Source of the DNA: Candidatus Micrarchaeaceae archaeon
GTDB lineage: Archaea; Micrarchaeota; Micrarchaeia; Micrarchaeales; Micrarchaeaceae
Direction of reading: 5' to 3'
Length of the DNA: 36,792 bases
NCBI GenBank assembly: GCA_027310755.1
Contig: DAIDAE010000008.1
Coordinates: 1-36,792 of the forward strand
The notes below the pieces were generated by a model. The model did not search any database, was not told the origin of the DNA, and was given only the letters and a program-made list of their open reading frames with translations. Below are positions 1 to 36,792 of this stretch, piece after piece. How positions within the stretch are numbered: the first letter of the stretch is position 1; the number at the start of each line of letters is the position of its first letter. A program made the translations under genes and the position numbers.

Positions 1-14
1 TGTAGTTAACTACA
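1..14. repeat. 14-bp perfect palindrome
   Basis: TGTAGTTAACTACA equals its own reverse complement. It lies at the extreme edge of the window, so its gene context is unknown. It could be half of a regulator site or chance in AT-rich DNA. Confidence 0.3.
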
Positions 15-74
15 ATATATCTTTTTCCGTTAAGTATTTATGTCTTTATATAAGGGCTTTTCCCTTTTTGTAAA

Positions 75-148
75 CGCCCTTGCCGGGATTTGAACCCGGG
101 CCTCAAGCTCCGCAAGCTCACGTTCTGTCCAAGCTATACTACAAGGGC
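75..148 (-). tRNA. tRNA-Arg (anticodon GCG)
   Basis: On the minus strand a 7-bp acceptor stem (GCCCUUG/CAAGGGC), a T-arm CCGGG-UUCAAAU-CCCGG and an anticodon arm UGAGC-UUGCGGA-GCUUG fold into a standard cloverleaf. The loop reads GCG, which decodes CGC. The UUGCGGA loop resembles archaeal tRNA-Arg. The D-stem is weak, with one mismatch. The discriminator is G, and no CCA is encoded, so the CCA-adding enzyme in this window is needed. No intron is visible. Confidence 0.9.
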
Positions 149-219
149 ATGCACTAGCTTTTAATAATCTATCATCAGGTTATTTATTAAGGTTTTGCAG
201 CATCTATCTAGTGTTTTGG

Positions 220-1257
220 ATGACATATACAACTTATCTTACGGTAATAATTCCAGCATTGATAACTATCCTTGCTACTTATGTATCGATTCTCTTTCTC
301 AGTTCCTATATGCTAGAGTCCGGAGTCACATTCACAGAACTAAACAAGAAAGCTAGGATATTGCCGAGCAGCGGCGGAGTCGCTGTCGCATTCGGTTTTG
401 CAATCGGCATTCTTTCATATGTCTTTGGCGGCAGTTTTGTATATGTGCCTAAGGCATCGCTCGAATCGCTTTTTGCTGTTGTCATATCGGTGACCCTGAT
501 AGCGTTCGTAGGGTTTCTCGATGACATAAACGTCAGGACCAAGTTTACAAAAGGAACCGGGATGAAAGACGTAAGAAAGGGCTTGAAGCAATGGCAGAAA
601 CCATTGCTTACCTTTGTCGGGGCAATACCCCTGGTTGCAATCAATGCGGGACAGTCCACTGCTGTGCTGCCGTTCATAGGAATGGTAAACTTAGGCATCA
701 TATATCCAATAGTTATAGTGCCCCTCGCGGTCGTGTTCGTTGCGAATGCGGTAAACCTTCTTGGCGGCTTTGACGGTATGATAACCGGGACCACCTTGAT
801 TGCTAGCCTTGGACTGCTGGTCTACAGCGTCTTCTTTGGCACTTACACCGGGGCTATAATATCCGGAGTCCTGGCAGCGTCGATATTCGTGCTTTTCTTG
901 TACCACAAGTACCCTGTGAAGATACTGCCGGGTGATAGCTTTACCTACGGTGTGGGCGCCGCAATCGCGGCTGCGATAATAATAGGAAACATGGAGGCAT
1001 TCGGCCTCATAGTCATCCTCCCCTTTGTAATCGAGTTCCTATTCCATCTTAGGGGTAAATTCAAAACAAGCGACCTTGGCATTCCGCAGAAGGACGGAAC
1101 AATGAAGCCGAGGTATGGCGGCAAAATATACAGCTGGACGCATATAATAATGAACCTGCGGCCGCTGCGAGAATGGGAGGTTGCCCAGTATATGTGGGTC
1201 GTTGAACTTCTTTTTGTCGTCCTCGCCTTTGGACTAAAGATTGCAGGAGCACTTTAA
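220..1257 (+). CDS. MraY/WecA/Alg7-family phospho-N-acetylhexosamine transferase
   Basis: Polytopic membrane enzyme of glycosyltransferase family 4. Members transfer GlcNAc-1-phosphate or a similar sugar phosphate from a UDP-sugar to a polyprenyl phosphate, the first step of N-glycan or surface-glycan assembly at the cytoplasmic membrane. Visible signatures are an Asp-rich loop (FLDDINVRTK, near residue 100), the NAVNLLGGFDG motif near residue 180 and GDSFTYGVGA near residue 240, separated by about ten hydrophobic helices. The length (345 aa) is normal. The frame opens with GTG at 211, but ATG at 220 leaves a cleaner N-terminus and is preferred. The 3' end overlaps the convergent histone-fold gene by 4 nt. 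The cis-prenyltransferase and polyprenol-kinase-like genes nearby support a carrier-lipid role. An archaeal AglH/Alg7-like enzyme is most likely; the exact sugar is not determinable. Confidence 0.85.
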   Translation: MTYTTYLTVIIPALITILATYVSILFLSSYMLESGVTFTELNKKARILPSSGGVAVAFGFAIGILSYVFGGSFVYVPKASLESLFAVVISVTLIAFVGFLDDINVRTKFTKGTGMKDVRKGLKQWQKPLLTFVGAIPLVAINAGQSTAVLPFIGMVNLGIIYPIVIVPLAVVFVANAVNLLGGFDGMITGTTLIASLGLLVYSVFFGTYTGAIISGVLAASIFVLFLYHKYPVKILPGDSFTYGVGAAIAAAIIIGNMEAFGLIVILPFVIEFLFHLRGKFKTSDLGIPQKDGTMKPRYGGKIYSWTHIIMNLRPLREWEVAQYMWVVELLFVVLAFGLKIAGAL

Positions 1258-1583
1258 TACATCGTCTTTCTGACACTGCCAATCTCCAGCATCTTTTTCT
1301 CCAACCTTTTTTTTGTAGTCAACGCCCTTTTCCTAGCCCTTATCCTGGTTAGGACCGCATTTCCTGAACCTCCATTCTTTGCCATATTTATGTCCGAGTT
1401 GGTTATCAGCCTTGTCCTCCCAGCATAATTCGCATAGATCCTCGCATCATTTATGAGCTCATTGACTGTGGATTCAAGCTCCTGCTCGAGACTTTCAATG
1501 GCCCTTTCATTTATGCGCTCCGCGCCCGCCTCCCTCAGGAACTCCTCTATGTCGTAAAGACTGAACGCCCTATTCTTCCCCAA
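1254..1583 (-). CDS. Archaeal histone-fold protein with basic C-terminal extension
   Basis: Residues about 10-68 form an archaeal histone fold. The FLREAGAERI helix, the long central helix and the loop YAGRTRLITNSDINMA match HMf-type histones (GAERVS..., HAGRKTI..EDI). Such proteins dimerise and wrap DNA. Classic archaeal histones are 65-70 aa with no tail. This one is 109 aa, and the last ~40 residues are Lys/Arg-rich (for example RIRARKRALTTKKRLEKK). The start is TTG at 1583, the only usable start in frame, preceded by GAGGGTG as a ribosome-binding site and by a TATA-like box at 1628-1635. The fold is clear. That the tail binds DNA is inference. Confidence 0.8.
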   Translation of the reverse strand: MGKNRAFSLYDIEEFLREAGAERINERAIESLEQELESTVNELINDARIYANYAGRTRLITNSDINMAKNGGSGNAVLTRIRARKRALTTKKRLEKKMLEIGSVRKTMY

Positions 1584-1627
1584 ACCTACACCCTCACAAT
1601 ACGTGAAGGAGTTAAGGAAAAAGAATG

Positions 1628-1635
1628 TTTATAAA
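1628..1635 (-). promoter_or_regulatory. TATA-like box for the histone-fold gene
   Basis: Self-complementary TTTATAAA lies about 48 nt before the TTG start. Initiation ~26 nt downstream would leave a ~20-nt leader carrying the GAGGGTG Shine-Dalgarno-like sequence. Confidence 0.45.
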
Positions 1636-1692
1636 GAATCCGTTTTATTCTGCTATTAGTGGCACTTTCCGTTTTAAAAATCAGATCCATTT

Positions 1693-1733
1693 TGGCCTGC
1701 CAGGGCCTGGTCTCCACCCCATTCGGACACGGG
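1693..1733 (-). other. GC-rich inverted-repeat patch after the polyprenol kinase gene
   Basis: Directly after the TAG at 1734-1736, AT-rich spacer gives way to a 41-nt GC-rich block. It contains CCAGG-C-CCTGG and GGCC...GGCC inverted repeats, and an AUUUUUAAAA run follows about 15 nt later. It could be a transcript-end hairpin or a small RNA element. No open frame or known RNA family was recognised. Confidence 0.25.
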
Positions 1734-2726
1734 CTAGAACGGAAGGGTGTGGAAATAGGCAAGATACACTATATACAGTAAAATCATTACAATCGGTATT
1801 GATACGTTATCGTCAATGCCGAGCTTCATGCTTTCCACAAACGCCAATCCAAGCCCAAAAAGTATCGAATAGAGCCCTATAAACGGATATCCTATGAGCG
1901 CAACCACCACGAAGAAGGAAAGGCTGCCAAGGACCGACTTATCCTTATTGTAGAAAAGCCTTGGTCCTTTCATATTTATTCCAATGATCGTGGCTATTGG
2001 GTCCGCAAGCATCAGCGCTCCAATACCAATTATCATGAAATGCTGGTTATGTATGAATCCGAGGAGTAGGGTCACGCCTATTCCAAGATAAAGAGCGCCG
2101 AGCCCGTACAGCGCTCCCGGGCGTTCTATCGAAATTAGCAATTTGTACAGGCTGCCATTTTTCCTGTCGCCGAGCAGGCTATTATAGACATATCCCACGA
2201 GTATAAGAGTTGCGGTGACATAGACCGCATAGTAGAATGGCAGATAGACAAATAGTGCAAGTACTATCAATCCGAGGAATGCATGTATAATATCCCTCTT
2301 GGTCTCTAAGGATTTTCCAGCACGCTGGTGCTGATATTTGAGGAGAATGGCTTCATTTCTGTAGAATACGCCAAACCCCGTTCCTATTGCAAGCATCTGT
2401 ATGAACGGATAAAGCAGTGGCCCATAGATGTACGTCATGTAGAAGAACTCCGCGATTATCAGAGCAATATAGACAAAAAGTCTTTTTGTCTCCTTTATGT
2501 AATAGAATGGAAGGATGGAGAACAACACCGCAAAATTGAGCACAAAGTATACCGCGGTTTCATTAAAGAGTTCCCGCAGCGCCGATATTATTACTAGGCC
2601 AAGTATAAAGCTTGCCACGACCGGTACCAGCCCCTTAGGCAGCCTTTTTTCTCCTATAAGGTCCCTTAGGTACCACAGTAGAATTATTGTGTTGATCAGG
2701 GCAAATAAAAATATACCGGTATCCAT
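1734..2726 (-). CDS. CTP-dependent polyprenol (dolichol) kinase-like membrane protein
   Basis: A 330-aa protein with about ten hydrophobic helices. The C-terminal half carries the SEC59/phosphatidate-cytidylyltransferase-like signature: ALMLADPIATIIGINMKG, then DKSVLGSLSFFVVV (family pattern K-S-x-x-G-S), then ESMKLGIDDNVSIPIV (family pattern E-x...DDN-x-x-P). Family members phosphorylate dolichol, phytol or related polyprenols with CTP, or make CDP-lipids. The neighbouring cis-prenyltransferase makes polyprenyl diphosphate and the GPT-like gene uses polyprenyl phosphate, so a polyprenol kinase that salvages or makes the carrier fits. It starts 9 nt after the DUF2070 gene and is probably co-transcribed with it. 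The N-terminal half is hydrophobic and less diagnostic. A CDP-diglyceride synthetase-like role is the main alternative. Confidence 0.72.
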   Translation of the reverse strand: MDTGIFLFALINTIILLWYLRDLIGEKRLPKGLVPVVASFILGLVIISALRELFNETAVYFVLNFAVLFSILPFYYIKETKRLFVYIALIIAEFFYMTYIYGPLLYPFIQMLAIGTGFGVFYRNEAILLKYQHQRAGKSLETKRDIIHAFLGLIVLALFVYLPFYYAVYVTATLILVGYVYNSLLGDRKNGSLYKLLISIERPGALYGLGALYLGIGVTLLLGFIHNQHFMIIGIGALMLADPIATIIGINMKGPRLFYNKDKSVLGSLSFFVVVALIGYPFIGLYSILFGLGLAFVESMKLGIDDNVSIPIVMILLYIVYLAYFHTLPF

Positions 2727-2735
2727 GCAATCAAT

Positions 2736-4598
2736 TCACGCTATAGATATTATCCACGATGCGACTATGAAACCTACTGCTATTATTGCCGGAACCAGGA
2801 TTCTTGCGATTCCCATTACGGAGGTTATCACGGCTATCATTGTCTCTCGTATATTCGGGCCCCATACGCGGAACCTCTTGATTACATCTTTTTTGTAGTG
2901 CACGCTTACAATCTCGGCGTCGTCCAGTGCCTGCCTGACTGCGCTGTCGAGCAGGAGAAGCAGCGGCTTCAACTTTGTATCTCTCCCGAGCACGTTGCTC
3001 GCGTTCTTTTCGAGCGAATTTACATAATGCGTGTCCGTTGTGTATACTTCCGCATCTATCCCATAGGTTTTCTTGACATGCGCCACAATATCATTTCTGA
3101 AGTTTGGCAATATATTGTTCGAATTTAGCTGTATCATCGCGTGCTTGAAGCCGTTGAAAAAGAATATCATCACATTCAGCTTTCCGGGTGCCAAGTCAGT
3201 CGGCCTTCCAAGCGCATCATACACGTTCACTCCTGCAACGCCCACCTTCACCCTGTTTACCTTATGGATCGGCTTGCCGATTTTTTTGATTGCAGCTACA
3301 TACTCGTTCATGAACCTGGAGTTCGGGGTAACGCCCTTGAGCTCATCCGCCGGCGCACTTTCGTATCTAGAGTTGTGCGCATCAACAAGTATCATATCAC
3401 GGCCATCCCTTTCAAGCAGCTCCCTAAATATCGTACCAACCTCCGGGGCTATATCTTCAGTTACAGCCGGGGCACGCGTAAATGTCGTTATTCCAATGTT
3501 CCCCATTGAAATCATCGAAACCGAGGAGCTTTTGTATGCGCTCCTGTAAAACTCCATGCGTCCGCGGATATCCACCATCTTCGCGCTTTTAATGCTCTTA
3601 TCCAGGCATTCTTTCAATGCGGATATCTGCGAATTTGACACCGGATTATTGTCCTCGTTCACTGTTCCATGCAAGGCAAAGAACGGTGCGCCATATTTTG
3701 AATTCGCATACCTCTCCAGCTGCGACGGAAAATCGCTTCCACCCAGGATCCCAAATGGGCCGTAGTGCAGTGCTGGCGCAAATAATATTGCCTTTATCGA
3801 TTTGTCTGCCCTCCTAAAAAACACCGTCCGGGCATCAACATCGGAAAACACTCCGAACTTGCTCCCGCCAATGGGCTGCGGCATAAGCGTGTCCATATCA
3901 AAAAGCCAGTTCTGCACTGCCTGCGAGAAAATATCTATGCCGCCCAAGCCCAGGTTTCTTTTTATCGGATTGTCAAATATGTAGAGTATTATGTAACTTA
4001 TCCCAATAAAGATGACGATTCCCGCAAGGAGCTTCACCAGGATTGTTGTCAATCCTATTGAGAATGCGAATGCGAAGAACCCGCTTGCGGAAAAGAATGC
4101 CAAGATGTTGAGGATCGGCTGAACGAGGGCAAAAAAGAGCGCCTTTTTCCTCTGGCCCAGCACAACCTTGTCTATGAAGAACCACCATCCATATATGCTT
4201 GCATCGCCAACCAGGACAACTACCGTTGCTATTTGGTAGTTTCCCACTATTTGGTATATGGCTCCGGCCAGCATTACGAAAAGCGAGTAGGCAAGCGCCC
4301 CGAGGAATGTTATGAACAGCAGATACTTTATGCGCAGTTCCTTATTGAAGGATTTGAATATCACTACGGTGACGAGGGATGGCAGCAGCACCATCAATAT
4401 GCCACCGAAGATGCCGCCCGCTATTATAGAAACTACGGAATCCGTAATATGATGGTAGTTTGCAAGGGCAACGGATATCATTCCTGTTGCTATGCTGAGC
4501 AGGAACAGCAGACTGAATATTATTGGAGTGTCTGGCAGCCTCCTTGAGAAGAAGTGCAGTTTATTTATTGTGCTATCATTGCTTCTCCTGATCTTCAT
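2736..4598 (-). CDS. DUF2070 (COG3356-type) archaeal membrane protein
   Basis: A 620-aa protein with about six or seven N-terminal transmembrane helices (to about residue 215), a large soluble domain and one C-terminal helix near residues 595-618. The soluble part has His-rich conserved segments, ALHYGPFGILGGSDFPSQL and FFALHGTVNEDNNP, typical of DUF2070 as I recall it. This archaeal family has been linked by fold prediction to neutral-ceramidase-like lipid hydrolases, but its reaction has not been established to my knowledge. It is sandwiched between cis-prenyltransferase (21-nt gap) and polyprenol-kinase-like (9-nt gap) genes on the same strand. A role in handling polyprenyl lipids is therefore a reasonable inference only. 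Confidence 0.75.
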   Translation of the reverse strand: MKIRRSNDSTINKLHFFSRRLPDTPIIFSLLFLLSIATGMISVALANYHHITDSVVSIIAGGIFGGILMVLLPSLVTVVIFKSFNKELRIKYLLFITFLGALAYSLFVMLAGAIYQIVGNYQIATVVVLVGDASIYGWWFFIDKVVLGQRKKALFFALVQPILNILAFFSASGFFAFAFSIGLTTILVKLLAGIVIFIGISYIILYIFDNPIKRNLGLGGIDIFSQAVQNWLFDMDTLMPQPIGGSKFGVFSDVDARTVFFRRADKSIKAILFAPALHYGPFGILGGSDFPSQLERYANSKYGAPFFALHGTVNEDNNPVSNSQISALKECLDKSIKSAKMVDIRGRMEFYRSAYKSSSVSMISMGNIGITTFTRAPAVTEDIAPEVGTIFRELLERDGRDMILVDAHNSRYESAPADELKGVTPNSRFMNEYVAAIKKIGKPIHKVNRVKVGVAGVNVYDALGRPTDLAPGKLNVMIFFFNGFKHAMIQLNSNNILPNFRNDIVAHVKKTYGIDAEVYTTDTHYVNSLEKNASNVLGRDTKLKPLLLLLDSAVRQALDDAEIVSVHYKKDVIKRFRVWGPNIRETMIAVITSVMGIARILVPAIIAVGFIVASWIISIA

Positions 4599-4619
4599 AT
4601 AAACACGTTATGAAAAGCG

Positions 4620-5330
4620 TCATTTTCCATATCTTCTCTGTCTTTGCGAGAATGTCTGGATTGCTTTTCTAAAGTCCTCTTTGCAAAAATCCGGCCAGTA
4701 CTTCTTTGAAAAATAAAGTTCAGAATAGCTTCCTTGCCACGGCAACAGGCCCGATGTCCTAATTTCCCCCGATGTCCTGACTATGAGGTCGACGTCGGGC
4801 AGGTTTGCGCTGCGAAGGTGCCTGCGCACAAACTCCTCATCTATCTTTGCGTTTTTGTTGCCCTTAAGTTCCTTTGACATCTGTTGCATAGAATATATCA
4901 GATCCTCCCTTCCCCCATAATTTATCAGCATGTTTATCGTAAGGTCCTTGTACGTGCGCGTCCGCCTTTCAATATCCAACAACGCATCCCTGAGCTTTTT
5001 CGGAAGCGAATTTACATCGCCTATTATCCTCAATCTTGCCCTATTATCCTTCAGGTCCTTCAATACCTTTTTGTCCGTCGCAGCCTTTAGGTACAGGCTG
5101 AAGAGCACCTTCAGCTCAATATTGCTCCTGTTCTTGAGGTTCTCTGTGGAAAGCGCCCACACGGTAAGGGTTTCTACCCCAAATTCCTTAGACCACTTTG
5201 CAAACTCTATGAATCGCTTTATTCCAATGCTGTAGCCATCGAGAATATGAAGTTTATTGAACTTCGACCAGCGCCTGTTACCATCTGGTATCAAAGCTAT
5301 GTGTGAGGGCGCCAATAAACTCTTTTTCAT
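4620..5330 (-). CDS. uppS: cis-prenyltransferase (polyprenyl diphosphate synthase, UppS family)
   Basis: Condenses isopentenyl diphosphate onto an allylic primer to give the long cis-polyprenyl diphosphate that becomes the sugar carrier lipid. All conserved regions are present: IPDGNRRW with the catalytic Asp at residue 16, the segment VETLTVWALSTEN, the INMLINYGGRED motif, and the C-terminal block VDLIVRTSGEIRTSGLLPWQ followed by SELYF and WPDF. The length (236 aa) is typical. The ATG at 5330 is supported by a GGAG ribosome-binding site 7-8 nt upstream and a TTAAATA box further up. It leads a probable operon with the DUF2070 and polyprenol-kinase genes and is divergent from the RFC gene. Confidence 0.93.
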   Translation of the reverse strand: MKKSLLAPSHIALIPDGNRRWSKFNKLHILDGYSIGIKRFIEFAKWSKEFGVETLTVWALSTENLKNRSNIELKVLFSLYLKAATDKKVLKDLKDNRARLRIIGDVNSLPKKLRDALLDIERRTRTYKDLTINMLINYGGREDLIYSMQQMSKELKGNKNAKIDEEFVRRHLRSANLPDVDLIVRTSGEIRTSGLLPWQGSYSELYFSKKYWPDFCKEDFRKAIQTFSQRQRRYGK

Positions 5331-5356
5331 GATATCGCTCCTTTTGCCGCTGAAAG

Positions 5357-5363
5357 TATTTAA
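5357..5363 (-). promoter_or_regulatory. uppS: TATA-like box for the uppS operon
   Basis: TTAAATA on the minus strand lies about 30 nt before the uppS ATG. A GGAG Shine-Dalgarno (5338-5341) lies between. The spacing suggests a very short leader. Confidence 0.4.
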
Positions 5364-5399
5364 TACCGGTAAATATTAATATGATTGAGTATCGCATGC

Positions 5400-5409
5400 T
5401 TTTAATTAT
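5400..5409 (+). promoter_or_regulatory. rfcL: TATA-like box for the RFC large-subunit gene
   Basis: TTTTAATTAT places initiation near 5430. The resulting leader would contain GAGGTGG (5435-5441), a good Shine-Dalgarno. No ATG, GTG or TTG lies just after it in the RFC frame; the first canonical in-frame start is GTG at 5470. Confidence 0.4.
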
Positions 5410-5469
5410 TTCGCTTTCGCAATATAGATTACAAGAGGTGGGAACATATTTTCATACATTGAACAATCA

Positions 5470-6660
5470 GTGGACGAGATCCTAGGCAACGAGGAGGCGA
5501 TAGCCCAGCTCAAGCAGTATGCGACGGATATAGACAACAGGGTGAGGAGGAAGCCCATACTTATATCAGGGCCATGCGGCACCGGCAAGTCCGCATCGGC
5601 AAGGCTGATTGCAGAGCAGCATGGCTGGAACATAGTTGAACTCAATGCCAGCGATTACAGGGACAAGGAATCGATAGACACGCTTCTGGTGGCAGCATCG
5701 CAGGCAAGGACCATATTTGGGAAGACCAATCTTATACTCCTCGACGAGATTGATGAGCTCGCCCCACGGTTTGACAAGGGAGCGAACACTGCGATAGCAA
5801 ATCTTCTCAAAAATGCAAAAAGCCCGATTATATTTATAGCAAACAACAGATGGGAGAGAAACATCTCCTTCCTTAGGAATTCGGTGGACAACATAGATTT
5901 CAAGAAGCTCACGAGCCTTACAATAGCCAGGATACTTGAGAGATTCGTAAAGAAGAACAAGCTTAACGTGGAGAAGGAGATTATAGATGCCATCGCCACC
6001 CGCTCAAACGGGGATGCGAGGAGCGCGCTGAACGACATAGCAGTGCTGGATAACGCGGGAAAGGATTCATCAGAGATAATTGGCATGAGGGACAGGAAAG
6101 CCGACATATTCACCACGCTTGACAAAATATTCCTCTCCAATACCTATTCCGCTCCCATCGCAGCGGCAGCCAACTCCGACGTGGAGAACGACATGCTGAT
6201 AAAATGGATAGACGAAAGCCTGCCAAAAAGGTATACCAACAGGGAGGACCTTGCGGAGGGATACAATATGCTATCCATGGCATCTATTTTTGCTTCCAGG
6301 GCATCAAGGTCACAGTACTATACCTATTGGAGGTACATGAATGCGTACATGACCAGCGGAATAGCGCTATCAAAAAAGTCATACCCGGACCGCACAAAAA
6401 GATACACATTCCCGAAGACGATAATGGACCTAAGCCAGTCCAAGGAGAGGAGGAGCACAAGGGTCGAAATAGCCAGGAAACTGAGAAAAAGGCTGCATCT
6501 CAACCTCGCACGGATAATAAAGCTCGAAATGCCCATAATGGCAACTATGGCAAAGGAGGCGATAGATCTGAAAAAAGAGGACGCCTACGACTTTTTCATG
6601 ACAAAATTCGGCCTCGAGCAGAAGGAGGTCGACTGGCTGGTAGATAACCTACAGTCCTAG
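5470..6660 (+). CDS. rfcL: Replication factor C large subunit (clamp loader)
   Basis: AAA+ ATPase of the archaeal clamp loader, which opens PCNA and loads it on primed DNA with the small RFC subunit (not in this window). From GTG 5470, the Walker A motif GPCGTGKS is at residues 34-41, Walker B LILLDEID at about 88-95, and the sensor-2-like segment NGDARSALND near 177. The C-terminal collar and Lys/Arg-rich helices follow. At 396 aa it is at the short end for the family. The frame continues upstream to 5428 and encodes FSYIEQSVDEILGN, which resembles the conserved RFC N-terminus, so translation may begin earlier at a non-canonical codon such as ATA 5446. The usual EKYRP element is reduced there. 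Its stop overlaps the convergent RecJ-like gene. Confidence 0.9.
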   Translation: MDEILGNEEAIAQLKQYATDIDNRVRRKPILISGPCGTGKSASARLIAEQHGWNIVELNASDYRDKESIDTLLVAASQARTIFGKTNLILLDEIDELAPRFDKGANTAIANLLKNAKSPIIFIANNRWERNISFLRNSVDNIDFKKLTSLTIARILERFVKKNKLNVEKEIIDAIATRSNGDARSALNDIAVLDNAGKDSSEIIGMRDRKADIFTTLDKIFLSNTYSAPIAAAANSDVENDMLIKWIDESLPKRYTNREDLAEGYNMLSMASIFASRASRSQYYTYWRYMNAYMTSGIALSKKSYPDRTKRYTFPKTIMDLSQSKERRSTRVEIARKLRKRLHLNLARIIKLEMPIMATMAKEAIDLKKEDAYDFFMTKFGLEQKEVDWLVDNLQS

Positions 6661-8027
6661 GCAGCCCCTATCTCGTTCAGTATCAATGCAATTATGTGCT
6701 CCTGGCGCTCTTTGTCCACCTTTATGCTGAATGCAGCCTCGTGCCCGCCGTACGAATGTATGTATTCTGTTGCATTTTTTAGCCGCTCCAGTTTTTTTCC
6801 GAGGTCCAATTTACCAACCACATCCCTGTGCGCCCTAACCGATATGTAACTCCCATGGTAGACGAAAGTGGCCACATCGCTACCCTCAATTCCCTCCATC
6901 CTGCTCTGCAGCCATGAGCTGTACCTGCCCATCATCGGATAATCTTCATTTTCCCTAGTCACAGAGGCAAATTTCAGGACAAATATTTTTACCCCGTCCT
7001 TTGTTGTGTATTTCTTTGCCTTGCTTACACCCTGTTCAATAGCATCGTTGAGCAGCGAATTTGCATGTGCAAATGTCTCTGCGAGCCCTTCGGCGTCTTC
7101 TATAACGGATTTTATCTGCTTGGGCGTGACATTTGCCTCATAGGACTTTTTGCTTGTCAGGTAATCCAGCACTATCGCAAGCCTGTGCGCGCTTTCATCC
7201 CGTTTGCTTGCATACTTGCTATAATCTCCAATCAAGGAAGCCCGCTTCAGGGCGCCGAAATCCATCCCCGAGATGATTTCTGCGAAATTGCACGAAAGAA
7301 AGCCGGCTGTGTAGTCCGAATCCCCGCCAAAATCCCAAGGGTTTATGTAGTTGCCCAAAAGTTTTTTCGGAAATTCCCTATATATCGGATGATGGTCAAG
7401 CCAGACGAAATCATTTCTTTCAGCGCCGAGGCCTATTGCCTCCTCGCTTTCCTGTGAAGTGCCAAAGTCTATTACTATGACAACAGGTTTTTCTATGGAT
7501 ACCGAAGAATTAAAAAACGACGAATCAGAGTGAAAAGATTCTGCCGTGTAGGCTATGCTTTTGTTCATGCGCCAGGCTATATTCAATCCCTCCAATCCCA
7601 GTCCCGTACGCAGGCCTTCCAGGGCATCATATAGAGCAACCGCCCCGCTGGAGCCATCGCAATCGTTGTGAAACCTCACCACCACGGGGGCCCCGGAGAT
7701 GCAGCTTCTGACTACAAGGTCGGCTGCGTTGTCCAGAGCCGGCACCATTTTGTCTGTTATGGAGTCCAACCCTCCAATCCCGCTTTTATTGGGCTTATTT
7801 TTCTTTGTGGTCAGGTGCCTCAATGCATTTTTATATTCAGCAGAGCCCGCTTTGCCAAAAATTTCTACCTTGCCACCATCGATCTCGACGCTGTCCATCG
7901 GTTCAAGGACCAGATTGCTTTTTGTTGCAATTGCCCTCTCTCCTATTATGAAGTAGGTGTTTTCGGAAGGATTCTGGGCCAATTTGACACTCGTCACTAT
8001 TCCTCGCATTTCATCTTCTCGAATCAA
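6657..8027 (-). CDS. RecJ-like DHH/DHHA1-family phosphoesterase
   Basis: Predicted metal-dependent single-strand nuclease of the archaeal RecJ/GAN type; members associate with replication (GINS, CMG) or degrade short oligonucleotides. Motif I is VVRFHNDCDGSSG (H120, D122, D124), followed by an Asp motif VIDFGTS near 187, the DHH triad at 211-213, NPWDFGGDSDYTAG near 235 and the C-terminal DHHA1 motif YGGHEAAF (G-G-H near 427-429). The length of 456 aa suits archaeal homologues. The start is either TTG at 8027, overlapping the upstream TGA, or ATG at 8009. Co-expression with the KaiC-like ATPase and convergence with RFC suggest a DNA metabolism cluster. Confidence 0.88.
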   Translation of the reverse strand: MIREDEMRGIVTSVKLAQNPSENTYFIIGERAIATKSNLVLEPMDSVEIDGGKVEIFGKAGSAEYKNALRHLTTKKNKPNKSGIGGLDSITDKMVPALDNAADLVVRSCISGAPVVVRFHNDCDGSSGAVALYDALEGLRTGLGLEGLNIAWRMNKSIAYTAESFHSDSSFFNSSVSIEKPVVIVIDFGTSQESEEAIGLGAERNDFVWLDHHPIYREFPKKLLGNYINPWDFGGDSDYTAGFLSCNFAEIISGMDFGALKRASLIGDYSKYASKRDESAHRLAIVLDYLTSKKSYEANVTPKQIKSVIEDAEGLAETFAHANSLLNDAIEQGVSKAKKYTTKDGVKIFVLKFASVTRENEDYPMMGRYSSWLQSRMEGIEGSDVATFVYHGSYISVRAHRDVVGKLDLGKKLERLKNATEYIHSYGGHEAAFSIKVDKERQEHIIALILNEIGAA

Positions 8028-8776
8028 AATCGCTCGTTCTGGTCAACCGCAAATACCCTGAAACCCTTTTCGGTTATTTCATATGGGGCAAAAGAGAGGC
8101 TGTGGTTTGTCCTTCGCATCTTTACTATCTCAAGGTTCAGAGTTCTTCTCTCATTGTTCTCACTCTGATACATTACAAATATTCCATCAAATATGAAGAA
8201 CTCCTGGGAAAACTGTATGTTCGCCCTTTCGGAGGTTCCCAGCTCGACCGTCAAAAATGCGGTCACCTCAAGCTTCCTCAGCACCGCCATCAGGCCAAGC
8301 AACGCCCTGCGGTACGTCAGCACATCCTGTTCACCTGATGCGAGCCTGAGCAAAGAGAGCGAATCCACTATGACAACCTTTGCGCCCGCCTCTTTTATTG
8401 CATTCTCTATGTCGGTTACCACCTTGGCAAATGAGCTGAACAGTTCTTCTTTCTCCCCGCTTCCTATAATTGGCACAGGGATATCATCCCCCAATACTGT
8501 GAGAGTTTTTTTTGCAATAAGGTCATCGATGTCCGTGAATTCCGTAAACGCATTTTTTACGTTCTTAAGAAGGTCATCAACCTTTTCCTCCAGCGTGATA
8601 AAAAGCGCCTGCCTCCCCAGCTTTGCACTGCTGTACGCTATTTCGAAGCACATCAATGTTTTTCCGGCGCCTGGGCCCCCAGCCACGAGCACCTGATTGG
8701 TTACAGGTACTCCCCCAAATAGCATGTTGTCCAGTCCGGGTATGCCCGTAGAAATCTTTTCGCCCGTTGATACCAT
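8024..8776 (-). CDS. KaiC-like RecA-superfamily ATPase
   Basis: A single-domain KaiC/RadA-like ATPase of 250 aa. Visible signatures are the N-terminal STGIPGLDNMLFGGVP typical of KaiC domains, Walker A GGPGAGKT (33-40), a catalytic Glu pair in ITLEE and Walker B VVIVDSLSLL near residue 130. Archaeal single-domain KaiC proteins are hexameric ATPases with signalling or DNA-related roles that are mostly unassigned. Its TGA lies inside the TTG start region of the RecJ-like gene, so the two are likely translationally coupled. That coupling hints at DNA repair or replication, though this is inference. Confidence 0.85.
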   Translation of the reverse strand: MVSTGEKISTGIPGLDNMLFGGVPVTNQVLVAGGPGAGKTLMCFEIAYSSAKLGRQALFITLEEKVDDLLKNVKNAFTEFTDIDDLIAKKTLTVLGDDIPVPIIGSGEKEELFSSFAKVVTDIENAIKEAGAKVVIVDSLSLLRLASGEQDVLTYRRALLGLMAVLRKLEVTAFLTVELGTSERANIQFSQEFFIFDGIFVMYQSENNERRTLNLEIVKMRRTNHSLSFAPYEITEKGFRVFAVDQNERF

Positions 8777-8778
8777 GG

Positions 8779-8790
8779 TATAATAATAAA
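8779..8790 (+). promoter_or_regulatory. TATA-like element for the sequon-rich membrane protein
   Basis: TATAATAATAAA is centred about 28 nt before TTG 8812. This supports a leaderless start at 8812 rather than the upstream TTG at 8767, which would sit inside the neighbouring gene's start. Confidence 0.4.
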
Positions 8791-8811
8791 AATCTAGCTT
8801 TTAATACTTAC

Positions 8812-9615
8812 TTGCTGAGTAATACTAGCGGCGATTTTATAGACAAGAAAATATTATACATAGGCCTGGCAATGCTGGCAATTGCAATGCTGGTCTTGAT
8901 CCTCAACCTGTCAAATACCGCCAATATAACGAGCGGGTTCTCAAACGTTCTGGTGGCGCAAAATATTACGGTGCCAAGCGATGGGTTTGCGCCTCTCGTG
9001 CTGAACGCAAGCAACATGTCGTACTTTTTCATAATAGCGGCGCTCAATAAGCCGGCAAACATATATCTGCTAAATGCAAGCGGATACTCCGCATGGAAAG
9101 CCGGAACCAGTTCCAATCGCACGGGCCTTGCGGAGGCCATATTGCTTGAGGGCAGGGGTGCATTCGCCGTCTATGCAAACGCAGTCAATGTAACGATACC
9201 TCCAAGCGTGGGGCTATCTTCAGCTCCGTTATACATATTCAACAAGTCGGGGTTCTATCCGGCCGGCAAATATTACTTCATTGTCGACAATACGAACGGA
9301 AGCGCATCTACTGGAAGCCCGATCCAGGAAAAAGCTGTTTATCTGCCGCCTTTGACAAACAGCAGCATGGCAACTGGCGCGTTTTCATCCCTTGGGAGCC
9401 AGATAGCACAGGAAGTGATTTACGGCGTGATATTCTTTGTACTCCTTGTTGCTGGAATAGTGGTGCTGTTATACGGATATTTCAAGAAACCAAAGGATGT
9501 GCAGCCAGATCACCCCGTTTCCACTAAGCTGCCAACGAACGCGGATCAGGCGTATGTGGACAGGCTATACAAGAACATCGAGAAAAGCAAGAAGGCCAAA
9601 AAGAAAAAGGCTTAA
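8812..9615 (+). CDS. Sequon-rich bitopic surface protein of unknown function
   Basis: I do not recognise a family. From TTG 8812 the 267-aa product has an N-terminal helix (KKILYIGLAMLAIAMLVLIL), an outer domain of about 170 residues, a second helix near the C-terminus (VIYGVIFFVLLVAGIVVLLY) and a Lys-rich cytoplasmic tail ending KSKKAKKKKA. The outer part is packed with potential N-glycosylation sites such as NIT, NAS, NMS, NRT, NVT, NKS, NGS and NSS. It has no cysteines or catalytic motif that I can see. It is probably a glycosylated membrane-anchored protein. The divergent KaiC-like and downstream regulator genes give no functional clue. Confidence 0.7.
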   Translation: MLSNTSGDFIDKKILYIGLAMLAIAMLVLILNLSNTANITSGFSNVLVAQNITVPSDGFAPLVLNASNMSYFFIIAALNKPANIYLLNASGYSAWKAGTSSNRTGLAEAILLEGRGAFAVYANAVNVTIPPSVGLSSAPLYIFNKSGFYPAGKYYFIVDNTNGSASTGSPIQEKAVYLPPLTNSSMATGAFSSLGSQIAQEVIYGVIFFVLLVAGIVVLLYGYFKKPKDVQPDHPVSTKLPTNADQAYVDRLYKNIEKSKKAKKKKA

Positions 9616-9668
9616 ATATGGAACTGACGAATACAATATATCTGATTGACGTAGTGAGAACAGATTGA

Positions 9669-10361
9669 ATGGATGGGTTGAAGGAGAGGGTGGCCGGAGA
9701 GATTGCGCTTTCGGATAGCCCGGGCAGCGCAATGAAAAAGTGGAGGGAACTCTTTGGAGTTACACAGGTGGAACTCGCAAAACAGATAAAGATATCAACA
9801 TCGACCATAAGCGACTATGAGAGCAACAGGAGGCTCAGTCCTGGCGTCGGCGTTATACGGAGGTTTGTGGAGGCGCTATTCTCCATAGACGAGTCGAAGG
9901 GCAGCACAGTTAGGCAGAGCCTCGATAAATTCTCACAAAAAACAGAGGAGCAGACGCCGTTCTACCAGATCCATGACTTCATCGCCCCGATAAGCGGGGT
10001 AGACTTCGCGCGGATAATCGAGGGGAAAGTACTCTCAAACCCCGGATATCTTGATTCGTTAAAGCTTTTCGGATATACCAGGGTTGATAGCCTCAGGATA
10101 ATACTTGAAATGTCGCCATCAGAATACCCAAAACTTTTTGGATCGACAACAGAACGGGCGTTCATATTCGAGCACGTGTCCACGGGAAGGTCGCCTCTGG
10201 TTGTGATAAGGGTGGCCCCAATAAAGCCAAAAGTGGTGGTGCTCCACAACGTTACCACCGTGGACAAGCTTGCGATCAAGCTTGCCCAGGTCGAGAAGAT
10301 TCCGCTACTTGCAACCAAGCTTGATATCAAGGAGATAGACAGCAGACTCAGCAAAATATGA
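9669..10361 (+). CDS. XRE-type HTH transcriptional regulator (COG1709-like)
   Basis: Residues about 20-65 form a Cro/C1-type helix-turn-helix (WRELFGVTQVELAKQIKIS, then STISDYESNRRLSPG) preceded by a short helix. Residues about 90-230 form an alpha/beta ligand-binding-like domain found in archaeal COG1709 regulators, with segments FIAPISGVDFARIIEG and RAFIFEHVSTGRSPLVVIR. The total of 230 aa matches that family as I recall it. The ATG at 9669 lies about 30 nt after an AATATATC element, consistent with a short leader. The target genes are unknown. A 57-aa gene follows 4 nt downstream. Confidence 0.82.
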   Translation: MDGLKERVAGEIALSDSPGSAMKKWRELFGVTQVELAKQIKISTSTISDYESNRRLSPGVGVIRRFVEALFSIDESKGSTVRQSLDKFSQKTEEQTPFYQIHDFIAPISGVDFARIIEGKVLSNPGYLDSLKLFGYTRVDSLRIILEMSPSEYPKLFGSTTERAFIFEHVSTGRSPLVVIRVAPIKPKVVVLHNVTTVDKLAIKLAQVEKIPLLATKLDIKEIDSRLSKI

Positions 10362-10365
10362 TTGC

Positions 10366-10539
10366 ATGACATCGACAAAGCATAAGCATGTAGCTGTACC
10401 GCCCCCAGAAACGCAGGAAATTTTAAATAGACGGATGGTTGAGCTGGCAGTACTCCTGGGCAGATCTGAAATGGCGAGAAGGGCGATAGCGCTTAATCGA
10501 AAACCAATGCCATTGTTTGTTCTCAGGGTCGGAAATTAG
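10366..10539 (+). CDS. Small 57-aa protein of unknown function
   Basis: An ATG-initiated frame begins 4 nt after the regulator's TGA and runs to TAG 10537-10539, overlapping the convergent reductase gene by 4 nt. The product has a polar N-terminus (MTSTKHKHVAVPPPETQ), a helical middle (RRMVELAVLLGRSEMARRAI) and a basic end (LNRKPMPLFVLRVGN). Tight operon-like spacing and a compact, non-repetitive composition argue that it is real. I do not recognise the family. A partner or modulator of the regulator is possible, but this is speculation. Confidence 0.6.
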   Translation: MTSTKHKHVAVPPPETQEILNRRMVELAVLLGRSEMARRAIALNRKPMPLFVLRVGN

Positions 10540-11276
10540 CCCCAGACGTCAGCGCTTATCCTTTCCGCCGGTACATTAAGCGCGGCAAGCGCATCCTTTG
10601 CGGCCTTTACGAACGCTAGCGGTCCGCATATATAGCACATCCTTTCAGGGAAATCCGGAGCAACTCTCTGCACCATCGCGGAATCTATATGCCCGGTCAA
10701 TCCTGTCCAACCATCCCCCTCTGCAGGCCTTGTAACGGTAACATTGAGCTTGAACTTGAGCCGCTCTGCGAAGGAATCGAGCTCGGCCCTTCTTATTATC
10801 TCTGTGGGGAATTTCACGCTATATATCATTATTGCATCCGTCTGCGCATTTAGCATTTCCATGTGCCTGAGCATCGACATGAATGGTGCAAGGCCCGTGC
10901 CTCCCGCTATAAAGAGCACCTTGTCATCCCTGATGGGGTCAAACCTGAATTGCCCGTTCGGCCCCTTTAACATAAATGGGTCCCCTATCTGCGCATCCGC
11001 AAAATGCGACCTTCCAATATGGTCACCGTGCTTTGGCTCCTTTATTATGAAGAACTCCATCTCCTGCGCAGAAGGATCGGATGCTATAGAAAATGCTCTG
11101 GCGACATATCTTTGGCCATCGGCCCCAAGACCAGAGATCATCATGAACATTCCAGGATCGAAGGTTCCATGCGCATTGCCCTCCGGCCTGAACCTTATTA
11201 TGAGCACTTCCGGTGTCTCATCGATTTTTTCACTGATTAAGTATTTCGCATCCATAATAGGGATAACATTCGGCAT
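10536..11276 (-). CDS. FAD/NAD(P)-binding reductase of the ferredoxin-NADP reductase superfamily (copy 1)
   Basis: A two-domain flavoprotein: an FAD-binding beta-barrel with the RAFSIAS motif (family R-x-[YF]-S) near residues 60-66, and an NAD(P)-binding domain starting IAGGTGLAPFMSML near 125. A nucleotide-contact ICGP lies near 216 and the protein ends ADVWG. Such proteins exchange electrons between NAD(P)H and ferredoxin or other carriers. No 2Fe-2S-binding cysteine cluster is present, so it is not a PyrK or sulfhydrogenase-gamma type. A TTG at 11291 opens the frame, but ATG 11276 lies about 30 nt after a TATA box and is preferred. It is the last gene of the dehydrogenase-region strand and a paralogue of the next gene upstream. 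Confidence 0.85.
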   Translation of the reverse strand: MPNVIPIMDAKYLISEKIDETPEVLIIRFRPEGNAHGTFDPGMFMMISGLGADGQRYVARAFSIASDPSAQEMEFFIIKEPKHGDHIGRSHFADAQIGDPFMLKGPNGQFRFDPIRDDKVLFIAGGTGLAPFMSMLRHMEMLNAQTDAIMIYSVKFPTEIIRRAELDSFAERLKFKLNVTVTRPAEGDGWTGLTGHIDSAMVQRVAPDFPERMCYICGPLAFVKAAKDALAALNVPAERISADVWG

Positions 11277-11302
11277 AAAATCACTTAACAATTGGCTGGA
11301 TA

Positions 11303-11313
11303 TTTTAAATAAT
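11303..11313 (-). promoter_or_regulatory. TATA-like box for reductase copy 1
   Basis: ATTATTTAAAA on the minus strand is centred about 32 nt before ATG 11276. Copy 1 may therefore have its own near-leaderless promoter in addition to read-through from copy 2. Confidence 0.45.
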
Positions 11314-11343
11314 GTTGCGGTATGCTGCCTTGCCCACCAAAAT

Positions 11344-12105
11344 TCATCCCCATGCGTCTACGTTGTCTTTCTGCACGTCCACGCCATATTTTCTTAGCAG
11401 GTCAGTCAATTGTGTCGCAAAACTAAGACTTCCGCATATCAGCGCGGTGCGCTTTTGAATATCCGGCACCGCGGCAAGCGTATCATCCACTATATGCCCT
11501 GTTTTTCCCCTCCATCCGTCCCCCTCGACAGGCCTTGTCACCGTAATAATCACTTTTGCTATGCCATCCTGTTCCAATCGCGTAACCTGCTCCCTCTCTA
11601 TAATTTCAGAAGGCGTTCTCACGCTCCAGATCAAAGCAACGTCCAACCGTTTTGTCATTGTGGCTATTTCGTCCAATATGGATCTGAATGGCGCAATTCC
11701 GGTCCCACCAGCAATTATAAGGAACCTATCCTTTTCCGGATCAATGTTGTTACCAGGACCAAAATTCACTGCTGGAAATTTAATCTGGGGTGCAGACAAC
11801 AAGAATTTATCCCCCTCCTTCGCATCTACAAAATGTGATATATGAACATTGTTTCCATGTTTTGGCATCTTTATTGCAATCAGCTTTAGTAATGGGTTGC
11901 TCGGTGCGGATGCAACAGAAAATGCGCGCGGGGCATATTTCTTCCCGGCTTCATCCACACCCCTTATCATTACAGACCCACCCGGCTTGAATCTAACCGC
12001 CCCCCCAACCGGTTCAAATTGAAGGACCAGGGTTTCTGGGGATGCATCAACCTTCCTTATGAGTTTGTATTCTAGTGAATCAACCTTGGTTTTTGATTCT
12101 GCCAT
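11344..12105 (-). CDS. FAD/NAD(P)-binding reductase of the ferredoxin-NADP reductase superfamily (copy 2)
   Basis: A 253-aa paralogue of the downstream gene with the same order of motifs: RAFSVAS at 60-66 in the FAD barrel, LIIAGGTGIAPFRSIL near 132, a variant ICGS in place of ICGP, and a matching C-terminus VDAWG. Both copies share the segments MPKHG/EPKHG, TVTRP.EGDGW and TGHI, so they are clearly tandem duplicates that have since diverged. ATG 12105 is preceded by GGTGA (12110-12114) and a TATA box. Its substrate is unknown. Its position beside a dehydrogenase that yields NADH suggests NAD(P)H re-oxidation or transfer to ferredoxin-like carriers. Confidence 0.85.
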   Translation of the reverse strand: MAESKTKVDSLEYKLIRKVDASPETLVLQFEPVGGAVRFKPGGSVMIRGVDEAGKKYAPRAFSVASAPSNPLLKLIAIKMPKHGNNVHISHFVDAKEGDKFLLSAPQIKFPAVNFGPGNNIDPEKDRFLIIAGGTGIAPFRSILDEIATMTKRLDVALIWSVRTPSEIIEREQVTRLEQDGIAKVIITVTRPVEGDGWRGKTGHIVDDTLAAVPDIQKRTALICGSLSFATQLTDLLRKYGVDVQKDNVDAWG

Positions 12106-12134
12106 TCATTCACCTAACATCAAAGCTGTCTTTG

Positions 12135-12147
12135 TTAAATATTTAAA
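12135..12147 (-). promoter_or_regulatory. TATA-like box and Shine-Dalgarno for reductase copy 2
   Basis: TTTAAATATTTAA on the minus strand lies about 36 nt before ATG 12105, with GGTGA between at 12110-12114. This suggests that the reductase pair can be transcribed apart from the dehydrogenase genes. Confidence 0.45.
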
Positions 12148-12185
12148 CCAAACAGTTAGATCCATGACCAATATTTGATATATTG

Positions 12186-12923
12186 TCAGTTTGCCGATAA
12201 AAAGGCCAAGAGCTTTTCGGCAAACTCCCCCGGTTGTGCGTAGTGCGGCACATGTCCGGCATTTTCCACGAACTCAAGTTTGCTGTTGGGCATCTTGCTG
12301 TGCAGAATCTTCCCTATCGAGGGGCTGAGCAGAATGTCCTTTGCGCCCCAAATGATAAGTATCGGTTCTTTTATCCTCGCCATCATCTCATCGTCTATTT
12401 CCTCATCAACAAATTCAGAATCAAGAATACTTTTTATGACATAATCTTTGTTGCCTTCCGTTTCCATGACGGTCTTGAAGAGCGCATTTTTGTACTCCTC
12501 TTGCCTTTTTGCGGCTACGACTTGGTCGAATGCGATCTTTAATCCGGCTGTGTCCTCCAGGATCAATCCCCCAATCTGGTTTATTGATGCATAGTAAGCT
12601 GCCACCCAGCCGCCGTATGAGTGCCCCACAAGATATATATCATGAATATTTTCGGACTTGACAAAGTCATCGAGCGCCAATGACTGATTCTTAATAGTGT
12701 ATTTTATGTGTGGTGCATCGGATTCTCCGTGTCCGAGCAGGTCCACCAAATAGATGTTCAAATCACTAGGCAATAATTCAGCCAGCTTGCCCCAAGACCG
12801 CGTCGAACTGCCCAGCCCATGGAGGAATACTATATTTTTGCCTGCTCCGGTATGGTGCCTGTAATGCAGTTCGCCAAATAAGGTTCTAGATTTTCCATCC
12901 ACAAAATCTGTTTTGTAATCCAT
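12186..12923 (-). CDS. Alpha/beta-hydrolase fold enzyme
   Basis: From ATG 12923 the 245-aa protein shows the full fold: oxyanion region VFLHGLGSS near 32-40, LVDLLGHGESD near 59-69, nucleophile elbow GHSYGG with Ser102, catalytic Asp in IWGAKDILLSP near 195 and catalytic His in NAGHVPHY near 220. It resembles acyl or ester hydrolases and the C-C bond hydrolase/BioH-like branch; the substrate cannot be assigned. A longer frame from 12950 would overlap the E3 gene, whose stop is at 12931. The 7-nt gap from 12923 is more economical, and GGTG near the E3 stop could serve as its ribosome-binding site. It is probably co-transcribed with the dehydrogenase complex. Confidence 0.83.
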   Translation of the reverse strand: MDYKTDFVDGKSRTLFGELHYRHHTGAGKNIVFLHGLGSSTRSWGKLAELLPSDLNIYLVDLLGHGESDAPHIKYTIKNQSLALDDFVKSENIHDIYLVGHSYGGWVAAYYASINQIGGLILEDTAGLKIAFDQVVAAKRQEEYKNALFKTVMETEGNKDYVIKSILDSEFVDEEIDDEMMARIKEPILIIWGAKDILLSPSIGKILHSKMPNSKLEFVENAGHVPHYAQPGEFAEKLLAFLSAN

Positions 12924-12930
12924 TGCAGCA

Positions 12931-14301
12931 CTACACCTTAGGTTTTGCATAGAAGAAATGAATTCCCCTTCCCAACGCCGCCTCGGCCGCCTCTTGGATT
13001 CCCTCGCTGTAAGTCGGATGGGGGTGTATCGTATCTGCCATGTCCTCTATGTTTGCGCCCATTTCTATTGCAAGCGCAGCCTCCGCTATCATAGAATTTG
13101 CATCCGGAGAGACTATCTCAACGCCCCGCACGAGGCCATCCTCTTCATAGGCTATTTTTACAAAGCCATTCGTGGAATCGAGCGCTACGGCCCTTCCAAG
13201 TGCGCTTAATGGGAATTTTGTGACCCTTATCTCATCGCTTTCCTCCACCGTTCCTGCTATTGCTATTTCAGGATCAGAAAAGATGACGGCCGGCACAACG
13301 GTGTTGTCATACGAAGAGTTCTGCCCTGCGGCGACCTCGCCGGCCACCACCCCCTGCCTTATCGCCTTGTGCGCGAGCATCGGTTCTCCCACGACATCTC
13401 CTACGGCGAGTATGTTGGCGTCGTTTGTCTGCAGCCTGTTGTCTACGGTTACAAAGCCGCGTTCGTCAAGCGATACCTTCGTGTTCTCCAGCCCCAAACC
13501 CAAGGTATACGGCGATAGACCTGTTGCAACAACTATCAGCTCCGCACTTACCTGCTGTCCGTCGCTGAGTTTGATCGAATTTCCATCCCGGGATACGGGT
13601 GTCACACCGGCAATTATGTTCACTCCGAGATCCTGCATGCGCTTTGTGACAAGGTTCACCGCATCCCTGTCAAATTTTGACAAAACCCCTGACCGTGCCA
13701 AAATCGTGACCTTGGTGCCAAGTTTCGCGTAAAGTGTCGCCACCTCGACCGATACATACCCCGCGCCGACGATAACCATGCTCTGCGGGATATTATCAAG
13801 CATCAGGGCCTGTTTATAGTCGAGCACATTTCCGCCAAATTCAAATCCTTTCAGGGCGGCCGGCTCGGAGCCAGTCGCGATTATCGCCTTTCTGAACTCG
13901 AGGGTTATTCCGTCAGTGAGCTGCAGTCTGTTCGAGTCAAGAAATGTCGCCTCTCCCTTGAAAACATCTATCTGGTTTGACTTGCAAAGGAACGATACTC
14001 CCTCCTCCAGTTTTTTTGATACCGCCATCCTCCATTCAAGCATCTTCTTTGCATCGAGCGAGACCGAGCCGCTGATCCCGAACTTCTGGGAGTGCTGCGC
14101 AGAATAAAATATGTCTGATATGTGTATAAGCGTCTTTGACGGTATGCATGCGTAATTCAGGCAGTGCCCTCCAAGCTTGTTTTTCTCCACGAGCGCCACG
14201 CTCTTTCCAAGCTGTGCAGCACGTATTGCAGCAACATACCCGCCAACGCCGCCCCCGATCACTGCGACATCGACCTGCTGCGGAATTGAACCCATTACCA
14301 T
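12931..14301 (-). CDS. lpdA: Dihydrolipoamide dehydrogenase (E3)
   Basis: FAD-dependent disulfide oxidoreductase that re-oxidises dihydrolipoamide on E2 and reduces NAD+. From ATG 14301, the FAD-binding GGGVGG is at 16-21 and the redox pair is in GGHCLNYACIPSK (C47 and C52). A second nucleotide-binding motif, IVGAGYVSVEVA, lies near residue 170, and the C-terminal base region HPHPTYSEGIQEAA is complete. The length (456 aa) is normal. The frame opens with TTG at 14328, but ATG 14301 or 14295 fits the family N-terminus better. It is separated from E2 by an inserted glycosidase-like gene and is followed by an alpha/beta hydrolase gene. Confidence 0.95.
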   Translation of the reverse strand: MVMGSIPQQVDVAVIGGGVGGYVAAIRAAQLGKSVALVEKNKLGGHCLNYACIPSKTLIHISDIFYSAQHSQKFGISGSVSLDAKKMLEWRMAVSKKLEEGVSFLCKSNQIDVFKGEATFLDSNRLQLTDGITLEFRKAIIATGSEPAALKGFEFGGNVLDYKQALMLDNIPQSMVIVGAGYVSVEVATLYAKLGTKVTILARSGVLSKFDRDAVNLVTKRMQDLGVNIIAGVTPVSRDGNSIKLSDGQQVSAELIVVATGLSPYTLGLGLENTKVSLDERGFVTVDNRLQTNDANILAVGDVVGEPMLAHKAIRQGVVAGEVAAGQNSSYDNTVVPAVIFSDPEIAIAGTVEESDEIRVTKFPLSALGRAVALDSTNGFVKIAYEEDGLVRGVEIVSPDANSMIAEAALAIEMGANIEDMADTIHPHPTYSEGIQEAAEAALGRGIHFFYAKPKV

Positions 14302-14334
14302 TTGCGCACCGGTTGAATATCTCTCCAAATAATT

Positions 14335-15375
14335 TTAAACCGTTGCATTTGGAGGAGTCTCATTTTTGGAGAAGTAAAGGAAGGCGTTCCATGATGGCTT
14401 TGGCTTTACGCTATGGTTCAACAGGCCGAAATTGTCAAGCTGGCTGTAGCTATCGGCAAGGTGGAACCAGTATATTCTTTTCACAAATGGATAAGAGGTG
14501 AAAAAGTAGAAGTCCTGGGTCAGGAACGAGGCCTGCTTCTGCTCCGAATAATTAACACCGACGGTCCAATTGTTGGACGGTATCCCCGTTTCGGTTATCC
14601 ATATTGGCTTTTTCGTCATGTTTTCATAAAGGTTCAATGTGAAGTTGTCCACCTGCCGCATTGTAACATTATAAAAAGTGATTTGGCTGAGATTGTAGTA
14701 CGGCTGTGTGTAGGAGTGCAAAGATACCGCATCGCAGTACTTTGACGCCCCGTAGCCCCAGACCTGCCGGTAGAAGGAATATTCGAGTTGCACCTGGTTC
14801 AGGGGATAGAGCTGGGCCCCTCCGAAGCAGACCACCGTATCGTTCGGATATCTTGATTTTATTATCATCGATGCGCTCCTTATCATATTGAAATAATTTA
14901 GGGCGCTCCCGTTTTCATATCCGTTCTCAAATAACGATACGAGCGGCTCGTTCCATATCTCCCACGTATGCACTTCGGGGTAGGAACTTAGGGCATTTTC
15001 TATGCTTGCATTCCAGTCATTGATGGTCCAATTGCACATGGAAACGCACGTTCCATTGTCTATCCGCACGCCAAGCGTCGCGTAATCCAATATTCCCAAA
15101 TACTGCGCTCCCCTATTGCTCGTATTGGAAACAAAGCTAATTTCACCAGGTTCTAGAGAGATATCGGTCCTGAAGCACGATATTCCATTTTCTATTGCAA
15201 TCAACATCGAGCTCATGTTGCCTGCGTTCACGCAGAACGACTGTAAAAACCTCCCCTCTGGGCGTCCGGCTCCCCGTCCGGCCGTACTATTCATGGACCA
15301 CAAGACGACCGAAATCAATATACCTACTATGATTACTATTGCAATTGTCGCGGCGACCGCGTACTTGAGGTTCAT
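14335..15375 (-). CDS. Membrane-anchored clan GH-A-like glycoside hydrolase
   Basis: A single N-terminal helix (VAATIAIVIIVGILISVVLW) anchors a predicted extracellular TIM-barrel. Two glutamates sit in clan GH-A-like contexts: WEIWNEP (E143, acid/base) and PIWITETGI (E262, nucleophile). Between them are VSLHSY and other barrel segments. About fifteen N-X-S/T sequons (for example NGT, NWT, NAS, NLS, NVT, NFT, NMT, NHS) suggest surface glycosylation. The closest resemblance is to the GH5/GH39/GH53-like superfamily; the exact family and substrate are unclear. It lies between E2 (4-nt gap) and E3 in the same orientation, an unexpected place for a secreted glycosidase. Confidence 0.75.
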   Translation of the reverse strand: MNLKYAVAATIAIVIIVGILISVVLWSMNSTAGRGAGRPEGRFLQSFCVNAGNMSSMLIAIENGISCFRTDISLEPGEISFVSNTSNRGAQYLGILDYATLGVRIDNGTCVSMCNWTINDWNASIENALSSYPEVHTWEIWNEPLVSLFENGYENGSALNYFNMIRSASMIIKSRYPNDTVVCFGGAQLYPLNQVQLEYSFYRQVWGYGASKYCDAVSLHSYTQPYYNLSQITFYNVTMRQVDNFTLNLYENMTKKPIWITETGIPSNNWTVGVNYSEQKQASFLTQDFYFFTSYPFVKRIYWFHLADSYSQLDNFGLLNHSVKPKPSWNAFLYFSKNETPPNATV

Positions 15376-15379
15376 TTAA

Positions 15380-16612
15380 TCAGAGCATGTCCAGGAATTC
15401 CGGGTCTTCCAGATACTTGATCAGCGCGTTTCCAAGTTTGACCGCCTCTGCGCCGTCAACCACCCTATGGTCAAATGTTATGGTGAACGGGAGGACCTTC
15501 CCTATTATCTGTTTGCCGTCCTCTACGAAAGCCCAGTCCCTGATTGAGAGCATCCCTATTATTGCGACATCCGGAGGGTTTATCATCGGAACTGCAAGGA
15601 AACCGCCGCCAAGGCTGCCTATGTTGGTTATTGTTATCGATGTATCTTTCATGTTCTCTATCGCTATTGTTTTGTCCTTGATTTTCTGCCCGAGGACCTG
15701 TATCTCCCTTGCTATCTCCGATATGCTCTTCCTGTCCGCATTCTTTATCACAATGACCTTGAGTCCGTCCTCTGACTCGGCTGCAAGCCCAACATTGTAG
15801 TATTTTTTGACTATAATCTCCTGGGCATCACGGTCATAGCTAGCGTTGAAATTCGGATTCTCCCTCAATCCCTGAACAAGAGCCTTGATTATGAACGGCA
15901 GGAATGTTAGGTGTATGTCCATATCCTTCATTCTCTGCTTCTCCTTTGTGACGAGATTCCAGAGCTCCGTTGCATTGATCAGATCCATGTGGGTCGCCCT
16001 AGGGATCTTCCACGATTCCTCCATGTTCCTTGCTATCGTCCTCCTGGTCATGGATAGCTTAACCCTCTGAATATCATTATCGTGCCGAACAGCTGCCGTA
16101 GTTGTAGACCCCTGTGCAGTGACATCCTGCCTTACACTGTCCCCTGCCACTGATCTCACATCGCTTTCAAGCACCCTGCCGCCCGGCCCGGTTCCTGTCA
16201 CCGTTTTCAGGTCAATATTTAAGTCGTTGGCCAGTTTTCTTACTGATGGTGCAGCGATTATTTCCCTTGATGCTGTTGTCTTTTGCTGTTTCTGCGCCGG
16301 TGTTGTGGACATCGCTTTCTGTTGCGGGCCTGCCGCTGCCGCTTGTTTTTGCTGTGAGGCCCCCATCGATTTCAATTCATCCGCAGTTCCCACAACCGCT
16401 ATCGTATCGCCGATATGGACTATGGTTCCCTGTTTAGCTACAATCCCAACTATTCCACTTATCGGGGCTGGAGCATTGACGACAGCCTTGTCCGTCTCCA
16501 CTTGAACTATGGACTGGTCCTCCTTGACCGCGTCCCCATCGTTGACCAGCCATTTCAGTACATGGCCCTCTGTGATTCCTTCCCCCACATCAACGAATTT
16601 AAGCTCCTTCAT
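15380..16612 (-). CDS. pdhC: Dihydrolipoamide acyltransferase (E2) of a 2-oxoacid dehydrogenase complex
   Basis: Core of the multienzyme complex; it accepts the acyl group from E1 on lipoamide and passes it to CoA. There is one lipoyl domain (residues 1-78) with target Lys42 in VETDKAVV, then an Ala/Gln-rich linker. A peripheral subunit-binding domain follows (IAAPSVRKLANDLNIDL..., about 118-155), then a second linker and the catalytic domain ending FTITFDHRVVDG with His382 and Asp386. The length (410 aa) is typical for a one-lipoyl E2. It begins 2 nt after the E1beta stop. It requires a lipoylation enzyme, which is not in this window. Confidence 0.94.
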   Translation of the reverse strand: MKELKFVDVGEGITEGHVLKWLVNDGDAVKEDQSIVQVETDKAVVNAPAPISGIVGIVAKQGTIVHIGDTIAVVGTADELKSMGASQQKQAAAAGPQQKAMSTTPAQKQQKTTASREIIAAPSVRKLANDLNIDLKTVTGTGPGGRVLESDVRSVAGDSVRQDVTAQGSTTTAAVRHDNDIQRVKLSMTRRTIARNMEESWKIPRATHMDLINATELWNLVTKEKQRMKDMDIHLTFLPFIIKALVQGLRENPNFNASYDRDAQEIIVKKYYNVGLAAESEDGLKVIVIKNADRKSISEIAREIQVLGQKIKDKTIAIENMKDTSITITNIGSLGGGFLAVPMINPPDVAIIGMLSIRDWAFVEDGKQIIGKVLPFTITFDHRVVDGAEAVKLGNALIKYLEDPEFLDML

Positions 16613-16614
16613 CG

Positions 16615-17580
16615 CTACACCGACATTATCCTATCTATTGCCTGCGAGACCTTCATTTCATTTGGTATATAGAATTGCTCATAGCCAGGGAAAGGATATG
16701 GAAGGCTTGCCGATGCAACCCTTGTGACCGGGGCCTGGAGCTCAAATATTGCCTTATCCGCAATTCTGGCCGCGATCTCTGCACCGGCACCAAAGGAAAG
16801 TTGTGCCTCATGGACAATCATCGCCCTACCGGTTTTTTTTACGCTTTTTATTATTGTGTTTTCGTCAAGCGGGTTTATCGTCCTGAGGTCAATTATCTCT
16901 GCATTTGTGCCCTTATTCTCCACTGCATTCTTTACCACGGGAACCATCGTGCCCCACGTGACTATCGTGAGGTCATCTCCCTGCTTGACAACATCTGCCT
17001 TCCCTATCGGAATTTCATACATGTTATCGGGCACCTCCTGCTTGAACAGCCTGTACAGCTTTGTTGGCTCGAGGAACAGCACCGGGTCGTTCATGTGCGC
17101 TGCCTTTATCAACAGCCCTTTTGCATCGTATGGGTTCGATGGCTCCACTACAATGAGCCCTCCAACGTGTGAATAGTATTCTTCTGGGCTGTCAGAATGG
17201 TGCTCCAGTGTCCTTACGCCGCCGCTGACCGGCGTTCTTACTATCATCGGAACGCTTTTCGTGGAACGCGACCTGCTCCTATAGCGCGCAGCGTGGTTGA
17301 TCAATTGATCGAAGGCGAGGTACATAAATCCCGCGAATTGTATCTCCGGAATCGGAAGCATGCCTGCGAGCGCCATCCCTACCGATACTCCTATTATTCC
17401 CGCTTCTGAAAGGGGAGTGTCCATTACCCTAAGCTCTCCGTATTTTTCATAAAGTCCGTCGGTCACCCGGAAGACCCCTCCATCCTTGCCGATATCCTCG
17501 CCAAGAACCACGGCATTTTTGTTTTCCGCGAGAATCAGGTCAAGGGCATTGTTGAGTGCGCCGACCATATTTGTCATCAT
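16615..17580 (-). CDS. pdhB: 2-oxoacid dehydrogenase E1 component, beta subunit
   Basis: Transketolase-like subunit that forms the thiamine-diphosphate active site with E1alpha. Family features seen are GEDIGKDGGVFRVTDGL near the N-terminus, PLSEAGIIGVSVGMA, EIQFAGFMYLAFDQLINH, RTPVSGGVRTLEHHSDS and the C-terminal domain with VTWGTMVPVV and VTRVASASLPYPF. ATG 17580 overlaps the E1alpha TGA (ATGA), which is the natural start and gives 321 aa. The frame extends upstream to 17619, but that would run back into E1alpha. The substrate could be pyruvate or branched-chain 2-oxoacids; sequence inspection does not decide. Confidence 0.94.
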   Translation of the reverse strand: MMTNMVGALNNALDLILAENKNAVVLGEDIGKDGGVFRVTDGLYEKYGELRVMDTPLSEAGIIGVSVGMALAGMLPIPEIQFAGFMYLAFDQLINHAARYRSRSRSTKSVPMIVRTPVSGGVRTLEHHSDSPEEYYSHVGGLIVVEPSNPYDAKGLLIKAAHMNDPVLFLEPTKLYRLFKQEVPDNMYEIPIGKADVVKQGDDLTIVTWGTMVPVVKNAVENKGTNAEIIDLRTINPLDENTIIKSVKKTGRAMIVHEAQLSFGAGAEIAARIADKAIFELQAPVTRVASASLPYPFPGYEQFYIPNEMKVSQAIDRIMSV

Positions 17581-18737
17581 TTTCCATCCACCTCTTTGGC
17601 CTGCAGTCCACTCTGCCAATATCCCGCCGCCTCCGCGGCGTCCATCTCCTCCTTCAACACATCCGGCATAAAACTGTAAAGGTTCTCGAACATGCTCTTT
17701 GGATCAGGCTTGAAAGCCTCAGCCTTTTCCAACGCATCGTCTATCTGCTTGAGCTGCGCATCAGCCATTTCGCTCTCCTGTTTATCGCTCCAAAGATTCT
17801 TTTTCATAAGATAGGCCTTTATCCTCAGTATAGGATCCTTATCCTTCCAGGCGGCAACCTCCTCGTCGCTCCTGTATTTTGTAGGATCATCAGCCGTGGT
17901 GTGCATGCTCATCCTGTAAGTGAGACATTCTATTACAAACGGTCCGTTTGCGGAATTCGCGATCGCATCTTTTGTGGCTTTGTAGACCGCAATGACATCG
18001 TTGCCATCTACCTGTATCGCCGGAATCCCTGCGGCAATCGCCTTCTGTGCGAGCGTCGCCGTCATGGTTTGCTTGCTCCTTGGCATGGATATGGCCCAGC
18101 CATTGTTCTCTATTATGAATACAACCGGCGCTTTCATCACTCCCGCAAAGTTCATCGCCTCATAAAAATTGCCTTCCGAAGTGCCCCCATCACCCACATA
18201 GGTTACTACCGCGCCTCCGGCGTTTTTGTATTTTAACGCGTAGGCTATCCCTACCGCATGCGGAAGCTGCGTTGCGACAGGGACTATGTATGATACTGCA
18301 TTAACTCCCTTTCCAACAGTGCTGCCCTCCTCGTACCCCCTCCAGTAAATGAAAAATGCCTCGAGCGACAGTCCTCTGGCGAGGAAGACCCCGTGCTGCC
18401 TGAAATTTGGGACAAAGAAATCGTTGTCTCCCATTGCAAGCGCGCTACCTATCTGGGTCGCCTCTTGTCCGAGTATCGGGGCGTAGGTCACCGCCCTCCC
18501 CTGCCTCTGCAGGCTTAGCGCCTTTGCGTCCAGCGCGCGTGCAAACGACATCCACCTGTACATGTCAAGTATTTTATTGTCGTCTACATCCTTTGGAAAG
18601 AGCGACATATCAAGCGATCCGAACTCGTCCATTATCTGCATGTAGCTTATGGTTCCGTTGTAGACCTGCTTCAGCACCAGCTCACCAATATTGATTATAT
18701 GCAAAATAATATATGGCTTAGGTAGGGAGCCCTCCAT
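17577..18737 (-). CDS. pdhA: 2-oxoacid dehydrogenase E1 component, alpha subunit
   Basis: Thiamine-diphosphate-dependent decarboxylase subunit. The ThDP/Mg motif runs from GDGGTSEGNFYEAMNFAG (182-199) to IIENN (208-212). Upstream are YAPILGQEATQIGSALAM and FFVPNFRQHGVFLARG, and the phosphorylation-loop-like segment YRMSMHTTADDPTKYRSDEE follows. The family N-terminus seems to begin around residue 33 (YMQIMDEFGSLD). The first ~20 residues of the frame from 18737 overlap a small zinc-ribbon gene and a TATA-like stretch (18704-18714). The real start may therefore be GTG 18677, behind GGTGAG, or ATG 18641. It is first in the E1alpha-E1beta-E2-(glycosidase)-E3 series. Confidence 0.92.
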   Translation of the reverse strand: MEGSLPKPYIILHIINIGELVLKQVYNGTISYMQIMDEFGSLDMSLFPKDVDDNKILDMYRWMSFARALDAKALSLQRQGRAVTYAPILGQEATQIGSALAMGDNDFFVPNFRQHGVFLARGLSLEAFFIYWRGYEEGSTVGKGVNAVSYIVPVATQLPHAVGIAYALKYKNAGGAVVTYVGDGGTSEGNFYEAMNFAGVMKAPVVFIIENNGWAISMPRSKQTMTATLAQKAIAAGIPAIQVDGNDVIAVYKATKDAIANSANGPFVIECLTYRMSMHTTADDPTKYRSDEEVAAWKDKDPILRIKAYLMKKNLWSDKQESEMADAQLKQIDDALEKAEAFKPDPKSMFENLYSFMPDVLKEEMDAAEAAGYWQSGLQAKEVDGK

Positions 18738-18831
18738 CCTCGCAATCCATTTCCTTTCCGCACGTCAAACATTTCATTCTGCACGATTTAATCGGGATGA
18801 AGGTATCGTTCCTGCAGTATAGGCACCGCAT
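18718..18831 (-). CDS. 37-aa zinc-ribbon-like mini-protein
   Basis: An ATG frame just upstream of E1alpha encodes 37 residues with two CxxC knuckles (MRCLYCRND at 1-9 and KCLTCGKEMD at 20-29) spaced 14 apart, plus Cys17 and Cys30. This is a zinc-ribbon or rubredoxin-like arrangement. The frame stays open upstream to about 18890 without a better ATG. It ends at TAA 18718-18720, overlapping the longest possible E1alpha frame by 20 nt. A GTGAG lies 3 nt before the ATG. It may be a small metal-binding protein co-transcribed with the dehydrogenase. Confidence 0.5.
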   Translation of the reverse strand: MRCLYCRNDTFIPIKSCRMKCLTCGKEMDCEDGGLPT

Positions 18832-18947
18832 CGGCTCACAAAAAGCCTTGTCATGCGCATGATTTATGTTTTTCTGTATTAAGCCACGATTTGCTGCCAG
18901 AGATCATCATCGAAATCGAGCAATGCAGCGAGGGGAAGAAGCAACGC

Positions 18948-19676
18948 TCAGGTCCTAGAACGCGCCCTGCCAGATAATCTTACTACATACGGCGAGATTT
19001 TTTCATCATCGATGAACTTCTGCATCCTTAGCACAGCCAGATCCATATTTATCTGCCTGTACTCCTCGTTTCCATTTGCCACGAGGACAACATCCTTTAT
19101 ACCGAGGTTCCTTACCGCAATCTCTATACTTGGCAACAGCTCGTCAATCCAAAGCGCCTGAAGAATGTATACGTGCCTTTCCTTCGGGTCCTTTCCTGCC
19201 TCCTTTATCAGGTCAGCAAATTTCATTTCTGACGGTTTGGAGATCAAAAGGGTTTTCTCTGCGTGTGGCATGTTTACATCAACCCCTACCAGCGCGGCAG
19301 TCACCGGCGTTCCGGTGCGCTCCTCCAATCGTTTTCGCTGCAATTCAGCATTAATAATCTCGAGCTCCGCTGCCGTTTTGTATGGGGCAGTTCTAAATTG
19401 ATCAACAAGGGTCCGCATGACTCTATCACTTACCATTAGTTTCCCTGCCAATGCTCCATCCACTACGCCCATTGCCCCGCAATTCTTATGCGTTACTGAT
19501 TCGGGTTTTGATCCAGAGCCATCACCTTCCTTTTTTGAGTCTAACAAGTTGTTGAGGCGATAATCCATGCAGGAAATACGGGGTATGTCCCCGTTCTCTC
19601 GCACTGCAGCTATGGAGTTCGCAAACACCTCCACATCCCCGCCAGCGTTTCTAAGATCTATAACCTTACCGGTCAC
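18948..19676 (-). CDS. Beta-carbonic-anhydrase-like protein
   Basis: From GTG 19676 the 242-aa product contains ISCMDYRLNN, matching the beta-carbonic anhydrase C-x-D-x-R signature (Cys36, Asp38, Arg40), and THKNCGAMG, matching H-x-x-C-G-A (His63, Cys66). These would supply the two Cys and one His zinc ligands and the Asp-Arg dyad. The remainder (VTAALVGVDVN, AVRNLGIKDVVLVANG) is compatible with the alpha/beta fold. A longer frame to 19853 exists, but a TATA box (19708-19716) lies inside it and it runs into the divergent gene. CO2 hydration is the family activity. The operon upstream of the dehydrogenase releases CO2, so the proximity is suggestive only. A CA-like fold with another role is possible. 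Confidence 0.65.
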   Translation of the reverse strand: MTGKVIDLRNAGGDVEVFANSIAAVRENGDIPRISCMDYRLNNLLDSKKEGDGSGSKPESVTHKNCGAMGVVDGALAGKLMVSDRVMRTLVDQFRTAPYKTAAELEIINAELQRKRLEERTGTPVTAALVGVDVNMPHAEKTLLISKPSEMKFADLIKEAGKDPKERHVYILQALWIDELLPSIEIAVRNLGIKDVVLVANGNEEYRQINMDLAVLRMQKFIDDEKISPYVVRLSGRARSRT

Positions 19677-19707
19677 TTTATCACACAGGGAATCTAACCT
19701 TTTTAGA

Positions 19708-19740
19708 TATATAAAACAATCCCTGCATACATATTTTAAT
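19708..19740. promoter_or_regulatory. Divergent promoter region
   Basis: On the minus strand TTTTATATA (19708-19716) lies about 36 nt before GTG 19676. On the plus strand ATTTTAAT (19733-19740) is centred 25-26 nt before ATG 19762. The two boxes set back-to-back leaderless or short-leader starts and explain why the longer frames on both strands should be trimmed. Confidence 0.5.
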
Positions 19741-19761
19741 CTATTTTTCCCATCCCTATCG

Positions 19762-20793
19762 ATGGAAACGGAGGAGCGCAAGCAAAGGAACGTGCTTGTT
19801 TTGATAGCGTTGCTTATGGGCTCCTTCCTGCTTGTTGCAGGTGCCATATACATGTTGAAGGAACTCGCGTATCTTTATGGCATAGACATAGGTGCAACCT
19901 ATGTAATCCAGCAACTGGGCAGCAACATTGCATCATCGTCCAGCATAGCGCAGTTGATCGGTGAGATTACACTGTTGCGCTCAGGACTGTATGAATCATA
20001 TGCATTGTCACTGATATCCCTGGCGGCTGCGTCATCCGCACTTATACTATTCGTGAGGAGGTACGACAAGGGGCAGAATTCGCAAAACACATATTCTATG
20101 CTCCATTCCGCATTTACCGTTGTCTATGTATTGCTGATATATGTGATAATGGCCAACCTCTATCTATACCTAAACGCGCTTTACATGTACATAATATATT
20201 TTGGAATTATAATGTCCCTGGCCGCAGATGCGTATATGCAATATGGTCTAAGGCAGGCGGCATTCTTCGGCCATCGACAGCGCGGAAAAACTTCGGTGAC
20301 AATGGACCCGTCAAAACCATTCTCAAACCTCATCGCCTTACAGGATATATTCATGAATATGTCAGGGGAATTGAGGGTGGTGGATAAGCACTTCAGTTCG
20401 CCCGCGCTGGAAAACCTGCACAGAATAGCTGAAAAGAGCATCACCAATTTCACAAAACTGGTGATATTGACGTCGAAAGAGATGCTGGATTCGGGATTCG
20501 GGGCGGCGGTGACCGATTTCAGGAAAGAATTGGGCGAGAATGGCACGGGGCTTGAGGTTAGGTTGATGGATGACAAGGATGCCGTCGATCAGCACGAACG
20601 CTTCATGATGGATGAAAAAGTGGCATATAAGATTCCGCCGTTTAACATAATCAACAAGAGGAGCGAGCACATAACAAAGATAAATTTCGCGGAGAGCGAC
20701 AGACGCTTCAAGTACCTCTACGGCAGGGCGATAAGCCTGGAAAACTACTTTGTAAAGAAAGCAAGGGACTCGCCGCCAGTTCAAGGTGCATAA
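19762..20793 (+). CDS. Four-helix membrane protein with soluble C-terminal domain, possible PLD-like fold
   Basis: From ATG 19762 the protein has 343 residues. Four hydrophobic helices occupy residues 10-165 (for example VLVLIALLMGSFLLVAGAIY and VVYVLLIYVIMANLYLYLNA), followed by a cytoplasmic domain of about 170 residues. That domain has a helical part (LIALQDIFMNMSGELRVVDK) and an alpha/beta part ending DQHERFMMDEKVAYKIPP, which loosely resembles the H-x-[KR] strand of degenerate phospholipase-D-like domains. No complete HKD motif is present, so enzymatic activity is doubtful. The frame extends upstream to 19567, but the promoter spacing favours 19762. TrmY follows 2 nt later, so they are co-transcribed. 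The function is unknown. Confidence 0.65.
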   Translation: METEERKQRNVLVLIALLMGSFLLVAGAIYMLKELAYLYGIDIGATYVIQQLGSNIASSSSIAQLIGEITLLRSGLYESYALSLISLAAASSALILFVRRYDKGQNSQNTYSMLHSAFTVVYVLLIYVIMANLYLYLNALYMYIIYFGIIMSLAADAYMQYGLRQAAFFGHRQRGKTSVTMDPSKPFSNLIALQDIFMNMSGELRVVDKHFSSPALENLHRIAEKSITNFTKLVILTSKEMLDSGFGAAVTDFRKELGENGTGLEVRLMDDKDAVDQHERFMMDEKVAYKIPPFNIINKRSEHITKINFAESDRRFKYLYGRAISLENYFVKKARDSPPVQGA

Positions 20794-20795
20794 TT

Positions 20796-21350
20796 ATGAG
20801 AGAATTCCTGCTCCATTCTAGGACCGGATATACTGGGGCCAACTTCAAGAGCCTGATGATGGGAGGCAGGTTGGACATAGTTTATCAATGTGTACTCATG
20901 GCCTTGTTCAAGTCGGCCGCGCACAGGCAGGATGTTGTTTTTCATGCGATACTGAACGGACCGCCGAATCCGCCAATGCACCTGGAAATTAGCGGCGCAG
21001 AGCTCAGGGATGTAAGGATAGATGAGAGAAGCTGGGAGAAGGTGCTGAAGAACGTCCTGAGTGGAAAGAGCCACCCAGGAATCGCTGTCGATAAAACTCC
21101 TTTCCAAAAACTAATCAAGGAAAAGAGCGCAGCAGGCTACAAGATACTGGTTCTTAGCAATGAGGGGAATGAAATAAACGGCGAAAAGCTGGATGGAGAC
21201 ATGCTTTTTGTGCTCGGCGACCACGTAGGACTGCCAAAGAATGACGAAAGCTTTGCGCTCAGGTATGGCACCAAGGTTTCCTTGGGAAGGGAGAAATATC
21301 TTGCAGCAAGCTGCATCGACATTGTAAACTACCATCTGGATCAGATATGA
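20796..21350 (+). CDS. trmY: tRNA (pseudouridine54-N1)-methyltransferase TrmY
   Basis: SPOUT-class, SAM-dependent enzyme that makes m1-pseudouridine at position 54 in the T-loop of archaeal tRNAs. The 184-aa protein follows the family along its length: MREFLLHSRTGYTG, GGRLDIVYQCVLMALF, LNGPPNPPMHLEISGAELR, then the trefoil-knot segment LFVLGDHVGLP and the C-terminal SLGREKYLAASCIDIVNYHL. It starts 2 nt after the membrane-protein stop, and its TGA overlaps the ATG of the Sua5 gene (ATGA). Two tRNA modifiers are therefore translated in tandem. Confidence 0.94.
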   Translation: MREFLLHSRTGYTGANFKSLMMGGRLDIVYQCVLMALFKSAAHRQDVVFHAILNGPPNPPMHLEISGAELRDVRIDERSWEKVLKNVLSGKSHPGIAVDKTPFQKLIKEKSAAGYKILVLSNEGNEINGEKLDGDMLFVLGDHVGLPKNDESFALRYGTKVSLGREKYLAASCIDIVNYHLDQI

Positions 21351-22405
21351 CCGAAATTATTAAGATAAATGCCACAGCACCAGAAAAAAGCAAAATTGCT
21401 GCCGCAGCCAAGTACATAAAAAATGGAGGAATAGTTATTTTCCCAACCGAGACCGTATATGGCATAGGTGCAAATGCATTTGATGGAAACACGTGCGCCA
21501 AAATATTCAAAGTCAAGGACCGGCCGGTAGACAATCCGCTCATTGTTCATGTTTCCTCCTTTGAGATGGCGAACGATGTTGGCGTTATTCCAAAAGAATA
21601 CACAGATGTCATAAAGAAAATCTGGCCATCTCCAATAACCTTCATAGTCAAAACAAGAAAGAAGTTTCCAAAGGAAGTGACCGCCGGATTGGAGACTGTT
21701 GCAATAAGGATGCCCGCGCATCCAGTTGCACTGGCGCTTATTATAAAGTCCGGTGTCCCGATAGCGGCGCCGAGCGCCAATCCCTCCAAGAAGCCAACCG
21801 CAACCAATGCAAACCAGGCGATAAAATACTTTGATGGAAAAGTGGATTGCATAATAGACTCGGAAAGGTCGTTTTTTGGAGTAGAGTCAACAATAATAGA
21901 TTTAGAACGGTTTGTCGTACTTAGGCCAGGGCCGTTTACTCCGGAAGAGATAGAACGAGCATTTGGCAAGAAGATAAAAGTCGATAAAATTGCCAAGGGG
22001 GAAATCAACGCAGAGCAAGCAATAAGCCCTGGCACAAAATATCGGCACTACTCTCCCGAAACCCCTTTCTATCTTTTTGAAGGACAGATTGACTCACTAA
22101 TAGAAGAACTGGACAATATTGAGCAAGTTCCTGAGTTTGCATTCATCGGCTCTAGCGAATCCTGCACCAAAATGTCGAAGGCGTTCGGTTGCAGTACAAT
22201 TGATCTGGGAGGCAGGTCAAACATGTATGAGATAGCGAAAAACCTTTATGACGGAATAATCCTGCTGGATTCCCTGAAAGTAAAGTTTGGCGTAATCGAG
22301 GAATTTGATGAGGAAGGAATAGGCCTTGCTATAATGAACAGGATAAGGAAAGCAACATCTCACAAGACGTTCCCGAATGAAATAAGAAACCTTAAAAAGG
22401 TTTGA
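21347..22405 (+). CDS. sua5: Threonylcarbamoyl-AMP synthase (Sua5/YrdC family)
   Basis: Makes threonylcarbamoyl-AMP from threonine, bicarbonate and ATP, the precursor of t6A37 in ANN-decoding tRNAs. The YrdC domain (about 1-205) shows GGIVIFPTETVYGIGANAF, the K-x-R motif in KVKDRPVDNPL, APSANPS and VESTIIDL...RPGPFT. The linker SPGTKYRHYSPETP leads to a C-terminal Sua5 domain (about 235-345), so this is the longer Sua5 type. ATG 21347 overlaps the TrmY stop. Its own TGA overlaps the ATG at 22405 of a Cys-rich mini-frame, suggesting further coupling. Confidence 0.94.
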   Translation: MTEIIKINATAPEKSKIAAAAKYIKNGGIVIFPTETVYGIGANAFDGNTCAKIFKVKDRPVDNPLIVHVSSFEMANDVGVIPKEYTDVIKKIWPSPITFIVKTRKKFPKEVTAGLETVAIRMPAHPVALALIIKSGVPIAAPSANPSKKPTATNANQAIKYFDGKVDCIIDSERSFFGVESTIIDLERFVVLRPGPFTPEEIERAFGKKIKVDKIAKGEINAEQAISPGTKYRHYSPETPFYLFEGQIDSLIEELDNIEQVPEFAFIGSSESCTKMSKAFGCSTIDLGGRSNMYEIAKNLYDGIILLDSLKVKFGVIEEFDEEGIGLAIMNRIRKATSHKTFPNEIRNLKKV

Positions 22406-22536
22406 TGAGCAGTATTTCCATGGCAAAGAAAAATGAATGCAAATACGGAGCTACGTGCAACTACGGAATGAAGAAAGGCAAATGAATGTGCGCAAGTGAT
22501 TGCTCGTGCGGCTGCGATTGCGGAGATAAGAAATAA
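22405..22536 (+). CDS. Metallothionein-like Cys-rich mini-gene split by an in-frame TGA
   Basis: ATG 22405 overlaps the Sua5 stop (TGATG). It opens a 26-codon frame whose second Met begins MAKKNECKYGATCNYG and which ends at TGA 22483-22485. The very next codon, in the same frame, is ATG, followed by a 16-aa frame MCASDCSCGCDCGDKK ending at TAA 22534-22536. Read together they form one Cys-rich peptide of the metallothionein kind, with clustered CxC pairs. Either two tiny proteins are made by stop-start reinitiation, or the gene is a recent nonsense mutant. TGA is an ordinary stop elsewhere in this window. Metal binding is inferred only from Cys spacing. Confidence 0.45.
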
Positions 22537-22601
22537 TCCTCTAACAGCTTACGAAGCATTTACGATGTTATTAAGCTATTCCTAGCGCTATTTTACTACG
22601 A

Positions 22602-22729
22602 CATAAGAATCTCGAATGCCCGTGCGCCGGAGCGTGCAACTGTATCTATAAATGCCAGCCGAGGCTCTTTGCAAATGCCTTGGAAACTGCGATTGTGGAT
22701 GTACTTGCGGTGAAAAGGGCGGAGAATGA
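22602..22729 (+). pseudogene. Second, frameshifted metallothionein-like copy
   Basis: One frame reads LECPCAGACNCIYKCQP (22611-22661), resembling the EC..GA.CN part of the upstream mini-gene. A second frame starting ATG 22652 reads MPAEALCKCLGNCDCGCTCG and ends at TGA 22727-22729, resembling the CSCGCDCGDKK end. The two similar halves lie in different frames and the first has no usable start codon. The simplest reading is a tandem duplicate broken by a frameshift. The second half could still be expressed as a 25-aa peptide. Confidence 0.45.
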
Positions 22730-22838
22730 AACCAAAATTACATTCATAAATTTTTAGCATATGCGATTGTAGCAGAAAATAACACAATAAACATAAATAC
22801 TACACCGAACAAGAGTCTCTTTAATCTTTGGCATTCTT

Positions 22839-24164
22839 ATGGCAACACTTGATCGTAGGGTTATATGTGCTTGGCCTAACCCTCCGCCAAAATTACACGG
22901 CGGTTTGCTAAACGGGGCCATAACTGATTCTTCTAATCCAACTCACGTGAGCATGCTCGATAATGGCATACAGATGGTGGTTAGGAAAGTGCCTGGCGTA
23001 AACACAACACTTTCTGTATTCAGCGTCAATTACGGCGATATACATAGTCGACAACAGTTTGACAGACCAACAGCGCATTTTCTTGAACACATGCTTTTCA
23101 GGGAAACCAAAAAACGAAGCTCGCGTAGATTGTGGAGCAGAATAATGACTCTTGCAACCGATTTTAATGGAATTACTTTCGACGACGCTACAATATTTTA
23201 TCTGAGAACTGTGAAGGAAGATGCGCCGAAGGCCGTGGAAGTGCTTTCAGACATGATGCTAAATTCCAGATTGAGGGGTACAACAATTGAAAAGGAAAAA
23301 GGGCCCATAATGCAGGAATATGCAACATATCGTGATGATCCATATTACCCCGCGTACGAGAGAGTCGAGTCTATACTATTCAGAGGGCACCCAGCCGGCA
23401 GACCATCGGTGTTTACAGATAAAGAAATTGCAAGCATGAGACGCCGTGACGTTGTCCAAGCATGGAGGGAAGAATATACTCCAGACAATGCCGTAGTCAC
23501 GCTTTATGGTGCAGTTACAAAGGCAGCAGAAAATGCAGTAAGGAAGTATCTTTCGGGAATGGCAGGTAGGCTTAAAACACCGAAGATAATATCAGCTAAT
23601 CTTGATCAAAAAAGAACATTAGAGACATTGCACAGTCCTGGCTTAAATCAGGCGCAAGTAGTGATGGGGATAAAATTCCCACCGATCAATCCAAAATCCG
23701 ATCTTAATCATCTGTTGGCAATGGATCTTCTCACGGAGATAGCCACAGATAAGCTTTGGGCAAGGGCCAGGACCGACAAAGGATGGGTATACGGAATCCG
23801 AGCTGGGATAGACCCACATGCATCATATGCATACACGGCAGTTTGGTCTGGAACCTCCCCAAGACGACTCAATCGTCTTACAGATTTGATATACAATACG
23901 CTCGACGAAATGGCAGCCGGAGAGATAACCGAAAGGGAGGTCGCAAGGAACAAGAGGCTTATCTTAAGAAATGCAACCGCAAATACTGAGCTGGTAGAAG
24001 ATGGCGGACATGATCTTGCAATAGAAGCTACTGTATTGAAAAGACCAGACCTCGCTGAAAACAGGCCTGCTCTCGTGACTTCTATAACTCTAGACCAAAT
24101 AAGAGAGGTTGCCCAGAAACATCTTGATACTAGCAGATCAGTGACAGTGCATCTCAGACCATAA
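22839..24164 (+). CDS. M16-family zinc metallopeptidase
   Basis: A 441-aa pitrilysin/processing-peptidase-like protein. The inverted zinc motif HFLEH is at residues 80-84 and the third ligand Glu160 is in GPIMQEYATYRDDP. The second half-domain carries the conserved GWVYGIRAG and YTAVWSGTSP segments near residues 310-335. It is about the size of a single-subunit bacterial M16B or a mitochondrial-processing-peptidase beta-like chain, and no second subunit is adjacent. No signal peptide is obvious, so it is probably cytoplasmic, but the N-terminus (RRVICAWPNPPPKLHGG) lies outside the family core. The local sequence is more AT-rich than the dehydrogenase operon. M16 is less common in archaea, so horizontal acquisition is possible. 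Confidence 0.9.
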   Translation: MATLDRRVICAWPNPPPKLHGGLLNGAITDSSNPTHVSMLDNGIQMVVRKVPGVNTTLSVFSVNYGDIHSRQQFDRPTAHFLEHMLFRETKKRSSRRLWSRIMTLATDFNGITFDDATIFYLRTVKEDAPKAVEVLSDMMLNSRLRGTTIEKEKGPIMQEYATYRDDPYYPAYERVESILFRGHPAGRPSVFTDKEIASMRRRDVVQAWREEYTPDNAVVTLYGAVTKAAENAVRKYLSGMAGRLKTPKIISANLDQKRTLETLHSPGLNQAQVVMGIKFPPINPKSDLNHLLAMDLLTEIATDKLWARARTDKGWVYGIRAGIDPHASYAYTAVWSGTSPRRLNRLTDLIYNTLDEMAAGEITEREVARNKRLILRNATANTELVEDGGHDLAIEATVLKRPDLAENRPALVTSITLDQIREVAQKHLDTSRSVTVHLRP

Positions 24165-24189
24165 AACATTTATTACTAATTTTTACGAA

Positions 24190-24228
24190 AAGACTAAGTT
24201 TAAATACCATAAAATACTCCATAGTCTT
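24190..24228 (+). promoter_or_regulatory. TATA box bracketed by a 7-bp inverted repeat
   Basis: TTTAAATA (24199-24206) lies about 41-48 nt before ATG 24247. It is flanked by AAGACTA (24190-24196) and its exact complement TAGTCTT (24222-24228), 25 nt apart. The distal arm falls at or just before the predicted transcription start, so a dimeric regulator could occlude the promoter. A weak AAGGT precedes the ATG. Confidence 0.4.
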
Positions 24229-24246
24229 ACTGATTAAGGTATCAAT

Positions 24247-24741
24247 ATGATGTCAGACAAAGCGCCAGTAGCAAAAGACGTATCCAGCGAAGTCAAAAGC
24301 ACCGCTTCTGGAATAGCATTGCGCAAAGGAGTTGTCAGGCCATACGATCCAACTGTCAAAGTGAGGGAAGAGGCTGGTTATATCGAGGACGTAACCGGTC
24401 AGAAGCCAGAAATTGTGCTGCTTAGGATTGCAAAGGGCAAAGGTGTGCAGAGGCAGTCTAAAAAAGGTGAGCAAGTAGACGAAAATAGAGGTTTTGTTCT
24501 GGATGTGACAAGGTGGAGTCCGGAATCAGTACAACTTAAGATTTCAGGAGGCAACGGCGTTGTTGAAGAAGTTGCCGGAATGGATCCCACTATAATTAAC
24601 AAAAGGGTTGCCAGACAGAGAGGCATAGTAGAGTTAGAGATGCTGGATGTCGACTTAGAGCCCGTTAAGAAACGTGGAATAATACAAGTGTATGGTGAAG
24701 CCGACCCTGTAGGTCTCGGCAAGAACCTTGGCCTTGTCTAA
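24247..24741 (+). CDS. Protein of 22-residue beta-like repeats, unknown function
   Basis: No known family is recognised. The 164-aa protein contains at least three 22-residue units that begin with Gly: GYIEDVTGQKPEIVLLRIAK.., GFVLDVTRWSPESVQLKISG.. and GVVEEVAGMDPTIINKRVAR... More degenerate units lie before (GVVRPYDPTVKVREEA) and after (GIVELEMLDVDLEPVKKRG). The pattern is about G-hydrophobic-hydrophobic-x-[DE]-V-x4-P-x2-hydrophobic, with a 16-residue Lys/Gln/Glu-rich insert after the first full unit. There is no signal peptide or helix, so it is presumably a cytoplasmic small repeat or solenoid protein. The dedicated promoter with an inverted repeat suggests regulated expression. Confidence 0.7.
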   Translation: MMSDKAPVAKDVSSEVKSTASGIALRKGVVRPYDPTVKVREEAGYIEDVTGQKPEIVLLRIAKGKGVQRQSKKGEQVDENRGFVLDVTRWSPESVQLKISGGNGVVEEVAGMDPTIINKRVARQRGIVELEMLDVDLEPVKKRGIIQVYGEADPVGLGKNLGLV

Positions 24742-24780
24742 ATGACAGGTTTAGCGATAGTGATGCTGTTCACCATACCC

Positions 24781-24795
24781 GGCGCACCAGGCGCC
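24781..24795. terminator. GC-rich hairpin between convergent genes
   Basis: GGCGC-ACCAG-GCGCC forms a 5-bp stem with a 5-nt loop, about 40 nt after the repeat-protein stop and about 55 nt after the CDGSH gene stop on the other strand. Its place between convergent genes suits a bidirectional transcript end. It lacks a strong U-run. Confidence 0.25.
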
Positions 24796-24848
24796 CCGGC
24801 ACGTATTGCCATGAGTGCGCTGTTGTGTAAAATCCTCCCATTGGAGTA

Positions 24849-25025
24849 CTATTCCTTAATCTCTAATTTGCTCGCTTCGGCGTTGAATTTGGCGGCGATA
24901 TGGGCCCCGCTACAGAAAGGCTTCTTTGTGGAGTGGCCGCACCTACACAAAGCAAATTCCACCTTTTCTCCCCTTTTGACAAGTATGGGCCCGTCTTTTA
25001 CAAATTCAAATTCCACTTTATCCAT
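24849..25025 (-). CDS. CDGSH-type iron-sulphur mini-protein
   Basis: A 58-aa frame from ATG 25025 with GGTGA 4 nt upstream and an ATTATATAATTT box about 35 nt before it. Residues 27-42 read CRCGHSTKKPFCSGAH, matching the CDGSH signature C-x-C-x2-[ST]-x3-P-x-C-x-G-[SAT]-H that binds a 2Fe-2S cluster with three Cys and one His. The Asp of CDGSH is Ser here. The N-terminal strand part (VEFEFVKDGPILVKRGEKVEF) is typical of single-CDGSH proteins. The family carries electrons or labile clusters. It lies opposite a longer spurious frame on the plus strand. Confidence 0.8.
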   Translation of the reverse strand: MDKVEFEFVKDGPILVKRGEKVEFALCRCGHSTKKPFCSGAHIAAKFNAEASKLEIKE

Positions 25026-25100
25026 ATATTCACCGTATTGTATTGTGATGGCAAATTATATAATATGTGATTCAAGCGATCATCCGGTGTAAACATAAAG

Positions 25101-25136
25101 TGGAGTTGGCGGGATTTGAACCTGCGACCCGCCTCG
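25101..25136 (-). other. tRNA-Ala-like 3'-end fragment (possible att remnant)
   Basis: This reads CGAGG, variable region, T-arm, CAACUCC and A. Over about 35 nt it matches the 3' end of the tRNA-Ala(CGC) gene at 25410-25483, with three substitutions and one inserted base. No complementary 5' acceptor strand (GGAGUUG) occurs upstream on this strand, so it is not a complete tRNA gene. It lies on the 3' side of tRNA-Ala in the same orientation, the position of a duplicated tRNA 3' end left by an integrase. Confidence 0.5.
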
Positions 25137-25147
25137 AAGCTTAATTA

Positions 25148-25200
25148 TGGACTCTGCGGGAATCGAACCCGCGGTAGCGATGGCGGGTGCGCTAGACTCT
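25148..25200 (-). other. Second tRNA 3'-half-like segment
   Basis: It has a perfect T-arm GCGGG-UUCGAUU-CCCGC (25156-25172 on the plus strand), then AGAGUCC and A as an acceptor 3' strand and discriminator. Before it lies UAGCGCACCCGCC, which looks like a D-stem/anticodon-stem junction. CCCGC could pair with the GCGGG that also forms the T-stem, so one arm appears to be missing. No GGACUCU 5' strand is found. It may be a tRNA pseudogene with an internal deletion, or a trans-spliced 3' half. Confidence 0.4.
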
Positions 25201-25409
25201 AGCTCTTTTTGCTCTAAGTTTTGTTTCATTTAGCTCACCGTAGACTTATTTCGAAGACGCGAACATCTGTGTCTTCGCACACAGATTATACCGTGTTTAG
25301 AAATATAAAAGGATACGGTGCAAATCAAGCTGTATTCGCACACGGGGGCTGGTTGCACCAGACTGCCCTTGCTGAATTCGCACACTTGCTTGTAGGCGGG
25401 ATTTTTTAA
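25201..25409. repeat. Non-coding spacer with three TTCGCACAC repeats and hairpins
   Basis: No credible gene. TTCGCACAC occurs three times on the plus strand (25274, 25335, 25377). The first is part of a perfect 8-bp hairpin ATCTGTGT-CTTCGC-ACACAGAT (25265-25286). Another hairpin, CTGGT-TGC-ACCAG, lies near 25349-25361. It may be a structured RNA or a decayed element between the tRNA fragments. No SRP or RNase P signature was found. Confidence 0.4.
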
Positions 25410-25483
25410 TGGACTTGGCGGGATTTGAACCCGCAACCCCCTCGTTGCGAACGAGGTGCGCTACCAGTTTACGCTACAAGCCC
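25410..25483 (-). tRNA. tRNA-Ala (anticodon CGC)
   Basis: Acceptor GGGCUUG/CAAGUCC includes the G3:U70 wobble pair that identifies tRNA-Ala. The anticodon arm is CCUCG-UUCGCAA-CGAGG, with anticodon CGC reading GCG, and the T-arm is GCGGG-UUCAAAU-CCCGC. The discriminator is A and no CCA is encoded. There is no intron. A diverged copy of its last ~35 nt lies about 270 nt downstream. Confidence 0.95.
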
Positions 25484-25602
25484 TTCGGAAAGAATTATGA
25501 TTAACGAATTAATTAAGGTTTCTTTTTTTAAAACTCATTTAAAACCGCCATTTTCTCTTTTCGAGGGAAAATTATTTTTTGTTCAAAAAGTTATAGAAAA
25601 GA

Positions 25603-25610
25603 TATAAATA
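25603..25610 (+). promoter_or_regulatory. TATA box upstream of the large phosphoesterase gene
   Basis: TATAAATA lies about 29 nt before ATG 25636. Initiation there would start with a 17-codon frame and give the phosphoesterase gene (ATG 25738) a leader of about 100 nt. The leader has no evident Shine-Dalgarno next to the main ATG. Confidence 0.5.
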
Positions 25611-25635
25611 TTTGAATTGTTAGTGTTCAGTATAA

Positions 25636-25689
25636 ATGGGCGAAATGTTTGGGGGGTATAATTATCAGTGGGTGCAGCGACCAGTCTAG
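25636..25689 (+). CDS. 17-aa leader ORF
   Basis: A leaderless-positioned ATG encodes MGEMFGGYNYQWVQRPV, ending in TAG 48 nt before the main ATG. It is rich in aromatic residues and Gly. It could be an upstream regulatory ORF or chance. Translation is not demonstrated by sequence alone. Confidence 0.3.
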   Translation: MGEMFGGYNYQWVQRPV

Positions 25690-25737
25690 TTTTGTCAACA
25701 CGCTAATCTCATATTCAACTTGTAGAACCAGTTTGAC

Positions 25738-28700
25738 ATGGCAACCTCTAATCCCACCATATCTGATCTAAAGAGGGGTGATAATGACTCTTCTTTGCAG
25801 GAGCTAGAGGCACGCATCAATCGGGGCTATGGGTCCAAGGCAGTACCAACTTCACGTGCACCAATGCGCACAATATTCTGGTCCTTCGGCGAATTGGGAA
25901 CTGGTACGGAGTATGGCGGCGAGGCGCATCTTATCGGTGCCTGGAGCCTGTTCAAGCAAAGCATCGAAGAAGGAAGAGCGCCAGATCTTATTGTATTTCA
26001 CGGGGAAGCAATTGTAAAAATACCGCCATTTATTACAAAGGGCGGCCTCGAGGAGGCGCTCGTTATCAGAAAACACATCGATGAGCTCGACCACGGGGTC
26101 ATTGCCACAAAGCCGTATCTCAGCAGGATAGCCGATCTTGCAAAGGAAAACGGGACAAGGCTGGTATACGTAGTAAGCGCGAGCGACACCGCGAATGTCA
26201 AGAACTGGCACCAGCTAAATGTTAATGCTTATACATACAAGCCCAGAACTCTGCTCGAGCTCAGGGCAGCGTACAAGACAAGAGTGGAAAGCGTGTCGGA
26301 GGCTGTTGAGGCCACAGAGGCGAGCAGGAAGAAACTTTCGGAAGGACTTAAAAAGGCAGAAGACGAGCTAAGAGAAACCACAAAGGGAGGGGGTCAGGAA
26401 AGCGCAGAAGCAGCAGTAAACATCAACAGGAGCATACGCGCCTATAACCACCAATTAAAAACAGCAGAACAGAAGCTTGCGGAAAAGCGTGAAGAGCTTG
26501 CGGATTACCAAAGGATATTGGACCTCTATTCCGAGTTCGTGAAGCTGTGGATAAAACGCAACAGGGGCCCATTCGAAGAGGACATTTACAAGGCGTTCGA
26601 GGTTGTTGTAAAGAAGCTGTATGGAAAGCGCGCGGATATTTATGATGAGGAGGTGGACTCGGATCTTTTGGATTTGTTTGCACAAACCCTAGGGCCAAAA
26701 GAGGTGGTAAAGCAACTCTCCGCAGCGCGCGCGAAGCGCAAGGTTGTGGAGAAGCAGCTTGAGAAACTGGATTCTGAGAAGGACAAAGAGGAATACGATA
26801 AGCTGACCCTCGAGAAAAAGAGCCTTATAAATCTGGAGACAAAATTGTCGTTCGAGCGCACAGAGGAGGCGCGCGCCGCGGCGCAAAGGGACGAGACTAT
26901 AAGGAACCAGGCGGCGAACAGGCACAACAGGAACGCTCCAGGCTTCCCCAGCACCGCACAGAAATCGAATGAGATTGCAAAAGCGATAGTTCGTGCGAGC
27001 ATACTGGATGCTTTCGGAAGGAGGATGCCGATGGAGATAGTGGAAAATACTTATGCAACCATTGAGCTAAACGGCCTAAAGATAAAGGTTACCAACAAGC
27101 CCTCAAACACATCCTCTGTTTTTGTGAGAAATCCGCTCAAGGCGCTGGAGGGCATGCTCGCGGATGAACCGGTGGATTACATACTGGCTTCCCGGTCCCC
27201 GATAGCAAGATCAAAGCTGGTGCCGGTTAAGGACGCGAGCCCGGACCGGGCACAATTGATAGTGTCACCGCCCATGTTTGATCCAGAAGGATACTGGCGG
27301 GTCTGGGAGCAGAAGATCAAGACGACATTTACAGAATTATCGACCAAGGGAACCCCGACCTTCGGTTTCGACGAGATGGAGTTCGATGGCGTGAGGATGC
27401 ATCACACCTTCCACACCACCCATGAGCTGAAGGCGCTCGCGGACAGGGTGAAAATCTCCGAGATAGAGGTGCTGGCGAGGCTCCTCGAGACTCCTCTTAT
27501 TGGGAATAACCTGCAGCCATTGGATGACAGGGATCACCTGCAGCTCCGAAACAAGCTTCCTTCTGAGATAAGGGCAAGCCAGGACACCCGCAGGTTCTTC
27601 AACGCACTGCTCGAGGAGCTCGGAATAGACCCAAATGACATAAAGACGAGAAACGAGCTCGCCAGGAGGGTGAGAGAGATGGCCAGCGGAGGAGAGGTAG
27701 CTGCCGCAGAAAAATGGGAGCTGGATAAAGGCGAAATGGTGTATGCCATAGCCGGCTATCTCGGGAAAAGGGATCTGCAATCGCTCGCAGGAATAGGGAA
27801 AAGTTTGGAAAAGATGGGCGCCGTGCCAGACCCGCCAGAACTTGCAGCGGCGCTCAAATGGATCAGGGAGTACATCGCCCCCTCTGAAATTGACAGGGTT
27901 AGCACATTCAACAAGCTCAACATAAAGGCTGCAGCCGATCTGCACATAGGCAGCGAGGGTGCAGGCGAACCCACGGCCAAAGTAATGAACGCATGGGTCA
28001 GATTTGCACTGGACGATTTGAAGAAGACCCGCGAGCCGTACCTGATGTTTCTTAACGGCGACATAGTGGAAGGCAATCTTAGAAATCACAAATACGAGGC
28101 ATACGACCAGTTCCTTCCAAGAAACGAAAGCGAGTTTGTAACATGGGAGCGCGCGCTATGGAAGGAAAAGCAGGGATTGGTGCCTAGGGGCCTGGCGGCT
28201 GACATGGGCAATCCCGATTACAGGACCGTTGCTGCAAGATTGGCAAGGCATCCTGCAATGGATCCTGAAGGCGCGGAGTTCTTGCACATATTGGATGAAT
28301 ACAAGGCAAGGCTTTTCGATAAAACCCCAATCCACAGCTGGGATGAGCAGATGAACAGGGCGGCGCAGATACTCGGACCGCTGTTCCAGCACGAGCTATG
28401 TCAGGGAGGGGCTGCTGTGCCTGGCAACCATCCACGCACCCCAGAAAGGATTCTTGCAGAAAGCGCAGGCGTGATGGACAGGATACACCTGCCGGAAGAC
28501 AGGAGGCAGAACTTCAAGGTATTCAATGAAGGCAGCGACCAGGGCGGTTCCGGATCCATCAAGATTACCGGAGGGCCTACCGTTGGCATAGCCCACCAGG
28601 CAAGGCCGGAGATGGAGCTGGAAAAGCGCAGATCAACTGACATCATTACCGTGGCAGGCCACATACACGAGCCCACAATGACCGTTGTAGGCGATCGGGC

Positions 28701-29025
28701 AGTAGTGACTGGCGCCGCGCTCCAGGGAATCACCCATTATCCAAGGCACATCGGCATACCGACAAGCCAGGAGCTCAGGGGAGTCTCCGAATTCTCGGTT
28801 GTCTGGGACGAAAAGGGACGCGCCGTAAGGTTCACAGAGACCACCACCACTCAAGGTGATCTCAGGAGGCTCACGGATCCAAAAGGCGTGCCGTACCTGA
28901 GGGACGCGCATCCGCTGATCCAGAAGTTCGAGGCAGAAAGAAACAACGTGGTCCTCGATCCATCTGGTGTCAGGGCCCTGCAAAGGGTGGAACTCGGCAA
29001 GACTGCTGTAAAGTCGGTAGGTTAG
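25738..29025 (+). CDS. Giant coiled-coil protein with C-terminal calcineurin-like metallophosphoesterase
   Basis: A 1,095-aa protein. The C-terminal third (about 730-1020) carries a full set of dinuclear-metal ligands: ADLHIG (D734, H736), NGDIVEG (D775), PGNHPR (N897, H898), IAHQ (H953) and GHIHEP (H975, H977). Active phosphodiesterase or nuclease chemistry is therefore plausible. The first 170 residues and residues about 440-560 look like the two halves of a degenerate second phosphoesterase: DLIVFHGEAI at the GD position, YVVSASDTAN at GNHD, YILASRSPIA at GHxH. They are split by a long charged coiled coil (about 185-400). A helical segment (about 570-720) joins the two parts. There is no signal peptide. 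It is followed by the CCA-adding enzyme. The fold of the C-terminus is secure; the N-terminal relationship and substrate are inference. Confidence 0.8.
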   Translation: MATSNPTISDLKRGDNDSSLQELEARINRGYGSKAVPTSRAPMRTIFWSFGELGTGTEYGGEAHLIGAWSLFKQSIEEGRAPDLIVFHGEAIVKIPPFITKGGLEEALVIRKHIDELDHGVIATKPYLSRIADLAKENGTRLVYVVSASDTANVKNWHQLNVNAYTYKPRTLLELRAAYKTRVESVSEAVEATEASRKKLSEGLKKAEDELRETTKGGGQESAEAAVNINRSIRAYNHQLKTAEQKLAEKREELADYQRILDLYSEFVKLWIKRNRGPFEEDIYKAFEVVVKKLYGKRADIYDEEVDSDLLDLFAQTLGPKEVVKQLSAARAKRKVVEKQLEKLDSEKDKEEYDKLTLEKKSLINLETKLSFERTEEARAAAQRDETIRNQAANRHNRNAPGFPSTAQKSNEIAKAIVRASILDAFGRRMPMEIVENTYATIELNGLKIKVTNKPSNTSSVFVRNPLKALEGMLADEPVDYILASRSPIARSKLVPVKDASPDRAQLIVSPPMFDPEGYWRVWEQKIKTTFTELSTKGTPTFGFDEMEFDGVRMHHTFHTTHELKALADRVKISEIEVLARLLETPLIGNNLQPLDDRDHLQLRNKLPSEIRASQDTRRFFNALLEELGIDPNDIKTRNELARRVREMASGGEVAAAEKWELDKGEMVYAIAGYLGKRDLQSLAGIGKSLEKMGAVPDPPELAAALKWIREYIAPSEIDRVSTFNKLNIKAAADLHIGSEGAGEPTAKVMNAWVRFALDDLKKTREPYLMFLNGDIVEGNLRNHKYEAYDQFLPRNESEFVTWERALWKEKQGLVPRGLAADMGNPDYRTVAARLARHPAMDPEGAEFLHILDEYKARLFDKTPIHSWDEQMNRAAQILGPLFQHELCQGGAAVPGNHPRTPERILAESAGVMDRIHLPEDRRQNFKVFNEGSDQGGSGSIKITGGPTVGIAHQARPEMELEKRRSTDIITVAGHIHEPTMTVVGDRAVVTGAALQGITHYPRHIGIPTSQELRGVSEFSVVWDEKGRAVRFTETTTTQGDLRRLTDPKGVPYLRDAHPLIQKFEAERNNVVLDPSGVRALQRVELGKTAVKSVG

Positions 29026-29097
29026 GCGTTATTCTGGAGCAGCCAAACCTGATACAAGTATTTAAGCGTTCTTATGCTATTTTTTATGTTGATTTGA

Positions 29098-30498
29098 ATG
29101 GCTAGAGACTTGGGTCAGCAGGCAAGGAAGAAAATAGATAACATACTGGCCACGGTCCTGAAGGATGTTAAACCAACCGAGGCGGAGATGGAGAGCGCGA
29201 CCGCATACTCCAACGAGCTTATGGGCAGACTGAAGAAGGTGGTTCCCAAGGACGTGGAGATAATATCGGTCGGATCCGTGGCCAGGGGCACCCAGCTCAG
29301 GGGCTCCTCAGACATCGATATTTTTTTGCTGTTCCCGAGGGGAGTTGCAGAAGCAAGCATGGAGAGGAAGGGCCTCGAATTCGCGAAGAGGATAGTGAAA
29401 AGGCCTGAAAAGTACACCATAAAGTATGCAGAGCACCCGTACCTGATGATAACCAGCAACAGGTCCGGGCTGAAAGCCGATATAGTGCCCGCATTCAAGA
29501 TAACGGATTCCTCGCAAAGAGTGACCGCCGTGGACAGGACGCAGCTTCACAATGTTTTTGTGAACCAGAACCTTACAAGGAAGCAGAAGGATGATGTGAT
29601 ACTGCTCAAGGCTTTCCTTAAATCTCACAATATCTATGGAGCTGGAGCAAGGGTCGAAGGCTTCTCAGGCTACCTGTGCGAATTGCTGATACACCATTAT
29701 GGTTCCTTCGTTGACACCATTTCCGGCTTTGCACGAGCGCAGCCCCCGATGATAATATCGCCTTCAGAAAAGAAGGAATACAATGCCAAATCCTGCGAGG
29801 GCGCCCTGTTGCTGAAGAGATTTGAGAGGAAGCTGATAGTCCTAGATCCTACTGATGGAAACAGGAATGTCGCGGCAGTTGTTACCGAAGAGTCTCTGGC
29901 CAGGTTCACCCTGATTTCAAACATGTTCTTGAGCAATCCCAGCATAGATATTTTCTATGGCGCTGGCTATTCCGACATTTACTCCAAACGCAAACTTGAG
30001 AGGATAAAGAAAGAGATGGATTTGAATATGCATGTATTGTATTTTAAGGTCCCGGACATAGCCGAGGACATAATATGGCAACAGATAAGGAAGCTAAAGA
30101 ATGCACTAGAATCCTCCCTGCACAAATATGGGTATACGCCCGCTCTTGCTCTCGAAAATGTTGGCAGGAAGGAAGCGGTGATAGCATTGTTTATATCCAG
30201 TTCACATCAGGGTTACTCGCTTGTTGAGGGTCCAAGTGTCTTCATGCATAAGTCCGCCGAGAGGTTCATCCAAGCGCATTCTATTGAGCTGGGCACAATA
30301 TTAAGGGGTGACAGGATAAATTTCATGGAGCAGCCCAAATATAAAAACCCGAAACAGGCATTAGAAGCGGCCTTGGGGCAGAGGGAGATACTTCCATCCC
30401 ACATACAAAGAAAATACATCAAAATATACGTAAATGATGTCCCGGAATCAGTAGCCAAGCTCGTCTATTCGGAGTTCACGAGGAAGACTACCATATAG
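29098..30498 (+). CDS. cca: Archaeal CCA-adding enzyme (tRNA nucleotidyltransferase, class I)
   Basis: Adds CCA to tRNA 3' ends without a template, and no tRNA gene in this window encodes CCA. The 466-aa length and motifs match class I archaeal enzymes. GSVARGTQLRGSSDIDIFLL contains the catalytic D72 and D74, and the third acidic segment is LKADIVPAF near residue 127. The conserved RKQKDDVILLKAFLKSHNIYG and the FSGYLCELLIHHYGSF helix region follow, then a C-terminal tail domain. ATG 29098 follows a TTTAAG box by about 35 nt, so the leader is short and has no Shine-Dalgarno. Confidence 0.95.
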   Translation: MARDLGQQARKKIDNILATVLKDVKPTEAEMESATAYSNELMGRLKKVVPKDVEIISVGSVARGTQLRGSSDIDIFLLFPRGVAEASMERKGLEFAKRIVKRPEKYTIKYAEHPYLMITSNRSGLKADIVPAFKITDSSQRVTAVDRTQLHNVFVNQNLTRKQKDDVILLKAFLKSHNIYGAGARVEGFSGYLCELLIHHYGSFVDTISGFARAQPPMIISPSEKKEYNAKSCEGALLLKRFERKLIVLDPTDGNRNVAAVVTEESLARFTLISNMFLSNPSIDIFYGAGYSDIYSKRKLERIKKEMDLNMHVLYFKVPDIAEDIIWQQIRKLKNALESSLHKYGYTPALALENVGRKEAVIALFISSSHQGYSLVEGPSVFMHKSAERFIQAHSIELGTILRGDRINFMEQPKYKNPKQALEAALGQREILPSHIQRKYIKIYVNDVPESVAKLVYSEFTRKTTI

Positions 30499-30501
30499 GC
30501 G

Positions 30502-31077
30502 CTAGAACTTATACCTATTTCCATGTTTTATCATGGCAAACAGCTCCCCCATCTTGTTTATCTTCTTTCTGCCGGGTTTTTTTACTATTTTGCCATGGGC
30601 GATTGCGTTCACATATCCTATAATTTTTTTCTGCGAAGCCGCAGTTTCTATTTCATATGTCTCTTTCGATTTTTTTGCAATCTTCAGTCCGCAGTAATCA
30701 AGCGATTCTGAAATTATATTATCGGAAAGTTTTTTGTGCGGATAGTGTCTCTTTTCAAGCCTCTTCGAAAGCTTTTTGAGATTGCAACGCAGAACTATCG
30801 CTATATCATACTTCATCCTCAGTTCTGGAGCCAAATGCCCGACGAGTATCACATCTTTCCTCCTTTTTCCGAGCTCACCCGAAAGGATTCTATTCAGTTT
30901 CCCGAGATTCACTATCTTGGTCCCGAATTCGTCTTTCCCAGAGTATAGTTCGTGCTTGTCAACCAGGTCGTTGATCTCAATAAGATCGGAATCCCTCAGT
31001 TCTGACGCGAGTTTCTTTGAGAAAGTGCTCTTCCCAACCCCTGGCGTACCTGTTATGGCTATTAGCAGGTGATGCAT
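30502..31077 (-). CDS. AK6/Fap7-like adenylate kinase family protein
   Basis: A small P-loop kinase/ATPase. The Walker A GTPGVGKST at 10-18 is followed by LIEINDLVDKHELY, the segment KDVILVGHLAPEL near 78-90 and LRCNLKKLSKRLEKRHYPHKKL with the lid-region arginines. This pattern is the archaeal relative of eukaryotic AK6 (hCINAP/Fap7), which has adenylate kinase activity and acts in small-subunit maturation with uS11. The length (191 aa) is slightly above the family's ~180, owing to a basic C-terminal tail (KKPGRKKINKMGELF). It is convergent with cca (3-nt gap) and divergent from the DUF357/Trm1 operon. Confidence 0.85.
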   Translation of the reverse strand: MHHLLIAITGTPGVGKSTFSKKLASELRDSDLIEINDLVDKHELYSGKDEFGTKIVNLGKLNRILSGELGKRRKDVILVGHLAPELRMKYDIAIVLRCNLKKLSKRLEKRHYPHKKLSDNIISESLDYCGLKIAKKSKETYEIETAASQKKIIGYVNAIAHGKIVKKPGRKKINKMGELFAMIKHGNRYKF

Positions 31078-31125
31078 ACCAGATTTATAGCTATTAGGAT
31101 TAATATTTACTACGTCTGGGATTAC

Positions 31126-31353
31126 ATGGAGCTAAAAATCAGGGTAGAGAAGGATATTACAAAATTCTACGAGAACGTGGGTAATATCTCCACAATAAGG
31201 GGAGAGAAAGAAATGAAGGTCGTGGAGCTCTCCAAAATGTACGCAAGCGATGCAAAAAGCTATCTGGTCAAGGGAGATCTTGACAGCGCTTTCTCATGCA
31301 TATCATACGCACATGGCCTGCTCGACGCCATACTAAAATTAAATGAAAAGTAG
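31126..31353 (+). CDS. DUF357 family small helical protein
   Basis: A 75-aa all-helical protein. The core YASDAKSYLVKGDLDSAF followed by SCISYAHGLLDAIL matches the archaeal DUF357 helical hairpin. The longer frame from 31069 would overlap the divergent kinase gene. ATG 31126 lies about 22 nt after TTAATATT and gives a leaderless start. It ends 5 nt before Trm1, so they are surely co-transcribed. The function of DUF357 is not known to me. Linkage to a tRNA methyltransferase suggests an RNA-related accessory role. Confidence 0.85.
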   Translation: MELKIRVEKDITKFYENVGNISTIRGEKEMKVVELSKMYASDAKSYLVKGDLDSAFSCISYAHGLLDAILKLNEK

Positions 31354-31358
31354 ATCAT

Positions 31359-32432
31359 ATGTACGAGGAAGGCAAGGCAAGAATAAAGTTTGAAAAGGGA
31401 GCATTCCTGAACCCTGAAGCGAGGATCTCCAGGGACATAAGCGTGGCTCTTGTCAAAAAATTTGCAAAGCGGAGCACAAGCATACTGGACCCCACCGCAG
31501 CGACTGGTATACGCGGGATCCGTTACTATAAGGAGACAAAGGCAAAAAAGATAACCCTCTTGGAAATAAACCGGAGTGTGGCAAGAGTGGCGGCACATAA
31601 CCTCAAATTCAACAAAGTCAGGGGCAATCTTCTGAACCAGAGCATCCAGGAATTTGCCAACAGCGCAAAGGAAACGTTCGATGTTATAGATCTCGATCCT
31701 TTCGGCAGCATAGCGCCTAATCTTTATGACATAATGAAGCTTGTGCACAACGGCACCTGCCTTTTCCTCACTGCTACAGACACGGCAGTCCTCTGCGGCG
31801 CGCAGGAAAAGGCGTGCCTCAGGATCTATGATGCAAAGCCTATGCACAACGAGCTCTGCCATGAGACCGGCCTCAGGATTCTCCTTGGGTATGTGGCGAG
31901 GACGGCCGTGCAATTCAATTATGGCGTAGAACCCATCATTTCGCTGTCGTATGCGCACTATATGCGCCTATTTCTGCGTCTAAGGGCTGGGGCGAATGCC
32001 TCACAAAACTCGATAAAACAACTTGGTTACGCCCACTATTGCGGCAAATGCGGATTCAGGAGCACCGAAAAAAGGATATTTCCAAGGATGCAGAAATGTC
32101 CAAACTGTGCCACGCTTTTGGATACCTCTGGGAAGATGTGGGTCGGGGTGATACAAAACAAAGAAACTATCTTTAGCATAGCCAGGACGTTCGAGGGTGA
32201 CCAAGCCGGGTCGAAAATGCTGGCTACCATAGGTGGCGAATACCAGATACCGCTCTATTATTCTCTCCCAAAACTTACTAGAAAGCTGGGCATACCGGCG
32301 GTCAGCCCAAACGACCTCATCAACGGGTTGAGGAAGAAAAATTACACTGCCACCAGAACGCATTTTGACAGCTCGTCGATAAAGACAAATGCCGATATTC
32401 AAACCATAAATAAAGTCCTGATTAAATTGTAA
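31359..32432 (+). CDS. trm1: tRNA (guanine26-N2)-dimethyltransferase Trm1
   Basis: SAM-dependent enzyme producing m2G/m2,2G at position 26. The Rossmann part shows FLNPEARISRDISVAL, the SAM loop SILDPTAATGIRGIRYY near residues 42-58 and the catalytic IDLDPFGS near 109-116. A C-terminal domain carries a zinc motif CGKCGF...CPNC (about 227-249) and then WVGVIQN. The length (357 aa) is normal for archaea. It follows the DUF357 gene by 5 nt in a clear two-gene operon. Confidence 0.94.
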   Translation: MYEEGKARIKFEKGAFLNPEARISRDISVALVKKFAKRSTSILDPTAATGIRGIRYYKETKAKKITLLEINRSVARVAAHNLKFNKVRGNLLNQSIQEFANSAKETFDVIDLDPFGSIAPNLYDIMKLVHNGTCLFLTATDTAVLCGAQEKACLRIYDAKPMHNELCHETGLRILLGYVARTAVQFNYGVEPIISLSYAHYMRLFLRLRAGANASQNSIKQLGYAHYCGKCGFRSTEKRIFPRMQKCPNCATLLDTSGKMWVGVIQNKETIFSIARTFEGDQAGSKMLATIGGEYQIPLYYSLPKLTRKLGIPAVSPNDLINGLRKKNYTATRTHFDSSSIKTNADIQTINKVLIKL

Positions 32433-32492
32433 ATTTGTTCGCTCGCTTCCGCTATTCAAATTTAATCGACAATTCCAAAATTGGATGAAAGC

Positions 32493-32500
32493 TTTATATA
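32493..32500 (+). promoter_or_regulatory. TATA box of the Trp-rich leader/zinc-ribbon unit
   Basis: TTTATATA is centred 23-24 nt before ATG 32520, the expected spacing for a leaderless transcript that begins on the leader ORF rather than on the zinc-ribbon gene at 32585. Confidence 0.5.
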
Positions 32501-32519
32501 CCAAACACGCCGCTACTTA

Positions 32520-32597
32520 ATGTTAGCACCTGGGTGGGTGTTTTGGTGGGATAATGGAAGCTATAAGGCAAGTGGGTGGGGTAAATGGATGGTATGA
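32520..32597 (+). CDS. 25-aa Trp-rich leader ORF
   Basis: A leaderless-positioned frame begins MLAPGWVFWW and ends SGWGKWMV, with five Trp in 25 residues. Its TGA (32595-32597) lies 10 nt inside the downstream zinc-ribbon gene, which starts at 32585 in another frame. Ribosomes finishing the leader would cover the main start, a layout suited to translational coupling or attenuation. The Trp codons arise in a G-rich stretch of GGTGGG repeats, so the composition could also be a by-product of that stretch. Confidence 0.4.
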   Translation: MLAPGWVFWWDNGSYKASGWGKWMV

Positions 32598-32974
32598 GCC
32601 GAGAGTATTGTAGGAAGTGTGGAACGGAGACATATCCGTTCTCCAAAAAGTACTCTGTTAGCGCATCGGAATACTTCTGTATCAGGTGCGCCGAGCGGGC
32701 AGACAGCGAATACATAATAAGGAACAGCTGCTCCGTCTGCAATAAGCTCCTTGGGAAAAATGAAGTCAAGGTGGTGATGCCCTCAAAAGTGTACAGCATT
32801 GGGCCCGTGCCTCTCTTGGACAGGCTTATCTGCACTCAGTGCTACAGGAGGGTTGCATCAAGGAACACGGATAGGCGGTCATTTGTCCAGAAGGTGCAAA
32901 GCGTCAGGGCCGGAATAAGGAGGAGCTTGGTGAACAAGTCGATAGAGAACCAATATGCCAGGGCAAACCCCTGA
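32585..32974 (+). CDS. Double zinc-ribbon protein of unknown function
   Basis: A 129-aa basic protein with four CxxC knuckles (C9/C12, C32/C35, C49/C52, C83/C86), enough for two zinc ribbons. A basic C-terminal tail (about 88-129; RRSFVQKVQSVRAGIRRSL) could contact nucleic acid. No named family is recognised. GGTGGGG lies a few nt before ATG 32585, and a Trp-rich leader ORF overlaps the start. It is convergent with the C39-like gene, with a 1-nt gap between the stops. A role in transcription or RNA handling is plausible but not shown. Confidence 0.75.
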   Translation: MDGMSREYCRKCGTETYPFSKKYSVSASEYFCIRCAERADSEYIIRNSCSVCNKLLGKNEVKVVMPSKVYSIGPVPLLDRLICTQCYRRVASRNTDRRSFVQKVQSVRAGIRRSLVNKSIENQYARANP

Positions 32975-32975
32975 T

Positions 32976-33671
32976 TTATTTTTTCTTGAACGACCTTGCG
33001 CTAACGCTTATCATGTGATGTTCTGATTCGTACCCCAGCGCAGTCTTAAAAGTGTCTGGATCCATGGCCACTGTGCTATCCGAGTACGGATCGTTTATGT
33101 AGAAAGTATCCTTGTCATATCCCTTTACCACAACCCAGTGCGGCGATGGTTCCAGGTAAGGATTCAGCGCGTTCGCATTGACCAGCACTATCGGTATCTT
33201 GTTGGAGTTTATCTGCTTTTTTATAGTGTTTATCGTTGTTACGCCGTACTGCTCTTTCACATTGTACTCGAGCGTCTTTTTCCTTATCTCATTGAATGAG
33301 GAGTTGAGCGTGTCAAGATTTATGCCCTCAAATACTGCCAATTTCTTTTCGTATCCCTCATCCTTAACATTGCTTATTATCATTGGCAAGGCTCCCCTTT
33401 TTACAAGAGCATAGGCCAGTCCATATCTTGAGCCGTGCCATACACTTCCAGATATTGCATCCTGCCAAATCTCAAATTCCTCAGATTTCTTCATCTTATA
33501 GTTCTTGTTTAGGTACTTGAGCACCATCATTATACTCGCTGCGCTGCTCGTGAACTCGTATGTCTGTGCGTAGTTCGGTATCTCAAAGAGCTTTGAGTCC
33601 TTAAGTCTGGGCCTCAAGCCAGTTCTTCCTCCCGATCTGCTCGCAATTTTCTTCGCCTTGGTCTTTGCCAT
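32976..33671 (-). CDS. C39-like papain-fold protein with Ser in place of the catalytic Cys
   Basis: From ATG 33671 the 231-aa protein has a basic N-terminus (KTKAKKIASRSGGR) and then a peptidase-C39-like domain. The oxyanion-hole Gln36 is present in IPNYAQTYEFTSSAAS. The residue six places later, Cys in active members (Q-x5-C-G), is Ser42. The His (H178 in SPHWVVVKGYD) and Asp (D194 in YINDPYSD) of the triad are intact. It may be a non-proteolytic relative, a binding protein or a Ser-variant hydrolase. No signal peptide is seen. Longer starts at 33677 (ATG) and 33686 (TTG) exist. It lies about 35 nt downstream of tRNA-Leu on the same strand. Confidence 0.75.
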   Translation of the reverse strand: MAKTKAKKIASRSGGRTGLRPRLKDSKLFEIPNYAQTYEFTSSAASIMMVLKYLNKNYKMKKSEEFEIWQDAISGSVWHGSRYGLAYALVKRGALPMIISNVKDEGYEKKLAVFEGINLDTLNSSFNEIRKKTLEYNVKEQYGVTTINTIKKQINSNKIPIVLVNANALNPYLEPSPHWVVVKGYDKDTFYINDPYSDSTVAMDPDTFKTALGYESEHHMISVSARSFKKK

Positions 33672-33706
33672 GAACATCACATACAAATATCAACAGGATT
33701 AGCATA

Positions 33707-33804
33707 TGCAGGGAGGGAGATTTGTTCATTGCTATTGAACTCCCGTAGGCCTAAGCCAACAGATCTTGAGTCTGTCGCGTTTGACCAAGCTCCGCCATCC
33801 CTGC
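33707..33804 (-). tRNA. tRNA-Leu (anticodon CAA) with a 13-nt insertion in the T-loop
   Basis: Acceptor GCAGGGA/UCCCUGC with discriminator A. The anticodon arm ACAGA-CUCAAGA-UCUGU gives CAA (reads UUG), and there is a long type II variable arm. The T-stem GGGAG/CUCCC is perfect, but it closes a 20-nt loop instead of seven. Removing 13 nt restores the canonical UUCAAAU loop, so a short intron near position 58/59 or 59/60 is the best explanation. Within it GUUCA and UGAAC can pair, giving a small helix that could be part of a bulge-helix-bulge-like splice site. No CCA is encoded. Confidence 0.88.
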
Positions 33805-33986
33805 ACGCTATACTTTTGAACGCATTCATTAAAAACATAACCATTATTTGACCTCTGATAAACCATTCTACAACAGAACTAGCCCAAAACCCAACCACTA
33901 GTATTGGGCTTTGTATATATTTATACCTTCCTTAGCGGAGAGTTTTTAAACATATGGATTTGCCTCGTCGGTGAATTTTGGCAGAG

Positions 33987-35069
33987 TCAGCGCGTTATCT
34001 GGTACTTTTTAACGGTCTCGTAGAGCTCTTTGGCCTTTTTATCCCTCTCAAAGTACTCGCGTATTGGTGCAATCTGCTTTTCGAGCTCGGATGCAACATA
34101 GGCTTTTAGGTCCATTGGATGTACCTTGCCCTCTTTATAGAGTCTTTCCAGGTCCGCGAAGTTCGAAGCTTCGATAGGCCCCCCAAATTTCTGCGGTCTG
34201 TCTATCATTATCGGAATGTTCATATCATCGAGTATTATTTTGCCCAGATAATCAAACATCGGATTGCCGTCAGTCACCTTCTCCGGGCAATACGCAGAAT
34301 TTATTTTCTTCCTTATCTCCGCTTCGCTGTCATGGACGAGTATGGATGAGTTCGGATCGGATTTCGACATCTTGAAGGACATGCCCTCCGCGTCGCTCAT
34401 TGTCTTAATGTCTTTTGGCGCTCCCTTCAGGCCCAGGAGATATGGGTGATGTACGGCAATAGGCACCTTCCATTTATACTTATGTGCAACCTCCCTGGCG
34501 AGAACGTTCGCCTTCCTCTGGTCCATGCCCAATTGGCATATATCGATATCCATCTGGAAGATATCTGTAACCTGCATTGCCGGGTAGAATATCTGCGCCG
34601 CCTCCCCCGATCCCCCCTCTTTCCTGCCCATTATTGTTATCGCGCGCTTGGCTCTGTCTAGGGAAATGGCCTTTCCAACCCTGATGAACCTGTCCCAATA
34701 GGCGAAGTCCTGCATCAGGTCTTTACACCATACAATGTTGATTTTTTCAGTGTCAATGCCGGCCGCCTTCCATACTTCCACAAAATATCGCCCAACATCC
34801 CTTATCTTGTTTATATCTCCACCCATCTTGTTATTTATTAGTGCGAAGTAATCGGCCAAATAGAGGTTAAAGCGAATTCCTGTTTTGAACATTGTCTTCA
34901 GGGTCTTGGCCCTAAGCAGTCCAAAGTGTATCGGTGCAAGACCGGAAGGCTCAAATCCGTCGTAGGCGAGTGGATGAGCGTTTGTCTCAAAGAGCGACCT
35001 TAATTCCTCCTCAGTGAGAATCTCCTGCGCAAAGCTCCTTATCAACCCCAGCTTTGTTTCAACGTCCAT
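33987..35069 (-). CDS. tyrS: Tyrosyl-tRNA synthetase (archaeal type)
   Basis: Class I aminoacyl-tRNA synthetase charging tRNA-Tyr. AYDGFEPSGLAPIHFGLL (35-52) is the archaeal/eukaryotic TyrRS signature with its HIGH-equivalent, and GMSFKMSKSDPNSSI carries KMSKS. Tyr-binding segments such as QVTDIFQMDIDICQLGMDQRK are present. The length (360 aa) is usual for archaea, with no appended domain. ATG 35069 is the first Met and fits the family N-terminus. It lies between tRNA-Leu and tRNA-Thr, all on the minus strand. Confidence 0.95.
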   Translation of the reverse strand: MDVETKLGLIRSFAQEILTEEELRSLFETNAHPLAYDGFEPSGLAPIHFGLLRAKTLKTMFKTGIRFNLYLADYFALINNKMGGDINKIRDVGRYFVEVWKAAGIDTEKINIVWCKDLMQDFAYWDRFIRVGKAISLDRAKRAITIMGRKEGGSGEAAQIFYPAMQVTDIFQMDIDICQLGMDQRKANVLAREVAHKYKWKVPIAVHHPYLLGLKGAPKDIKTMSDAEGMSFKMSKSDPNSSILVHDSEAEIRKKINSAYCPEKVTDGNPMFDYLGKIILDDMNIPIMIDRPQKFGGPIEASNFADLERLYKEGKVHPMDLKAYVASELEKQIAPIREYFERDKKAKELYETVKKYQITR

Positions 35070-35144
35070 GAAACTACTATGGAATAGAACCTACTTAATT
35101 CCTTTTGCTTCATAGACTTTCTATGTGGCTTTCAAGAAAGTAAA

Positions 35145-35216
35145 AGCCTCAGAAGGGATTTGAACCCTCGACCTTCTGCTTACCATGCAGACGCTCTGCC
35201 ACTGAGCTACTGAGGC
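35145..35216 (-). tRNA. tRNA-Thr (anticodon GGU)
   Basis: Acceptor GCCUCAG/CUGAGGC with U73, usual for archaeal tRNA-Thr. The D-arm is GCUC...GAGC, the anticodon arm UCUGC-AUGGUAA-GCAGA (GGU, reads ACC) and the T-arm closes UUCAAAU. No intron and no encoded CCA. Confidence 0.95.
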
Positions 35217-35252
35217 AAATGTAAGAATATTCTAGTATTGGCTATTAATAAT

Positions 35253-36761
35253 TTACCCTCCCACGCCCAATGTGACAACGTTGCCGTATATTGCAGTTGG
35301 CATTACCCCGTTTGGCGCCATGCTCCTTAACCTTATCCAATATGCAACGAGATTCGTGCCGGATCCGACAGCTGATACGAGCTGTAGGTTATTGAATCCC
35401 GAATATGTTCTTACTGTTGTAGAATAAGTGCTGGCTGCAAGTTCGCCTCCTCCTGTCGAGACTGCGGCAACAGCAGAGATGGAATTTGTTCCTATTGAGA
35501 ATACGTATGGTCCGCTATATGAGAGACCAGTGACAATTGTATGGAAACCCAAGGCATTTGCCGTTATGCCAGCTTGGCCCGCGCTGGTGGTCTTCCAATA
35601 CAATCCGTTATACTGCGGGAGCCCTTCGGAATTGTACCCAAAGTTTAAACTGGCTGCAGGAACATTGGCGACGGCGCTCCAGTACAGGTCCAGCATCATG
35701 TTCAACGGCGAAAAGAGCGAATTGCTAGTTATACTGCCCCCCGGAGCTATTGTTATCCCATTATTTACTACTACATTCCCGCTTCCTGTCCAAAGGCTGC
35801 TAAGCGCCGTACCAGAAAAGTTATCATAGAAGCGGAATACCCTAACGCCGTCATCGTATTGTCCGTAGCTTGATGAGAGTTGCGGTGCCTCCCCTGTAGG
35901 CCCGGAAGCCGATAATACAGTACCAGACATGAAATCCGCATAGATTGTGATGCTGGAATTTGCCGCAATTCCACCGGGGAGGTTCAGCCACACATCTGTT
36001 GTGCCGGTATTGGACGGGTTGGATTCAATCCATGCCTCCAATACTGTTCCCCGCCCCGCAGGCAAGGTTGAAAATTCTACATTGTTCCAATTGCTTTTTA
36101 TGTAAGTTCCATAAGTAGACGATGGAAATGCAAGAAGTTCCTGAAATGGTGCAGGCGTGGCTATAGGTTGGTTGTTTGTTATCGTTATTGGAACGGAGTG
36201 CAGGAGAGAAGGGTTAAGGGTCAATAATTCAAGCAATGTGTTTGCTCCTGATGTAGCATTAATGCCCTGCACTCTTATTCCGCCGCCAAACACCAGGCCG
36301 GTTGAAGCCTTGCAATGCGTAAGAGATAGATTCTGCGCAGAGCCGGTGCAGTAGTTTGAGGTTATGTTGAAAGTACCTTGGAATATATTCTGAGGTGAGG
36401 AATAAAAGGTGAAGTTTGCAATGCAGTATATGTACTGACCCTCCAAAATCCCGTTGTTTGGAATACAATAACCGCCGCCGCTGTTTTTCTGATAATCGAT
36501 AACCGCATTAAAGCCCGTGATGTTTACTATGCCGGGCATATTGTCTATCGCAGCAATGACCAACGAATCCTTGTTTCCGAAACTCCATAACGCGGCATCT
36601 GTGCAGGTGAATCCGCTATAGAAACTACAGCTGAATGGCAAGGTCGTCTTCGGAATCGAGAAAAATGCGATTAGCAACCCCACAACAATGGTTATTATCA
36701 GGAAGACGTAACCATATGTCATCAAGAATTCCATTGCACTTTGTGAGGCAAGCCTGCGCAT
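35253..36761 (-). CDS. Type IV pilin-like surface protein with DUF2341 domain
   Basis: A 502-aa secreted or surface protein. The N-terminus RRLASQSAMEFLMTYGYVFL followed by a hydrophobic helix is the archaeal pilin/QSAxEFLMTYG type, with a possible prepilin-peptidase site before the helix. Residues about 60-150 hold paired Cys and sequons. Residues about 225-320 match DUF2341 (SNWNNVEFSTLPAGRG, YWIES-like EAWIESNPSNTGTTDVWLNL, then YADF and YDDGVRVFRFYDNF). A concanavalin-like beta-rich part follows. Many N-X-S/T sites suggest glycosylation. It is complete: ATG 36761 is within the window. Probable roles are adhesion or pilus/envelope structure. Confidence 0.82.
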   Translation of the reverse strand: MRRLASQSAMEFLMTYGYVFLIITIVVGLLIAFFSIPKTTLPFSCSFYSGFTCTDAALWSFGNKDSLVIAAIDNMPGIVNITGFNAVIDYQKNSGGGYCIPNNGILEGQYIYCIANFTFYSSPQNIFQGTFNITSNYCTGSAQNLSLTHCKASTGLVFGGGIRVQGINATSGANTLLELLTLNPSLLHSVPITITNNQPIATPAPFQELLAFPSSTYGTYIKSNWNNVEFSTLPAGRGTVLEAWIESNPSNTGTTDVWLNLPGGIAANSSITIYADFMSGTVLSASGPTGEAPQLSSSYGQYDDGVRVFRFYDNFSGTALSSLWTGSGNVVVNNGITIAPGGSITSNSLFSPLNMMLDLYWSAVANVPAASLNFGYNSEGLPQYNGLYWKTTSAGQAGITANALGFHTIVTGLSYSGPYVFSIGTNSISAVAAVSTGGGELAASTYSTTVRTYSGFNNLQLVSAVGSGTNLVAYWIRLRSMAPNGVMPTAIYGNVVTLGVGG

Positions 36762-36792
36762 ACTAATTACTAAAAATAGAAGATATAATAAC

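Follow-up and report, generated by a model that had tools for sequence, protein, structure and literature searches.

A protein family of Micrarchaeota joining an active-looking metallophosphoesterase domain to a probable degenerate copy split by a helical arm

Many calcineurin-like enzymes act on small metabolites, cyclic or dinucleotides, or phosphoproteins, and the metallophosphoesterase (MPE) fold can also serve binding and not catalysis, as in Vps29, a scaffold of retromer. Known pseudo-enzyme relatives of the fold occur as subunits of their own, such as the dead B-subunits of eukaryotic polymerases. The B-subunits show that a DP1-type phosphodiesterase can lose its catalysis (PMC6355029). 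Here we describe an archaeal protein in which an active-looking MPE domain is preceded, within the same chain, by a probable degenerate MPE domain that is interrupted by a long helical arm. The gene lies in a 36,792-nucleotide stretch of contig DAIDAE010000008.1 from a Candidatus Micrarchaeaceae archaeon, the whole of which is referred to below as the window; its reading frame opens with ATG and is laid out as follows.

25738..29025, + strand: whole gene, stop codon included, encoding the 1095-aa pseudo-MPE / arm / MPE protein (open reading frame; 48 full-length homologues)
25870..26178, + strand: probable degenerate MPE domain, first half, residues 45-147 (strand and helix order in the AlphaFold2 model, motif table), with remnants of motifs I (G51-E52-L53-G54) and II (G89-E90), the start of III (147-150) and R130, one of the residues invariant in 48/48 homologues
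26179..26997, + strand: helical arm or coiled coil, residues 148-420, separating motif III of the degenerate domain from motif IV and containing K361 (long helices in both models, fold search)
26998..27417, + strand: probable degenerate MPE domain, second half, residues 421-560 (AlphaFold2 strands, motif table), with remnants of motifs IV (~453) and V (~485-488) and a final beta hairpin
27418..27903, + strand: helical linker, residues 561-722, the least constrained part (model, dN/dS); contains E610 (47/48)
27904..28857, + strand: active-looking MPE domain, residues 723-1040 (ligands, profile matches, PF00149 matches)
28858..29022, + strand: basic C-terminal tail, residues 1041-1095, pI 9.8, of low model confidence (model, pI)

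The window protein has nothing significant by sequence in the PDB and no Pfam family above cut-off, and its family as a whole lacks Pfam or NCBIfam coverage. A protein search of 100 relatives returned matches in 19 genomes, and a 19-sequence profile was then used for searches of the order and the phylum. Matches were obtained in 46 of the 164 genomes of the order (24 of 54 genera) and in 50 of 301 genomes of the phylum; of the four beyond the order's 46, two, G195 and G261, come from other families of the class and are full-length relatives, and two are weak, covering motifs I-II only. The 48 full-length homologues recovered, about 840-1100 aa long, all keep both halves, which establishes the predicted architecture across the family, and the sole exception in the searches was a 159-aa N-terminal fragment (G089). 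No homologue was found that has the C-terminal domain alone, the observation that the first-pass annotation of this gene had named as speaking against its proposed tandem.

Judged by sequence, the C-terminal domain is clearly an MPE from the nuclease-rich, Mre11/DP1/SbcD-like part of the superfamily. It contains the calcineurin-like motif set DxH ... GD ... GNH ... H ... GHxH, and the window protein has all eight metal ligands (D734, H736, D775, N897, H898, H953, H975 and H977), just as the first-pass annotation had stated. Their conservation among the 48 homologues (35-48 of 48) marks a conserved active site: D734, H898, H953 and H977 are kept in 48, H736 and D775 in 47 and N897 in 45, while Q871 and E908 are invariant. 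The column of H975, the first His of motif V, holds His in 35 homologues and Asp in 13 (for example L021, L025 and L034), a ligand change that may shift metal preference. This variability, together with the appearance of Vps29 among the best fold matches, is what could be said for a scaffold that catalyses little or nothing, in which both MPE domains would be mainly binding modules as in retromer. We consider such a role very unlikely, given that the catalytic set, including H898 and H977 in 48/48, has been kept over very deep divergence next to a domain that lost it.

Profile-profile comparison with families built from the same order matched the C-terminal domain about equally to DP1 (P 4e-7), Mre11 (P 1.3e-6) and the SbcD-related phosphoesterases (P 1.4e-6), while seven unrelated neighbour families used as negative controls gave P ≥ 0.24. 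These matches are stronger than that between DP1 and Mre11 themselves (P 1.5e-4), which argues that the domain is a sister-type branch of the superfamily, outside the DP1, Mre11 and SbcD-related families. PF00149 was matched by 10 of 19 homologues at E ≤ 0.05, and none of the 19 members matched an NCBIfam model for Mre11 or DP1 (PRK04036).

All five motifs can be traced, in order, as remnants in the N-terminal half, with GELG in place of DxH (I), GE or GG in place of GD (II), SxxD in place of GNHD (III), TNK in place of H (IV) and SRSP in place of GHxH (V). Only 0-3 of the eight ligand positions are canonical in any of the 48 homologues, so that the catalytic motifs are lost, and neither the catalytic His position 149 nor the last His position 488 has the canonical residue in any of them (0/48); the comparison thus establishes a predicted dead site. 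Scattered survivals at other positions (D52 in 10, H54 in 5, H453 in 9 and H486 in 22 of 48) look like decay from an active ancestor. The N and C profiles match each other in register over motifs I-IV (P 0.004; P 0.00085 for the first half alone), a score equalled by 1 of 60 block-shuffled profiles for the whole N-half and by 0 of 60 for its first half. Against Mre11 the N profile gave P 0.035, and against DP1 P 0.2, the latter equalled by 17 of 60 shuffles.

The full AlphaFold2 model (9-sequence alignment, pLDDT 63.5, pTM 0.65) gives both halves the same order of strands and helices and places each of the five motifs where equivalent strands end. Before the arm, the N-half comprises strand 45-50, helix 62-77, strand 84-88, helix 126-138 and strand 141-145, followed after the arm by strands 433-435, 439-444 and 447-452, helix 466-474 and strands 481-484, 492-496, 506-509, 543-549 and 554-560. 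The C-half runs through strand 724-733, helix 743-764, strand 768-774, helix 868-884, strand 888-895 and helix 908-915, and continues with strands 926-928, 936-942 and 948-952, helix 958-963 and strands 970-973, 980-984, 987-991, 1016-1024 and 1030-1037. Modelled alone, the N fragment takes the same order again (pLDDT 72.2). Many loops, as well as residues 779-802 and 823-864 of the active domain, have pLDDT below 50. A Foldseek search of the full model against the PDB ranked MjMre11 first (prob 1.00, E 3.9e-3), followed by Vps29 and 5'-nucleotidases, which have MPE folds, and a YfcE-like (COG0622) protein was also listed; neither the full model nor the N fragment gave any fold match at E ≤ 0.001.

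Could the N-half instead be an alpha/beta domain of other descent, interrupted by a coiled coil, its likeness to MPE motifs being due to chance? The poor profile match to DP1 would fit, as would the Pfam scan of the N-half, in which no MPE family appeared, and its PDB fold search, where coiled-coil and helical-bundle proteins predominate. At the head of that list, however, stands 2cv9 from Thermus, an MPE (E 0.037), and chance resemblance must also account for the motif order from I to V, the equal succession of strands and helices with motifs at strand ends, the N-to-C profile match against shuffles and the sporadic ligand survival. In the viral fold search of the N-half most matches were to unnamed or coiled-coil proteins and none reached E ≤ 0.001; its one high match, probably Roseovarius phage orf27 to judge by organism and length, again tells against chance through a weak PF00149 match. 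In the phage record (FR682616, L193 11773-12933) orf27 is annotated as hypothetical, and its PF00149 match (E 0.0028) is below cut-off. We regard an unrelated fold as distinctly improbable, and an MPE origin of the N-half, on the basis of motif order, model and weak profile signal, as very probable; the MPE fold itself is supported but not proven. The models, of moderate confidence, do not show the unrelated N-terminal fold that the first-pass annotation had considered damaging to its proposal, and together with the motif table they support its central claim, a tandem of MPE pseudo-enzyme and enzyme in which a helical arm divides the pseudo-enzyme, the N-terminal fold being likely.

The arm is present in both models as long helices over residues ~148-420, the longest being 128-176, 179-234 and 309-350 when counted within the N fragment, whose first residue is 42. 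The coiled coil foreseen between the degenerate halves is therefore there, at about 270 residues rather than about 200. Within it, K361 is kept in 45 of 48 homologues. The arm is flanked by the halves of the dead MPE-like domain, not by ATPase halves, and a Pfam scan of the window protein found no Rad50-type ATPase domain in the chain. A rather improbable elaboration is that the protein acts as a lineage-specific single-chain nuclease, a pseudo-dimer of dead and live MPE domains with an SMC/Rad50-like arm that would do the job of Mre11-Rad50 without an ATPase, by holding the ends of nucleic acids and cutting on one side only.

The degenerate domain appears to be constrained like the enzyme half. 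Averaged over all pairs, identity is 0.279 in the dead domain and 0.270 in the active one. Among close pairs, dN/dS lies at 0.025-0.097 in the dead domain and 0.019-0.105 in the active domain, with 0.019-0.18 in the arm and 0.08-0.24 in the linker (residues 561-722), which has the highest value in every computable pair; these values are rough, since several pairs are near synonymous saturation. Taken at the sequence level, the estimates establish purifying selection on all parts. Equal conservation of the two halves and their similarly low dN/dS, in the pairs that allowed both to be computed, point to a functional dead half; that its conservation equals that of the catalytic half speaks for an important role outside catalysis.

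Copy number is one in nearly all carrier genomes; one genome (G102) has two divergent copies, L090 and L091, on different contigs. Another of the homologues, L037, lies at G021 C1 777721-780486. Divergence within the first 19-sequence alignment was too great for degenerate-pattern scans. The one such scan carried out, over 84,980 prokaryote species with a pattern that spans only part of the family, matched Micrarchaeota only. In a quick tree of the family, five changes of host-family label were counted over two host families, against 17.5 in shuffles, and the window protein is placed beside g18 and g3, two genera of its own family (support 98). A tree that follows host families and a patchy distribution fit an old family with many losses.

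Within the window, the gene occupies a variable slot (22405-29098) that lies between Sua5 and the CCA-adding enzyme and in congeners holds a tRNA-Ala alone or unrelated genes. In the congener G011, for example, Sua5 and CCA are separated by tRNA-Ala(CGC) alone, over 0.27 kb. The first-pass annotation had read the adjacency to the CCA gene as a hint of nucleic acid end processing. This argument finds no support: among the homologous loci fetched, the CCA gene is beside a family gene only in the window genome, on which ground a CCA operon was also rejected, and in congeners where both are visible CCA is near tRNA-Ala without the reading frame. The gene has the highest GC content in the window (53.1% vs 46.8% around it), but its GC3 of 0.611 falls inside the window's range, so that base composition does not support a recent horizontal gain. 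The tRNA-Ala is at 25410-25483 on the minus strand, and two orphan pieces resembling tRNA 3' ends lie nearby within 25101-25215 (-), one (25101-25130) 90% identical to the 3' end of the tRNA-Ala and a second at 25148-25177; ARAGORN and Rfam found no complete tRNA in them, and possible origins are integration scarring, tRNA decay or one half of a split tRNA.

A defence or mobile-element protein, moving between micrarchaea and cleaving invading nucleic acid, would account for a patchy family found in 24 of 54 genera of the order and in none of the 13 other genomes searched from the window's own genus, for its changing genomic position and for its place between tRNA-Ala and CCA, where congeners spanning the junction have no such gene. 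Against this, the tree tracks host families, searches of phage, plasmid and viral contigs found no family match, and the tRNA 3'-end repeats are on the opposite side of the tRNA-Ala from the gene. Among anti-phage models (PADLOC; DS8) the window protein matched none, and single members gave only scattered weak matches, with no coherent PADLOC match to the family. Mobile cargo was likewise rejected, as no att-bounded element surrounds the gene, and we consider a defence role highly unlikely. Conserved neighbour function was discarded too: common neighbours are mostly confined to genera or small genus groups, and with no neighbourhood common across genera no pathway is indicated. Some neighbours are RNA genes (CCA, a DEAD helicase, a tRNA endonuclease and a radical-SAM/wyosine protein), an apparent mild lean, and others are transporters and chaperones.

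Our tentatively favoured reading is of a stand-alone two-metal phosphoesterase with a dead internal MPE copy as constitutive partner domain, whose substrate would most likely be nucleic acid. The protein would be soluble, its C-terminal domain hydrolysing a phosphodiester, and the N-terminal pseudo-domain may pack against it much as the second protomer does in MPE dimers, forming a built-in pseudo-subunit. The arm, sprouting beside the dead active site, might hold the substrate, perhaps RNA, or a partner protein. The nuclease reading draws on class resemblance, on matches of 9 of 19 members to the PHROG 'DNA repair exonuclease' (best 3.2e-11) and on the mild RNA-gene lean of the neighbours. 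The same architecture could, with less likelihood, serve a small phosphorylated metabolite, a cyclic or dinucleotide or a phosphoprotein, with the pseudo-domain in an allosteric role. Pointing that way are the best NCBIfam matches of single homologues, to YaeI-, LpxG- and YfcE-like phosphoesterases and all weak, the 5'-nucleotidases and YfcE-like protein in the Foldseek list, and the slightly acidic N and C domains (pI 5.8-6.3). Nucleic acid is in turn favoured over such targets by the PHROG matches, by the helical arm and basic tail, unusual for a metabolite enzyme, and by the clear profile matches to two nuclease families, DP1 and Mre11, although the match to the SbcD-related family is just as good.

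The first-pass annotation had likened the design to Mre11/Rad50 or to the small subunit of polymerase D (PolD), and this likeness is weakly supported: the C-terminal domain is near both, yet the protein has no ATPase, belongs to neither family and shares its genome with separate genes for each. The window genome has its own DP1 (L106), Mre11 (L107) and SbcD-related protein (L108), all universal or nearly so in the order sample, so the tandem protein replaces none of them. The Mre11 gene (L107 883-2130) is adjoined by a DHH-phosphoesterase-like reading frame, with no obvious Rad50 in the fetched stretch; TIGR00606 (Rad50) scores poorly even in control archaea, which makes its silence in the window genome uninformative. 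Like PolD DP1, which its C-domain profile matches, the tandem protein has an acidic-Gly pattern at motif II (GDxxEG, with GDVADG in the genome's own DP1); unlike DP1, it has a dead copy and a helical arm and lacks a DP1 NCBIfam match. With Mre11/SbcD it shares a profile match, the top PDB fold match and all MPE ligands, whereas the domain from which its arm extends is a dead MPE-like one and not an ATPase. The phosphoesterases of TIGR00024 and TIGR04123 (SbcD-related archaeal phosphoesterase and PdeM) resemble the C-terminal domain at the level of profiles but are single-domain proteins of about 250-270 aa, with their own copy elsewhere in the window genome. Vps29, similar in fold, is a single eukaryotic domain that is not joined to an active MPE. 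No paper on a fused dead/live MPE pair with an arm was found in the open literature. The parts are known, and their combination, a fused dead/live pair with the arm in the dead half, is new as far as tested: the apparently dead partner lies in the same chain, bears the arm and is conserved as strictly as the catalytic half over deep divergence.
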